Part shown: in pieces, positions 1 to 64,000 of the stretch | Layout of the letters: each line of letters opens with the position of its first letter | How positions within the stretch are numbered: the stretch's first letter is position 1 | NCBI RefSeq assembly: GCF_963576615.1 | Contig: NC_088714.1 | Coordinates: forward strand, 42,936,072-43,000,071 | Direction of reading: 5' to 3' | Origin: Watersipora subatra | Lineage: Eukaryota > Bryozoa > Gymnolaemata > Cheilostomatida > Watersiporidae | DNA length: 64,000 nucleotides | Made by a program: the position numbers and the translations under genes | Notes under the pieces: model-generated | What the model saw: only the letters and a program-made list of their open reading frames with translations | Told to the model about the DNA's origin: nothing | Database searches by the model: none

Positions 1-1771
1 TTTGTCTGAGTATTTCTCATATATGCAGGTTTGCAAGGCTGAAACGTGCTCGAACAAAAAAATAAGCTTTGTGAAAGTTTTGCAACAATACTTCAAAATT
101 TTTCGTAACATTTTAAAAAACTAAATTTCTTAATATGAGTTGGATATTTTTATATTCATTTTTGATTATGTTTGTAACACATAATATTTCTTAACATCAT
201 CTTGTATTATAGATTATTTGAGTTTATACCGTAAGTTGAACTACTTGATTTATATGAGTTTCATTAAAAATATTTTTCCTGACAATGAGCTGCTCAATCA
301 TAACAAAGCAGCAGGCATAAATCATGAGCTCCCCGAATGCACGCGATTACGCCTCATTCATTGCTAGTATCAGCCGCAGTGTAAAAGTTCGTGAATTTGT
401 CAGCTAATTCTTTGATACTACCCTCATTCGTTTCAAGCTTTATTTACCCATCAGTCCTTTGATCAGATGTTTGCAGCGAAAAGTATGCAAGGAGATTAAT
501 AGAATCGTTTAAATAGTTTACCCTGTTTGCATGAGTCGTTTGCTCATGCAAACAGCAGCAATTCAATCAACCCTTACACGTCTTTTTATCTGCTTGGTCA
601 AGTTCAGAATATAGATAGCATGTTAGTGTAACAACTTTTTATTTTAGCAAAGAAAGCATTCTGTATTCGTTTGTCAAAGGTCATCATTTTAGTGTACTAT
701 ATATATGTAAGTACTACAGTAAAACTTGTACACACTGAGTCAATTTGCTTCAAGGTTTGTTGTATGTTTGAGAAGGCATTCATATAAGAATACACTGTAC
801 CTCAACTGCAAAAACCTGCCTGCCAAAGGTTTTTAATAAACACAACAGGTAATTACAAATGCCTATAATTACAATAAATACATGATGAAATCATTCAAAA
901 CTGAACTACATATACATGTATATGCAAGTTATATGATGACAAGGTAACAATCAATAGAGGTAACGAGGTAACAATCAATAGAGGTAACAAGGTAACAATC
1001 AATAGATGTTTCTATTGTTACTTTACCTCAGAGACACGGGAGCTCTGAGGGAAGGGTATGCTCAGCAGAGCTTAGGTTTGTGGTAGAGGTTGTGGTGGAG
1101 ATACAACAATTTACTCTAATTTATTCTATGTGAAGTTTACCCTACATTCATATGTTTTATATGATTATTTATACATCATCTTTACTTACATTAATTTTTA
1201 TTAACTTTTTTATTTGCACTTACAGAGCTGCATTATCATAACAAATTTCTGATTTTGCATATTAGAAGTCGCTTTGTGTCTAGAATCAAGTATTCGTTTA
1301 AACTTTTCATCGTATGTTTAAAAATTTGTCGAGGTGATCATAGGTAGACAGTTTACTGTATCTTTTGATCTTGAGATAGCAAGACAATCGTTACTATAAT
1401 AACGCTGTGTCCGTCTGTCTAAACTCTAAAGCCTCTATTCGAGGCTGGAAGAATTATTGCATCATGTTGGATTCGAATGCGCAACTTTCAGTTTTAACAC
1501 CTAGCAGGCTACCTACCAAATGCGACAACCATTCACTGTCAATGTCAGTAGAATTACTGTACATGTACATATCCAATGCATTTTGCATACACACAGGATA
1601 ATCTCTCACAGCACTCGAGTCTGCTAGGGTCAAGGTTCAAGGAGCTTTGAGGGTACTAGCAATAATAAAAACGAGTAATTTTCATGTTTGAATTTTAGCT
1701 GTTGTTCTGCCAAGGATTTTGCAAGGGTAAATCGTGTGTAATGCAATGCAGTAATCATATATGTTGTGTAG
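1..1771. other. Intron or upstream sequence of NPHP1 with no confident exon
   Basis: AT-rich sequence upstream of the first recognisable NPHP1 exon. The gene's N-terminal exons (SH3 region) must lie at least partly outside the window. A 24-bp unit containing GGTAACAATCAATAGA is repeated about three times at 941-1010. A tRNA-like SINE fragment lies at about 1395-1535. I see no other coding segment with convincing splice sites. Confidence 0.5.
1395..1535 (-). repeat. tRNA-derived SINE-like copy
   Basis: On the minus strand there is a B-box-like GCATTCGAATCC (1469-1480), with an A-box-like TGGTAGGTAGCC about 40 bp upstream of it. Similar polymerase III promoter pairs occur at 6285-6360, 6543-6600, 15985-16105, 23300-23420 and 33150-33240. 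This points to a dispersed family rather than a functional tRNA, and no cloverleaf is evident. Confidence 0.45.
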
Positions 1772-4700
1772 GTGCGACCAAGAACGGCCCGAATACAGAA
1801 GACTGTTACGATAACAGAGGCTAAAAATATCCCTCTACCCGGTAGCAACACAGTTGTTATCAACAGACTGGCTAGACTGTGTCTCTTTGATGGGAATAAG
1901 GTTGGTAACTATTGACTATTCTAACCAATGGCTGTGTATCGTTGACTATTCTAACCAATGGCTGTATATCATTGACTATTCTAACCAATGGCTGTGTATC
2001 ATTGACTATTCTAACCAATAGCTGTGTATCGTTGACTATTCTAACCAATAGCTGTGTACTATTGACTATTCTAACCAATGGCTGTATATCGTTGACTATT
2101 CTAACCAATAGCTGTGTATCATTGATTATTCTAACCAATAGCTGTGTACCATTGACTATTCTAACCAATAGCTGTGTACCATTGACTATTCTAACCAATA
2201 GCTGTGTATCATTGACTATTCTACCAATGGCTGTGTATCATTGACTATTCTAACCAATAGCTGTGTACCATTGACTATTCTAACCTATAGCTGTGTATCA
2301 TTGACTATTTCAACCAATAGCTGTGTATCATTGACTATTTCAACCGATAGCTGTGTATCGTTGATAATTCTAACCACTAGTTGTGTATTGTTGACAATCC
2401 TAACCAATAGCTGTGTATCATTGATAATTCTAACAAATAGCTGTGTATAATTGACAATCCTAACCGATAGCCGTGTATCGCTGGCAACCCTAACCAATAG
2501 CTATGCATTATTGGCAGTCCTAACCAATAGCTGTGTATCATTGACAATCCTAACCAATAGCTTTGTATCATTGGCAACCCCGACCAATGGCTGTGCTTCA
2601 TTGGCAATCCTGACCAATAGTTGTTTATCATTGACAACCTTAACCAATATCTGTTTATCATTGACAAAATGATTAAATGTATTAGTTGCGTTTTAAAAAA
2701 TTGGAGAGTTGCATCATCATTAAAACAAGTTGAATCCTAGCACCATAGAGTACTGTACAGCTAGAAAAAGACATTTTTCCATGAGTACATGCAGTAGAGG
2801 TAATAATATTAAAATAAAAAAATGATGAGTCTATCCACTGCAGCGACCTGATCGCACTTCCTCATACTAAGCATCGTCCTTAATACTGGATGTTAACAGT
2901 AGTTGCTAATAGTAGTGTTAGATGCCTTAAGTAGATATATTTGGCATTTTTTTTAAATAAATAGATTATATAAGGGATATTTTCATTTCTACAGTTCCTC
3001 AGCAATATAGTGACAGTGCAGGCTCAGTGCACTGACAAGGAAGGAAAAATCTGGAAGTTTCCAATGAAAGCCAACAGTCTGGAGTCCCCTGAATGCTTCG
3101 TAAGGATTTCAGAGCCAAATAATCAGACCGGAATCCTCATAGAACTGAGTGTGATCTATAGCAAAAAGGTATTGTCCTTGACCTTGCATTGATTTTAAAC
3201 ATTTTATTTTACATCACTCGCTGTTTTTGTTGAAAGTTTCAAAATGTATTTTCTAAGGAATGTGCTTTCAAGAGTACTTATCCTGGCTGCTTCAATAGCG
3301 ACGGGTTCTTCATAAAATTTGCGTAGGTCAAGGTTGTCTCAGCTTAATTCTTCAAACTTGCTGGTTTTTGGTCACAGCTAGAACTTAAATTTACAATTGC
3401 GAAGATGTAATGTTACATTCACATATATCTGTATAATTGTACAAATATATTTTAACCGTTTTAACGGCGATCAAGTTTGGTCGATTTTAATCTTGAAACA
3501 TCCTGACAGTCAAATCACCTCAAACATCAAAAACAATCATAAATGATAGAAAAACACGGATACTTTCTGATAAAATCTACTAAAATTTTGTGCAAGTTCA
3601 TCTTCAAGTATTATTGTGGCTTTAGAAAGTACCTAGAGCTAAGCATCATAATAAAGGCAATCAAAGGTTAAAGTGCTAACGTGTTCTTATGTCAGTTGAA
3701 CTGGAATTGAGACCAGTGTTAGCAATATGTAGCTAGTCTTAGTACGATATTAACTTAATCTTGTTGTTCAAACCTGTACAGTTTCCATCAATAATGTACT
3801 TTGGCTCACTTCCTTTTATAGATCGTATACTAAGTCTACATACAGTGATAGTGTAGTGAATCTGGTTGAACCGATGGCAAAGTGCTGTGCTGGACCGGTA
3901 GCAAATCACGTTTTTTATAGGGCGCTATAGTAGAGCGATGGTTGTGTGAGGCTTTATGTCAAGGTTGTATCTTAACCGCCCGCACAAGTATGACGCTGTC
4001 GCTAAGGCCGTTTTCATGGCGCAAAGCGTCACCCTGCGCAGGTGTTTCGTGTCCAAACACTGACATTGAATCACCACAGAATGAGAGCAACACATCTGTT
4101 CTCATGATGGCATTGCAAAGCCATATGAGGATATGTCGCTACACTATCGCTGTATGAAAACTTACTAAATCTCACTACGCGTTCACACTATATACAGCTT
4201 ACATCAAATGAAAGTGTCATTGTTCTACTATATATGCAGGACAGTGATCAGCTGACTGAGCTTAGCTGTGGATGGGCTTTTAAACGGATGTTTGAGGAGA
4301 ATGGCGCTCTTATTTTAAACAAGTAAGCTACCTTAAAACCTCTAATTGGAATCCATGGCACTCCATTTTTCAACCTTTCCTTGATAGTAGCGGTTCAAAT
4401 AGGGGTGGCATTCAATTAGAGGTTTTACGCTATATTTTGGCTACTTTGCGCTGTAGCTATATCCTCTACATGTGGTAGGGTGATCTATCGGATTTACTAC
4501 ATGAGGTGGTAAGGTGATCTCTTGGATGGAGTACATGAGGTGGTATGGTGATCTTTTGGATGGAGTACATGAGGTAGTATGGTGATCTTTTGGATGTAGT
4601 ACATGAGGTGGTATGGTGATCTCTTGGATGTACTACATGAGGTGGTAAGGTGATCTCTTGGATGGAGAACAGGAGGTGGTATGGTGATCTCTTGGATGGA

Positions 4701-7700
4701 GTACATGAGGTGGTAAGGTGATCTTTTGGATGTACTACATGAGGTGGTAAGGTGATCTCTTGGATGTATTACATGAGGTGGTAGGGTCATCTATTGGATG
4801 TACTACATGAGGTGGTAAGGTGATATTTTGGATGTAGTACATGAGGTGGTAGGGTGATCTATTGGATGTACTACATGAGTTGGTAAGGTGATCTTTTGGA
4901 TGTACTACATGAGGTGGTAAGGTGATCTCTTGGATGTAGTACATGAGGTAGTATGGTGAACTCTTGGATGGAGTACATGAGGTGGTATGGTGATCTCTTG
5001 GATGTAGTACATGAGGTAGTATGGTGATCTCTTGGATGTACTACATGAGGTGGTATGCTGAACTTTTGGATGTATTACATGAGGTGGTATCTTGAAATCT
5101 TGGATGTACTACATGAGGTTGTATGGTGAACTTTTGGATGTACTACATGAGGTGGTACGGTGAACTTTTGGATGTACTACATGAGATGGTATGGTGAACT
5201 CTTGGATGTTCTACATGAGGTGGTATGGTGAACTTTTGGATGTACTACATGAGGTGGTAAGGTGATCTCTTGGATGGAGAACAGGAGGTGGTATGGTGAT
5301 CTCTTGGATGGAGTACATGAGGTGGTAAGGTGATCTTTTGGATGTACTACATGAGGTGGTAAGGTGATCTCTTGGATGTATTACATGAGGTGGTAGGGTC
5401 ATCTATTGGATGTACTACATGAGGTGGTAAGGTGATATTTTGGATGTAGTACATGAGGTGGTAGGGTGATCTATTGGATGTACTACATGAGTTGGTAAGG
5501 TGATCTCTTGGATGTACTACATGAGGTGGTATGGTGAACTTTTGGATGTATTACATGAGTTTTGTGAGATACAAGTGGTTCAGAACAACTCTAATGTAAA
5601 CTGTGTTATAACATAAGATATTCTTATTTTATCAATTGCAGGGAGTATGACTTGAATGTCAATGGAGGAACGCCATTTGAGAAGAATATCGAAGTGGACC
5701 CGACCATTTCTAGAAGAAGTAAGTTTCCATTTCACCACTTTCAAATTGGTCGTGATAGCATACTATGTTTTGCTCGATTTTTTAAAGGAGACGTGACAGG
5801 CAAATTTTGCATCTTTGTTCTGCTGCCGATGAGCATGTATCATTAATTAGCTTTTATTTTTCTAACACGAGAGATTTGGGATGTTTTTATGGTCATATGG
5901 GGTTTAAATTAAAAATCTCACTGCACTTAACTTTGCTGCTTTTTGAATTACAGCGGTTTATTAACTTGTAATGATAAATAATAGTTTATACATTGCATGG
6001 ATTCCTTAGCATCGCTTACTAAACAAGACTAGGTTTAATAAAAAAGGGTCGACAATTATTTGAGTAGTAAGATTTTACTATTTTAGTAGTTTCCTGAGAA
6101 GTCTTAAACTGGCCTTAAGAAAGCCTTAAAAATACTTTAGATTTAAAAATTAGTGGTGTAATTATACTAGACATTAGCAAGCCTGCTTTATTAGTTCATT
6201 AAATATATAGTAGTCATCGTTACAATAAACCTATTCGTTCGTTCATCCAAAACCACCCTTAGGGGTTAAGGAAAAAGGCTGCTTTTGTCAGGATTCAAAC
6301 TCACAACTTTTGCTTCATAGACTAAACTCTACCACCTGCATCAGTCAACTGCCTTACACCCCTTTTGAAATAATTGTACGTACAGCTATTACACATGATG
6401 CTCTCTCAACGGCACCACAACGCTTGGGTACTATTAATCTTGGCAATAATCTTTACTATAATAAGAGCGGTGTTCGTCTGTCTGTTTGAAGACATGCTAA
6501 AAGCATTAGGAAAAAAGATTCTCTCGCATTGGAGTCAAACTTTGGGTATCGAATTCAAAGTCAAGCATGCTACCACTACACCACTCAGGAGCCTTACCAA
6601 TTTGTTGGATAATTCTCCATATACTGATTACTCATGACCGATCTCTCACGGTGCACGGAATTGAAAAGTGTACTAGTAATTTCGATTTATCGCTGACTGA
6701 GTTATGACTTGCGTGCAAACATGCTGATTGATTTGAAAATTCATTTATGGAAACTTTCTATTAACTACCGTCGTCTGCCCCGTAACCGTTTTCACAAAAT
6801 CTACAGACCTTGCTGTTGTCAGACTTCCTTTAAGACTTGTCTTATCGTAAACTTACCGTTGATGAAACTCTTCTCAGATTACATGTTGCTCTTGGATGGC
6901 AGGTTCATCAATTGTTAAAGCCCATCTTGGTATGTAGCTCAGGTTCTTATTCAACATCATTGATGGGTGGCCGTTACTCCCTGAACCATTCATATCAATC
7001 TTTTTACACATTCAGAATGAGTGAGGATGGTGTTGTTCACTTTGGTGGTGCTAACTATCCTAAAAACCATTAAATAAATGTCCAACATGATAGCGAGTAT
7101 TGTCCGTGGTAGCTAGAATATGATAGCAAGTATTGTCTATGGTAGCTAGCATATGATAGCAAGTATTGTCTATGGTAGCTAGCATATGATAGCAAGTATT
7201 GTCTATGGTAGCTAGCATAAGATAGCAAGTATTGTCTATGGTAGCTAGCATATGATAGCAAGTATTGTCTATGGTAGCTAGCATATGATAGCAAGTATTG
7301 TCTATGGTAGCTAGCGTAATATAGCAAGTATTGTCTATGGTAGCTGGCATATGATAGGAAGTATTTTTTATGGTCGCTAGCATATGATATCAAGTATTTT
7401 CTGTGGTAGCTAGCTTGTGATAGCAAGTATTGTCTATGATAGCTAGCATGTGATAGCAAGTATTGTCTATGGTAGCTAGCATATGATAGCAAGTATTGTT
7501 TATGGTAGCCAGCATATGATATCAAGTATTGTCTATGGTAGCCATCATATGATAGCAAGTATTGTCTATGGTAGCTAGAATATGATAGCAAGTATTGTCT
7601 ATGGTAGCCATCATATGATAGCAAGTATTGTCTATGGTAGCTAGAATATGATAGCAAGTATTGTCTATGGTAGCCAGCATATGATAGCAAGTATTGTCTA

Positions 7701-10700
7701 TGGTAGCCATCATATGATAGCAAGTATTGTCTATGGTAGCTAGCATATGATAGCAAGTATTGTCTATGGTAGCTATCATATGATAGCAAGTATTGTCTAT
7801 GGTAGCTATCATATGATAGCAAGTATTGTCTATGGTAGCTATCATATGATAGCAAGTATTGTCTATGGTAGCTATCATATGATAGCAAGTATTGTCTATG
7901 GTAGCCATCATATGATAGCAAGTATTGTCTATGGTAGCTATCATATGATAGCAAGTATTGTCTATGGTAGCTAGAATATGATAGCAAGTATTGTCTATGG
8001 TAGCTAGAATATGATAGCAAGTATTGTCTATGGTAGCTATCATATGATAGCAAGTATTGTCTATGGTAGCTACTAAATGAATTTCTCCGGTAATACTATT
8101 CAACACATTTACTAATAGAAGACTAGGTTTCCCACTTGACTGTCAGGCAGAGTCCTACAACTTTCTTTATAAAATTAACCTCGCATTGTTTATATTAACA
8201 CTTGTTTCATTTTAACTCCATTTGCTCTCACTCTGTGTGTAGTCTGACACCTGATCTGATAATCATCTTTACTATTATACATGTATGAGCATAATTGTGG
8301 CTATAATTTATATGATCTGGTTCATTTGACCTTACTGGCTGTTGGTTTGACTCAACATTCCACCGGTTTCGAGTAAATTGGTTAGAGGCTGTTTGATGGA
8401 ACTGCATGTGTATTAATACCGAATGTCTCAATTTCTACATGATTGTCCTCTAGTAGAAATTGCTGTACTGCCTAGTTGTTGCTTAGAAAAAATGGTGTGT
8501 CACCTGTTCACACCAGTCAATAGCATGTGGACGAAAAGGCGACAGGTGTGTTATTTACATTAAATATATGTTGGTTGTGGCATCACCTGTTAATACCAGT
8601 CAATGGTACTTGGATGAAAAGGCGACAGATGTGCTATGAACTTTAAATACATTTTGGTTGGTGTCACCTGTTGACTGACATTAGTCAATGACACATGCAT
8701 AGACCTATTAACTATACGTATAGTTAATAGGTCTATGGACACATGCATGAAAAAGTAAAATGTGTGCTATTTACTTTAAATATATCATGGTTGCGTGTGC
8801 CCTATCGACACCAGTCGATGACACATGGACAGAAAGCGACAGTTGCGCTATTTACTTTCTTACTTTGAATAAATGTTGGCCAATTGAAATAGAATTAATG
8901 CCATTAATTAAATAATACACCATGCTGCATTGTTTTATGGCCGCCACTACTAATAGCATGTAAGTAGAGCCTGGCTGTAGTAACTCATCAAGGTTCAGTT
9001 GTGACTGTTCGTACCTCTCTTAGTGCTTGTCTGTTTCTACACTCCTTTGTCCATTATTTTCACTGCTAGACTAATAACTAACTTACTCATCAAGATACAG
9101 TTTATTGGTTTCGAGTGATTCATTAAAGACAAACTTGCAGCAAATTTTAGTATATTTCATCAGAAAGCATCGGTATTTTCTTCTTTTTTGTATTTTTCTT
9201 GTTGGACAGTTTTTGATGCAGATCTGACTGCCAGGATGTTTCAAGATTAAACTCCATTAAACTTCATTTCGATTAAACTGCTCAGAAGAAAAAATAAGTG
9301 CAAAACGATGTAAATAGTTGTTATCGTCGCAATAGTTGGTATCGACTGTCGTATTGATGTTGCTGTTATTATGCATCCCTACTCCGTCAGTTTCTTTGCA
9401 ACTATAGATGTTATAATCGCACTTTTTCTTGATCTGAACCTTTTAGCCGTGATCAAGTTTTATCAATTTTGGTAATCAGAGCACCCCAAATATCAAAAAC
9501 AATTGCAAATGATAGAGAAATACCGATAGTTTCTGATAAAATTTACTAAAATTGGTGAAAGTTTATCTTTAATCACATTTTCTTGCCAGAAAGATGCGCC
9601 ATCAGCTGAGTTGCCTGCTAAAGCTTATGTAATGGGTTCCGGCTGCTTCACTTATTGAACAGAGCATCTTGCTGTGTGGAGTTTTTATTAATAAAATTAA
9701 GCTTCACAACATACTTTTGATTTCTTTTGTCTCTTCTATGTACCGTTTATTAAACATAAGTTATAGGTATTTGGTGTAACATTGTTGTAAATATATTTTT
9801 TTTAGAGATGCAATTATGTTGGTTACCTTTTTTGTTAGCTAAAAACTGATTCACACTGATTCGCATTTTTGGTATGAACGTCGACGCACATCGGTGATCG
9901 TCTGTGATAACAACTGTTGTACTATCACAAACCCATTCACCTTTACATCGGCGAATAGTTTGTAACTTAGTATTCTTATCAAACGGTGCGGTTGCTGAAA
10001 CGATGAAAAGCTAGTCCCGCAGCAACTATCATGACAGAAAATATATATCAAGCATACCGCCACAGCCAATCACTATTGGCGATGTGGTGCGCGTTGTACA
10101 GACTGTCTTGAATGCTCAGCAAAGTGTCGTGAAAGTTTGACAGCTACAATGTTTTCTGACTTCTACGCCTTGCCTCAGTGATGTCATCCGTTTGCTGTGC
10201 ACATAGTCAAGGAGTATCACCGAGAGGACAACTCCAGTCCCACAATGATACAGTGTGAACCAGCCCTTAGCTGGAAGTAATTGATTGACAAAACTGGTTT
10301 CCATCATCTTACATCTAGGTTGATTTATGAAAAAGAGTTCTCCATTTGCTCAATGGTGATCCGTTTCATCATGCTGTTTAATGTTTGTTTACTTTATTTT
10401 GGCTGTTGGTACCTTCTCTCCACTCTTATTCTGTCTAAAGATGTCATTCATTCAATCTAGTTTTTATTCAGTCAGTACTCATGTCTACTCTCACTATGAT
10501 GTCAAGATATCATTTGTCTCACTGTGATGTCAAGATATCATCTGTCTACTCTCACTATGATGTCAAGATATCATCTGTCTACCCTCACAATGATGTCAAT
10601 ATATCATCTGTCCACTCTCACTATGATGTCAATATATCATCTGTCTACCCTCACTATTCTGTCAAGATATCATTTGTCTACCCTCACTATGATGTCAATA

Positions 10701-13700
10701 TATCATCTGTCTACCCTCACTATGATGTCAAGGTATCATCTGTCTACTCTCACTATGATGTCAAGGTATCATCTGTCTACTCTCACTATGATGTCAATAT
10801 ATCATCTGTCTACTCTCACTATGATGTCAAGGTATCATCTGTCTACTCTCACCATGATGTCAAGGTATCATCTGTCTACTCTCACTATGATGTCAAGGTA
10901 TCATCTGTCTACTCTCACTATGATGTCAAGGTATCATCTGTCTACTCTCACTATGATGTCAAGGTATCATCTGTCTACTCTCACTATGATGTCAAGGTAT
11001 CATCTGTCTACTCTCACTATGATGTCAAAATATCATCTGTCTACCCTCACTATGATGTCAAGATATCATCTGTCTACTCTCACTATGATGTCAATATATC
11101 ATCTGTCTACTCTCATTATGATGTCAAGGTATCATCTGTCTACTCTCACTATGATGTCAAGGTATCATCTGTCTACTCTCACTATGATGTCAAAGTATCA
11201 TCTGTCTACTCTCACTATGATGTCAAGGTATCATCTGTCTACTCTCTTTTACTTGTCTAGATTAGATTGTCTGCTTTCACTCTGATGTCAGATTACAGAT
11301 ATTGAGTTTAATTTTACCAACATCCCTCACTTTTTTAGATACTGTCTTTTTTTGCCTTTTTCTCCAATATCCCTGAATCTAACCATTCTCACTCCAATAA
11401 TACATGTAACACAATGGCATAAGCCATAGCAAATTTTACTTGTCGCAACTAAATATTAATAGTGACCATCAATGTATTTTTTGTTGGCTGATTGGAGAGA
11501 CTGCTGTTATTGTTTTTAGTGCAATATTTTATTTGTGTTACTCCGCAACATTTACTTGCAGATTTTGCAGACCTGATTAAAGTGGGTTATTGACAAAGAA
11601 GTAATGCTGTGTAACTTACATCTACCTGCATCTAGCTTGGCTGCTTGGTTTTTTGTAGCATCTTCCAAGTTTGTCAGCATGCTGTCAAGGAACCGACAGC
11701 CTACATTGACTATTAGGACAGGTGCAGCGACAAATGAACAGAAGGAGCGATTTGAGTGAGTTTATAGGCATTACTTTCTCTTTCAGTTTGCATGTAGGAT
11801 TGCAAATATCATTAGAATGATGATAAATGTACACACTCTTCATGTACATGTAGTTTTGGTTGATGAAGTTATCATAAAAGTTATTTCTGTCTTTTTGTAG
11901 CTTAAATTGAGGTTTTTGTTACCTAAGGGTTTTAGATAATATATAATTATAATTATGTATAGCATTAGTGGCGATAAAAATAATACAATTATATAAACAT
12001 CAGTAAGTTTTCTTTAGTATTTTTAACATATTTTTGTTTTGTAAAATGCGACAACTTGGTTAGACACCATATAACAGTTGTATTTTTCTAGTGATCTTAT
12101 GCACTTTACAATCGGCGATTCACAAAGAGCTGAAGAGAAGAATGAAAACAACAATAATTTTTGTTATGATCAGCAGCCAACGTAAAGTTATTAAATATTT
12201 CTAAATTGTCTAATGTTTATGTTAATAGCAATACAAGATTTTTTGTATTAGTGAGCGAACATCTATTTATGCATTCAATTAACAATAGGTAGAACTACAA
12301 AACACTAATTCTAAAAAATGATTTATTGTAGATAGATAAGTGATATTATATTGTATTTTATGTATTATTATGTTTTATATTATGTTGTGCTATGCTAGTA
12401 TCTTCTGCAACTCATTGCAGCGTGCTGCCGAGCGTAATAGCAGGCAAACTCTGTTACCTGCAAGCCCTGGCTCTGTACAGACATCATCTGGCTCATGTGC
12501 TTATACGTGATAGGGAGAACCTTCAATCTACAGGTGCAATAACATTCATCAGTTCCGACTTGTAACTGAGTCTACGTACAGCATTGCTGGTTGTAGTCTA
12601 GTCTGTACAGCTTCTTAGTCTCAACACTTGCATTAGGAATATCTCAAGTTTAAAGAGTGGCTGAACAATGTGTTCAGCCACTCGAGGCTCCATATCTATA
12701 TCTATATATATTATGTACTGTATTATGTAATGACTTTTCTACTGGCTCAATCTTATTAATTTTAGTTACAGTTTCTCCTATTCTGATCAAAATTCCTTAT
12801 GATTTTCAACAAAGTAGTTTCCTAATCAGATCACCAGCGAATATGGTTTAACCTGACACAAAAAGTCTTTGTTGCAGTATCATCAGAAAGTGCAGACAGT
12901 TTTTGTGTTGGTAGGACAACAGTCATTTGCATACTTATGATGTATTCATTGCACTTTTTCTTGGTTGTAGAGAGTCTGTTTGATCCATTTCTTGTTCACT
13001 TCCCTAGTGTACTTGAGCAACCTGACCTCATAGATATGCTACTGGTGAGTACCCATAGAGTTAATCCATTTACATGTATAGTGAATTTGTAATCTTTTAT
13101 AAGTGCATGCGGACAATTAAATATGGACTAAGAATGCCTGGTTTATAATGAGGGAAGTTTAAAATTATCTGTTTCTGCCAGCAGTAGCGCTAGATATAAA
13201 GGGTGACTGTGTCTATATGAAGTCGTAGCGTAACGTAAAATAAGCATAAAAGTGTTAGTCATTTGTCAAAAAACACAAGGTAATAAAACACGTTATTGTT
13301 TCTGTCTCTTATCAACTAATACTATGAGACTATATTAGTACTCTCTTTTATCTAGCAATACTATGAGACTATATTAGTACTCTCTTTTATCTAGCAATAC
13401 TATGAGACTGTATTAGTACTCTCTCTTATCAACTAATACTATGAGACTATATTAGTATTCTCTCTTATCAACTAATACTATGAGACTATATTAGTATTCT
13501 CTCTTATCAACTAATACTATGAGACTATATTAGTACTCTCTCTTATCAACTAATACTATGAGACTATATTAGTACTCTCTCTTATCAACTAATACTATGA
13601 GACTATATTAGTATTCTCTCTTATTAACTAATGCTATTAGACTATATCAGTGTTTGCTCTTTCATCAACTAACTCTATTAGACTGTATTATGGCTCTCTC

Positions 13701-16700
13701 TCTGTCACGCTCTTTTTCTTGTTTTTTCTCCCGCTTGCGTTTGATTTTTGCTCCACGCACTGTCTCTTTTTCTCACTCTCTCACTTGCTTTCTAGCTCAC
13801 CCTCTTGATTGCTTTTTCACTCTCTCACACTCCCTTGTTTTCCCCAGCTCTCTCTCACACTCCCTTGTCCTCCCCAGATTTCCCTCTCTCTCACTCTCTA
13901 TCTCCCTCCCCCTCTCTCCCTCTCTCGCTCTTTCCCTCTCGCTCTCCCTTTCGCGCTCGCTCTCTCTCCCTCCCCTCTCTCCCTCTCTCTCGCTTTCTCT
14001 CTCTCGCTTTCTCTCTCACTCTTTTGTCCTCCCCAGCCCTCTCTTACTCTCTCACACTCCCTTGTTTTCCCAAGCTCTCTCTCCCTCACACTCCCTTGTC
14101 CTCCCCAGCTCTCTCTCTTCCTCACTCTCTCACACTCCCTTTTCCTCCCCAGTTCCCTCACTCTCTCTCCCTCTCTCTTGCTCTTTCTCTCTCGCTCTCT
14201 CTCCCTCTCTCTCTCTTTTGTCGACTAATGCTAAGGGACTTGCAATTCTATCAGTTTTAATGCTTTTAAAAAACCGTCTCATTTTACACTAATTCCCTTC
14301 AATGCTGAGACTCATCTGCATATCAGACTCAAGTGATTGGGTATATTATGTGAGAAGACTCTCATATTTTTAGGGGTTGTTCGTTTCTTACCCAATCAGT
14401 TATCGGCTAATTTCTCCTTGTAGGAGAGTTGGGAGAGCAAGCTAAAGGCTAAAAGCAGAGCAGATAAGGTAAATATATTTTGACAGCAGATCTGTTAACT
14501 GCTGTTGCTCACATCAAATTTTGAAAGATTCTTCTAAAAATTATGGATATTTTTCTATCGTTTAATATTTTGTCTGTTGTTTTAGGTGATCTGACTGCCA
14601 GGTGTTTCAACCATAGCATTGTCATAAGTGTTTCAAAGGATCTAAAGATATATTGATTATAATTTGTTCCATTGTTTTCCTCTAAATGCTGTGTGAATGT
14701 ATGAGTATGCAATGCTGATGAGACCATATCTTTATCACTTACAAACAAAATAGACTTCTCTTGACATCATTTTTAGAAAAGTCTGGGCACATCTTTTTCC
14801 TCTGAGTGTTTTAACTGCAATCAAGTTTGGTCAATTTTAATCTTGACACATCCTGGAAGTTGGATCACCTCAAACAATAAATAAAATCTCAAATGATAGA
14901 CAAATATATACTTTCTCATAAGCCCTTTAAATTTTGACGTGATGACCCTTTAATCACGCTTAAGTTGTGCCATCTTCTGTTTAACCGTGTCTCTATATCG
15001 CCACGTCTGCAGCCTACACTTGCGCTGTGTTCATCTTTATATCTTGCAGTCATCGACATGCTTAGCTTTCAATTATTTGAGACACTTTTGTGACAGTTTG
15101 GTTTCTCACTTTTTCTTTTTAATTGTTTAATTCTATCTTGTTTTGAAAGCACAACACTCTGACGTAGTACGTAATGTCAGAATGGTAACCAGCTTGTTAG
15201 TTTTGTTAATTTGGACCCAAACAATCACATTACCCTTTAGGAATCTGTTATAAGTTGTACCACCTTCATCAAATACTCGTTTGTGGACAAAGATTTGATG
15301 GCTGTTCAGTTTACTTCACTTTGGTTAGTCAAGAATATCGCCATTATGTTGTACAGGCAACAACTTTATAGAACTGGAATAATTTGTTATGAATGCCTTT
15401 TTATTGGTTTTAGCGAGATCTAGAAATCCTTGTCAGTACATTGATCTCTACCTTTACTGAATGGATTTACCCTCTGATCCACATGTCGCTTCCATCCTAT
15501 AAACCTGGCCACTCAAAGACTCTGCAGGTACGTTATATGGTCATATTTTGTACTTGGCAAGTATGTTACTGCAGACATGTTACATGGTCATATCTTGTAC
15601 TTGGTAGGTATGTTACTGCAGGTATGTTACATGGTTATATCTTGTACTTGGCAGGTATGTTACTGTAGGTATGTTACATGGCCATACCTTGTACTTGGCA
15701 GCTGCCACTAGCTAATACCTAATACCTAGTAAACATTAATGGTGCCGTAATAATGATTTAGTACGGTTTGTTCTTAGTCAAGCTGCTTCAATAAATTACA
15801 GTGACACGCTTTGGTTCCAAAGCAGTGATTTTTAATAAATGTGTATTAATAAACGGCCTTTTTCCAAACTTCATCTGAAGTATATTATATATACTAATAC
15901 CGTGGCAGGCTCGAGTGCCATGAAAGATCATCATGAGTGTCAATAAAGCGCATAGTATATGCACTATATTTCTTAAACCTGGAAGGCTGGTCGATTGGTG
16001 CAGTTGTTGGAGTGTCAGTCTACTATGCTGAAAGCCATGATTTCGAATCCTGTTCAATGTAATCTGTTTCCTAACCTCCAATGTAGCTTTGGACAGACGG
16101 ATGGACATGGCTCTTACTAGTTCAAATTGTACAAATTATATTATGCCTATTCAACTATTGTTATCGGGATATTGTTATTGTTTATGTACTTATAAACAAT
16201 AGTTTGTGTATATGCCATATGTAAAAGTATTTACACCTAAGAATAGTGGGAAGTAGTAGCCAAGTAGTTATATTTTGTTAGGTTCACAATTTTAAATGAT
16301 GATGAAATACATTCCCTACCTCGCACCAAAATTACCTACCTCGCACTGAAATTACCTACCTCGCACTGAAATTACCTACCTCGCACTGAAATTACCTACC
16401 TCGCACTGAAATTACCTACCTCGCACTGAAATTGCCTTCCTCGCACTGAAATGACCTACCTCGCACTGAAATTACCTACCTCGCACCGAAATTACCTACC
16501 TCGCACCGAAATTACCTACCTTGCACCGAAATGACCTACCTGGCACCGAAATTACCTACCTCGCGCCGAAATTACCTACCTCGCGCCGAAATTACCTACC
16601 TCGCGCCGAAATTACCTACCTCGCGCCGAAATTACCTACCTCGCGCCGAAATTACCTACCTCGCGCCGAAATTACCTACCTCGCGCCGAAATCACCTACC

Positions 16701-17912
16701 TCGCACTGAAATTACTTCAAAAAGTATTGACTAGTGTTTTTTATTGAGCTATACAGTTCCCTTGCTTATATTTTTATGATATTTAGAAATATATCATTCA
16801 GTCATTTAAATATTTTGAAAATATTTTAAATACAGTTAAAATATTTTGAAAATATCATTGCTAGCTGCTTTAACAATTTTCCACCTAGTAATCGTTCTCA
16901 TAACACAGAAAGGTATTTTAAATGCTATTTGTCAAACTATTTATTTGATTTTAGTGGCTAGCTGTACCCTTTTTATGATTGTTGCATAGCATGTTTGAAA
17001 AACATCTTTATTTAAAATGAAGTTATTGCCAATAAAGTATTATATTCATGTATATAAATACAGCCATCCTCTCCATTTTCAAGTTTCACTCTTTCTTCTC
17101 CTCACATCACTTTTTTCTCTACAATAACTAAACAACTTCAGAGCTTTTTTAAAGAATTTTACTGATGATGTCTGCACAGGATTTTTATTATCTGTTGTTT
17201 CGAGTTTAAAGAAAAGCATTTCCTATTTTTCGCTACTACTACTATTACTTGGGTTAGTTGTCTCGTTTCTGAAATTTTAAAACTATAAAAGTGATGGTGT
17301 GAAGCAGTGTGTAATGTTATTAGAACATTTGAGAATCAAACTATGTGAAGGGAACTTAATACACTTGTACTGATTTACATAATGGCAATCATTTGAGAAA
17401 CTTCGGATGTCATATGTTGGAACATACGTTATGTGTAGGCAAATATTTGCCCAAATTTTATGCGATTTGTTGAAAATTTTGTATGTTGAGGTGATTGTGG
17501 ATCGAAGGATTTGTTAGGACAATTTATGGTGATGTACCTCTATGATGATGGTACCTTTATCACCACACTTTACAGTGTTGGTACCTCTATTACCACAATT
17601 TATGATGACAGTAACTTTATTGCCAAAAAGCTAATTCTAAAAATAGATAACTGAAAACTAGGTCAAATAGTTGTTCTAATAAACAGTAGATTCAAGTTTT
17701 TTGTGATAGTGTGTTATTAGTAAAGCTAATGATAACGATCAAGAATTTTCTTTCAGGAGAGGACAACTATCATCAACAGATTTTTGACTCAGGCTTCTGC
17801 AAAGATCTCTGCCCTTTCAGCACTACTCGATCCAACATTGGAGTTTGAACCCTTCGACATGACAGAAGTTGCTTACCGGATGATAGGAGCGCATTGTATA
17901 GCAACCGTTTGA
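1772..17912 (+). CDS. NPHP1: Nephrocystin-1 (NPHP1), C-terminal 11 exons, 5' partial
   Basis: Exons read from the sequence: 1772-1900, 2995-3168, 4240-4322, 5642-5718, 11659-11755, 12092-12181, 12421-12533, 12971-13044, 14424-14468, 15414-15527 and 17757-17912 (TGA). Every junction has AG/GT and the phases match, giving 383 residues. Recognisable blocks are RLCLFDGNKFLSNIVTVQAQ, ELSCGWAFKRMF, NGGTPFEKNIEVDPTISRR, SVIAGKLCYLQALALYRHHL and the C-terminus FEPFDMTEVAYRMIG. They match the conserved C-terminal nephrocystin homology region of NPHP1 as I know it. The vertebrate protein is about 730 residues, so the N-terminal half, including the SH3 domain, is missing here. In ciliated animals NPHP1 acts at the ciliary transition zone with NPHP4. 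It is the only member of that module seen in the window. Assignment from recall, not from a search. Confidence 0.85.
1905..2668. repeat. 30-bp minisatellite in NPHP1 intron
   Basis: About 25 copies of a 30-bp unit containing TTGACTATTCTAACCAATAG. It starts 4-5 bp after the 5' splice site of the exon ending at 1900. The unit is a multiple of three without stops in several frames, so both strands show spurious open frames. Copies near 2300-2668 are more diverged than those near 1905-2220. Confidence 0.95.
2669..2994. other. Intron sequence without recognised features
   Basis: AT-rich sequence between the 30-bp array and the next NPHP1 exon. It ends in the pyrimidine tract and AG acceptor at 2994. 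Nothing else is seen. Confidence 0.5.
3459..3608 (+). repeat. Solo arm of a dispersed foldback repeat family
   Basis: Sequence beginning TTAACGGCGATCAAGTTTGG and ending near GATAAAATCTACTAAAATTTTG. It recurs at 9441-9570 and 14811-14960 in the same orientation, and inverted at about 9142-9295, 14510-14610 and 32050-32200. Here only one arm is present. Confidence 0.7.
3839..4156. mobile_element. Non-autonomous inverted-repeat element (MITE)
   Basis: Terminal inverted repeats CATACAGTGATAGTGTAGTG (3839-3858) and its near-complement (4137-4156), 18 of 20 bases matching. The 318-bp body is more GC-rich than the surrounding intron and has no coding capacity. A target duplication was not established. 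Confidence 0.6.
4334..4427. mobile_element. 94-bp MITE with perfect 15-bp inverted ends
   Basis: TAAAACCTCTAATTG at 4334-4348 is matched perfectly by its complement at 4413-4427, with TA at both tips. It lies just downstream of the NPHP1 exon ending at 4322. It is too short for any gene, consistent with a Tc1/mariner-type MITE. Confidence 0.65.
4470..5560. repeat. 34-bp minisatellite with an internal 612-bp duplication
   Basis: About 32 copies of a 34-bp unit containing CATGAGGTGGTAAGGTGATC. The variant block at about 4650-4900 recurs almost unchanged at about 5262-5512. The offset is 612 bp, exactly 18 units, which indicates a recent block duplication within the array. It lies in the NPHP1 intron between the exons at 4322 and 5642. 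Confidence 0.95.
6285..6610 (-). repeat. Two adjacent tRNA-like SINE copies
   Basis: On the minus strand, the first has A-box-like GCAGGTGGTAGAGTTT and B-box-like GTTTGAATCC (around 6291-6345). The second has GTGGTGTAGTGGTAGC and GAATTCGATACC (around 6545-6590). Both look like tRNA-derived polymerase III heads. No intact tRNA fold is evident. Confidence 0.5.
7082..8070. repeat. 33-bp minisatellite
   Basis: About 30 copies of a 33-bp unit containing ATGATAGCAAGTATTGTCTA. Because 33 is a multiple of three and the unit lacks stops in several frames, long repetitive open frames appear on both strands. They are not treated as genes. The central copies (7540-8040) are nearly identical. Confidence 0.97.
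8490..8880. repeat. Degenerate ~92-bp tandem repeat containing a perfect palindrome
   Basis: Four diverged copies of a unit carrying GTCACCTGTTnACACCAGTCAATG followed by a GGCGACAG motif and TTTAAATA. The third copy is interrupted at 8698-8737 by a perfect 40-bp palindrome. Confidence 0.7.
8698..8737. repeat. Perfect 40-bp palindrome
   Basis: CATAGACCTATTAACTATAC (8698-8717) is followed directly by its exact complement (8718-8737), with no spacer. It interrupts a tandem-repeat copy. Confidence 0.95.
9142..9570. mobile_element. Foldback element with two inverted arms
   Basis: The left arm (about 9142-9295) and right arm (about 9441-9570) are inverted copies of the sequence also seen alone at 3459-3608. 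The 145-bp core has a relative at 32290-32370, next to another arm. No coding capacity. Confidence 0.6.
9846..10263. mobile_element. MITE-like element, 418 bp
   Basis: CTGATTCACACTG at 9846-9858 is matched by the complement of 10251-10263 (12 of 13). The body is less AT-rich than its surroundings. Short open frames inside carry no recognisable domain. Confidence 0.45.
10476..11250. repeat. 33-bp minisatellite
   Basis: About 23 copies of a unit containing CTATGATGTCAAGGTATCAT. Two long plus-strand frames are open through it only because the unit is 33 bp and stop-free. Located in the intron between NPHP1 exons 5718 and 11659. Confidence 0.97.
12655..12683. repeat. Short perfect hairpin
   Basis: GAGTGGCTGAACA and its exact complement are separated by ATG. 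The hairpin lies in the NPHP1 intron after the exon ending at 12533. Confidence 0.85.
13312..13690. repeat. 39-bp minisatellite
   Basis: About nine copies of a 39-bp unit containing ACTATGAGACTATATTAGTA (for example at 13321, 13360 and 13399). The array runs into a CT-rich tract downstream. Confidence 0.9.
13691..14225. repeat. CT-rich low-complexity tract
   Basis: Simple polypyrimidine sequence with longer sub-repeats of the type CACTCCCTTGTCCTCCCCAG. Open frames in all three plus-strand frames here are composition artefacts (Ser/Leu/Pro strings). Confidence 0.9.
14510..14960. mobile_element. Foldback element, second two-armed copy
   Basis: A minus-oriented arm at about 14510-14610 and a plus-oriented arm at about 14811-14960 flank a core that differs from the one at 9296-9440. 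It lies in the NPHP1 intron following the exon that ends at 14468. Confidence 0.5.
15528..15700. repeat. 47-bp tandem repeat starting at an NPHP1 5' splice site
   Basis: About 3.7 copies of a 47-bp unit (TACTTGG at 15551, 15598, 15645 and 15692). The array begins at the donor TGCAG/GTACGT of the exon ending at 15527. Later units carry TGCAGGTATGT or TGTAGGTATGT, so the splice-site-like motif is repeated in tandem. Confidence 0.85.
15985..16105 (+). repeat. tRNA-derived SINE-like copy
   Basis: A-box-like TTGGTGCAGTTGTTGGAGTG and B-box-like TGATTTCGAATCC (16038-16050), with the spacing of a tRNA promoter, followed by a non-tRNA tail containing GGACAGACGGATGGACATGG. A related tail is seen near 23400. 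Confidence 0.5.
16311..16710. repeat. 20-bp minisatellite
   Basis: About 20 copies of ATTACCTACCTCGCACCGAA. Variants segregate in blocks (CACTGAA, then CACCGAA, then CGCCGAA), showing spread of variants along the array. Confidence 0.97.
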
Positions 17913-20190
17913 TGCTGTGAAGCCATTGACAGTCAATCGGGGAGTAAATGCAGCTGTTAGACTAACTGCATGCGATTTTTAGTTGGTCATTTTTATCAGT
18001 TTTGAGCTTGTGACAATCATGCTGTTAATATATTTCAAATCATGGTTGATAATTTATGCTGCTTGAAGTATGTGAGGGGCAAATACATGTTGCATTCAAT
18101 ATCCTCTACTATATTTTACATATTTAACAATTTAATAACAATCTAATGAGCTAGAGCTCTTGGAATGTTGATATGAGATTTCAGCTACTATAACTAACAT
18201 TGTTACAAGCATACATGTACACTGCAGAGTGAATGTGTAAGATTTATTTTAAACTTGAGCACTACAGTGATCACTCGCAACAAATTCATGTTCAACTTTT
18301 CATACAGTGTTGCTTAACTTTCTAAAACTGGCGTGTGTGCATGCGTGCATGTGTCATCATATAAGTGCGTATTGAGTCATACTGCTAACATGTTATGACT
18401 ACACACTAACATGAGGTACCTAGTTCTGATTTCTACTACTAACATGTACTGACTATACACTAAGATGATGCACCTAGTTCTGATATCTAATGCTAACATT
18501 TTATGACTACCTATACACTAACATGTTGTACTTAGTTCTGGTTTTTACCGCTAACATGTTATGACTACACACTAACATGAGGTACCTAGTTCTGATTTCT
18601 AATGCTAACATGTACTGACTATACACTAACATGATGCACCTAGTTCTGATATCTAATGCTAACATGTTATGACTACCTATACACTAACATGTTGTACCTA
18701 GTTCTGATATCTACTGCTAACATGTTCTGACTACACACTAACATGAGGTACCTAGTTCTGATTTCTACTGCTAACATGTTCTGAAGCATAGGTGTTCATA
18801 TATCATATAACCACAGATAATTTTTGTAAGGTCTGTAGGTTTTTTATGACAAGCTCAGAATTTATTTTAGATGTCAATTTGTGGTGTAATAAGCATGAGG
18901 GTAACTAACGGGTGTAACAGCTGTAATTAACGGGTGTAAATAACAGATAAAACTAACTGGTGAAACTAACAGCTGTAACTAACAGGTATAGTGAAGATGA
19001 ATAGTTCACTCCCTATCGGTTTGCAAAAGAGCTGCCCACTTGATATGAATAGCTTCTTTTCAGTATAGCAGATCAAGTGGATCGACTCGGCAATTTGAGC
19101 AAACAAAGCCAACAATAGATTACCATAAACTGAAAGAAAAATGAAGTGCGTGTATAACTTAAGCAGAGCATTTTAGTTCATGTGTTATAGTTGCAACAAG
19201 CCATGTGCTCGAAGGGTTAGCCAGTGCTGTGATCTGAACCTATTGATTGAGTTTGAAGTCTAGTCAATCGTGATCCTCCTTACAAAATTGTTATCAACAA
19301 CGTAGAAGTGCTCATTTATCTGGTGCTGCCATTGCTTCGTAGTTTGTATGTTGATAGGCCAATGCATCATTAAAGGTACCTTCTATGAGGTAAGAACAAG
19401 GCTAAGACCCGAGGCTGCCGAGTTTTTTGGTAAGTCAACAGCGAAGTGTAATTCTGTTTAACATATGCTTTTTCTTGTTTGCAAAATACATGACTAATTA
19501 GGAGAGATGATTCTGATAGACTCTAAATTAACCCACCTAATTTAGGTGGGTTAATTTACAAGCACAACCAGTTTTAAACTGGTTGCGACTGGCGTTAACC
19601 AGTTTGGCTCAAACTAAAGAAATCATAGATTTAAGCTTATTTTATGACTAGAGGTGGGTCGTTGTAAGGGTAATTTACAATTGGTACCTTGTTTTATACC
19701 ATCTACGTTTATGTGTGGACGTTTTTCCACTGCCAGATATGTTAACATAGTTAACTAACCTTTTTGGATTTTAAATACTGAATGATTCAACTCCTTCCTA
19801 CGTCACTGATATAATTCAATTCTCAAGCACCAGATATCCACTGACTTCATTTTATACTTACCCATAGATGCAGTCAACAATTGTACTGCTAAGTCTTTTA
19901 ATCATTTGTCAAAAGAGAGTAGTGTCAAATCTTGCTTGTAAAAATATTTATTTTTGCGTTCACGATGCCATACCGTGATACCTTTCTTTTTATTTAATTT
20001 ATTGTGGTACCATGTGTAAACATTCTTTTTATAAAAATGACTATTTACTGCCTAATGAAAGTATGTGGGAGCGCTTTAGCTGAAACTAAACATAGTAGGA
20101 ATTCCGCCTTATCATGTTCACTCCTAGAATTGGTAATTACTCTCCTGTGCCCACCCGATTCAACCATGGTGATGGCCACTGTTATATGTC
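17913..20190. other. Intergenic region after NPHP1
   Basis: Non-coding. It holds a degenerate tandem repeat with ~60-bp periodicity built on CTAACATGTTATGACTA and ACCTAGTTCTGAT (18365-18785). It also holds short repeats of AACTAACGGGTGTAA (18898-18990) and two adjacent hairpins at 19524-19585. No poly(A) site could be assigned with confidence. Confidence 0.5.
19524..19585. repeat. Two adjacent perfect hairpins
   Basis: The first is TAAATTAACCCACCTAA with its complement around one central T (19524-19558). The second is CAACCAGTTT with its complement around one T, a few bases downstream. They lie in intergenic DNA. Confidence 0.9.
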
Positions 20191-20194
20191 AGTA

Positions 20195-21180
20195 ATATTA
20201 CCTAGTCTGAGTATGGTGACAGACTCTGTTATATGTCAGTAATATTACCTAGTCTGAGTATAGTGACAGACTCTGTTGTATGTCAGTAATATTAACTAGT
20301 CTAAGTATAGTGACAGACTCTGTTATATGTCAGTAATATTAACTAGTCAGAGTATAATGACAGACTCTGTTATATGTCAGTAATGTTAACTAGTCTGAGT
20401 ATAATGACAGACTCTGTTATATGTCAGTAATATTAACTAGTCTGAATATAGTGACAGACTCTGTTATATGTCAGTAATATTAACTAGTCTGAATATAGTG
20501 ACAGACTCTGTTATATGTCAGTAATATTAACTAGTCTGAATATAGTGACAGACTCTGTTATATGTCAGTAATATTAACTAGTCTGAATATAGTGACAGAC
20601 TCTGTTATATGTCAGTAATATTAACTAGTCTGAATATAGTGACAGACTCTGTTATATGTCAGTAATATTAACTAGTCTAAGTATAGTGACAGACTCTGTT
20701 ATGTCAGTAATATTAACTAGTCTGAGTATAGTGACAGACTCTGTTATATGTCAGTAATATTAACTAGTCTGAGCATAGTGACAGACTCTGTTATATGTCA
20801 GTGGTATTAACTAGTCCGAGTATAATGACAGACTATGTTATATGTCAGTAATATTAGCTAGTCTGAGTATAGTGACAGACTCTGTCATATGTCAGTAATA
20901 TTAACTAGTCTGAGTATAGTGACAGACTCTGTTATATGTCAGTGATATTACCTAGTCTGAGTATAGTGACAGACTCTGTTATATGTCAGTGATATTAACT
21001 AGTCTGAGTATGGTGACAGACTTCGTTATATGTCAGTAATATTAACTAGTCTGAGTACAATGACAGACTCTGTTATATGCTAGTAATATTAACTAGTCTG
21101 AGTATATTAACAGACTCTGTTATACGCTAGTAATATTAACTAGTCTGAGTATAATGACAGACTCTGTTATACGCTAGTCA
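20195..21180. repeat. 47-bp minisatellite
   Basis: About 21 copies of a 47-bp unit containing ATATGTCAGTAATATTAACT and GTGACAGACTCTGTT. Period checked at 20221 and 20268. Intergenic. Confidence 0.97.
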
Positions 21181-21944
21181 TGTGTCACCATGTGCCAAGT
21201 ATTATTGCTTCTGTTTAATTTAAAAAGACCATGCTGTATTCTGTTATTCACACACAATTGTTCACTGGAGTATTGCTGAGGCATTAAAACAGTAAAATAC
21301 TTTATAGTTTTCTAAAGATAAGAGATGAAGATACGGTATCATATCAGCCATAATAACTTATTCGGTATAATAATGACTATTTTTTAAAGAGTTTGTAAAA
21401 AACTCTTTTGGAGAATTTCTTTATCTAAAAACTAAAGGTAACCTAAAGAGGTTGAGCACATGAAGGAAACCTGACAAGTTAAAAGTGGTGTAAGAATGAC
21501 AAGTATCTATATTCTCACATGAAGGAATGTAACAGTACCAAAGCATCATTTGCTCTGTCTGAGACGAGAAGCAAATATAATATCATGTAAAAAGGTGTAG
21601 AGTGGTTCACATAATTGACTTTGCTTGCCGCATAGACATGCCGCAAGCATGCTTGCTTGACATAATGACGTTTGCTTGCCGCTCAGTGTATGACAATCTG
21701 CTGGCTTATAGAGCTAATGTCAATATTTGAGCTGTTCTCTCAAAGTCGAAGTTGCAAATATTATTCGCATATGACTCTTGTGGTTGCTAAGATAGTATTT
21801 CACATATGCAATGTTTGCATAGTCATGAATTGATTTTAATGAGCAAAGTAGGCGAATACGTGGGCAGTGCAGATCTGGATTTAAATTTGCAACCACCCCT
21901 TCAAGCTAGTTTTTACTGCGGCTCCCAATTGTTATATCTGCCAC

Positions 21945-22245
21945 AATATATCTCTCACCTACCAGTATATCTGACTCTATATCTACAATACATCTCTCAC
22001 CCACCAGTATATCTAACACTATATCTACAATATATCTCTCACCTACCAGTATATCTGACTCTATATCTACAATACATCTCTCACCCACCAGTATATCTAA
22101 CTCTATATCTACAATATAACTCTCAGCTACCGGTATATCCAACTCGGTATTTACAGTGTATTTCTCACCAACCAGTATATTGAACTCTATATCTAAAATA
22201 CATCTCTCATCTACCAGTATATCCAATTCTATATCTACAGTATAT
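21945..22245. repeat. 42-bp minisatellite
   Basis: About seven copies of a unit containing CTCACCTACCAGTATATCTG. The repetitive open frames on both strands are artefacts of the 42-bp period. Confidence 0.9.
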
Positions 22246-22836
22246 AGAAGTTTATAGACTTAGCTATGCCTATTAGTATATCCATAGCATATCTCTCACT
22301 ATCACTTGTTATCCGTCATTCATAAAGTATTCTTTGTTAAAATTCTACCTGCTGTTTGAGTAGAATTATTGGAATAGTTAAAATACTCTAGGGGTGTTTC
22401 CGAAGTACAAGAGATGCCTTAAATAAGTCCTTTTCATTTAGGTATGTATGTACGTAGTTAGAAATAGAAAATGCACTCTTCTCTTTAAACAGATGTTCAG
22501 TTTTTTAGCCTCAGTGTCATATTTAAACTAGCTGTACTGTTGTGTTTAGAGCATGCCGTTCATAAAATCGACCTTGCTCTAGTGCCATTTGAAAAGTTGA
22601 TTATTTGCCGACTTTTTGTAACTCGAGCAAACTAAGTCGGTTCTATTAGAAAAGGCAAATGTTTGCTAGGCAGAGCTAAAAGCATTAAATAAACAAAGTC
22701 CAAGGGACGGTTATAAAAGTGTTAATTTGTTGCGTCTCTTACTTGTTGACGACTTAGACAAAGATACTAGCAGATTCAACAGTTTTGATCTGTAGAAACA
22801 CTTTTGCTTGTGACAGGTGCTGAAAGGTGATAAAAC

Positions 22837-25800
22837 ATGTTTGGGATAAACAAGGATGCTACGGTGCCTGTCAAGACTGTCTTCTTCCTTATGCTTATAT
22901 TTGGCTCTTTCCAACTGCTCTTCCTTTTCGAAGTCTTTTACTCACGGCCTTTTATTCACAGCATCTCTGCATCTGAATGCAAATGCATCGAACAGCTTCA
23001 CATAAGTTCAGGAATTAATGCCACTCAACAGAAGGACCTAGTTGTGCAGTAAGAATTTTGCCATATAATTAACCATAATATTCATATCACACCTTTGTCA
23101 TATTTTAGCCATTTAGAGATAATCAGGTACCGATTGTTGCTTGTTTATAGAAGAAAAGACATATTGAAAATGGTAAGTTTGGAAGGACCAAATGAGTTCA
23201 CTCTATAAAAACAATATGTGTTAGTATGTGGCAGTCCTGTGCGTCATGAGAGAGTATTCTGTGTAATAAGTATACGCACAACTATTCCGCAATACAGCAA
23301 GGTTGTGAGTGGTGCAGTTGATAGTGTCTGGCTGCTAAGCCACATATCGGAGTCCAATTCTTTTGTGATGCTTTTTCCTACTGCTCGTAGCATGCTTTCG
23401 GACGGTCGGATGGACTCGTCTCCTATTATAGTAAAGATTAATGCTGACTTATTATTGGCTGATAACCGTTTTCATTTGTTGATTTGTACTCATTGCTTTG
23501 TTCAATCATCTAAAATGAGCCAACAAGTCTAAAAATTTTGATATGTTCATAAAAGTTAATGCTGACAGCTTCTTTTTTAGCAATTTCAGTAGATAATCAA
23601 AACGCAGCTGATAATCTCTTTATTAGAAAAGTGCTGAATGCTTCACTTAATGCAGTCTTAGTCTAGCTTTTTGCAGATTCCATTTATGAGACCAATTGTT
23701 ACCGCTATTGCATAAGATAGCAAAGACAACCTATGCATTGTTCGTGTAAGCACTGTTTGCCTATGCATTATTTAGAGATCAGACAGTAAATCTCTAAGTG
23801 TCACTTCATTCACTTCTAAAAAAATAGCAAGTTTGTTGCTGTACGCTGAAATGTAATCGCTAACAGATTATTGGTAGCTTGAGATGATATTGATTGGCTG
23901 ATAAATAAACAAAAATGACAATAATTTATTATGATTGGTTAGTAGCAAAACGATGTTCTTGCAGCAGTAGGCTTTAGACCAGTTAGTCAGCATTTCCAGT
24001 TCAGCTGCTGAAACTCTCTCCATCTGAATAATCAATAGCGTTACTTCAATAAGAAAGTTACCGTAAGTCCTTATGCTCAAGCCGCGCGGCTTGTCGTTGG
24101 GCGCGGCTTCTGGTTCAAGGTCATAGGCCGCGGCTAAAGCCAAGTTTTTAAAACTTACGTGAGGCTTAGGGCGGCTTCTCGATAAATGTGGTCTCTGCTC
24201 AGTTCCGTGCTATAACCATAGAATCGCAGTCATGATACACTTTTATGTACAGGATTTTGGCGACCTACTCGTTTATTTTCAAGATCATGTTTATGGAATA
24301 TTTTAGACTGAAAAATAATTTATTGCTAATGTTTAACTCACTACAGTCATAGGTTATTAAAACCGTTTCATTCTTGACCGGCATCTTTCCATAAATGTGA
24401 AGCTCTCTAACAGCGCAATAAAAATCTAGCTGAGACATGGCAAGTAAGTTCTTGATGCAAGGGTTTAGGAATTTTAATTCGAACTTGGATGTAAAAGAAA
24501 ATTCTTTTCACATGTACTGATGTAGCCTGTTTTTTTGTTCAAGAGGATGGGGTATAGCGAAACCCTTCTCAACACTCTCGCTCCTGAAGGGGTAAAGGAC
24601 GACAAAACCTCAGTCATTAGCCGCGGTCTGTGGGCATACGCGGCTTGTTCGAGGATTTTTCTTTCGTGAGTCATCTGGTTTTGAGCACAAGCCGCGGGGC
24701 TTGAGCATGAGAACTTACGGTAATGAAAAATTGTAAAAGAAAGTATATATAGGTGCTCAACATCCCTACACTAACAGAAGGGCAATACTTTTCATGTAAG
24801 CAGCTAGTAATACTTATATTACAAGCTAGAATCTTTGTATTTATTTTCTACACATGTGACTAACATAGTTTTCTATTCACACCAACATACTCATGGTTGT
24901 AATAATAGAGATGATGATGTGTCCAATGTATAGAATATAGTCTGCTAGTCTCATGGTTGTAATAATAGAGAGGATGATTTGTCTAATGTATAGAATATAG
25001 TCTGTTAGTCTCATGGTTGTAATAATAGAGAGGATGATTTGTCTAATGTATAGAATATAGTCTGTTAGTCTCATGGTTGTAATAATAGAGAGGATGATTT
25101 GTCTAATGTATAGAATATAGTCTGTTAGTCTCATGGTTGTAACAATAGAGAGGATGATGTGTCTAATGTATAGATTATAGTCTGCTAGTCTCATGGTTGT
25201 AATAATAAAGAGGATGATGTGTCCAATGTATAGAATATAGTATGCTAGTCTCGTGGTTGTAATAATAGAGAGAATGATGTGTCCAATGTATAAAATATAG
25301 TCTGCTAGTCTCCTAGTTGTAATAATAGAGAGGATGATGTGTCTAATGTACAGATTATAGTCTGCTAGTCTCATGGTTGTAACAATAGAGAGAATGATGT
25401 GTCCAATGTATAGAATATAGTCTGCTAGTGTCATGGTTGTAATAATAGAGAGGATGATGTGTCCAATGTATAGATTATAGTATGCTAGTCTCATGGTTGT
25501 AACAATAGAGAGAATGATGTGTCCAATGTATAGAATATAGTCTGCTATCCTCATGGTTGTAACAATAGAGATGATGCTGTGAAGGCAAGAGAAAAGCATA
25601 TAGCTGAAAAGGTAGATGAAGGAGAAAAGCTCTGGCGAAAGATTGAAGAGGCAGAAGAGGCTGAGGAAATTAAACTTGATAAAGAACTTCAAGCTAAAAG
25701 TGTTAAAACAAGCGATGATGGAGAGCCTGATGAGAATATTCATGGAGAGAAAGAAGATCTTAGCCCAGATGGTGACAGCCATCAAGATGTTGTTGAACCA

Positions 25801-28800
25801 AGTAAATGTTTCAAAATTTGTGCGTAAAGTGCTTATTTGATTAGGAGATAAATTGTGCAAGTGTTGAACACAGTCTCATCACAGTACGCTTTTATAAATA
25901 AGATCTCTGTTTACCAACAGTAGAGTGAGAGAGTGAGAGAGTGAGAGAGAAAGAGAGGGAGAGAGAAGAGAGAGAGGGTGAGAGAGAGGGAGGGAGAGAG
26001 GGAGGGAGAGAGGGAGAGTGAGAGAGAGAGGAGAGAGAGAGAAAGAGAGAGAGAGTGAGAGAGGAGAGAGAGAGGAGGGAGAGAAAGAGGGAGAAAGAGA
26101 GAGCGGAGGGAGAGAGAGTGAGTGAATGAAATAGTGAATGAGAGTATAAAAAGAAAGGAGGAAGAGGGTGCAAGAGGGAGAGTGTGCGAAAGATTTGAGA
26201 TCAGTTGCCTTTGCTATCATTATCAGTGTTGTTTTAAAGATTATAACTACAACACGTTGTTCAGAGGTCAATAACTTTAGACCACTAGGCTGCGGCAAAA
26301 GAAGAAAGTCTCTACAATAATTTGAATTTAGTATTGTTTGTACATGCGTAGAGCCAGAAATACCTTACCATACAGAACTTGAGTTAAATCCAGACGTTGA
26401 TGACAGGCCTGTGCGATGTAAGAGCAACCACTCTCATATCATGCTACTGTATGTCTACTCAGCACCTGGCAACTTCAAAGAGCGAAAGAGAGTCAGGCGC
26501 ACCTGGGCCTCCGTGAGTATCGCATAGCGTTGTAATACGGTTCGTTCAGGACAAACATTGATTGTCTAAAAACAATAAATTAGTATAAAAATTGATTTAA
26601 TTGGAAAGCTTCAGTGCTGCTCATGGGCTTCTGGTGTACTACATGTCTAGTACATCTGTCTGTACATCATGTCTAGTCTGTCATGTAGTACATGCTTCTC
26701 GTGTACTACAGCTTCCAGCTTTTACATCACAATTGAAGTTTATCAGATATTTGGGTAGGTTTAGCTCTGTTTCTTTAGACACATTACCCACACAATAACG
26801 GGCAGGAGTTGCCCGCATGTTTAAAAATTTCAAGCCTAAGAATGTTACAGATGAGTATCTTGATCAGTTTACAAATAATTTGGTACTTCAGGTGAAGGAC
26901 ATTGGTATGGGAAAAGAATTGAGAGTTATCTTCTTTATTGGTAAAACTTATGGAAAAACAAATACGCAGCTTCCAAAGTTGATAGAGGAGAGCAAAAAGC
27001 ATAAAGACATAGTGCAAGACCTCAGTTACGTAGACAGCTACAGAAATCTGACGATAAAGGGAATGAGTGCCCTTAAATGGGTGAATAAATATTGCCCAAG
27101 TCCCTACAGGGTTGTTAAGGTAAGTAGGTGGGCTGGCATCGAAGCATCACAACTGAAGGAGCAAAATACCGGTTAAGTTAACAAGACTACTCTATTGGGA
27201 ATACTAAAAATTTTGTTTGCTCTAACCGAAAGCTTACCTCATAGATTTGTCATTTTTGGTGAACAGATTTTTACTGTAGTGGCACACTAACATAGCATTA
27301 ATCTTTCTGCTGACAAACATCTGTGTTGAACAGTTAGTGTACGCCGCAACAATCAGTCATATCTTTCCAACATATTTGTATAATGGCATTTTCAGAAAGC
27401 ATTTCTGTTTAAAGTGTAATCACCGTCAAAAAGTAGTCTATATTTATATATTACTAGCTGTGCCTCACGGCGTTGCCCGAGTATTAAAAATCAGCTTATA
27501 AACAATGAGAAGTGATGAGATTTGCTCACCACTTGCTGGCAGGCAACTCTCCAGCAAGTGGCAGGCCATTGCCAATTGGCTTGGCACATTGCCAATAGAA
27601 AATTCCACTAACATACACTATGTTTCCATGGTGCGCAGTACTGCGAAGCAGCCACCTTCGATGTCGAGGGGATTGTACGTTTCCATGCTGCGCAGTGGTT
27701 TTCAGCAAATTAGCCAGAGAAGAGAAATTGTATAAATCGAATCGCCTGATGGAGAAATAGAATCGATCGCGGATACCGAATATCATAAACGGTCTTTTTA
27801 TGATTCTGTCGTCATTATACTTGTATTTACAATACACATTCACAAGGTTTTACAAACCTTAACACACTTTTTACAAAGTAATATATTTTTAATAAGTATT
27901 TTTAAGTAATATATTATTTAAACGTCAATTTAGGACTTGCCACCTATTTTTCGAAGTGTTGGCATCGATAACAAAGTCCAGGAAAGTAATCACTTCATCA
28001 TCCTCGTGAATGCAGACCATAATTAAATTTAGGTGAAAGAAGATCGGAAGAATAGAAAAAAAACAAGATTAGCAGGACAACCTTTGTACTAGTTTATGGC
28101 CCTCGAAGAATCCGTCTCCACGGCATGAAAGCTATGCGCAGCCACTGCGCAGTTGCTGTTTCCTTGCTGCGAATTTGCACTGGCTTCGCACTGATCATTG
28201 CGCAGTGATTTCAGTGCGAAGACGCCGTTTCCATGATTCGGAGATAGCGCAACTCCGAAGCACTGCGCATCATGGAAACATAGTAATAGTTAGTAAGCTT
28301 CAAATGCCGGTAGGCATTGACATTGCGACAGCATTGTTGCCCAGCTGGGCTATTCTAATAATAGCTATAGCCGGAATGCAGACAGACATACGACACACGG
28401 ACATACTTTGAGACATATATATATAGATATAAGATATATATACTGTATATTATATATATATTTATATATAATATATATGGTAATGTATAATATGGAGAGT
28501 ACTTAGCTGTTGGTTAATCTCGACAGATATGTTTTGAACAGACATACATGTAGGTCTGCTCTTATTAGGGGATAGTTTGAGAAAAATGGATTACAAAACG
28601 GTTACTCCACAAACTCCACCAAATATTTAACACAGACACTTTTAAAACTTAACTTTTCTTGCATGCCAAACATGAAAGCCAAGATCGATGCACACAACAA
28701 AAGCATTCTCAAAGAGTTCAAAAACAAGACAACTATAACCAAGAAAACTTGCAACTGCAGACAAAAAATAGATGACTACTTGACGCCGATTGCAGGACAA

Positions 28801-30449
28801 AAAGTATAGTGTACCAAGTTACAGTGACTAGAACAGAAAACAATACAAATGGAACATATGTAGGACTGCGCAAAACTGACTTTAAAGCTAGGTACAACAA
28901 CCACAAAGCATCATTCAACCATGCAAGTAGAATAAACCATACTGAACTTAGCAAATATATTTGGAAACTAAAAACCAAGTGGTAGCGTACACTGTTTGAT
29001 GAAAAAAAGTTAGGCAGTGTAAAGCCTACTCCGATACAAGCAAAAAATGTAAGCTCTGCCTTTTCAAAAAATTCATGACTATTTGCAAGCCAGAGACCAA
29101 TGCACATTAAGTGAAAGAAATGAATTTGCATCATCATGCAGGCATGCTAGGTGTTATCTGCTCAGCCATTCCAAGGAAGAAACCACATAAGGGTTTCTCA
29201 TTGGTTGATGGCGATTACCCATTGACCAACGAGATGTGTTTGATGAGTCGTTCTCACACTCACTAGTAGCCATCTTGTAATCCATTTTTCTCAAACTATC
29301 ACCCAATGCAAGTAGACATATGTTTGCCCTAAACAGATCTGTCGCAATTAATCAACAGCTAAGAACTCTCCATATTATACATTATCTACTCTACACATAG
29401 CGTATTATGTGCTTTTCCTTTATTATTTTTTAAAAACTATCGTTTCTAGCAATACTACATTAATATATCTACATATATTTCTCAAAGTTGGTTATGTGTG
29501 TATTCATTTGTCATTGTGATTGTCCAGCTATAGCCATTAAAATCTTGGAACAAAGAATCCGTATTATAGAAAATTCCTTCTCGGAGCCTTTTGTTCACCA
29601 GTCCGACACTTTACTAATTAAGCCAGCCAAGCTTGATAGATTCAACAGGCAAAATATGTCGCTATATGGGAGCAAATACGCTACCGCTTTCCGTCACAAC
29701 GCAAAGTGATGGCGTAACGTCATGAGAAGCGGTAGCTCTTATTAGTAAGCTTACACAAATTATCCCTTGGCAATGTTCCAGGCTCATAGCAAGTGGCAGG
29801 CAACTCTCATTACCTCTCATTGTTTATAATCTGATTTTAATAGCTGGGCATCGACCTAGTGTCTATATATATATCCAAGTGTCTGTCGTCATTTTTGTGT
29901 CCAGTTAGAGCGATAACGTTTGAGTTATGACAAATCACGTTCATAGAGGATGTAAACTTGGAACCTCCAGGTCTGCAGACAGGGGAACCAACCCATTAGA
30001 CTACTACGTGTCCTAATGACCTTAGCAATTATTAATAGAAAAGATATTGATAACATCGGTTAAAATAAGCATAACAACGCTATGCCACATATAACGATTA
30101 CCAGCTGGCCTTACTAGCTGAATGCCTGGCATTGCACTGGTAATAAAAACAGCTTAAAAACAGTTGCAGGTAATGTACTTAATGGTAATGTAGTAGGTAA
30201 GTAATGCAACGTTTATAAACTGTTACTAGTGTGCAGCGGCATTCAGAGGTATATATACATATATGAATATATAAATAAATATATATATATATGCTTACTG
30301 TATGCTTACTTAAATTATGCATTGGCAATGTGCCAGGCTAATAGCAAGTGGCAGGCAACTCTCATTGTTTATAAGCTGATTTTTAATACCTGGGCAATGC
30401 AGGATAGCACTGCTAGTAAATATATACATTTCAGTATATATACAGTAGG

Positions 30450-30498
<49 letters not shown>

Positions 30499-33400
30499 AC
30501 TTTATAGAGTAATATACAAACTAACTTTATAGTGTAATATATAAACCAACGAACCAATGGTTATTCCAAGATATCAATAGCTATCGCTGGACAAACCGAA
30601 AACAGACGAGAAACTTTGAGAAATATATATATTTATAGACTGAAATAAACTGACAGATGAGCTTATGCGTATACTCGTACCGACAAGTGTTATTTGTCCC
30701 TATAGGTGGATGATGACACTCTGGTAAACCCATTTGCAATGACGAAGTTCTTGAGTGGTCAGACAAAGACTAACATGAAAAAGATAATTTGCAGAATGAC
30801 TAGCTATTCTAAGCCCTATAGGAATCCAGCTAGCAAGTATTATGTCTCTAAGACAGAGTATTCTAATGACACGTATCCATCATATTGTCAAGGTGAGCAA
30901 GTACTCTTTGAAGCTAGATGGCCAATCTCAGACTTCTATTCACCGGTTTATATCAGTGTTATTAAACTCCTCCATATATTCAACAAATACAACTGAGCAA
31001 GCGTATAGCATATTAAACTTGAAAATAAACAGACTGAAATAGCCTATGAGAAAGAGAGAAAGCAATTTAAAAAACCGAACTAATAAAAATCAACTTGCCA
31101 AGGTTCCTAGAATCTTTAACTAACACGACCCGGTCAAATGACATCAGAGTTAAACTTTTAGGTATAAAACAATTTGAGATCTTAAACAAAATCAAATCAT
31201 CTTGAAATTCTGTTAGACTTTTATTTTCAAATAAGGATAACTCTGTATACGAAATAAAAAAGGTGCTGATTTGTAAATTGCATGTATTGCAAAAGTCCTT
31301 TTCCAGTTAATAATTACCAGAACGCTGGAAGAGCAATCATTGCTCCAATAATATTACTTTTGACTGACATTATTTGTCATTGCAAAATTTCTCTAGCAGT
31401 AGCAGATTTTGTGGAAGGGCTTCAACACATTTTCATAAAGCGTGTTTTATGAAACCAAGGCATGTTACACCTAGTTAAATAGTATTACCAATGATGATTG
31501 CCTCTATGTCAGCTATTGTAGCACTATTTCTGTCAATATATGATGGTATCAAGAGCAGTCAAGATGTCTATTTAATGCTATGGATATATAGTGAACTATG
31601 TATTTATATAATACTATGGATATATAGTCAACTATGTGTCTATCTAATACTATGGATATATAGTCAACTATGTGTCTATCTAATACTATGGATATACATG
31701 TATAGTGAACTATGTATCTATATAATACTATGGATATATAGTGAACTATGTGTCTATTTAATACTATGAATATATAGTCAACTATGTGTCTATCTAATGC
31801 TAGGGGTATATAGTGAACTATGTGCCTATATACGTTGTCATGTATGCTCAAATATACATGACAACTATCTAATGGCACGCATGTTTGAGCGAAATCCTGC
31901 AAACATACATGACTCCGCTTCACCATAAACTATCTCTGTTTTACATCAAGCAAAGGTTTCTGTGTTAGTTTGTTAATCTGAATGTCTGTAACTGAACTGA
32001 CTCGATAGTAATCTAAGAAGATGACGGATAAACATTAAACATGAACTTACAAAAAATTTTAGAAGATTTTATCAAAAAGTGTCGGTATTTTTTTATCATT
32101 TGAGATTGTTTTTGATGTTTGTGGTGATTTGATTGCCAGGATGTTTCAAGATTAAAATCGATAAAACTTTAGCACGACTAAAACGCTCAGAAGAAAAATA
32201 TGTGCCGCAATGACATCACTAGTTGCACGGATGACTGTCTCTATCATTATTTATATCAACTATTATGTTCAAGTTGCAGCATTACACGCCTCTATTCTGC
32301 CAGTCTGTTTGCTGAAGTTCAACTATAGGTGTCATTATTGCACTTCCGCTTGAATCTGAGCGTTCTAAGAAAGAATATCATTCAAACTATTATATCTCTG
32401 GACTGACTAAGTCTACATCTACAAATATTACATCAAATTGAATATTGATGTCCTAGCTTTAAATTGATACCCTTCTAATTTTCATCACTTCAATGGTATA
32501 AGCTCACTTTTAAAACTGGGTGCAGATAATGAGATCTTTTGCTGCGCCTCCAAGACATTTACGAAAGACACTTCACGAGGCTTTAGAGGTCTAATCATAA
32601 TTAACCATTTCCTTTCAAAGGCTAGCTTCAACGCTAACATTACTAGCCAGCATACCTTCTTTGCCTCCGGGTAGTCGATAGCAAACATGGTATATCTTTG
32701 CTTCATCTTGCGTCATCCGCTTGCTTGGCCAACCAACCAGATAGTATGAACAATTGTCAAGCTTTGCTCCAGAGTACACACACAAAAAATTTATAGAATG
32801 ACTAGCTAGGTGAGTGCCCAGCGTTGCACCAGTAATAAAAATGTTTTTGCACAAAAAATTTATTTTTAAGCAACATATGCAACACTTACCATTCTAACTT
32901 TTAAATGAAGATGTTTTGCTTATTTTTGTGTACTGTGTTTATTTATGTAAACTGTGTTATTTCTGTGTAATCATACTGTAAAGCCTGCAGTGCCTACTAC
33001 AGGTCTATACTGATTGCGATAGTCTTGTTGGTCATATGAGTTTAAGCAATTTTCTTCTGGTATGGCTTCACGCATACCGCCAGTTGCAGCGTTGAGCGTG
33101 AAGCTAGAAAAGATTGGCATGTGTAATAAGCATGTGCCAATTTATTCCATATTACAGCCAGTTGGACAGTGTAGTATAATGGATAAATGTCTGCTTGCAG
33201 AACTTGAGGTTGTGAGTTCAAATCCAGTGCCCAGCATATTTTTCATTCTTTAAACTTTATCTATATAACTATACACACGAACAGTTAGACAAATGTTGAG
33301 ATTTATATAGATATGTGATTATACTCATATCTACACTTCATGTAGAATGCAATTTTGAAGCAAATGAGCAAAAATGGTTCAAATTAACATTTTATTGTTT

Positions 33401-36400
33401 TGAAATGATTTGTTGAAGAATGAGTGAATCAATCACTCCTATGTGATTGAGAAAATGTAGCACTTGGAAGAATGCAACAAAAGACAGTTTTATTTGGCAA
33501 GGGGTGCTCAAAGTACGATGAAACTGAAGCTAAAGGTGCATTTACACCAGGGCAATTTATCAGAGTTGCTTTAACTCCGATAGAGTCTGAGTTGGAACTG
33601 CTTCTAGTCTGTTTACGATTTGAAATACGTTTTTGCAGAGGCTTTTACACCGGACCAACTCCAACTCCGATTATACAAAATGGGTCACTATTTTAACCAA
33701 TTAAATACAACATCCATACCTATTCCATTTTGACTAAAGCCTCACCATTGATGCATCTCACGCCCACACTGCTTCTTACAGTGATTCTTATAGTAATAAT
33801 AGTAGTAATTCAGTTCGTCTAAAGTAAATTTTTGCAATGATGGTACAAGACAACAACGATTTGCCACTATGTTGTGATGAAGATTAGAAGAATTGAATTG
33901 AAGATATTTTAGATGAAGTCAAAGAACAACAGGTATGTAGGCATATTTTAATTTTGATATATAGTCTATTGTTTATGCTATTCATATCATAAACATTCAA
34001 TTTAATAATATTGTTCATGTTTTTATATCATTGTTTTAATTCACATAATTTTATTAATTGTCACTGTACCCGGTTAAACACACCGTTGGAGAATTATTGA
34101 TTATTATTATTCTGGAAAATATTTCCTCGACTTGTGATCCAAACCGACCTTTTACTTGATTCTACTACTGCATGTTTTGTGTATCTGTAGGAAGATTTGA
34201 AAAAAGTAAACCATGGGTCGGTTCAATCACTGGATCACGTACCATACATGTCGCTTTTTATTCAACTGTGCCAAAGCTAATTGCTGCTACTGGCAATGAC
34301 AAGCTACCATCCAACCGGGTTGTCACATTCCAAAATTACTTTTGATTGTCTAAGGAAGAGTTTCGCTTAATTCTGTCAAAAGTGGAGCTAGAAATAAAGA
34401 AGCTAGATACCCACTATAGAGAAGCTATTACTGCAGAAGAAAGATTGATGATAACACTGAGATATTTAGCTACCGGCGCTAGTTTAACTCAGCTGCATTA
34501 TGAATGGTACATCTCAGTTGCTAGCTTATCACAAATAATTCCCGAAACTTCAAGAGCAATCTACAATTGTTTAAGAGATGATTTTATTAAAACTCCATCT
34601 AGTGTGCAAGAATGGCTTAACATCTCCAATAATTTGGAACAGAAATGGAATTTCCCAAATACCATTGGTGCCCTTGACGGCAAACATATCATGATGAACA
34701 AGCCTGGCATGCTAGGTCTGAGTACCATAACCACAAAGGGCAGGAATAAATTATCTTGCTGGATATGTATGACTCAAACTACTCTTTTAGGTATGTTGAT
34801 GTTGAGGCACAAGGTCGAGCTTCAGATGGGGGTGTTTTTGAAGTGAGTAAGCTGCAGGCAGCATTGAACAGCAATAAAATTAATGTACCGCCTGCTCACT
34901 TGCTGCCAAGGTGTAAAGAACCTTTACCTTATGTAATATTAGCCGATGAGGCATTTTCTTTAAAGGCTCACTTGATGCGACCATATCCAAAAAGTTTTGA
35001 CAGACGAGAGGATTTTTTATTACCCTTGTCACAGGTTAGAAGACTAATCGAAAACTCTTTTGGAATTTTCTCTTCGACATGGAGAATTTTACTCCATCGC
35101 ATTGACCTTGAACCAGATAACACTAGAACCATTGTATTGGCTTGCTGCGCTCTTTACCTCGACAACCGTGTGATCTAGGTGACACTATACCTAGTGTTGA
35201 AGCTTGATCCATAAGACCAACTGAAGATGCTAGGTTGATTTGGGAACAGTACTGTGATTATTTCAACAAAGATGGAGCAGTCTGATAGACGAGAGAGTAA
35301 GCATTGTCACAATGATACAGGTAAGCTTAATTAAAAATATTTTATAACTAAGCTGCTTGAAATTCATCTCTTGTGTTTTGACATTTCTCATCAGCAATTT
35401 GTGCACGGTGATACAAATAATTGCAATTATTTTAAAAATCTTCACATGGTTGATGTGTAGTTTGGTGAGCACATCTAAAACTGTCTATTGCAGTAGTGAA
35501 TGAGAATTACCTATGTTCTAGATCTGTCAAGCAACGGTAACACAGTCATGGTTTGATGAATTATTATTATATTCGATGTACATCAACCCACACTACAGGA
35601 GCTCATTTTATGGCAGCAGTTATGGTGTTTGCCATCTACTATACAGCAGTTAAACATCTGGCTCAATGGTACAGACAGTGTCTAAAGTGCATGTTTATTG
35701 AATATTGAGTCCTATTGATTTGTGTAAAAAGCATCACAAGCTAATGACGTATACAGTGGTGTGCAAAATAAACTGGATGTCTTTTTCTGGGAAACTAAAA
35801 TTCTCATTTACAACACTGTTATCCAGTGTAAATTAAGTCCATGGCCGTAAACTATATATATATATAATTAATCCTCTTTTTGTCCTTATTTCAAATATAT
35901 AAATGAAGCAGATGTAAAATTATATTTTTTAATAATTATGTAGGCTATATTCTGACCATTTCAATATTTTGAAATGTTGAAGATTAAAAATATGAAATGT
36001 TCAGAATTTAGCCTACATAATAATTTAAAAACACAATTTTACAACTGGTTTATTTACATATTTGAAATGAAGACCAAAAAAGAACACATTTAATTTATGG
36101 CTATGGACTAAATGCACAGTGGGTAACCATACTGTAAATGAGAACTTTAGCATTTCAATAAAACGTTCCAGTTTATTTCGCACAAGGCTGTAGTAGGTAG
36201 ATGAAATCTTTTCACAGTACAATACAATGCAGTACAACTGTTTGTTGTGAAAATAAAAACTGAGCCTATTATTTAGTTACCAGGCAAAATAAACATGATG
36301 TGTCTCGGGTCAGTAATATGTGCATGAAGTGCATAAAGCTTGCAGGAAATATAAGCTTATGATTATATAAAACTTGCTGTTGTTACTATATTACTGAATA

Positions 36401-39400
36401 GCTCGGATAACTGTCTGCTTCAGTTGATTGAGCACATATAGGAGTCGGTAGTCGTTCTTAAAACTGAGCCTCATGGAGAATTCCTTGGATCTTCAACAAT
36501 GCGATCGAGGCTGATTGTTTGTTAGGAATTTTTCGGAGCTGCTCAGCAATCATCTTGCCAGCATAATCAAACTCGTCTAATTTTTTTTGCACCTTAATCA
36601 TGTTATCGGTTATAGACTGTAGTGCTTCATCTCTAACTTCGTCGGGCTCTGACCTCTTGCGCTTGAGCGACCGGGATGCCTGAACTGAAGTTTCAGGTTT
36701 AGGCGCACTTTCATCATTGAATTCCGCGAGGTTGGGTGACATGACAATTGATTCAGCTAACACCGATGAATCAGTTGGAGCTGACTTCTCCATGTCAGCC
36801 TGACTTGCTGAGTCTGCGGGTGCTGAAAAAAGATGACTAACATGAGTTATTTGTAGATTTGTCATACAATAGCGTGGATATTGGTAAATGTACCATGTAC
36901 AATTTATAAAATTCTGTAAATGAACTACGTACTGTCAGGGTTTGAAGCAATAGATGACCAAAAGTCAAAAGAAATAATAAATTGTGGGATCACCTAATAC
37001 CACAACTGCTGCAAAACATTGCAGCAAGCACTGTGATGCATCAATAAGCAGACATGAAATATATGGCAATTGCTATGCTGCTGGAAATATCAAGCATGGG
37101 AGTTGTCCAACTATCATAGCTGATGCAATGTGAATATATGGGACATCATTTCGATTGGGAGTTGTCTGACCATTATAATGAAAAGCTTAATGAATGAAAA
37201 ACAGCATAAAATTGTTACTAAATCACGATTATTATTGATCAACACCACTTAATATGAAAGAGACTAACTAGTTACAACAATTATTAATGGATATTCAGCG
37301 AAGCAAACAACTCTACAGAGTATCAGGCAAAAATGGAGGTATATCGCCAATATTACAGGAGCCAGCCACATTAATGACTTGTTGGAGCGAAGAAGCAGCT
37401 GGCGTGCACCAGATCAGCAACCAGCCATCAGTGAAAGAATCATTTACAACACTTTATTTAGTATATTTAGTTATAGCTTATAACATCATTATAGTCTAGA
37501 AAATGTTGTATTGTAGAGCAGTAGAAAAATATAGCATAATTATTCATTAACTCAGATATTGTATTTTATGAGAAAATATCGACGAAATGGTTGTACAAAG
37601 AATGGCATAATATTATAATAGTTTCTCTTGCTTCATATAAATTAGCTAGCTAATAGCGTCTTAGAACGAGGATTACTGTAAAATTAATTTTATAATGCTG
37701 CCATTGTTAGTTTTTGAGTTATGGCCAGTTTTGTACAATTTGTTACCGGACTTAGAATATTTTTCACTTCTCATTCGCTTGTCGTCATGGAATCCCAACC
37801 ACAGTAAGGAATTTTAGCTCACCGCAAGGAATCTGAAATATAAATTAAACAAAAGCTTACGCAAAGACCACAAGTAAAACACAACCAACCAATGACATTC
37901 GACAATGGCTCAAGGACAAGTATAAAAGAGGGGCAAAATCAAGGGAAGAGCAGGAGAAGCTGGCAGCGAGCCAGACGATAAAGGGGCGCCGCAAGGAAGA
38001 GCCAAGATAGGAGGATTAACATAAGCCCAAGATAGCCAAGGAGCCAGCAGCAACCAGCTCGCCGAGGATAGACTCAACAAACACGATTCACCCAAAAAGA
38101 GGTGGCAAGCCAGGAAGCCATAAAGCCCTGAGAGAAGAAAGTTAACTCAGCCGCCCCTGTTTACAGTAAGAGCTACTACTACACGCCTAACAGATACGTA
38201 CTCATTTAACCTAGTAAGGCCATAACAAATAGGGCTAAGCATATTGTTATTTTTGCTTGAGCTAGTAAGCCTTGACAGAATAATTGTTATTTTGACCTTT
38301 GGAGGAAAATAGAGTTTGCAGACACATAGAAACAAACCACTGGCGTGTTATTGTCAATTATAAGATAATTACCTGCAGAGAGTTGCCTACAAGAGATAGT
38401 AGGCCTCATAATCTCAATAATACTTGATACTTGGGCTCATTGATACAGCAACGCCTTACTGTCAAAACAAAATTGCAAGGATAACTATAGTAGTGCCCAT
38501 CTCCATTGATTGAGTTGGTATTTCAATTTTGCTTTATAGCAACGGTCTGATTTTCTGGGGCAGAAGTGCCACTTTGTCTGCGGTCAAAATTTGTCTTGGG
38601 AGAAATTGAACTCAAGGTCCAGAGGCTAACCATTACACATAGAACCATAAAACCATAGAACCATTGTAGTATTTCACTCAAAGGAAACTCACAAAAACGA
38701 TACATTTCATATTATTATTTAAATATCAAATTATCATCATTAGCTTACTTTTTATATTCATTATTATAATAAACTTCAAATAAATATAATAAATTAAAAA
38801 ATTATTAAATAACAAATTTCTCCCTTGACAAAGTGGAGCTTGAAACCCGAGATTGAATCGAACATTTTTATTTGAAAAAAATTTCTGTTTGGATTTAATT
38901 ATCTAGTTTCAGGATATATTACTTTGACGCTACATATCTTTAATTCTTTCTGAAACATTATTTTGATATTACTAACAAACAAAAATAGCTTTATTAATTA
39001 ATCAGTACCGCTTTAAATATTTGATCTGTATTTTGCATATTATATTAAGCTTATGCCATTATGAGCCGACTACGAGAGACAGCTAAATATCTAATAGGAG
39101 TACAGCCTCCAAGAAATAGAAGGAGCAGGAGTGAGGAGCCAGCAGAAGAAATGCAAAGGAAGCGTGAATCAGAAGCACAAGCAACTAAAGAAAATAGAGA
39201 GGGCAGCGAAATGACTACTGAAAACTTACAGCAAGAAGAAGAGCTTCTCCAGTTAGCTGACAGACAAGGTCAGTTGGAGACACACAATAGAGAGAGTGTG
39301 AGCGATGAGACGTTTGTTACTTTGGATGAGTATAGAGCTCAGCACGAAGACGCAGATCCCTTTGCTTCGACTTCAACAATACGGAGGGCACCTACTGCCA

Positions 39401-42400
39401 GACCACCTGCAATAGAAAACAGCGATGATGATGAGGAACGCAGAGAGCAAGCGATGTTAGCACAACCATCAAAGCGTAGAAGTGACGCTACAGCCATAAA
39501 CAAGGCAGCAGAGCTAGCAAGATACAATGACTGGTTAAATAGATTGACATGTGATATGCTCGGGGATGAAGATCGCGGAGCCAAACACCAGAGCTTCAAA
39601 ACACACACGAGAGTAAAGCAACTTGAGCGTCATGCTGACTTGTTCTCACCACCCTTGCATATAAGCACAGATGATGATGAAATACCAATTTCGAGACAAG
39701 GATTATCCCCAGCGTCCAGTTACAGAGAAATAGACCAAACGCCACAAGCAATGCAGAGACCTTTAGCAAAAAGCATTTTGGCAAGTTATAATGCTAAGGA
39801 TAAAGACAACCTACAAAATAACAGAAAAGAAAAGCACTCACAAACCAGCCCACCAACAACTCGCATACTATTTAGTGACGATGCAATCATAGTTAGTGAG
39901 GAGAGCTCAGACGAGGAGAGCTGCACATGCAAAAGCGTAGAACCCAGCAAGCAAAAGCACAATATCAAACAAAACCATTTTGAAATAGAGAGTAGCAGAG
40001 CAATTAATAATAAACATGACTTCACACAACAAGCAGCTGACACCCAGCAACCAATACAAAATTATAGAGAAGAAAGAGCGAATAAATATGAAGAACAGCT
40101 AGCTCACCACAAGAAAGGACGGCTTCTACAGAACATGGGAAACCCACAACACGAGAAAAAACTGAATGAGCAACGAGAATGGCGAAGGACACAAGAACTC
40201 ATGCCGGAAGAAGTGCGAGGCAAAAGGTCAGAGATGAGCAACCTAAACTTACATAGTGAGAATTATTACAAGAAAAACAACCCAAAACTAACATGGCCTT
40301 ATGGATTGGAGAGATATGAAGAGTGCAGAAATCAGTCACCATGCGCAGAAAGGAGACAACTTCCAAAAGATTGGCTAGAACTAGGACACCAAGAACAAGT
40401 AAAATTTGATGAAGAATGCTACCAGCCTCGACAAGCAATGTGTTATGATTATCAATGCGATGTAACACCAAGGAAAAGCATACTCAAACCAAAGCAGTAT
40501 CACATGGCCGAAGCAAACAATGAGTATGGTAGAGCATTAGATCAAGAGAGGAGACAACTCCTACAAGAGCCATACTCAACAAGATTTGAAAGACTTGAAC
40601 AAGAGCGGTTAGCATGGCTAGAAGAGCAAAGACAGCGGGAGTTGAATGAGGAAAGATTACGCTACAAACCACACCAGAAATTAAAGATGAGACAGGGAGT
40701 AAACTATCCGGAGTGTGAGATGAAACATAGCCAGCGAGGGATGCAATTGGGAAGAGAAGCTAGACCAGAGCAAGACACGTGTGAATCAACACCTTGGCTC
40801 AATGCATCAAGCCAGAAGCATTATAGAAAAAACAGTCAGCCATTACAGGAGCCATGGGTGCCTTACTACGAATCTGACAGCTCTGACCTAGATTATTGTC
40901 AAAATAAACGAACACAAGGACTGCCTACCAAACGAATACCTGCAAAACAAACAGTGGAACAATCAAATAAGCAAGCCACAAACATAATAAATGTAGCCAC
41001 AAAACTACCCGAAGTAGAGAAGTTTTCAAATGGACCCTCAGCAGAAACCACCTTCAGTGAATGGACAGACAACTATGAGCTTAATTGCCAAGCCCTGAGC
41101 ATTCCACGAGAAAATTGGGGAAAAATACTTCCACTGTATCTCACCGAAGGTGCTCTCATCACTTATCGTAATATAATAGCAAGGAACCCATACATCAAAG
41201 AAAATTACAGCCTGCTCACAGCTGAACTTGCTGAAGAATTTGCTGTAACAGATGGAATAGCAAACTCAGTGGACCTAAATAACAGAATAAAGCAGGAGTC
41301 TGAAAGCATTGGTAAATATTATGCCAGCATCACCACTATGGCTAAAAGACTCTTTCCCACCATGAATGCTGATGCACTAGACCAAATAATATTATCATCA
41401 TTTGTTCGAGGCCTGCCAGTGACTTTCAAGAGGGGCTTGCTAAACAATCCTAGCATCAGCACAGCAGATGGCGCTTTCAAGGCAGCACAGAGGATGGAAA
41501 AGACCAATGCTATCCTACTTAATGAATCAGCACATGCAAATGTTAGCGTAGTAAGTCGTGACATACGACAGGAAGAGCAACTGGAAGCAATTAAACGAAG
41601 CCTGAAAAACCTGGAGCTAAGAGAAGCTGAAAGAGTAGCCGAGAATAGAAGCAGAAGGAATGACAATAACAACTGGTTCGAACGAGATAGGAATTATGGT
41701 GGCAGTGCGGCAACTAACACAAACTGGAGAGACAGAAGATGGAACAGGCCAATGGGCAGACAATTCCATGGCAGCTATAGAAATAATCAAGCAGGATACT
41801 CTTCAGGTCGAAGATTTAATAATAATTGGAGAAACCACAGAAATGCCAACTTCTCTAGAGCACCTCAGAGACAATCATGGAGAGAGAGCCAGATGCTAAG
41901 AGCTCGGGAGCACAACCGCCAGCATGAGGGACAAGAGTTCACAATGGATGGGCGACCCATTTGCCGAAATTGCAATAACATCGGACATCAACACTATTTT
42001 TGCAGAAAAACAGTTAATTCTATGCCAGCGGGACAGCCAACTCAACAACACCGCATGGTACGCTTTGAAGACACCAGAAACCAATCTAGGACCGCCAACA
42101 ATGTCACTAGCCACAGAGCTCAAGATATTAACAGGACAAGAACGGTGAACATCGTAGATCAAGACACGCCTACATCAACAGCTCAAGCAGAAGTAAATTC
42201 CAAAGAAACAACAGCTGAAGAGCAGACAAATCCACACCCAGATACAGAACAACAGTTGGATATAGATAGAAATGCTGCTCAGGACAACTGTGAACCTGTA
42301 GATGAGCCTGAGATAGATGAGCAACTACAAGAATTCCTAGATTGGGTTGTAGAAAATGAAGTTCACAGGCTAGACACGGAACACAATACTACACAAACTG

Positions 42401-45400
42401 CAAGTGATGAAGAATGGTATAACCTATTAACATGGGTGAATGAATGCAACACATACGAAGAAAACTGGGATCAATTATATGAAGCAGAACTGACACAGCT
42501 AGAGATGGACATAGAAGATATACTTAATGCAGAAAGTACAGCGACCGAGAGCCAGATAATAGAGGATGAACAACAAAATATTGCAGAACAAGTTTACGAT
42601 GACAGAGAAGTAAGGTGGACAACAGATGACACAATAACGCAAATCAACATCATACAGAAAAAGTCAAAACGATCTAAAGCAAAAGACAAGAATCACAAGA
42701 GGCAAGAGCAAAGATCAGAACACCAACCTGGATATCCTAACGGCTACATAAGGAAACCACCATTACATCCATACGGTGTTCTCAATGACTTGGATACTCG
42801 CATGGCGCAATTGTGGATCAGAGAGAGTTCTAATAGCCAACATACAAGTAGAGAAGATGATGACGATACAAATACACACCTTTGTGATCTTGTAACCACG
42901 AAATGTAAGACAACTTATCCAAGAGCCCACCAAGATACAAACCTAAAAAGGAAAAATTCTACACAAAGAATTGAAGAACCAAAGCAAAAGAAGAGGAAGA
43001 GAAATGCAGTCAATAAGATGACTAAAGCCCAGCTGCAACATGACGCCATTGCAGAGAAATCATTACAGACATCTGACAATCACACAGTCCCTGATGAGCA
43101 AACCACAGGCATACCAGACTATCCACAGGGACTCTCATGCCCACCCTTGAGAAGTAGAAAGGAGACATATGAAACCTCAAAAGAACCAATAGCACACAGC
43201 AAAGTAAACAAGCATTATCCATCAACTATTGCTACCACAGAAGCAAAAGAACTACAGCAACTAACGGAACAAACTAAAACACCTACATGCGAAGCACCAG
43301 GAAGTGCTAAAGGGAGGACTTTTGAGGTACAAACATTACCACGGAATAACAATGTTCAACTCAGCCCAAGCCCAATGACAGGAAGACTGACAACCATTTT
43401 GAAAGAAGCAGGAGGCCCAATTGCTCTGGCAACCATAATTATTCTGATTAGCAGCCTAATTGGAAAAGCGAAAGCATACCCAGACCACCCCATGCTATGC
43501 CACACAGCAAATGACCCACGATCACACCCACATCTAATACTGGACCTACCTGACGAAATAACATGCTCCAAACCAAAGGAATCCACAGATGATGTAACAC
43601 CCTTGAATCTACAAATATACAAGACAACAACCTTAATCCTGGCAAACAAAGCATACATGTGCACAAAAAGAGTAACAACTATACAAACACTGTTATACTT
43701 CTTCAATGATGAAAGGCTGACAAAAAGCGAAACTACTTACAACCCTGTATCACCTGAACTATGCTGGAACATGGTACAAACCCAACAGATGGAAGGACAG
43801 AAATTATATGAGAAACATGGTGTAATATCAACACATTATTCTACTACCCCTGAATACCAATGGTGTTGCACATGGCGGACAAAGACCGTGGTCAACTATG
43901 ATATCACCCCAGGAAATGTTTATTTTCACAGAGACACCAAAGTGCTACAGTCAACACTAGCTAGAGTTTCTAAATGTGGTTTTGAAGACATGGCTTGCAC
44001 AGTAGAAGACAGTGGAGTTGTGGTTTGGAAAGGAAACATAACTGATGAATGTATACTCAAGGAATCAATAATTATCAAAGGATCGAAGAGTGGAGAACAT
44101 TGGGTATCTAATGACCAGAACATGGTGCTAACTTTCACTGACAGCAAATGGCAAAGCTACCAGGTATGCGCGCACAGCAATCCAGATTTATGGCTCATTA
44201 AATCAGACCAAGGCATATATGTCAAGAATACTACAGCCATTCATGGAGTTAAATCAGCTCACCACAAAAGTAAGACAAGACAAGACCTAAAGGTGCCATA
44301 TGTAACGAGTTTGGTGATGGGCGAAATAGAAGCGATAGCCACCTCACTATCGAACAGGATTAACAACGAAACGAGAAAGTTATTCTGGCAAAGTGTGAAT
44401 GCGCTTTGCAACCATGAGAAAATTGCCCTTATGCTAATTTCCAAACTAATGCTAGGGGAGCCGACGGCAACAGTAAGACAGCTAATTGGAGACGATTACA
44501 TAACAGCCAAAGCATTGACTTTGAATAACCTAGCAGTATATGGATGCCACAAGCTTAATGACTCACAATATTCTATCGGAATCTTAGAAAATAGCACCAG
44601 TACGGAGAGATGCAGCCCATGGCTGCCAGTAATTGTTACTTACGATGCATTTAAACAGACACAAATGTACATGGACCCTCTCACCAACATTCTTCACAAA
44701 TATCACCCTATGAAACAATGCAGAACAAATGAGGTGATCTACTACACCCTTAACCAAACATTACACACTTTTGAATGGAACGAAAAGAAGATAGAGAGAG
44801 TTAATGATACTAATAATGATACAATGGAGAATCTACTTCACCACAAAGTGACTTATAACGACAGCAAACTATTGATATACCGAGAAAGAGTTGGACTATT
44901 TACCCTCGAAGATATGCAACCAGATAGTTCCATTCTAGGAGGATTCATAGAAGCTATCCAAAGAGAAAGACAACAAGCAAAGGAAATAGGAATATGGCCA
45001 GTTGGACCAGGAACCACAGGAAACAGTTCGTTACCTTTTCATATTGGTAAGCTTCGCTTATTTGACTGGATTCAAGGCGGATTTATGAAATTCATGACAT
45101 TCTGGAATATAGTTTGCAACTTAACAGTGACCTTTATAATCATCAGAGTAATTATTTCGATTGGATCAATAATGACGCAGAAGAATTTTTCACAGACAGG
45201 CCCAGCAATCAGACACTATTTTAATGGAAACGACAGTCAGAGGAATGCCATCAACACACTGACGCCACGCATTTTTATCCAAGATTTGACAGAGTCAAAT
45301 TGCCCGTATGATGTGCCGCTAATTGAGGGAAAACTGAATGATAAACCTATAACAATCTTTTTGGACACAGGCAGTACTATGCACATTATTAGTAAGGAAA

Positions 45401-48400
45401 TGGCATCGGAGCTAGGACTCAGTGTTCGTAAAAGTGATGCTACAGCAACGGTTTTTGGTGGAACACGAGTAATATTTGAAGGAGAAAGTGATGTAACACT
45501 GACTATCGGAAGCAAAACTATTAACATCACAGTTACCATAACCAAGACATCAAGTAATAATCTGCTGCTAGGATTTTCAGCTTTTTGGCAAATGGGAGTA
45601 ACAAGCTTTGATATCAAGAACGGAAATATGAATATAGATGGAGAAGATATAGAACTAATCGCTCGATTATCCAACACAAAAATTGCTGGAATGATAGATG
45701 AAGGAGCAACATCAACTGATAAAGCCGATACTGAATTACCACAAGACATCACACAGCACAATACGCTATTACAAACTATGGAGGAGTATGGAGACGAGGA
45801 TGAGCTATATATACCAAAACCTTATCAACACGAAGTTACTGATGAGCAACTAATGAGTTCCTTAAATATCCCATGGACAGAATACAGCAAAGAAGAGCAG
45901 TTAGACATCAAGTCACTGATAATTGAAAACAAAGATGTTTTTCTCACCGGCGGACTGAAAGCTCTAAAAGCAACGTCACTATATTCACCAGTACTAGATA
46001 CCGGTGATGGCAAACCAATCTTCATGAGGCCATATCCTATTAATCCACTACTACAAGAGAAAGCTGACCAGCTAATACAAGAATTACTGGAAGCCGGAGT
46101 AATAGAGCACTCTCATTCTAACTGGCAATCGCCATCTTTATTTGTACCAAAGAAGAATGGAAAGGAAGTCAGACTGGTTGTTGACTACAGAGCACTAAAT
46201 AAAATGTGCAAGAAAGCACCGAGTGACTTACCTCTAATTGGAGAGATCAATTATCATATGGCTGGGAATGCTTTGTTCTCATCCCTAGATGCAGCATCAG
46301 GATTCTACGCGCTGCCATTACAAGATGAAGAAACCATGAATAAAACAGCATTTGCAGTATATGGGAACCATTCACAGTACCGCTTTAAGAGGATGCCAAT
46401 GGGACTTTCCATTTCACCAGGAGCTTTCCTACAAATAGCAAATATTGTGAAAGCACAACTACCACCAAAGAACTACCAGTGCTACATAGATGACTGGATT
46501 GTGGCAAGCCCAGACAACCTGCATGACCACATAAAACTGCTACAAACTTTATTCGACAGATTTAGAATGGCAGGACTCATGTTGAAACCACAAAAATGTA
46601 ATCTATTTCAAAAACAAGTTGAGTTCCTAGGATTTGTCTTGGCAAAAGAAGGATTGACACCAGATGACAGAAATGTTGAGAAGATCAAAAAACTAGCGCC
46701 TCCCACAACAAAAAAATTGCTTCGCGGATTTTTAGGTCTATGCAGTTTCCTAAGACGATGCATTTATAATTTTGCATCCATCTCTAAACCTCTCACAGAA
46801 TTACTAAAAGCCGAAGCTAAATTTGAATGGAAATCAGAACAAGCCAAAAGCTTTGAAGCACTCAAGAAGGCCATAACATCGCATCCGTGTATAGCGCATC
46901 CTAGATTTGATCGCCCCATTCTAATCTACAGTGATGCATCAAAAGGCGCTATTGCTGGAATGTGTGCGCAGAGAGACGATGACAAAGCACTACACCCGAT
47001 TGGATACTTTTCCAGAAAACTCTCCAGAACAGAGGCTAATTATCCAATTTATGAACTCGAAGCACTGGCCACAGTTGCATCCCTAGAGCATTGGATGTCC
47101 CTTACTAAACATATGGAGGTGCACTGCTACACTGACAACATGGCATGTAAGACTGTGTTAGACGCATGCACTAAACAACCGACAGCCAGAAGAGCGAAAT
47201 TAGCAGCTAGATTTGGCCAGTTTGATAATGTGACAATCCATTACATCGAAGGCGAAAGGAACCGAGCAGCCGACTTCTTATCCCGCATGGACCAACCAGG
47301 GGAACAAAAATTGAATGAGCACGCATCTCCAAATACTACAGCACAAATTATGAAGGAAACTGCTGATCAGCACAATGGGTTAATATCAAGAAAATGCAAT
47401 CTACAGGTAAGCATTATAGATAATGAAGAAACAAGAGAGGATGATATATCAGAAGAACAACCAAAAAAAGAAGAGCAGAAGTTTGAGTTCCTAGCACAGT
47501 TAATTGACAATGAGATGATAGTTGACAAATTCCGAGAAGGAATAATGGCCGACGACTTCTACGGCGTCATATTAAGATATCTGGAGAGAGGCCAGATGGA
47601 TTTTGACCTGACGGTACGATTACGAAATCTGTTTAAAGATGCGGCAAATAAATACAGGACCCGCGAACGACTTTTGTGGTATGTTTCTAGAGAAGATGAG
47701 AGATTACGTTTGGTTGTACCTACAAACTTACGAAAGCTAATTTTACAAACAATGCATTCAAACCTTGGAAGTTGCCACCGTGGAGTAATTGCCACGATAG
47801 CTGCTGTAGCCCGGCATTTCTTTTGGAGAACATTGACTGAAGATGTCAGGAGCTATATAGCCGACTGTCAGATCTGTGGCATGGTGAAGAGAGCGCCTCA
47901 CCATATCAAACCACATATGAAGCACTTGCCAGTAACTGAGCCTTTCGCGAGGTGGAGTATTGACTGTTTACAAGATCTGAAAATCACACCAAACGGAAAT
48001 AAGCACATACTTGTATGCATAGAAGCTGTGACAAGAACTATGGTAGCAGAACCAATTAAAGATCTGACTGCAAAGACTATAGCCTACACCTTGTTCAGTC
48101 GGTTATTTTGCGTATACGGATTTCCGCGAGAAATCAGAAGTGATAACGCTACATCTTTCCGGAACAATATTATGACAGAGCTAGAAAAGCTAGTAGATCT
48201 AGAACACAGTTTCACATTAGCTTATGCATCCCAATCAAATGGAATAGTAGAACGTGCTATACAAACACTTCAGCGAACTCTTCAGTGTTATTCTACCGAA
48301 GCACAGAGTACATGGGATTTCTATGTACCAGCAGCAGTGTTAGCTCATAATACTACCATATGCCGATCTAATTCAAGTTTTGAAGACACACCATTCTTTC

Positions 48401-51400
48401 TGACTTTCGGAAGAGACTGCAGGGTGCCATTATTCAATCTGCTCGGTGAAGCTGCACCACCAAACGTAAATGAAAGGACACATCTGACTGACGACTATAG
48501 AGAGGACTTAGTGCTAAGAATTCGGGAAGCGATGGAAAGGGCATATCAGACACATGAGAAAATGAATAAACGGTACAAGGAATATTATGATCGACAAGCA
48601 ACGGATATACCATTCAAAATAGGAGATAGATGCTACCTATTCAGACCAAAGATTGGCAAAAATTGCAGCCGCGCCCTCTCAAGCCAATACCTGGGCCCGT
48701 TTCGTATTTTAGATCTAACAGATGTCATGGCAAACATAGTGCCGTGTATCGAGCCCTATGCAAAACCGAAGTGGGTTTCAATAAAGCGATTAAAACTTGT
48801 ACGTGAAAATTTTTCACCCTCGTACAAAACCAATGCACAGGAGACACCAGATTTAGAAGAAGATACAAGTTCTGAGGAGTGGGAGAATGGTGACTATATG
48901 GAAGAAGAGTACGCAGCCAATGATAGGAACAGGAGACAGGATCAGAGTTTACCGCGACCATCGTACCCACCGAGTAGCCCACAGAACCCGGATGAAATAG
49001 ACGAAGCACTAGAAGGAAGACAGTATTATATGTCTGAAGCGACAAATGATGTGCAGCCGAAAGGCGGGAGTTATGAAGAAACCCTACCAAGAAATACGTC
49101 AACAACAAACAGAAGGTATGAGCTACGAAGCCGTACAAAAAATAAGCGTATGCAAGATTATGTTTACGACGATGAGGGAGAGTATGAATGGGAATAGCTT
49201 ATAACGCCCAGCTCTACACATATATCAACATACCAACGAACCAAAAAAAAATTTTTCAAACACAAAACCTACCAAAAAAGGATGCTTTACGGCTTGATCC
49301 TATAGCAAATATACAACTAGATATCTATCGACAATTGAACATGTACGGATCCCTAATAATTATAGGCAACTTACGCAAAATAATAAGCAGATATAGACAT
49401 ATATCCAATACGAATGACCCTCGCGATGATATGAGGGGCCGATATAGACAACCTTGAAAGAACGATCATAACAATTAGCTACGATACAACCTCTTCAGAG
49501 GTCAAGATATATCTGATACAGATCATTCGTGTTATTCCTACTGCGAAGGCAAGCTACCCAAACGATGGAGAGCCCTCCAATGGCTAGCGTACAGTATAAT
49601 TAATGACGAATGATGAACAAGGCGATGCGATAAGACACGCCCATTATAGAGCTCACTATAGCCTAAACAAAGGCATGACAGAGAAGTGAAAACAGCAACC
49701 GCTCTGGTATGTCGATGACTAATATGTAATTATTAAGTGATCATGGATATGCACAGCAGAATAGACATGGTGGGATGGTAATTATAAACAAGATACATAT
49801 ATTTCAACATGGCATGTGAATTTAGAAACACAAAGAAAAGGGCATAGCAACAGTATGATTGAAAAGAAGAAGCAGTTAACACAGTCAATAAGGGCGAGCT
49901 CTAGAACGAGGCCTTCTTAGTACATCTGAAGAGCCTGTGGAAGGTGATTGGGGAGGAGTACGATGAATTATATGAGCGCGTGGGCTGGGCAGTGGTCGCC
50001 CACCCCGCATTAGGACTAGGCTATCAACGAGTTGTTGATGAATATCCTCCATGCTGTCATTTGTATTGCTTGCTTGCAATCTTTGGCCAGTGACTCCGGA
50101 AAGTAGACGGTCTGAAACAGGAGAATGAGAGTGAATGGAATGACGGATAAAATCAAATCATGAACAGAAGAGGGATGAGGAAATCAAGAGAAGAAAACGA
50201 AATAAAATCAGGAGTACTTACAATGGCCAGTCCCATTGTGACGGCCTAGGATGGGTAGCATTTCAGCTCGGCTGGCCAACAAAGGCTGCAGGGTGTCCGT
50301 CACTAATAGGTAGTCGATGGCACCCCGCAGTGTGCTCCAAAACACTCTCAAGGCGTGTAAGGTTGTTCCATGATAAGGGTGGCTATCACGAAAATTGGTA
50401 CGCCTCCTAGCGTAACCATGAGAGGCCACAAGCTACAAAACATAATTATGCCATTCAAATAGATGCAAAAAAAAAAAAAAAGAGAGAAAGGACGTGATAG
50501 CGTGACAACCAATTATTAGAGGATTAAATACTGATGAAAACACGTGAAAATTAAGTGTGGAAGAAGATTAGATATCTTACCTCTAAAAAGGCGGATAGTT
50601 GTACCAAATATAGAACAGCCAACAGAGAAGGACCGTGTTCCTCAGCAATAACTACTGGGATACTTGCCCGACATTCAGGGCAATGAATTTCGTTGCGACG
50701 GTGCGAAACGGCCTCCGCAACCAAGGCCTCGTGGCAGCGGGAGCAGACGCTATGGCCACAGCGATAGACGCAACGCCGAGTCACACCCTCAACGGTGCAA
50801 ATATGACAATTAAAATCTGCCATCCTTTCCAAGAAGATATCAAGAGAAACAGGTATGGAGAGACAAGGAGGACAGGGGCCTTTTATAGTAAATGGTCATG
50901 ATGGAGTTGCCAATAATAACCGCAGAAATATAAGCCAGGGTCTGGCTTCACCTGAGGGCCGGTATGTGTCAGGGTTTGAAGCAATAGATGACCAAAAGTC
51001 AAAAGAAATAATAAATTGTGGGATCACCTAATACCACAACTGCTGCAAAACATTGCAGCAAGCACTGTGATGCATCAATAAGCAGACATGAAATATATGG
51101 CAATTGCTATGCTGCTGGAAATATCAAGCATGGGAGTTGTCCAACTATCATAGCTGATGCAATGTGAATATATGGGACATCATTTCGATTGGGAGTTGTC
51201 TGACCATTATAATGAAAAGCTTAATGAATGAAAAACAGCATAAAATTGTTACTAAATCACGATTATTATTGATCAACACCACTTAATATGAAAGAGACTA
51301 ACTAGTTACAACAATTATTAATGGATATTCAGCGAAGCAAACAACTCTACAGAGTATCAGGCAAAAATGGAGGTATATCGCCAATATTACAGGAGCCAGC

Positions 51401-54400
51401 CACATTAATGACTTGTTGGAGCGAAGAAGCAGCTGGCGTGCACCAGATCAGCAACCAGCCATCAGTGAAAGAATCATTTACAACACTTTATTTAGTATAT
51501 TTAGTTATAGCTTATAACATCATTATAGTCTAGAAAATGTTGTATTGTAGAGCAGTAGAAAAATATAGCATAATTATTCATTAACTCAGATATTGTATTT
51601 TATGAGAAAATATCGACGAAATGGTTGTACAAAGAATGGCATAATATTATAATAGTTTCTCTTGCTTCATATAAATTAGCTAGCTAATAGCGTCTTAGAA
51701 CGAGGATTACTGTAAAATTAATTTTATAATGCTGCCATTGTTAGTTTTTGAGTTATGGCCAGTTTTGTACAATTTGTTACCGGACTTAGAATATTTTTCA
51801 CTTCTCATTCGCTTGTCGTCATGGAATCCCAACCACAGTAAGGAATTTTAGCTCACCGCAAGGAATCTGAAATATAAATTAAACAAAAGCTTACGCAAAG
51901 ACCACAAGTAAAACACAACCAACCAATGACATTCGACAATGGCTCAAGGACAAGTATAAAAGAGGGGCAAAATCAAGGGAAGAGCAGGAGAAGCTGGCAG
52001 CGAGCCAGACGATAAAGGGGCGCCGCAAGGAAGAGCCAAGATAGGAGGATTAACATAAGCCCAAGATAGCCAAGGAGCCAGCAGCAACCAGCTCGCCGAG
52101 GATAGACTCAACAAACACGATTCACCCAAAAAGAGGTGGCAAGCCAGGAAGCCATAAAGCCCTGAGAGAAGAAAGTTAACTCAGCCGCCCCTGTTTACAG
52201 TAAGAGCTACTACTACACGCCTAACAGATACGTACTCATTTAACCTAGTAAGGCCATAACAAATAGGGCTAAGCATATTGTTATTTTTGCTTGAGCTAGT
52301 AAGCCTTGACAGAATAATTGTTATTTTGACCTTTGGAGGAAAATAGAGTTTGCAGACACATAGAAACAAACCACTGGCGTGTTATTGTCAATTATAAGAT
52401 AATTACCTGCAGAGAGTTGCCTACAAGAGATAGTAGGCCTCATAATCTCAATAATACTTGATACTTGGGCTCATTGATACAGCAACGCCTTACTGTCAAA
52501 ACAAAATTGCAAGGATAACTATAGTAGTGCCCATCTCCATTGATTGAGTTGGTATTTCAATTTTGCTTTATAGCAACGGTCTGATTTTCTGGGGCAGAAG
52601 TGCCACTTTGTCTGCGGTCAAAATTTGTCTTGGGAGAAATTGAACTCAAGGTCCAGAGGCTAACCATTACACATAGAACCATAAAACCATAGAACCATTG
52701 TAGTATTTCACTCAAAGGAAACTCACAAAAACGATACATTTCATATTATTATTTAAATATCAAATTATCATCATTAGCTTACTTTTTATATTCATTATTA
52801 TAATAAACTTCAAATAAATATAATAAATTAAAAAATTATTAAATAACAAATTTCTCCCTTGACAGTACCTTCACTAGGCATCTCAATACTGGACTCAGTC
52901 TGATTGACATGCACCGTCGCGGAAAGAAACATTAGGCTGGTGTAATATGGCCAAGATGGTCGATACGTATCTCCAGCCCCAGACCCCTGGGAACTGAGCA
53001 TCTTTTTATACTGTTTTACCCAGTATGTGCGTAGTCCTTTATACTTGGCTTTGACAATTTGAACTAAAATGATACTAAACAAAATAAATTTACAAATTAA
53101 ATCCTTGTGTAGGTAAAAGTGGGTGGTCTGTAAGAACACCATCAACATCGATGAAAGTAGGTTGCAGTTTGGTGCGGGTTCAAATAAAAGCGTTTATTAA
53201 TAAATTTGTTGTAATAAAACTATGCCTACATCATAAACATTAATAATGTTTAATTACTAAGTGTTTACTACCATTGCCAGATCAGCTGTTTGCACTATGA
53301 CATTGCACTGCTCACTAGTGCTAGTCCTACTAACCCCCTACTAACCTGTACTGTTCATCGACTTGGCTAGATCCACAAATTGTTCTTGAGCACGTGCCCG
53401 TGAAAAATGATTCGCATGGTTCCATATATATATCCGTGGTTCCAACTCTGCAATTAGCTGCTCAATATTGATAGATTTTAATGCTAGTTGGAGCTGATCT
53501 TCAGGTAAAACGGAATACACATCCATTTTTTATGCTTACGTTTCCCGCGCTATTGCAAATTTTGGCAATATTGCGAGATATGATTGGTCAATTTATTGTT
53601 GCACTCCGCTAAGGGCCGCCGTCAAAATCGGACAAATATACCGGTAGCATAGAATTATCTTCCCTAGAGTGATAACAGTGCCTTCAACAACACGAGCGTT
53701 TTCGGTGCCAACAAGGAGCGTTTAGGTCGCGCCCCTTTTTTGGGCTAGTCAATCGTAGTGATTGACTAGATCAGGGGTGGGCAAATTTTTTTCTCAAAGA
53801 GCCAAATTTCAATGTTGCAAGTTATTTGGGAGCCGCATAATATGTGTTTTATGTATAACATTTCATACTGATAATACAAGTTTGGTAGTTGTATTGTAAT
53901 TAAATTTATTCTCTAGAATACTTTTACCATAGCATTGAATAATGTTGAAGTAAGCTTAAAGAGCATTGTATAACTTCAAGTTTAGTGGGATACATGGAAT
54001 TATTTACGGCTGCTCATTATCTCTTGGTAATCTGGCTCTCTACTGCAGCATGCTATTCTTAGGAGCTGACACAGAAGATATTGAGTCAAATTGGATCTCA
54101 ACTTGCTCTTAATATTATTCATGTATAAAAATGCTGATTCACATAAATATGTGGCAGCAAACACAGTGTGCAACCATTTTCCTAGTTGAGCAAGCTGTGG
54201 ATATTCAGCCTTTGTTGAAGCTTTTAAGTGAAGCCCTTCCCAATTTCATCTAAATCTGTACCTTTGAGGTTACACAACTCCAGTTGCAGAGATGAGACAT
54301 TAACCCTCTTCAATGGCAACTGAGTAACCCACTCTCCATTAGGCTTTGCCTTCTGATGTGCTTTTATGAGTTGTATGATGTGTTTCAAAGATTGAAACTA

Positions 54401-57400
54401 ACTAAATCGATTGTTAAACTCTTGTTGCAGCTTTTCTATGAAGTGAGTGTAATCAGCTGTACAAGAAGTCATTTTTTCATCCTCATTTAAAAATGCTTTC
54501 AAGGTAGAATACTAAAGCATATCACATCACACATCCACCAGAAACAACTCCAATTTGATTGAGAAGTCTTGAACAGCTGGTAGTGTATCGATGATAGTCT
54601 TGCTCTTCCCTTGAAGCTTGAGGTTCAGATCATTCAAATGGCCACATATGTCAACAAGGAAGGCAAGGTCACTCATAGTTTTAAAAAAGCTCATCATCTT
54701 TTGAAACTGTTTGGAATTCAGGCTTGTGCATGTATTTAAAAATGAGATTAGCTCCTGACTCCACAAACTCGACAGAGCATTTCCCTTACTTAGCCATCTA
54801 ATGTTATTGTATGTTAGTAAATTTTCACAAGTGGCATCGCTTTCTTTGAGAAACTTTCTTAAGTATTTGTGTCTGAGAGCTGATTGACTTTTGAGGAAGT
54901 TGATCATCTTCATAGCCTTACACATTAGTTGTTGAAAGTGAGCATTTAGTTTTCCGCATAAAAAAGTTTGGTGGATGATGCAATGGAATGCTAGCATTGA
55001 TGGCATATCCTTTTTCAATCTAGCTATGACATCTTGCTCTCTTCCAACCATGGCTGGTGCAGGATTTGTTGTTACAGATAAGCATTTGTGGAGAGGTATT
55101 TTTGTATTATCAAGTCCCTTAACGAGGGCATAATAGATAGCCTGGCCGGTGGTATCTCCTTCTAATCCAACCAAAGTGAGAAGCTCCTCCTTAATTTCTT
55201 CACCATCAAAGAATATTCAACACAAGGTATAGGACTAAAGCATACTCCTGTGCATAAAAAAAACATGCTGATGCTTTATAAAGAAGCATGTAGTATAAAT
55301 GTGAGGATTAATCACTTATAAACAAAAATCATAAAGTAGGTGCATCCTTTTCTTCTTGGAGTTGTGTTCTCTCTTTACTGTCTTACAATGCACTTGAATG
55401 ACGTCAGCTTGCAACTGCATGCTAAAAATGACATTACCAGTTGTTAGTGTACAAAGTAACTTACATACCATACAAAGACTATTAATTGAGCTACATCCAT
55501 TATATCATTAGATTTATCAATAGCGATTGAAAAGTAATCTGTCTCGTCTATATGGGTTAGCAAAGTCATACTTAGATAATCATTAATGCTTTCAATTCTA
55601 CCAGTAGCAGTTTTTCCTAGAAAGAGGTATTGCCTTCATTTTACCAATCACATCACGCTTATCTGAAAAAAATGTTTGCATAGCCTCAGTCATGCATTCT
55701 TTTACAATCTCAGCATGGGAATAGAGAAGCATTGCTTTTGCTGGAATTTTTGAGACTCGTAGAGAAGCTTCTGCAGGACGTTTATCACTAGTTGTAAAAG
55801 AAACTAGCATATTTTCTGAAGAAATTAGTGATTTTGAAGTTTATTTAGCTTTTGATGTCTAGCTACAAATTCCAATAGGAATGTAGTAGTAACTCTCTGT
55901 GCTTCGTCTCATGATGTTGTTTGATGTTCGTCTTCTTGTTAGAAGAGATTGTTTTCTGGCACAACAGACATTGCGGTTTGCCATGCCTGAAGATGAACGC
56001 ATATTCCAGGGTTCACTCATCTTGGAATTCTCTTGTAGATTCGTTTCTATTCCGTTTACTTTGTTAGACCCCCATTGTAACTCTGGAAATGGTTTGTTTA
56101 GTTGAAGATGCCATTGCTACCCCCACAGCATTAATTGGCTTAATTGCAAATGACAACTAAGACACAGCATCAGGGCAGTATCCACCTGTTTGAAAATAGT
56201 ACAGTGGGGAGAGTCCAAGAGGGGTACCGAATGCCCTCTCAGTGGGGAGGAGGGGGGAAAATTTTTAGTATAACTAGTCTAAATAGTGCAAATCTAGCAC
56301 ACTTGGCTCCTGATGGGGCACATGTTCTAACAGCAAATGTGACATTATAATCCAGTTTTCTAAATATAAAACTGTTTATTGAGATAATCTTTAATAACGC
56401 TTATTAAAAATATAATGTGAATGAGAGCTGCTAAAGGGGTTGGCCACAGCTAGCATGAGGTAGAATTATCACCGGGTACAATGCTGAATGGTGTTGGAGA
56501 GGAGTAGTCTCCTATGAAATAATTTAGTTAAATAATATTGTAGAGTTAAAAAGTAAAGTTAATAGAGCACCATGTCAAAAGTAATGCATTTATACTATAG
56601 TCTATAATACTGAGCAAGTAGTAGTAGATTTAAGTTTGTGCTATGCATGTTACATGCATAGCTCAAACTTAAATTTATTTCTATGAACAAAATATTTTGT
56701 ACATAAGCATTCATTTACATATCTACTACTACAAAAAATACAACCGTGTACAATTGTCTCTGTATGAAATGCTTGGAAGCGCATTCCTTTCGGTAAAGTC
56801 CGGCGCTATAACGTTGACTTGCGAGCTATCGTAACGATCGTTTTTCTCTGTATATTCCAAGTATAATAAAAGTCTAAAAAGTTTACATCACTTCTATTAT
56901 CTGAATTATTGTTATTCTAATCACACCAAAAATCACTTACGATCGGAGGATCAAATAATATTTTAATTTACCGTTTTGAAAGTTGAGCCGATGTTGACTG
57001 GTATTTCCAGCTTTTATTATTTTCCAAGGAGGCGCGATTTCTTTAGCACCGAGCAACGCCTTTTGGATAATCGTTTCATATTTTAATTTATCGACTAATG
57101 TCTTGTTGATGATATTTAACACTTACTAGCATTCATATCCTTTGTTTAACGTTATGAGACGGCAGCTTTATAAACGTCTACCGAAAGCGATATAAATGTC
57201 GTTTCCCCACGCAACCGATAAACGACATTTTGGTCATTTTCCCAGCCAAAGTGTTAAAATCAAGCAAAAATGACGTGAATTCCGGGATTTTGAGCCTCAA
57301 AAAATGGTACTGCCATGGCAGTAGCTGCGGTATAGGATACGGCCCTGCACAGCATCTTATATAAGCCAGCATTATGAAATCATAATGAAATGACTTCCTG

Positions 57401-60400
57401 ATGAACATTTTTGAAGCATTCTAATTTTGTCATTATTAGTTCTGCAACGGACATTATTACATCGGAAACGCTACATGTGCATGATGTCATGAATTATGAA
57501 TCATTATGCATGTGTAGGCTATATATAATACAGTAATAGTGCATCTTTAAATAAGCCTAATATATCACAACGCATGGAGTTTTGTAGAGCATACTATAAG
57601 GATATTTTTATATACGCCAAAAGAATTTGAACTTTCACAGAGTTGAAAGAGCCGCAACAAAGTTTGCAAAGAGCCGCATGCGGCTCTAGAGCTGCACTTT
57701 GCCCAGCCCTGGACTAGATCAATAACATTAGCCATGAGAATGGTTATACAATGATCATGAATTTCCAGTTAAGATAGTAATTATTGCTCATATTAAAGAA
57801 ATGATGATTATAGCTTTTTACTCTAATATATGGTTGTTATTTAAAGCAATTCAATACCTACATGACTTGCAAAGGCACTGAATAGATAGTGTTAAGTAGG
57901 TGAGTTAATGCAATCAGTTACTCATAGATAAGATAGATAGTCATACTGGGGTTGTATTACATTACATTGGTGTGATGGGAACCTAATCGACTGCCATCAA
58001 CTGAAAGTATTGACATTGTATGGTGATAGAGTGATTCATTGACACCACAATTTACAAACAGCCCTTGCATGTAATATTAGATTTCAATACATATCAATCA
58101 AATACATAAACTAACTTGAAGCAAGGATGTCCACTAGTTAGTGGACATCCTTGCTTGATGTAAGCGAGCAAAAAGTTTGAAAGTTAGAGTGGCAAATGTT
58201 GTTTTATGTTAAATAAAAATAAATTATACTTAATTATACTAAATTATAATTATATAAAAATAAAATAGACTTTTTATTACCTCATTTATTAAAAATGATT
58301 TTTTATTGTAATCATAGCTAAACAGATTATATTTAGCCATTACTTGCTAATTATTTCACATTTACATTTAAACACATTGCAGTTTTATTTTTCTTCCTAA
58401 TTTATTTCAACAAAAAACTTCTTTCATGATATGAAATTTAAAAGTTGTAGTTGTTTGAAAAAGCTTGAAACCTTTACAGTTGTTTTTATTTTCTCTCTTA
58501 ATTCATTTGAACTGCTTAAAACTATTCTCTCATGATATAAAGCTTAAAAGTTAGAATGGTCCACAGGCTAGCCTAGTCATGCAGTCAAGGATTTCCGCCA
58601 CACACACAAAACACAACACAAACAACAGGGTAGCCCTACTAATCGCGGTCTTCCACACGAATATTCAAAAATACCAACATTTGTCAATTTTATCGGCCAA
58701 ACACAACCTACTAATGGATGAGCAACCTATTAATGTATCCGAATACCTCATATAAAATAGGCCAACCAAGTTACATAATGGTTAATACCCATTTTTTCTC
58801 TGGAAATATGCCTGCCCGCGATTTTTGACCAAGAATAACCAGGGTTCATCATACACCAAAATGTCTCTCACGGGTTCCGGAGGTAATCTGTTATCTAGCA
58901 TTATCGGGTGAGTCCATTGCCCCCGTACTGAAAGTTGAACTATTTTTAAGCTAATCAAATTCAACTGCAGTCACAACATTAGAGTTAGCGGTAAATTCAA
59001 GCAGGCGTTCATATGAACAGTAATAATTTGATTGGCTACCTTAATAGGTTGCTCATCCATTAGTAGGTTGTGTTTGGCCGATAGAATTAACATATGTTGG
59101 CATTTTTGAATACTCGTGCGGAAGACCGCGATTAGTGGGTCTACCCTGTTGTTTGTGTTGTGTTTTGCGTGTGTGGCGGAAATCCTTGAGTGCGTGACTA
59201 GGCTAGCCCGTGATCTATTCAGCGCCTTTGCAAGTCATGTAGGTATGGAATTGCTTTAAATAATAAGCTTACCTATATTAGAGTAATAAACTATAATCAT
59301 CATTTCTTTAATATGAGCATTAATTACTATCTTAACTGTGGAAATTCATGATCCTTGTTTAACCATTCTCATGGCTGATGTTATTGATCTAGTCAATCAC
59401 TACGATTGACTAGCACAAAAAAGGGGCGTGGCCTAAACGCTCCTTGTTGGCACCGGAAACGTTCGCTTATTTTTTTCTACATAAATTTTTGGGCTAAATC
59501 CGTTATGACTACTGATGGAGTGACCGACATAACATCGCAGCCAAGCCGCATAGACGGAAGAGAACAACTCCCTTTCAGTGCTGCTAATGCATCAGGTGCA
59601 GTGCGTATTGTGACAAGTTGGTGTTTTGCTCGCTCCGATCGACGGGGGACAACTCCGCAAAAACTACAGTTTGTCAAGACAGGGTAGGTTTAAACGAACT
59701 TAAAGCACATCAATTATATCAGTACTGTTTCAGCTTATTCAGGCTCTTCAATATCTTGGCTTTCAAATGAGCCATTGTTTGACATGGTGAGACAGACATT
59801 GGTTGGTGTTTATAGGATTTCCCCAGAGCTCTACCACAGAAATGTTCAATGGTATAGAGTCGCAAATTATGACAGCGCAATTTCCCTATTCCGTGTTGTG
59901 TGCTCTTACTGCTTATTTATCAACTACGATAATGACGCTAGTGGCAGGCGAAGGTAGGACGACTCCAGAGAACTAATGAAGATGACAGAGGAATCAGTGT
60001 CATTAGCTATCCTTGTACAGATTATTTCTATGATAAATAGTTCAGATTCCAAGCGCCATATTATGTTTTCCCGATGATATTATGCATTAGCCCTCTCTTT
60101 TTATTGTGATGTTGAGGGGCACGACTGAGGCTATTTAATTTCAAGCATTGCATGATCTCGCGAGAGTGCAATTTACATATAGTCCTAGGGCCACACCACT
60201 GCAGATCACAATTTAATCAATGTGATTTTATTACCTTTATCAACGACAGCATATTATTGAAGCATAATCATATTTAGAAAGCAACATAGAAAGCGATATG
60301 AATTCTTCAGACAAACTTTAACAATCCCCCGAAATCTATTAACCCAGAACATGTGTTTGTATTGGTCAGGCGTTAGCGCGATCCCTGGGCATTGTTGATT

Positions 60401-63400
60401 ACCTAGAACCCTCGTTTATTGTTAGCGCTCTCTAGCACCGATTGTCACAGAAAAGTGCAGCTTCAATGGCAGCGAAATGGATCGACGACCTAAGGCTAAA
60501 TGCTAATTATGACATCGCATTGTGGGAACCACAACCAAGTGTTTTTTTATTGCAGGACATACTTTTGACACCCTGTTTTTCATAGTTCTATTTTTCTTTG
60601 TGTATTGAATATAGGCTTATTCAAAAGCCAAGACTCTGAAGTACTGAAATATATGATAAAAGTACTGATATAATTGATGTGCTTTAAATAAAGGCCAATA
60701 AAGTGATAACTTGATAATGACAACATTTCAAAAATGTGTAGTTGAGTTGACTAGAGTCACATCGTATGACATAAATGAGAGGGTGATCCCTGCTATTGAA
60801 TATTATAAATCTAGAAACATAATGAGCATGACATTTATATTTAGATATGTCTTTCTAATACTGTTTCTTATTTTCAGGTTATGGTTATATAATTCCACCA
60901 GAGATGGTGCCAAAGTTGATAAAGCATGTTAAGGATGTTCATACTATAGCAATGGAAGATGTTTATTTCACAGGTAAATTAATAAGAAATGGCCAAAATT
61001 TGCTCCCTCTTTTTAGTTTACTCAGTATGTAATGTTCACCGATGTTCGCCTTTGATTTGTCTTTTAATTTGTGATGTCATTAGCATTCAATACCTTACAC
61101 ACAAAGGCCTGCACATGAAGAGAATCTTATTATCCCTGCCAAACGTCAAGTTCAACTTGTGTTAGTGGAATATTGTCCTTTATCATCATGCATGTTGTAT
61201 AGCCCATAGAAATGTAGTAAATAGGTATGGTAATAGTAATGCAACAGCTAATGTGACTGTATCTATGTAGGATTGGTGAGGAGCGCTGCCAATGAGAAGG
61301 TCCACCAACTAACTGCCTTATTCTCTACAATCTACAGCAACTTGGACAAGTTTTTAGAGAGAATTGTAGCAAGACCAGAGCTTATGTTTATTGGACACGT
61401 ACATACTGACAGGTATGGCTAAATGTGCAAGCGTAAGTGTGTTAGTCTGCGTAAATCCTACGCCTTTCCAAATTTTCTGCCGATTTTTTTCAACTTACAC
61501 ACGCGTATTTGCCTTCCGACAGATCACCAAAAATATTTGGTTTCAAAATTTTGTCTTGCTCCTGAGACCCAGCCTTTTAAACATATATTTGATTAGAAAA
61601 TCATGACTACACTTTTGTAATTTTATGCGTTAAGGACAATTAGCTTCAGTGAGCGCATTTATGGATTGTTGTTATGAAAATAATGAAACAATTTGCGTTA
61701 AAAATCTACACTCTATACGATTGAGAATAAGAGAGATCGCGTGCAAATCCGAGCTTTACGCTTGCACGCTTATACAAAGAAAAGTGTGTGGATGACATAA
61801 TACCCAACATGGCATGAAAATATTGAGGGGTGATCAATTTCTGTCAATTTGACTTCTTGCTCGGTAGAAATATGTATAGTATAAATTATAATACATGCCT
61901 GTCGTCTTTTCAGCTATGGTGATTTTGCTGCCGGAGACAATAACCATACTCATTCTTTATAAGAGTGAATAATTCATCAAAATGAATTCTTTTTTGCACC
62001 TTAATAAATTCAGTGTTCAAAACTTTGCTGCAAACTTAATAAGCACTGCCCAGCTACATTTTCCGTGCGACAGAGTCATAAATGCTATGTAAATAGATAT
62101 ATAAATTTACGGGTTGAAGACTCCAGTTTTGCATTCCGCTAATACATTCTTTGAATTACATTTGTTTCATCCTTTACAAATAATTTGACATGTCAAATCT
62201 TAACCATCATGCCTATGTGTAATTTATGACCAGACGTTCACACTGAAAAGTATGTTTAGATACAAAGTACCAATTTCAATAGACAGCTAGATAACAAGTA
62301 CCCATTACAGTACGCATTTAGTTGCAGATATCAAGGTCTATTAGCAACCAGGTGTGGTTAATGTTTTACAGCAGGTGTTATCGTGCTCTTAAAGAATATA
62401 GATAACCCGCTCTATCAGCATATTCAGTGATCAGCTGGAGAAGGCCATTTATGAACTTGTTTGCAACGATTATAATTACATGCAGTTTCCATAATGACCA
62501 ATTTGGGTACAATCAAAGTTTCATCTAGATATAGGTTGTACTAATGCCATGTGTTTCTGTTTCCTCACTAGAACATCTTCATTACCTGTTGTGAAGACTT
62601 GGTGTAATGACTGAATCTAGCAATGCTTCCACAAAAATAATACTATATAAGTTTTATGTGTTTTCTACCCCCATTCCATCATACACTTGTACCATCAGGT
62701 TCTAAACGATAGAGCCAGCCTAAGTAGTATCTACAATGAATATACGGGCACAATGTCTTAATTACCCATAATGCTCACATACACATAGAGATGCGGCTTA
62801 ATTAAAAGCATGTGAGTTACCTAACCTCACCGTCCTATCTAATAGCACTTGCCGAGTTTCTTTCTGGGGAGTGACTGTCGGGTACTTAGTTGACAGGCAC
62901 CGGTAGAATGCTACTTAACAGTCTGATATCAACTGTGGAGTAACATTTGAAGAGCACCTGCAGTCCATTTGTCAGACTAGAACTAGTGTTTTGGCAAGCG
63001 ATTGCAGAGTATCCAGTCAGACAATATGCCTATCAGACAAGCAGGTGGGTAGTGCTTGTCTGAGAAGCACTTGTGGAGTACCTGTTTGACAAGCACTTGT
63101 GCAGTCTCTATCTGACAAGAACCTGTGTAGAACCCGGATGGATGATGATCAACTGCCACATGCCTGTCTGACAAGCACCTAACAATTACCCATCTAACAA
63201 GCACTTGCCAAGTACCTGTCTAATGAGCATCAGTAAAAAAAGCAGTTTTATTAAATATTTAATGATGTTAGTATTTATGATGTGCCACAAACCAACGCAT
63301 AGAGCTGAACTAGCGTGTTAATGCCAGTACTTGTCATTCCTGTAAGAAATTGAGAATTTATTTTTTAGATTTGCTGAGCTGTATTGGAAACTCATAAGTG

Positions 63401-63438
63401 AAAGATACGATCCAAACAAGGTAGAAGAGTCTGAGTAG
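22837..63438 (+). CDS. Beta-1,3-galactosyltransferase-like glycosyltransferase (GT31), 8 exons
   Basis: Exons: 22837-23048, 25569-25801, 26352-26512, 26835-27119, 30706-30892, 60878-60973, 61271-61412 and 63369-63438 (TAG). Phases agree throughout, giving 461 residues. A short N-terminal tail and one membrane segment (about residues 12-35, VKTVFFLMLIFGSFQLLFLF) indicate a type II Golgi protein. A charged, probably coiled-coil stem follows (about 72-148). The GT31 core runs from LYVYSAPGNFKERKRVRRTW through RVIFFIGKTYG, DSYRNLTIKGMSALKWV, the DxD-type metal site VDDDT (residues 298-302), GYGYIIPPEM and EDVYFTG. The family transfers galactose or GlcNAc in beta-1,3 linkage. Donor and acceptor cannot be inferred. 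The exon-4 acceptor at 26834 was chosen because it keeps phase. The alternative at 26840 removes two residues. Confidence 0.85.
23300..23440 (+). repeat. tRNA-derived SINE-like copy in GT31 intron 1
   Basis: A-box-like GGTGCAGTTGATAGTG and B-box-like GGAGTCCAATTC (23349-23360), followed by a tail with GGACGGTCGGATGGACTCG that resembles the tail at 16090. Confidence 0.45.
24061..24720. mobile_element. GC-rich MITE with TA target site
   Basis: Ends CCGTAAGT..TTATGCTCAAGCC (24061 onward) and the complement of ..GGCTTGAGCATGAGAACTTACGG (to 24720), each flanked by TA. The interior has several GCCGCGG-type motifs, unusual in this AT-rich intron. No transposase. Confidence 0.65.
24891..25568. repeat. 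60-bp minisatellite abutting and including the 3' splice site of GT31 exon 2
   Basis: About 11 copies of a 60-bp unit containing TCATGGTTGTAACAATAGAG. The last copy contains the AG acceptor used by exon 2 (ACAATAG at 25562-25568), and the exon's first bases AGATGATG continue the repeat consensus. A 327-codon minus-strand frame through this array is an artefact of the stop-free 60-bp period. Confidence 0.9.
25915..26135. repeat. GA-rich low-complexity tract
   Basis: Simple (GA)n-like purine tract in the GT31 intron between exons 2 and 3. The Ser/Leu-rich minus-strand frames are artefacts. Confidence 0.9.
27465..27600 (-). repeat. Dispersed repeat with CTAGCTGTGCC..CGTTGCCCG signature
   Basis: Begins ACTAGCTGTGCCTCACGGCG, then TATTAAAAATCAGCTTATAAA and CAAGTGGCAGGC. 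The same elements occur in the opposite orientation at 29765-29850 and 30318-30415. Partial copies start ACTAGCTGAATGCC (30115) and GACTAGCTAGGTGAGTGCCC (32800). Interspersed family of unknown class. Confidence 0.6.
27617..28284. mobile_element. MITE with 23-bp terminal inverted repeats
   Basis: ACTATGTTTCCATGGTGCGCAGT (27617-27639) is matched by the complement of 28262-28284 (22 of 23). TA could be the target duplication. The interior carries additional TGCGCAGT copies. 668 bp, non-coding. Confidence 0.75.
28481..29386 (+). pseudogene. Penelope-like element fragment (GIY-YIG endonuclease) between inverted repeats
   Basis: A decayed plus-strand frame shows the tail of a Penelope-like polyprotein: MPNMKAKIDAHNKSILKEF, then CNC, VYQVTVTRTENNTNGTYVG (the GIY-YIG type motif), FKARYNNH and TELSKYIWKLKTKW (about 28670-28985). 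Stops and frame breaks follow. The reverse transcriptase is absent. A ~125-bp sequence at 28481-28606 recurs inverted at 29264-29386, as expected for Penelope elements with inverted repeat copies. It is a 5'-truncated, dead copy in GT31 intron 4. Confidence 0.75.
29765..30415 (+). repeat. Two copies of the GGCAATGT..CAAGTGGCAGGCAACTCTC repeat
   Basis: Copies at 29765-29850 and 30318-30415 share GCAAGTGGCAGGCAACTCTC, TTGTTTATAA and a TGGGCAATGC-like end. They are inverted relative to 27465-27600. Confidence 0.6.
30452..30494. repeat. (TA)n microsatellite
   Basis: About 21 TA dinucleotides in the intron upstream of the GT31 exon at 30706. Confidence 0.97.
31560..31835. repeat. 36-bp minisatellite
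   Basis: About eight copies of a unit containing TACTATGGATATATAGTCAA. Located near the start of the 30-kb GT31 intron. Open frames on both strands are artefacts. Confidence 0.9.
32050..32370 (-). repeat. Partial foldback copy: one arm plus core
   Basis: A minus-oriented arm (32050-32200) followed by a core with TATTCTGCCAGTCTGTTTGC and CAACTATAGGTGTCATTATTG. This matches the core of the 9142-9570 element. The second arm is missing. Confidence 0.55.
33150..33240 (+). repeat. tRNA-derived SINE-like copy
   Basis: A-box-like GTGTAGTATAATGGATAAATG and B-box GTGAGTTCAAATCC (33211-33224). This is the best tRNA-like promoter pair in the window. No intact acceptor stem or discriminator could be recognised. 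Confidence 0.55.
34200..35178 (+). pseudogene. PIF/Harbinger (DDE_4) transposase, broken
   Basis: Residues from about 34346 read KEEFRLILSKV, EERLMITLRYLATGASL, VQEWLNISNNLEQKWNFPNT and IGALDGKHI (first catalytic D). A second frame from 34750 reads LLDMYDSNYSFRYVDVEAQG, DGGVFEVSKLQ, VILADEAF (second D), MRPYPKSFDRRE and LSQVRRLIENSFGIF (last E). This is the Harbinger nuclease order. It is dead. A TGA (34343-34345) interrupts the N-terminus, a frameshift lies near 34700-34720 before the YHNHKG motif, and a TAA lies at 34747-34749. Neighbouring MADF gene: PIF/Harbinger elements commonly carry a second gene for a Myb/SANT- or MADF-like DNA-binding protein. The two may belong to one element (inference). 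Confidence 0.85.
35179..35753. other. Non-coding stretch downstream of the transposase relic
   Basis: AT-rich, no recognised gene. It may be the interior of the decayed Harbinger element. Confidence 0.4.
35754..36190. mobile_element. 437-bp palindromic foldback element with TA target duplication
   Basis: Almost the whole element is an inverted repeat. It starts CAGTGGTGTGCAAAATAAAC and ends with the near-complement of CAGCCTTGTGCGAAATAAAC. The arms meet near 35975, where ATTATGTAGGCTATATTCTGA faces its complement. TA flanks both ends (35752-35753 and 36191-36192). The tips and TA site fit a Tc1/mariner-type non-autonomous element. It sits between the Harbinger transposase and the MADF gene. 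Confidence 0.8.
36458..53526 (-). CDS. MADF-BESS domain protein, 3 exons, intron 2 invaded by an LTR element
   Basis: Exons on the minus strand: 53526-53346, 53063-52869 and 36822-36458. Phases 1 and 1 agree, giving 246 residues. The MADF domain spans about residues 23-112: LIAELEPRIYIWNHANHF, FVDLAKSMNST, then VKAKYKGLRTYWVKQYKK, and PSWPYYTSLMFL in place of the usual WPYFEQLxFL. A basic stretch SLKRKRSEPDE looks like a nuclear signal. The C-terminus (about 208-246, DYAGKMIAEQLRKIP..LLKIQGIL) fits a BESS interaction motif. Such proteins bind DNA and regulate transcription, or serve as the second protein of PIF/Harbinger transposons. The 15.9-kb LTR element sits at the first bases of intron 2, so this allele may be mis-spliced. 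The gene is nested antisense in the GT31 intron. Confidence 0.8.
36929..36932. repeat. Target site duplication GTAC (left)
   Basis: GTAC directly before the TG of the 5' LTR, repeated at 52865-52868 after the 3' LTR. The bases correspond to positions +1 to +4 of the MADF gene's intron 2 donor on the minus strand. Confidence 0.9.
37921..37928 (+). promoter_or_regulatory. TATA box of the 5' LTR
   Basis: TATAAAAG followed by a GAGGGG stretch. It predicts a start near 37950 and a leader of about 1.1 kb before the polyprotein ATG. The equivalent in the 3' LTR is 51955-51962. Confidence 0.65.
38768..38793 (+). terminator. Cluster of poly(A) signals near the LTR end
   Basis: AATAAA at 38768-38773, 38779-38784 and 38788-38793. 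The 3' LTR copy (52802-52827) would end element transcripts. Confidence 0.55.
38834..38851 (+). promoter_or_regulatory. Candidate primer-binding site
   Basis: TGGAGCTTGAAACCCGAG begins 3 bp after the 5' LTR. It has the TGG expected to pair with a tRNA CCA end. I could not name the tRNA. Confidence 0.5.
39053..39064 (+). promoter_or_regulatory. Three-codon upstream ORF overlapping the polyprotein start
   Basis: ATG CCA TTA TGA, whose last bases overlap the main start codon (ATGA at 39061-39064). This arrangement can allow termination-reinitiation and would lower translation of the long frame. Confidence 0.6.
39061..49197 (+). CDS. Retroelement polyprotein: Gag, envelope-like, protease, RT, RNase H, integrase
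   Basis: A single 3,378-codon frame. Residues 1-640: charged, repetitive-composition N-terminus. About 650-835: retrotransposon Gag capsid-like domain (FSEWTDNYELNC.., FVRGLPVTFKRGLL). 968-981: CCHC zinc knuckle CRNCNNIGHQHYFC. 982-1450: acidic, then basic linker. About 1452-2037: envelope-like membrane glycoprotein. 2102-2105: protease DTGS. About 2290-2560: reverse transcriptase, YIDD at 2475-2478. About 2615-2740: RNase H, with D2625. 2899-2939: integrase HHCC finger. D2968, D3028 and E3064: integrase DD35E. No frameshift or stop separates gag from pol. Typical gypsy Gag-Pol is 1,200-1,600 residues, so this is more than double. The start is the first long-frame ATG. Confidence 0.93.
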   Translation: MSRLRETAKYLIGVQPPRNRRSRSEEPAEEMQRKRESEAQATKENREGSEMTTENLQQEEELLQLADRQGQLETHNRESVSDETFVTLDEYRAQHEDADPFASTSTIRRAPTARPPAIENSDDDEERREQAMLAQPSKRRSDATAINKAAELARYNDWLNRLTCDMLGDEDRGAKHQSFKTHTRVKQLERHADLFSPPLHISTDDDEIPISRQGLSPASSYREIDQTPQAMQRPLAKSILASYNAKDKDNLQNNRKEKHSQTSPPTTRILFSDDAIIVSEESSDEESCTCKSVEPSKQKHNIKQNHFEIESSRAINNKHDFTQQAADTQQPIQNYREERANKYEEQLAHHKKGRLLQNMGNPQHEKKLNEQREWRRTQELMPEEVRGKRSEMSNLNLHSENYYKKNNPKLTWPYGLERYEECRNQSPCAERRQLPKDWLELGHQEQVKFDEECYQPRQAMCYDYQCDVTPRKSILKPKQYHMAEANNEYGRALDQERRQLLQEPYSTRFERLEQERLAWLEEQRQRELNEERLRYKPHQKLKMRQGVNYPECEMKHSQRGMQLGREARPEQDTCESTPWLNASSQKHYRKNSQPLQEPWVPYYESDSSDLDYCQNKRTQGLPTKRIPAKQTVEQSNKQATNIINVATKLPEVEKFSNGPSAETTFSEWTDNYELNCQALSIPRENWGKILPLYLTEGALITYRNIIARNPYIKENYSLLTAELAEEFAVTDGIANSVDLNNRIKQESESIGKYYASITTMAKRLFPTMNADALDQIILSSFVRGLPVTFKRGLLNNPSISTADGAFKAAQRMEKTNAILLNESAHANVSVVSRDIRQEEQLEAIKRSLKNLELREAERVAENRSRRNDNNNWFERDRNYGGSAATNTNWRDRRWNRPMGRQFHGSYRNNQAGYSSGRRFNNNWRNHRNANFSRAPQRQSWRESQMLRAREHNRQHEGQEFTMDGRPICRNCNNIGHQHYFCRKTVNSMPAGQPTQQHRMVRFEDTRNQSRTANNVTSHRAQDINRTRTVNIVDQDTPTSTAQAEVNSKETTAEEQTNPHPDTEQQLDIDRNAAQDNCEPVDEPEIDEQLQEFLDWVVENEVHRLDTEHNTTQTASDEEWYNLLTWVNECNTYEENWDQLYEAELTQLEMDIEDILNAESTATESQIIEDEQQNIAEQVYDDREVRWTTDDTITQINIIQKKSKRSKAKDKNHKRQEQRSEHQPGYPNGYIRKPPLHPYGVLNDLDTRMAQLWIRESSNSQHTSREDDDDTNTHLCDLVTTKCKTTYPRAHQDTNLKRKNSTQRIEEPKQKKRKRNAVNKMTKAQLQHDAIAEKSLQTSDNHTVPDEQTTGIPDYPQGLSCPPLRSRKETYETSKEPIAHSKVNKHYPSTIATTEAKELQQLTEQTKTPTCEAPGSAKGRTFEVQTLPRNNNVQLSPSPMTGRLTTILKEAGGPIALATIIILISSLIGKAKAYPDHPMLCHTANDPRSHPHLILDLPDEITCSKPKESTDDVTPLNLQIYKTTTLILANKAYMCTKRVTTIQTLLYFFNDERLTKSETTYNPVSPELCWNMVQTQQMEGQKLYEKHGVISTHYSTTPEYQWCCTWRTKTVVNYDITPGNVYFHRDTKVLQSTLARVSKCGFEDMACTVEDSGVVVWKGNITDECILKESIIIKGSKSGEHWVSNDQNMVLTFTDSKWQSYQVCAHSNPDLWLIKSDQGIYVKNTTAIHGVKSAHHKSKTRQDLKVPYVTSLVMGEIEAIATSLSNRINNETRKLFWQSVNALCNHEKIALMLISKLMLGEPTATVRQLIGDDYITAKALTLNNLAVYGCHKLNDSQYSIGILENSTSTERCSPWLPVIVTYDAFKQTQMYMDPLTNILHKYHPMKQCRTNEVIYYTLNQTLHTFEWNEKKIERVNDTNNDTMENLLHHKVTYNDSKLLIYRERVGLFTLEDMQPDSSILGGFIEAIQRERQQAKEIGIWPVGPGTTGNSSLPFHIGKLRLFDWIQGGFMKFMTFWNIVCNLTVTFIIIRVIISIGSIMTQKNFSQTGPAIRHYFNGNDSQRNAINTLTPRIFIQDLTESNCPYDVPLIEGKLNDKPITIFLDTGSTMHIISKEMASELGLSVRKSDATATVFGGTRVIFEGESDVTLTIGSKTINITVTITKTSSNNLLLGFSAFWQMGVTSFDIKNGNMNIDGEDIELIARLSNTKIAGMIDEGATSTDKADTELPQDITQHNTLLQTMEEYGDEDELYIPKPYQHEVTDEQLMSSLNIPWTEYSKEEQLDIKSLIIENKDVFLTGGLKALKATSLYSPVLDTGDGKPIFMRPYPINPLLQEKADQLIQELLEAGVIEHSHSNWQSPSLFVPKKNGKEVRLVVDYRALNKMCKKAPSDLPLIGEINYHMAGNALFSSLDAASGFYALPLQDEETMNKTAFAVYGNHSQYRFKRMPMGLSISPGAFLQIANIVKAQLPPKNYQCYIDDWIVASPDNLHDHIKLLQTLFDRFRMAGLMLKPQKCNLFQKQVEFLGFVLAKEGLTPDDRNVEKIKKLAPPTTKKLLRGFLGLCSFLRRCIYNFASISKPLTELLKAEAKFEWKSEQAKSFEALKKAITSHPCIAHPRFDRPILIYSDASKGAIAGMCAQRDDDKALHPIGYFSRKLSRTEANYPIYELEALATVASLEHWMSLTKHMEVHCYTDNMACKTVLDACTKQPTARRAKLAARFGQFDNVTIHYIEGERNRAADFLSRMDQPGEQKLNEHASPNTTAQIMKETADQHNGLISRKCNLQVSIIDNEETREDDISEEQPKKEEQKFEFLAQLIDNEMIVDKFREGIMADDFYGVILRYLERGQMDFDLTVRLRNLFKDAANKYRTRERLLWYVSREDERLRLVVPTNLRKLILQTMHSNLGSCHRGVIATIAAVARHFFWRTLTEDVRSYIADCQICGMVKRAPHHIKPHMKHLPVTEPFARWSIDCLQDLKITPNGNKHILVCIEAVTRTMVAEPIKDLTAKTIAYTLFSRLFCVYGFPREIRSDNATSFRNNIMTELEKLVDLEHSFTLAYASQSNGIVERAIQTLQRTLQCYSTEAQSTWDFYVPAAVLAHNTTICRSNSSFEDTPFFLTFGRDCRVPLFNLLGEAAPPNVNERTHLTDDYREDLVLRIREAMERAYQTHEKMNKRYKEYYDRQATDIPFKIGDRCYLFRPKIGKNCSRALSSQYLGPFRILDLTDVMANIVPCIEPYAKPKWVSIKRLKLVRENFSPSYKTNAQETPDLEEDTSSEEWENGDYMEEEYAANDRNRRQDQSLPRPSYPPSSPQNPDEIDEALEGRQYYMSEATNDVQPKGGSYEETLPRNTSTTNRRYELRSRTKNKRMQDYVYDDEGEYEWE
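43405..45180 (+). other. Envelope-like glycoprotein segment between Gag and Pol
   Basis: Part of the polyprotein (about residues 1450-2040). A hydrophobic signal-like segment (about 1452-1470, IALATIIILISSLIG) is followed by a ~540-residue ectodomain with 14 cysteines and about ten N-glycosylation sequons. A second membrane span follows (about 2015-2037, FIIIRVIISIGSIM). A basic site KSKTRQDLK lies near the middle and a helical stretch follows it, as in class-I-like fusion subunits, but no fusion peptide could be assigned. The layout of signal, Cys-rich ectodomain and anchor is that of a viral envelope protein. The family is not recognised. In known env-bearing retroelements env lies after pol, so this position is unusual. 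Confidence 0.7.
45190..48840 (+). other. Pro-Pol segment of the polyprotein
   Basis: Protease (LDTGSTMHI), RT (VRLVVDYRALNK, FKRMPMGLSISPGAF, CYIDDWIVAS, VEFLGFVLAKEGL) and RNase H (LIYSDASKGAIAGM, YELEALATV, CYTDNMACK). Integrase follows: HSNLGSCHRG..CQICG, SIDCLQDL, RSDNATSF and NGIVERAIQTLQ. All catalytic residues I can identify are present. No chromodomain is seen after the integrase. Confidence 0.95.
49188..49457 (+). CDS. Hypothetical 89-residue ORF overlapping the polyprotein stop
   Basis: The ATG at 49188 overlaps the end of the polyprotein frame by 10 bp in another frame. The product is basic, rich in Ile/Tyr/Arg, and has no domain I recognise. It could be an accessory product translated by reinitiation, or chance. 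No splice site or promoter supports it. Confidence 0.25.
   Translation: MGIAYNAQLYTYINIPTNQKKIFQTQNLPKKDALRLDPIANIQLDIYRQLNMYGSLIIIGNLRKIISRYRHISNTNDPRDDMRGRYRQP
49458..49884. other. Element 3' region, non-coding on the plus strand
   Basis: No plus-strand gene is seen. It is also the 3' flank of the antisense RING gene. No AATAAA was found on the minus strand within about 300 bp of its stop. Confidence 0.4.
49885..50823 (-). CDS. RING-finger protein, three exons, antisense inside the LTR element
   Basis: Minus-strand exons: 50823-50581, 50432-50222 and 50111-49885 (TGA). Junctions are GAG/GTAAG, TTTTGTAG/CTT, ATT/GTAAG and TGTTTCAG/ACC. Phases 0 and 1 agree, giving 226 residues. The RING (C3HC4) ligands are C6, C9, C22, H24, C27, C30, C48 and C51, with perfect spacing (CHIC, CGHSVC, CPEC). 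Hydrophobic residues 66-80 follow, then a basic Pro/Ser/Arg-rich tail (PSPRAHIIHRTPPQSPSTG). RING proteins usually act as E3 ubiquitin ligases, but the partner is unknown. The ATG at 50823 is used because the codon three positions upstream is TTG. A TATA box lies 57-64 bp upstream. The gene probably came from a host or a DNA virus and is carried as cargo (inference). Confidence 0.8.
50880..50887 (-). promoter_or_regulatory. TATA box of the antisense RING gene
   Basis: TATAAAAG on the minus strand. A start about 30 bp downstream (near 50857) would give a 5' UTR of roughly 35 nt before the ATG at 50823. It lies 80 bp inside the 3' LTR boundary and is independent of the LTR promoter. Confidence 0.7.
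50967..52864 (+). repeat. 3' LTR
   Basis: 1,898 bp, matching the 5' LTR base for base wherever compared, including the four small frames inside it. The bases before it (GAGGGCCGGTATG) make a poor polypurine tract. A better purine run lies at 50855-50878. Confidence 0.97.
52865..52868. repeat. Target site duplication GTAC (right)
   Basis: Copy of 36929-36932. Read on the minus strand it is the first four bases of MADF intron 2, now followed by TGTC of the LTR instead of GTAG. Confidence 0.9.
54005..55830 (-). pseudogene. hAT transposase (GTF2IRD2/ZBED-like), decayed
   Basis: Minus-strand pieces in order: EASLRVSKIPAKAMLLYSHA and IGKMKAIPLSRK (55810-55600), then, after a frame change, YFSIAIDKSNDIMDVAQLIV. 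Next comes a long clean frame, VGLEGDTTGQAIYYALVKGL to SIKLELFLVDV (55174-54527). Last are hAT dimerisation-type residues AATYLCESAF and IKSKLRSNLTQ (about 54150-54060). The frameshifts make it non-functional unless spliced. The N-terminal BED finger is not found. Confidence 0.8.
56628..56672. repeat. Near-perfect hairpin in the hAT
   Basis: TTTAAGTTTGTGCTATGCAT and its complement with one mismatch, separated by a few bases. Arms about 22 bp. Confidence 0.8.
58119..58156. repeat. Perfect 38-bp hairpin
   Basis: AAGCAAGGATGTCCACTA, a two-base spacer GT, and the exact complement. Lies within the insertion in the left arm of the foldback element. Confidence 0.9.
59467..60877. other. Last part of the 30-kb GT31 intron
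   Basis: Short frames but no recognised domain or consistent splice sites. Ends in the acceptor TTATTTTCAG used by the GT31 exon at 60878. Confidence 0.45.
61413..63368. other. Last GT31 intron
   Basis: AT-rich. At about 62880-63235 there is a degenerate ~40-bp tandem repeat with motifs such as TCTGACAAGCACTTGTG. No gene is seen. Confidence 0.5.
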
Positions 63439-63639
63439 GAAAAGTTTTCTTTAACGAGTCTCATGCAAAATTATGGTGACGTTTAAGACAGCTGCTGGCA
63501 AGCTTACTTGGGACCAATCAGTGTCTGCTGAGTTGGTGAATGACATTTCAAATAGTTGATGGGAAAATTAAAAAATTATTTATTCTATTTATTAATGACC
63601 TGAAAGATATTGAAGATGCTGTGCATTTTTATGAGCCTA

Positions 63640-63795
63640 AGAAAGTGAGCATGCCTTGTACTATATGATGCTTCTTCCATAATATACAATATGACATGCA
63701 TTGTATTATATGATCCCTTTTCCATAATATACAATATGACATACCTTGTAGTATATGATACCTCTAGCATAATATACAATATGACGTACCTTGCA
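63640..63795. repeat. ~62-bp tandem repeat downstream of GT31
   Basis: About 2.5 copies of a unit containing CATAATATACAATATGACAT, just after the GT31 stop codon. The rest of the window to 64000 shows nothing recognisable. Confidence 0.75.
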
Positions 63796-64000
63796 CTAAT
63801 AATAATACATAATATATATTTGCAGTATATGTTACTAGTGAGCTTGTACTTTGTGTACTATATGTGAGATCCCCCTGCCAATACAGCGTATACACATCAG
63901 GGCACTCCTTGAAAAGAAAAGAAACAATGCTCCGAATCAAAATAATTTGGACTCATTTTTTGCGATGTTTGTGCCTTGTATTGTATATTAAGAATTAATG

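What the first reader, a model, noticed from the sequence alone, without database searches (positions are those of the whole stretch)
49885..50887. A spliced antisense RING-finger gene with its own TATA box carried inside an LTR retroelement
Three minus-strand exons with textbook GT-AG sites, matching phases, a complete C3HC4 RING and a TATAAAAG 57-64 bp upstream of the ATG lie between pol and the 3' LTR. Retroelements that pick up host genes through mRNA lose the introns. Here the introns are antisense to the genomic RNA, so they would not be spliced out of it and can persist through retrotransposition. A ubiquitin-ligase-like accessory protein could counter host defence or control the element's own Gag or Env. 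That role is inference.
Basis: partly seen in the sequence, partly recalled or inferred. Interest (0 to 1): 0.92.

Follow-up and report, generated by a model that had tools for sequence, protein, structure and literature searches.

The report
Antisense spliced RING gene in retroelement
A retrovirus-like mobile element in the genome of a bryozoan, the red ripple bryozoan, carries on its reverse strand an intron-containing gene for a RING-finger (ubiquitin-ligase-like) protein that shows the marks of selection, which suggests how a retroelement can carry a gene with introns.

Summary
On the minus strand at 49885-50887, between pol and the 3' LTR of a Ty3/gypsy-type element (36933-52864; identical 1,898-bp LTRs; GTAC target duplication), lies a three-exon gene with GT-AG introns (phases 0 and 1), TATAAAAG 64 bp before the ATG, and a 226-residue product with all eight C3HC4 ligands. 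The host is the bryozoan Watersipora subatra.
A diverged element on chromosome 10 (integrase 64% identical) has the gene at the same place and strand with the same exon plan, though the proteins share 38% identity. An NCBI/UniRef protein (P0122) equals my splice prediction letter for letter. Window versus chromosome-8 copy gives dN/dS 0.12 (pol 0.14). Of six loci with sizeable pol of this lineage, five carry the gene; pol-less derivatives show none.
So it is an accessory gene of the element under purifying selection; its introns, antisense to the genomic RNA, should escape splicing from it (inference). E3 activity, transcription and targets are untested. Antisense accessory ORFs are known in plant elements, and HTLV HBZ is antisense and spliced; an animal LTR element with an antisense three-exon RING gene appears new in my searches.

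The parts
36933..38830 (+). 5' LTR (1,898 bp, TGTCAG...TGACA)
   Evidence: 100% identical to the 3' LTR; ends seen
50967..52864 (+). 3' LTR
36929..36932 (.). target-site duplication GTAC, left copy
   Evidence: sequence
52865..52868 (.). target-site duplication GTAC, right copy
   Evidence: sequence
39061..49197 (+). single sense ORF, Gag / env-like / protease / RT / RNase H / integrase
   Evidence: stop-to-stop frame 39049-49197, 3,382 codons; Pfam on pieces
41125..41415 (+). Gag domain (PF03732, E 0.0036, below the curated cut-off)
   Evidence: CCHC knuckle at 41962-42003
43408..45165 (+). env-like region between Gag and protease, bounded by two hydrophobic segments; 11 N-glycosylation motifs and 15 Cys in the 562 residues counted
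   Evidence: architecture only; no Pfam match up to E 1 and no meaningful PDB match
45322..45585 (+). aspartyl protease
   Evidence: PF13975 E 3e-12
46147..47109 (+). reverse transcriptase and RNase H
   Evidence: PF00078 E 2e-25, PF17919 E 4e-29
47716..48225 (+). integrase zinc-binding and core domains
   Evidence: PF17921 E 4e-14, PF00665 E 5e-9
50880..50887 (-). TATA box TATAAAAG of the antisense gene, 64 nt before the ATG
   Evidence: exact CTATAAAAGG in 5 of 11 copies compared, one mismatch in 3, two or more in 3
50581..50823 (-). exon 1 of the antisense gene, with the RING ligands C6 C9 C22 H24 C27 C30 C48 C51
50433..50580 (-). intron 1 (phase 0)
   Evidence: same phase and corresponding position in the chromosome-10 copy
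50222..50432 (-). exon 2
50112..50221 (-). intron 2 (phase 1)
49885..50111 (-). exon 3 with stop; encodes the S/P/R-rich basic C-terminus
49198..49884 (.). non-coding stretch between the pol stop and the RING stop
   Evidence: 91-93% identical beside both chromosome-8 RING copies
50888..50966 (.). 79-bp stretch between TATA box and 3' LTR, also found beside old RING relics

Best explanation
It is a genuine accessory gene of a Ty3/gypsy-type LTR retroelement lineage (with an env-like region in the window copy) in Watersipora subatra. It is transcribed against gag-pol from its own TATA promoter next to the 3' LTR and spliced from three exons. It encodes a small RING protein with a basic, serine/arginine-rich tail. 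SHOWN: the anatomy, the same exon plan in two diverged elements, purifying selection like that on pol, and association with pol-bearing copies. INFERRED FROM ESTABLISHED KNOWLEDGE: the introns persist because splice sites are read on one strand only, so the full-length sense RNA that is packaged and reverse-transcribed keeps them. INFERRED: that it is transcribed and spliced; that the product is an E3 ubiquitin ligase acting in trans, probably in the nucleus given its Arg-rich tail, on a host factor that silences or restricts the element or on Gag/Env turnover. Because it acts in trans, defective pol-less relatives that parasitise the element can do without it. My confidence is about 0.9 for a selected antisense spliced accessory gene, 0.6 for E3 activity and 0.35 for counter-defence specifically; the figure given is for the whole statement without a named target.
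For: Anatomy. The chromosome-10 element (RT 76%, integrase 64%, LTR pair 100% identical over 1,193 bp) has an antisense gene with first two exons of 234 and 217 nt, introns of 141 and 163 nt, phases 0 and 1, TATAAAAGG 100 nt before the ATG, and 222 aa. Protein record P0122 (sources NCBI and UniRef, 'uncharacterized protein [Watersipora subatra]'), on a contig of 61,084,640 bp (the length of C10), is letter for letter my prediction. All eight RING ligands are invariant between the two proteins. dN/dS window/C8a is 0.118 over 226 codons (pol 0.143 over 896 codons), and window against six other copies is 0.081-0.273. Of six loci with sizeable pol of this lineage (RT 76% or more, or integrase C-terminus 64% or more), five have the gene downstream in antisense. 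Of 17 RING loci whose surroundings I held, 15 have pol, LTR or flanking element sequence beside them.
Against: No transcript was seen. The evidence behind the public record P0122 is unknown to me. Of nine copies compared (eight aligned, plus C10), only two (window, C10) have an open frame with all four splice sites; C8a has lost the second donor (GT to AT), and the six others carry 1-5 stops and, in four of them, a lost splice site or a GT-to-GC donor. Pairs among decaying copies give dN/dS of 0.5-1.1 (C11a/C9d 0.35), as expected after death. Intron 2 is 92% identical between window and C8a, no more diverged than the exons (89%); only intron 1 (72%) is. One locus with RT at 76% and integrase fragments (C6:35172328, broken) has no RING hit. 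RING models of Pfam stay below curated cut-offs for both proteins. The C10 element lacks a complete sense ORF upstream of its RT. No canonical poly(A) signal follows the window gene.
Confidence: 0.75

Rival explanations
1. A host RING gene captured by chance, carried as a passenger with no benefit to the element.
For: RING genes are common in animals (general knowledge). Most copies are decaying, and pol-less relatives spread without it.
Against: It has the same place, strand and exon plan in two elements whose integrases are 64% identical, and dN/dS is 0.12. No unlinked host copy was identified: 15 of 17 examined homologous loci sit beside element sequence; two (L014, L018) do not, and four hit places were not fetched.
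Confidence: 0.08
2. The minus strand matters as RNA: antisense transcription regulates the element (double-stranded RNA, interference), and the reading frame is secondary.
For: Antisense non-coding transcripts exist in other retroelements (PMC7264820, passages read). Intron 2 is as conserved as the exons between window and C8a (92% against 89%).
Against: Codon-position differences are 21/7/45 and dN/dS is 0.12; the C10 protein is recognisable where the DNA of the gene no longer is.
Confidence: 0.08
3. The protein is a RING-like zinc finger used for RNA or protein binding (for example nuclear retention or packaging control) and not a ubiquitin ligase.
For: Pfam scores are below cut-off. The C-terminal 40 residues have 9-13 Arg/Lys and 6-9 Ser, as in RNA-binding or nuclear-localisation tails (general knowledge).
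Against: Complete C3HC4 spacing; the closest solved chain is a TRIM RING (4tkp, TRIM5, E 0.0015); TRIM32 RING ranks first in Foldseek but at E 0.078, not significant.
Confidence: 0.3

Closest known systems
Antisense additional ORFs between pol and 3' LTR of plant Ty3/gypsy elements (Grande gene23, RIRE2, Retand/TRP28; PMC7264820 and PMC11963269, passages read)
   Same: Same place and strand; kept in most copies; Grande's has its own promoter and a nuclear product.
   Different: Plants. The passages name TRP28 and a few other domains, and neither 'ring' nor 'intron' occurs as the start of a word in either text. Here three exons, a RING, an animal host.
HBZ of HTLV-1 and APH-2/3/4 (PMC10186651, passages read)
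   Same: Antisense, spliced gene near the 3' end; acts in trans on virus expression.
   Different: Promoter inside the 3' LTR; HBZ is a bZIP factor, no RING named. Here a TATA box outside the LTR, 79 bp from its edge, and two introns within the coding frame.
Burro giant gypsy-like elements of planarians (PMC6431247, sections 7 and 8 and passages read)
   Same: Env-like region in frame between Gag and Pol in one huge ORF; ubiquitin-linked accessory domains.
   Different: Burro's accessory domains are in the sense polyprotein or an upstream accessory ORF, and the element exceeds 30 kb; here 15.9 kb and a separate antisense gene.
ORF3 genes of bdelloid rotifer LTR elements (PMC5408684, passages read)
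   Same: Accessory ORF as a separate transcription unit, expressed from spliced messages; env, GDSL, DEDDy and others.
   Different: The passages found mention neither RING nor an antisense gene.
ICP0-type viral RING ligases of herpesviruses (recalled, no call)
   Same: A spliced viral gene for a RING protein that works in the nucleus against host silencing.
   Different: DNA virus, no homology tested; analogy only.

Membership tests
Ty3/gypsy LTR retroelement | Paired LTRs with TG...CA ends and a short target duplication | tested here: met
   1,898 bp identical pair, GTAC duplication
Ty3/gypsy LTR retroelement | Order protease-RT-RNase H-integrase | tested here: met
   Pfam on pieces
RING (C3HC4) zinc finger | Eight ligands with RING spacing | tested here: met
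   C-x2-C-x12-C-x-H-x2-C-x2-C-x17-C-x2-C, invariant in window and C10 proteins
RING (C3HC4) zinc finger | Profile score above curated cut-off | tested here: not met
   Window 16.4 bits vs 21 (zf-C3HC4) and 17.9 vs 50 (PF24921); P0122 24.6 vs 27 (zf-C3HC4_3) and 29.4 vs 50. The database's own annotation of P0122 nevertheless lists PF13920 and PF24921. I therefore call it RING-type by ligands, not by profile
E3 ubiquitin ligase | E2 binding and ubiquitin transfer | not testable with these tools
   needs biochemistry
Plant-type antisense aORF (aORF-3R) | Between pol and 3' LTR, antisense, present in most pol-bearing copies | tested here: met
   5 of 6 loci with sizeable pol
Plant-type antisense aORF (aORF-3R) | TRP28 domain (Retand lineage) | tested here: not met
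   no TRP28 (PF04195) match among Pfam hits up to E 1
HBZ-type retroviral antisense gene | Promoter inside the 3' LTR and bZIP product | tested here: not met
   TATA at 50880-50887 lies outside the LTR (50967 onwards); no bZIP match. An additional promoter inside the LTR was not tested
Burro-type element | Env-like region in frame between Gag and protease | tested here: met
   by architecture only; no homology to a known Env shown
Burro-type element | Accessory domains in the sense polyprotein, over 30 kb | tested here: not met
   15.9 kb; RING is a separate antisense gene

The most novel reading that the evidence does not exclude
A retrovirus-like element of animals has evolved a complete eukaryotic gene on its reverse strand, with promoter, two introns and a RING ubiquitin ligase, that acts in trans to disarm a host nuclear defence. 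Reverse orientation is the trick that lets a reverse-transcribing element keep introns, and defective relatives exploit the product.
Probability: 0.35. Interest if true: 0.88.

Novelty: new variant of a known kind. Interest (0 to 1): 0.74.

Why it matters
Elements that copy themselves through RNA normally cannot keep introns. This one keeps two, in a coding gene under selection, simply by holding the gene antisense, as designers of intron-bearing retroviral vectors do on purpose (recalled). It extends antisense accessory genes from plant elements and deltaretroviruses to an animal LTR element with a RING protein. It also gives a concrete handle, with two intact copies and a public protein record, for asking how retroelements use ubiquitin against invertebrate hosts. 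It is a warning for gene annotation too: the chromosome-10 copy stands in the databases as an uncharacterized protein of the animal.

Tried and rejected
A homology search with the window protein alone found nothing among 632 candidates at E up to 10. That negative is weak, because the same search missed P0122, which is 36-38% identical. The two-sequence profile found only P0122 among 6,889 candidates at E up to 1. Absence from other species is therefore not shown; no collection of eukaryote genomes was open to me.

The best pol hit, an axolotl protein with E 5e-183, looked like a close relative. It scores high because it holds several reverse transcriptases in one predicted protein, each about 29-33% identical, and it has no env-like match. 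Rejected as a relative.

Conservation from a plus-strand gene: rejected, because every exon has stops in all three plus-strand frames.

Structure: the model of P0122 is poor (mean pLDDT 51.5; the ten-residue blocks covering residues 11-50 average 72-86). Foldseek gave no match at E <= 0.001; TRIM32 RING ranks first. A first alignment of exon fragments for the model was misaligned and was replaced by exon-1 rows only. The env-like region was not folded.

Whether those families too carry antisense genes is open.

Literature: 10 full-text searches. No listed title or abstract start, and no passage I opened, describes an antisense RING gene in an LTR element. Most subscription papers are not in that library.

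Full report
WHERE IT IS. The window is G000:C7:42936072-43000071 of a 783,720,542-base genome. The protein hit P0122 lies on a contig of 61,084,640 bases and is named from Watersipora subatra; that is the length of C10. The genome note of W. subatra (PMC12902671, passages read) gives 783.70 Mb, 11 chromosomes, a longest scaffold of 79,350,317 bp (C1 here) and 66.31 Mb for chromosome 7. The host is therefore this bryozoan (lineage).

THE ELEMENT. Direct repeats 36933-38830 and 50967-52864 match without a mismatch over 1,898 bp. They begin TGTCAG and end TGACA and are flanked by GTAC on both sides, so the insertion looks young. One sense frame of 3,382 codons holds a weak Gag domain match, a CCHC knuckle, protease, RT, RNase H and integrase. 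Between the CCHC knuckle and the protease lies an env-like stretch with two hydrophobic segments, 11 glycosylation motifs and 15 cysteines. It has no Pfam match up to E 1 and no meaningful PDB match, so 'env-like' rests on architecture. Such an in-frame position was called a first for planarian Burro elements (PMC6431247, section 7 read).

THE ANTISENSE GENE. Splicing 50823-50581, 50432-50222 and 50111-49885 gives 226 residues. The eight ligands are C6, C9, C22, H24, C27, C30, C48 and C51, and all are invariant in the chromosome-10 homologue. Pfam RING models match weakly, below their cut-offs (16.4 bits against 21 for zf-C3HC4). The nearest solved chains are TRIM RINGs (best TRIM5, E 0.0015). 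The last 40 residues are rich in Arg and Ser in both homologues. A TATAAAAG lies 64 nt before the ATG. CTATAAAAGG is exact in 5 of 11 copies compared (window, C8a, two on C11, C10), has one mismatch in 3, and two or more in 3 (two of these three have other sequence upstream).

OTHER COPIES. A DNA search of the genome gave 17 matches in 14 candidates, all scored; a protein search gave 52 matches in 52 candidates, all scored. I held the surroundings of 17 loci: window, C8a, C8b, L012, L013, L014, L015, L017-L022, L053-L056. In 15 of 17, element sequence (pol, the post-pol stretch, the 79-bp stretch or LTR) lies beside the RING gene or remnant; L014 and L018 show none. Four further hit places (on C3, C5, C6 and C8) were not fetched. 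Sizeable pol of this lineage was found at six loci: by the C-terminal integrase at C7, C8a, C8b, C9 at 22.014 Mb and C10 (64% identity or more; the next-best match is 29% identical and no other listed row exceeds 37%; 86 of 5,486 candidates were scored), and by RT at C7, C8a, C10 and C6 at 35.17 Mb (76% or more; the next match is 35%; 100 of 6,765 candidates scored). Five of the six have the antisense RING gene or its remains downstream. The sixth, a broken remnant on C6 that also holds integrase fragments, has no RING match. Two RING relics beside shorter pol fragments (L012, L055) are not in this count.

THE SECOND ELEMENT. On C10 the LTRs are 100% identical over 1,193 bp, pol DNA is 69% identical to the window, and the RING region has no DNA-level match. 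Yet the gene is there, antisense, with exons of 234 and 217 nt and a third, introns of 141 and 163 nt, phases 0 and 1, TATAAAAGG 100 nt before the ATG, and AATAAA 16 nt after the stop (read from the sequence; the offsets that one search printed for it are wrong by an error in my script). The predicted 222 residues equal P0122 letter for letter. This is an independent gene call; what evidence lies behind it is not known to me. The sense frame of this element is not complete: an integrase-like fragment lies directly before its RT.

SELECTION. Window against C8a gives dN/dS 0.118 over 226 codons (50.5 synonymous, 22.5 non-synonymous differences); the six other copies against the window give 0.081 to 0.273, some with saturated dS. 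Pol of the same pair gives 0.143 over 896 codons. Window against C10 gives 0.305 with dS 2.2, saturated. Pairs of recently dead copies give higher values (C8a/C8b 1.107, C9 pairs 0.545-0.905, C11a/C9d 0.353), as expected once copies decay. Between window and C8a the exons are 89%, intron 1 is 72% and intron 2 is 92% identical, so only intron 1 is clearly more diverged than the exons. Of the eight copies aligned, only the window copy has an open frame, no gap and all four splice sites; C8a has lost the second donor; the rest have 1-5 stops. With C10, two intact genes are seen.

COPIES WITHOUT IT. The LTR search scored 40 of 736 candidates. Most listed full-length LTRs are 91-99% identical, but apart from the window's own pair none lies within 100 kb of a RING match. 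Two LTR pairs are 6.6 and 6.7 kb apart, start to start (on C9 and C5), too short for the full element; another pair on C6 is 15.2 kb apart, and its inside was not read. At four loci (C4, C10, two on C11) the env-like region is followed after about 800 nt by the post-pol stretch, with no room for pol and no RING match. Pol-less derivatives thus seem to spread without pol and RING, which fits a product that works in trans. A RING remnant too diverged for would have been missed.

MECHANISM. Established knowledge: splice sites work on one strand, so introns of an antisense gene stay in the full-length sense RNA. Shown: two elements, each with an identical LTR pair, keep two coding introns. Inferred: the element's RNA carries the gene intact through reverse transcription, the provirus transcribes it from the TATA promoter beside the 3' LTR, and the protein is a ubiquitin ligase acting in trans. 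Candidate targets are host silencing factors, restriction factors, or Gag/Env; nothing here chooses among them.

KNOWN KINDS. [quoted passage not shown] Burro has ubiquitin-linked domains in its sense polyprotein, and rotifer elements have spliced ORF3 units (PMC5408684, passages read). None of these has an antisense multi-exon RING gene in what I read. The bryozoan genome paper PMC13326412 treats LTR elements as a class in the passages I saw. Of PMC9040795 I saw the abstract and outline only.

VERDICT. Observation confirmed; interpretation supported on the gene and its link to the element; function open. New variant of a known kind.

Noticed in passing
43408-45165, and many loci genome-wide: An env-like glycoprotein sits in frame between Gag and protease. 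Homologues (21-28% identical in other lineages) lie just upstream of RT on the same strand at many other gypsy loci: comparing 63 of the 81 env rows with 48 of the 100 RT rows, picked by hand, gives 30 pairings within 4 kb (the window and a broken C6 locus included), 26 of them 1.37-1.56 kb apart. Env upstream of pol seems common in this bryozoan genome.
   Followed up: partly
G000 C4:404568-407313, C10:17069739-17071381, C11:15269725-15272407, C11:12393288-12395970: Pol-less derivatives that keep the env-like region and go on to the post-pol stretch after about 800 nt: an env-like-bearing non-autonomous family.
   Followed up: partly
50259-50709: Identity between the window and C8a drops to 76-83% over part of exon 1, intron 1 and exon 2, between flanks of 92-97%. 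This looks like a patch acquired by template switching from a diverged relative.
   Followed up: no
G000 C9:22.008-22.211 Mb and C11:28.395-28.438 Mb: Clusters of several old RING relics, many with LTR or post-pol remains, within 0.05-0.2 Mb, suggesting local duplication or a preferred or sheltered region.
   Followed up: no
39061-41040: The sense ORF has about 660 residues before the recognisable Gag domain, with no Pfam match.
   Followed up: no
34346-35178: Overlapping frames, one (34750-35175) with a DDE_Tnp_4 transposase domain, E 9e-16, just upstream of the element.
   Followed up: no
31531-31868: Tandem array of 36-42 bp units.
   Followed up: no
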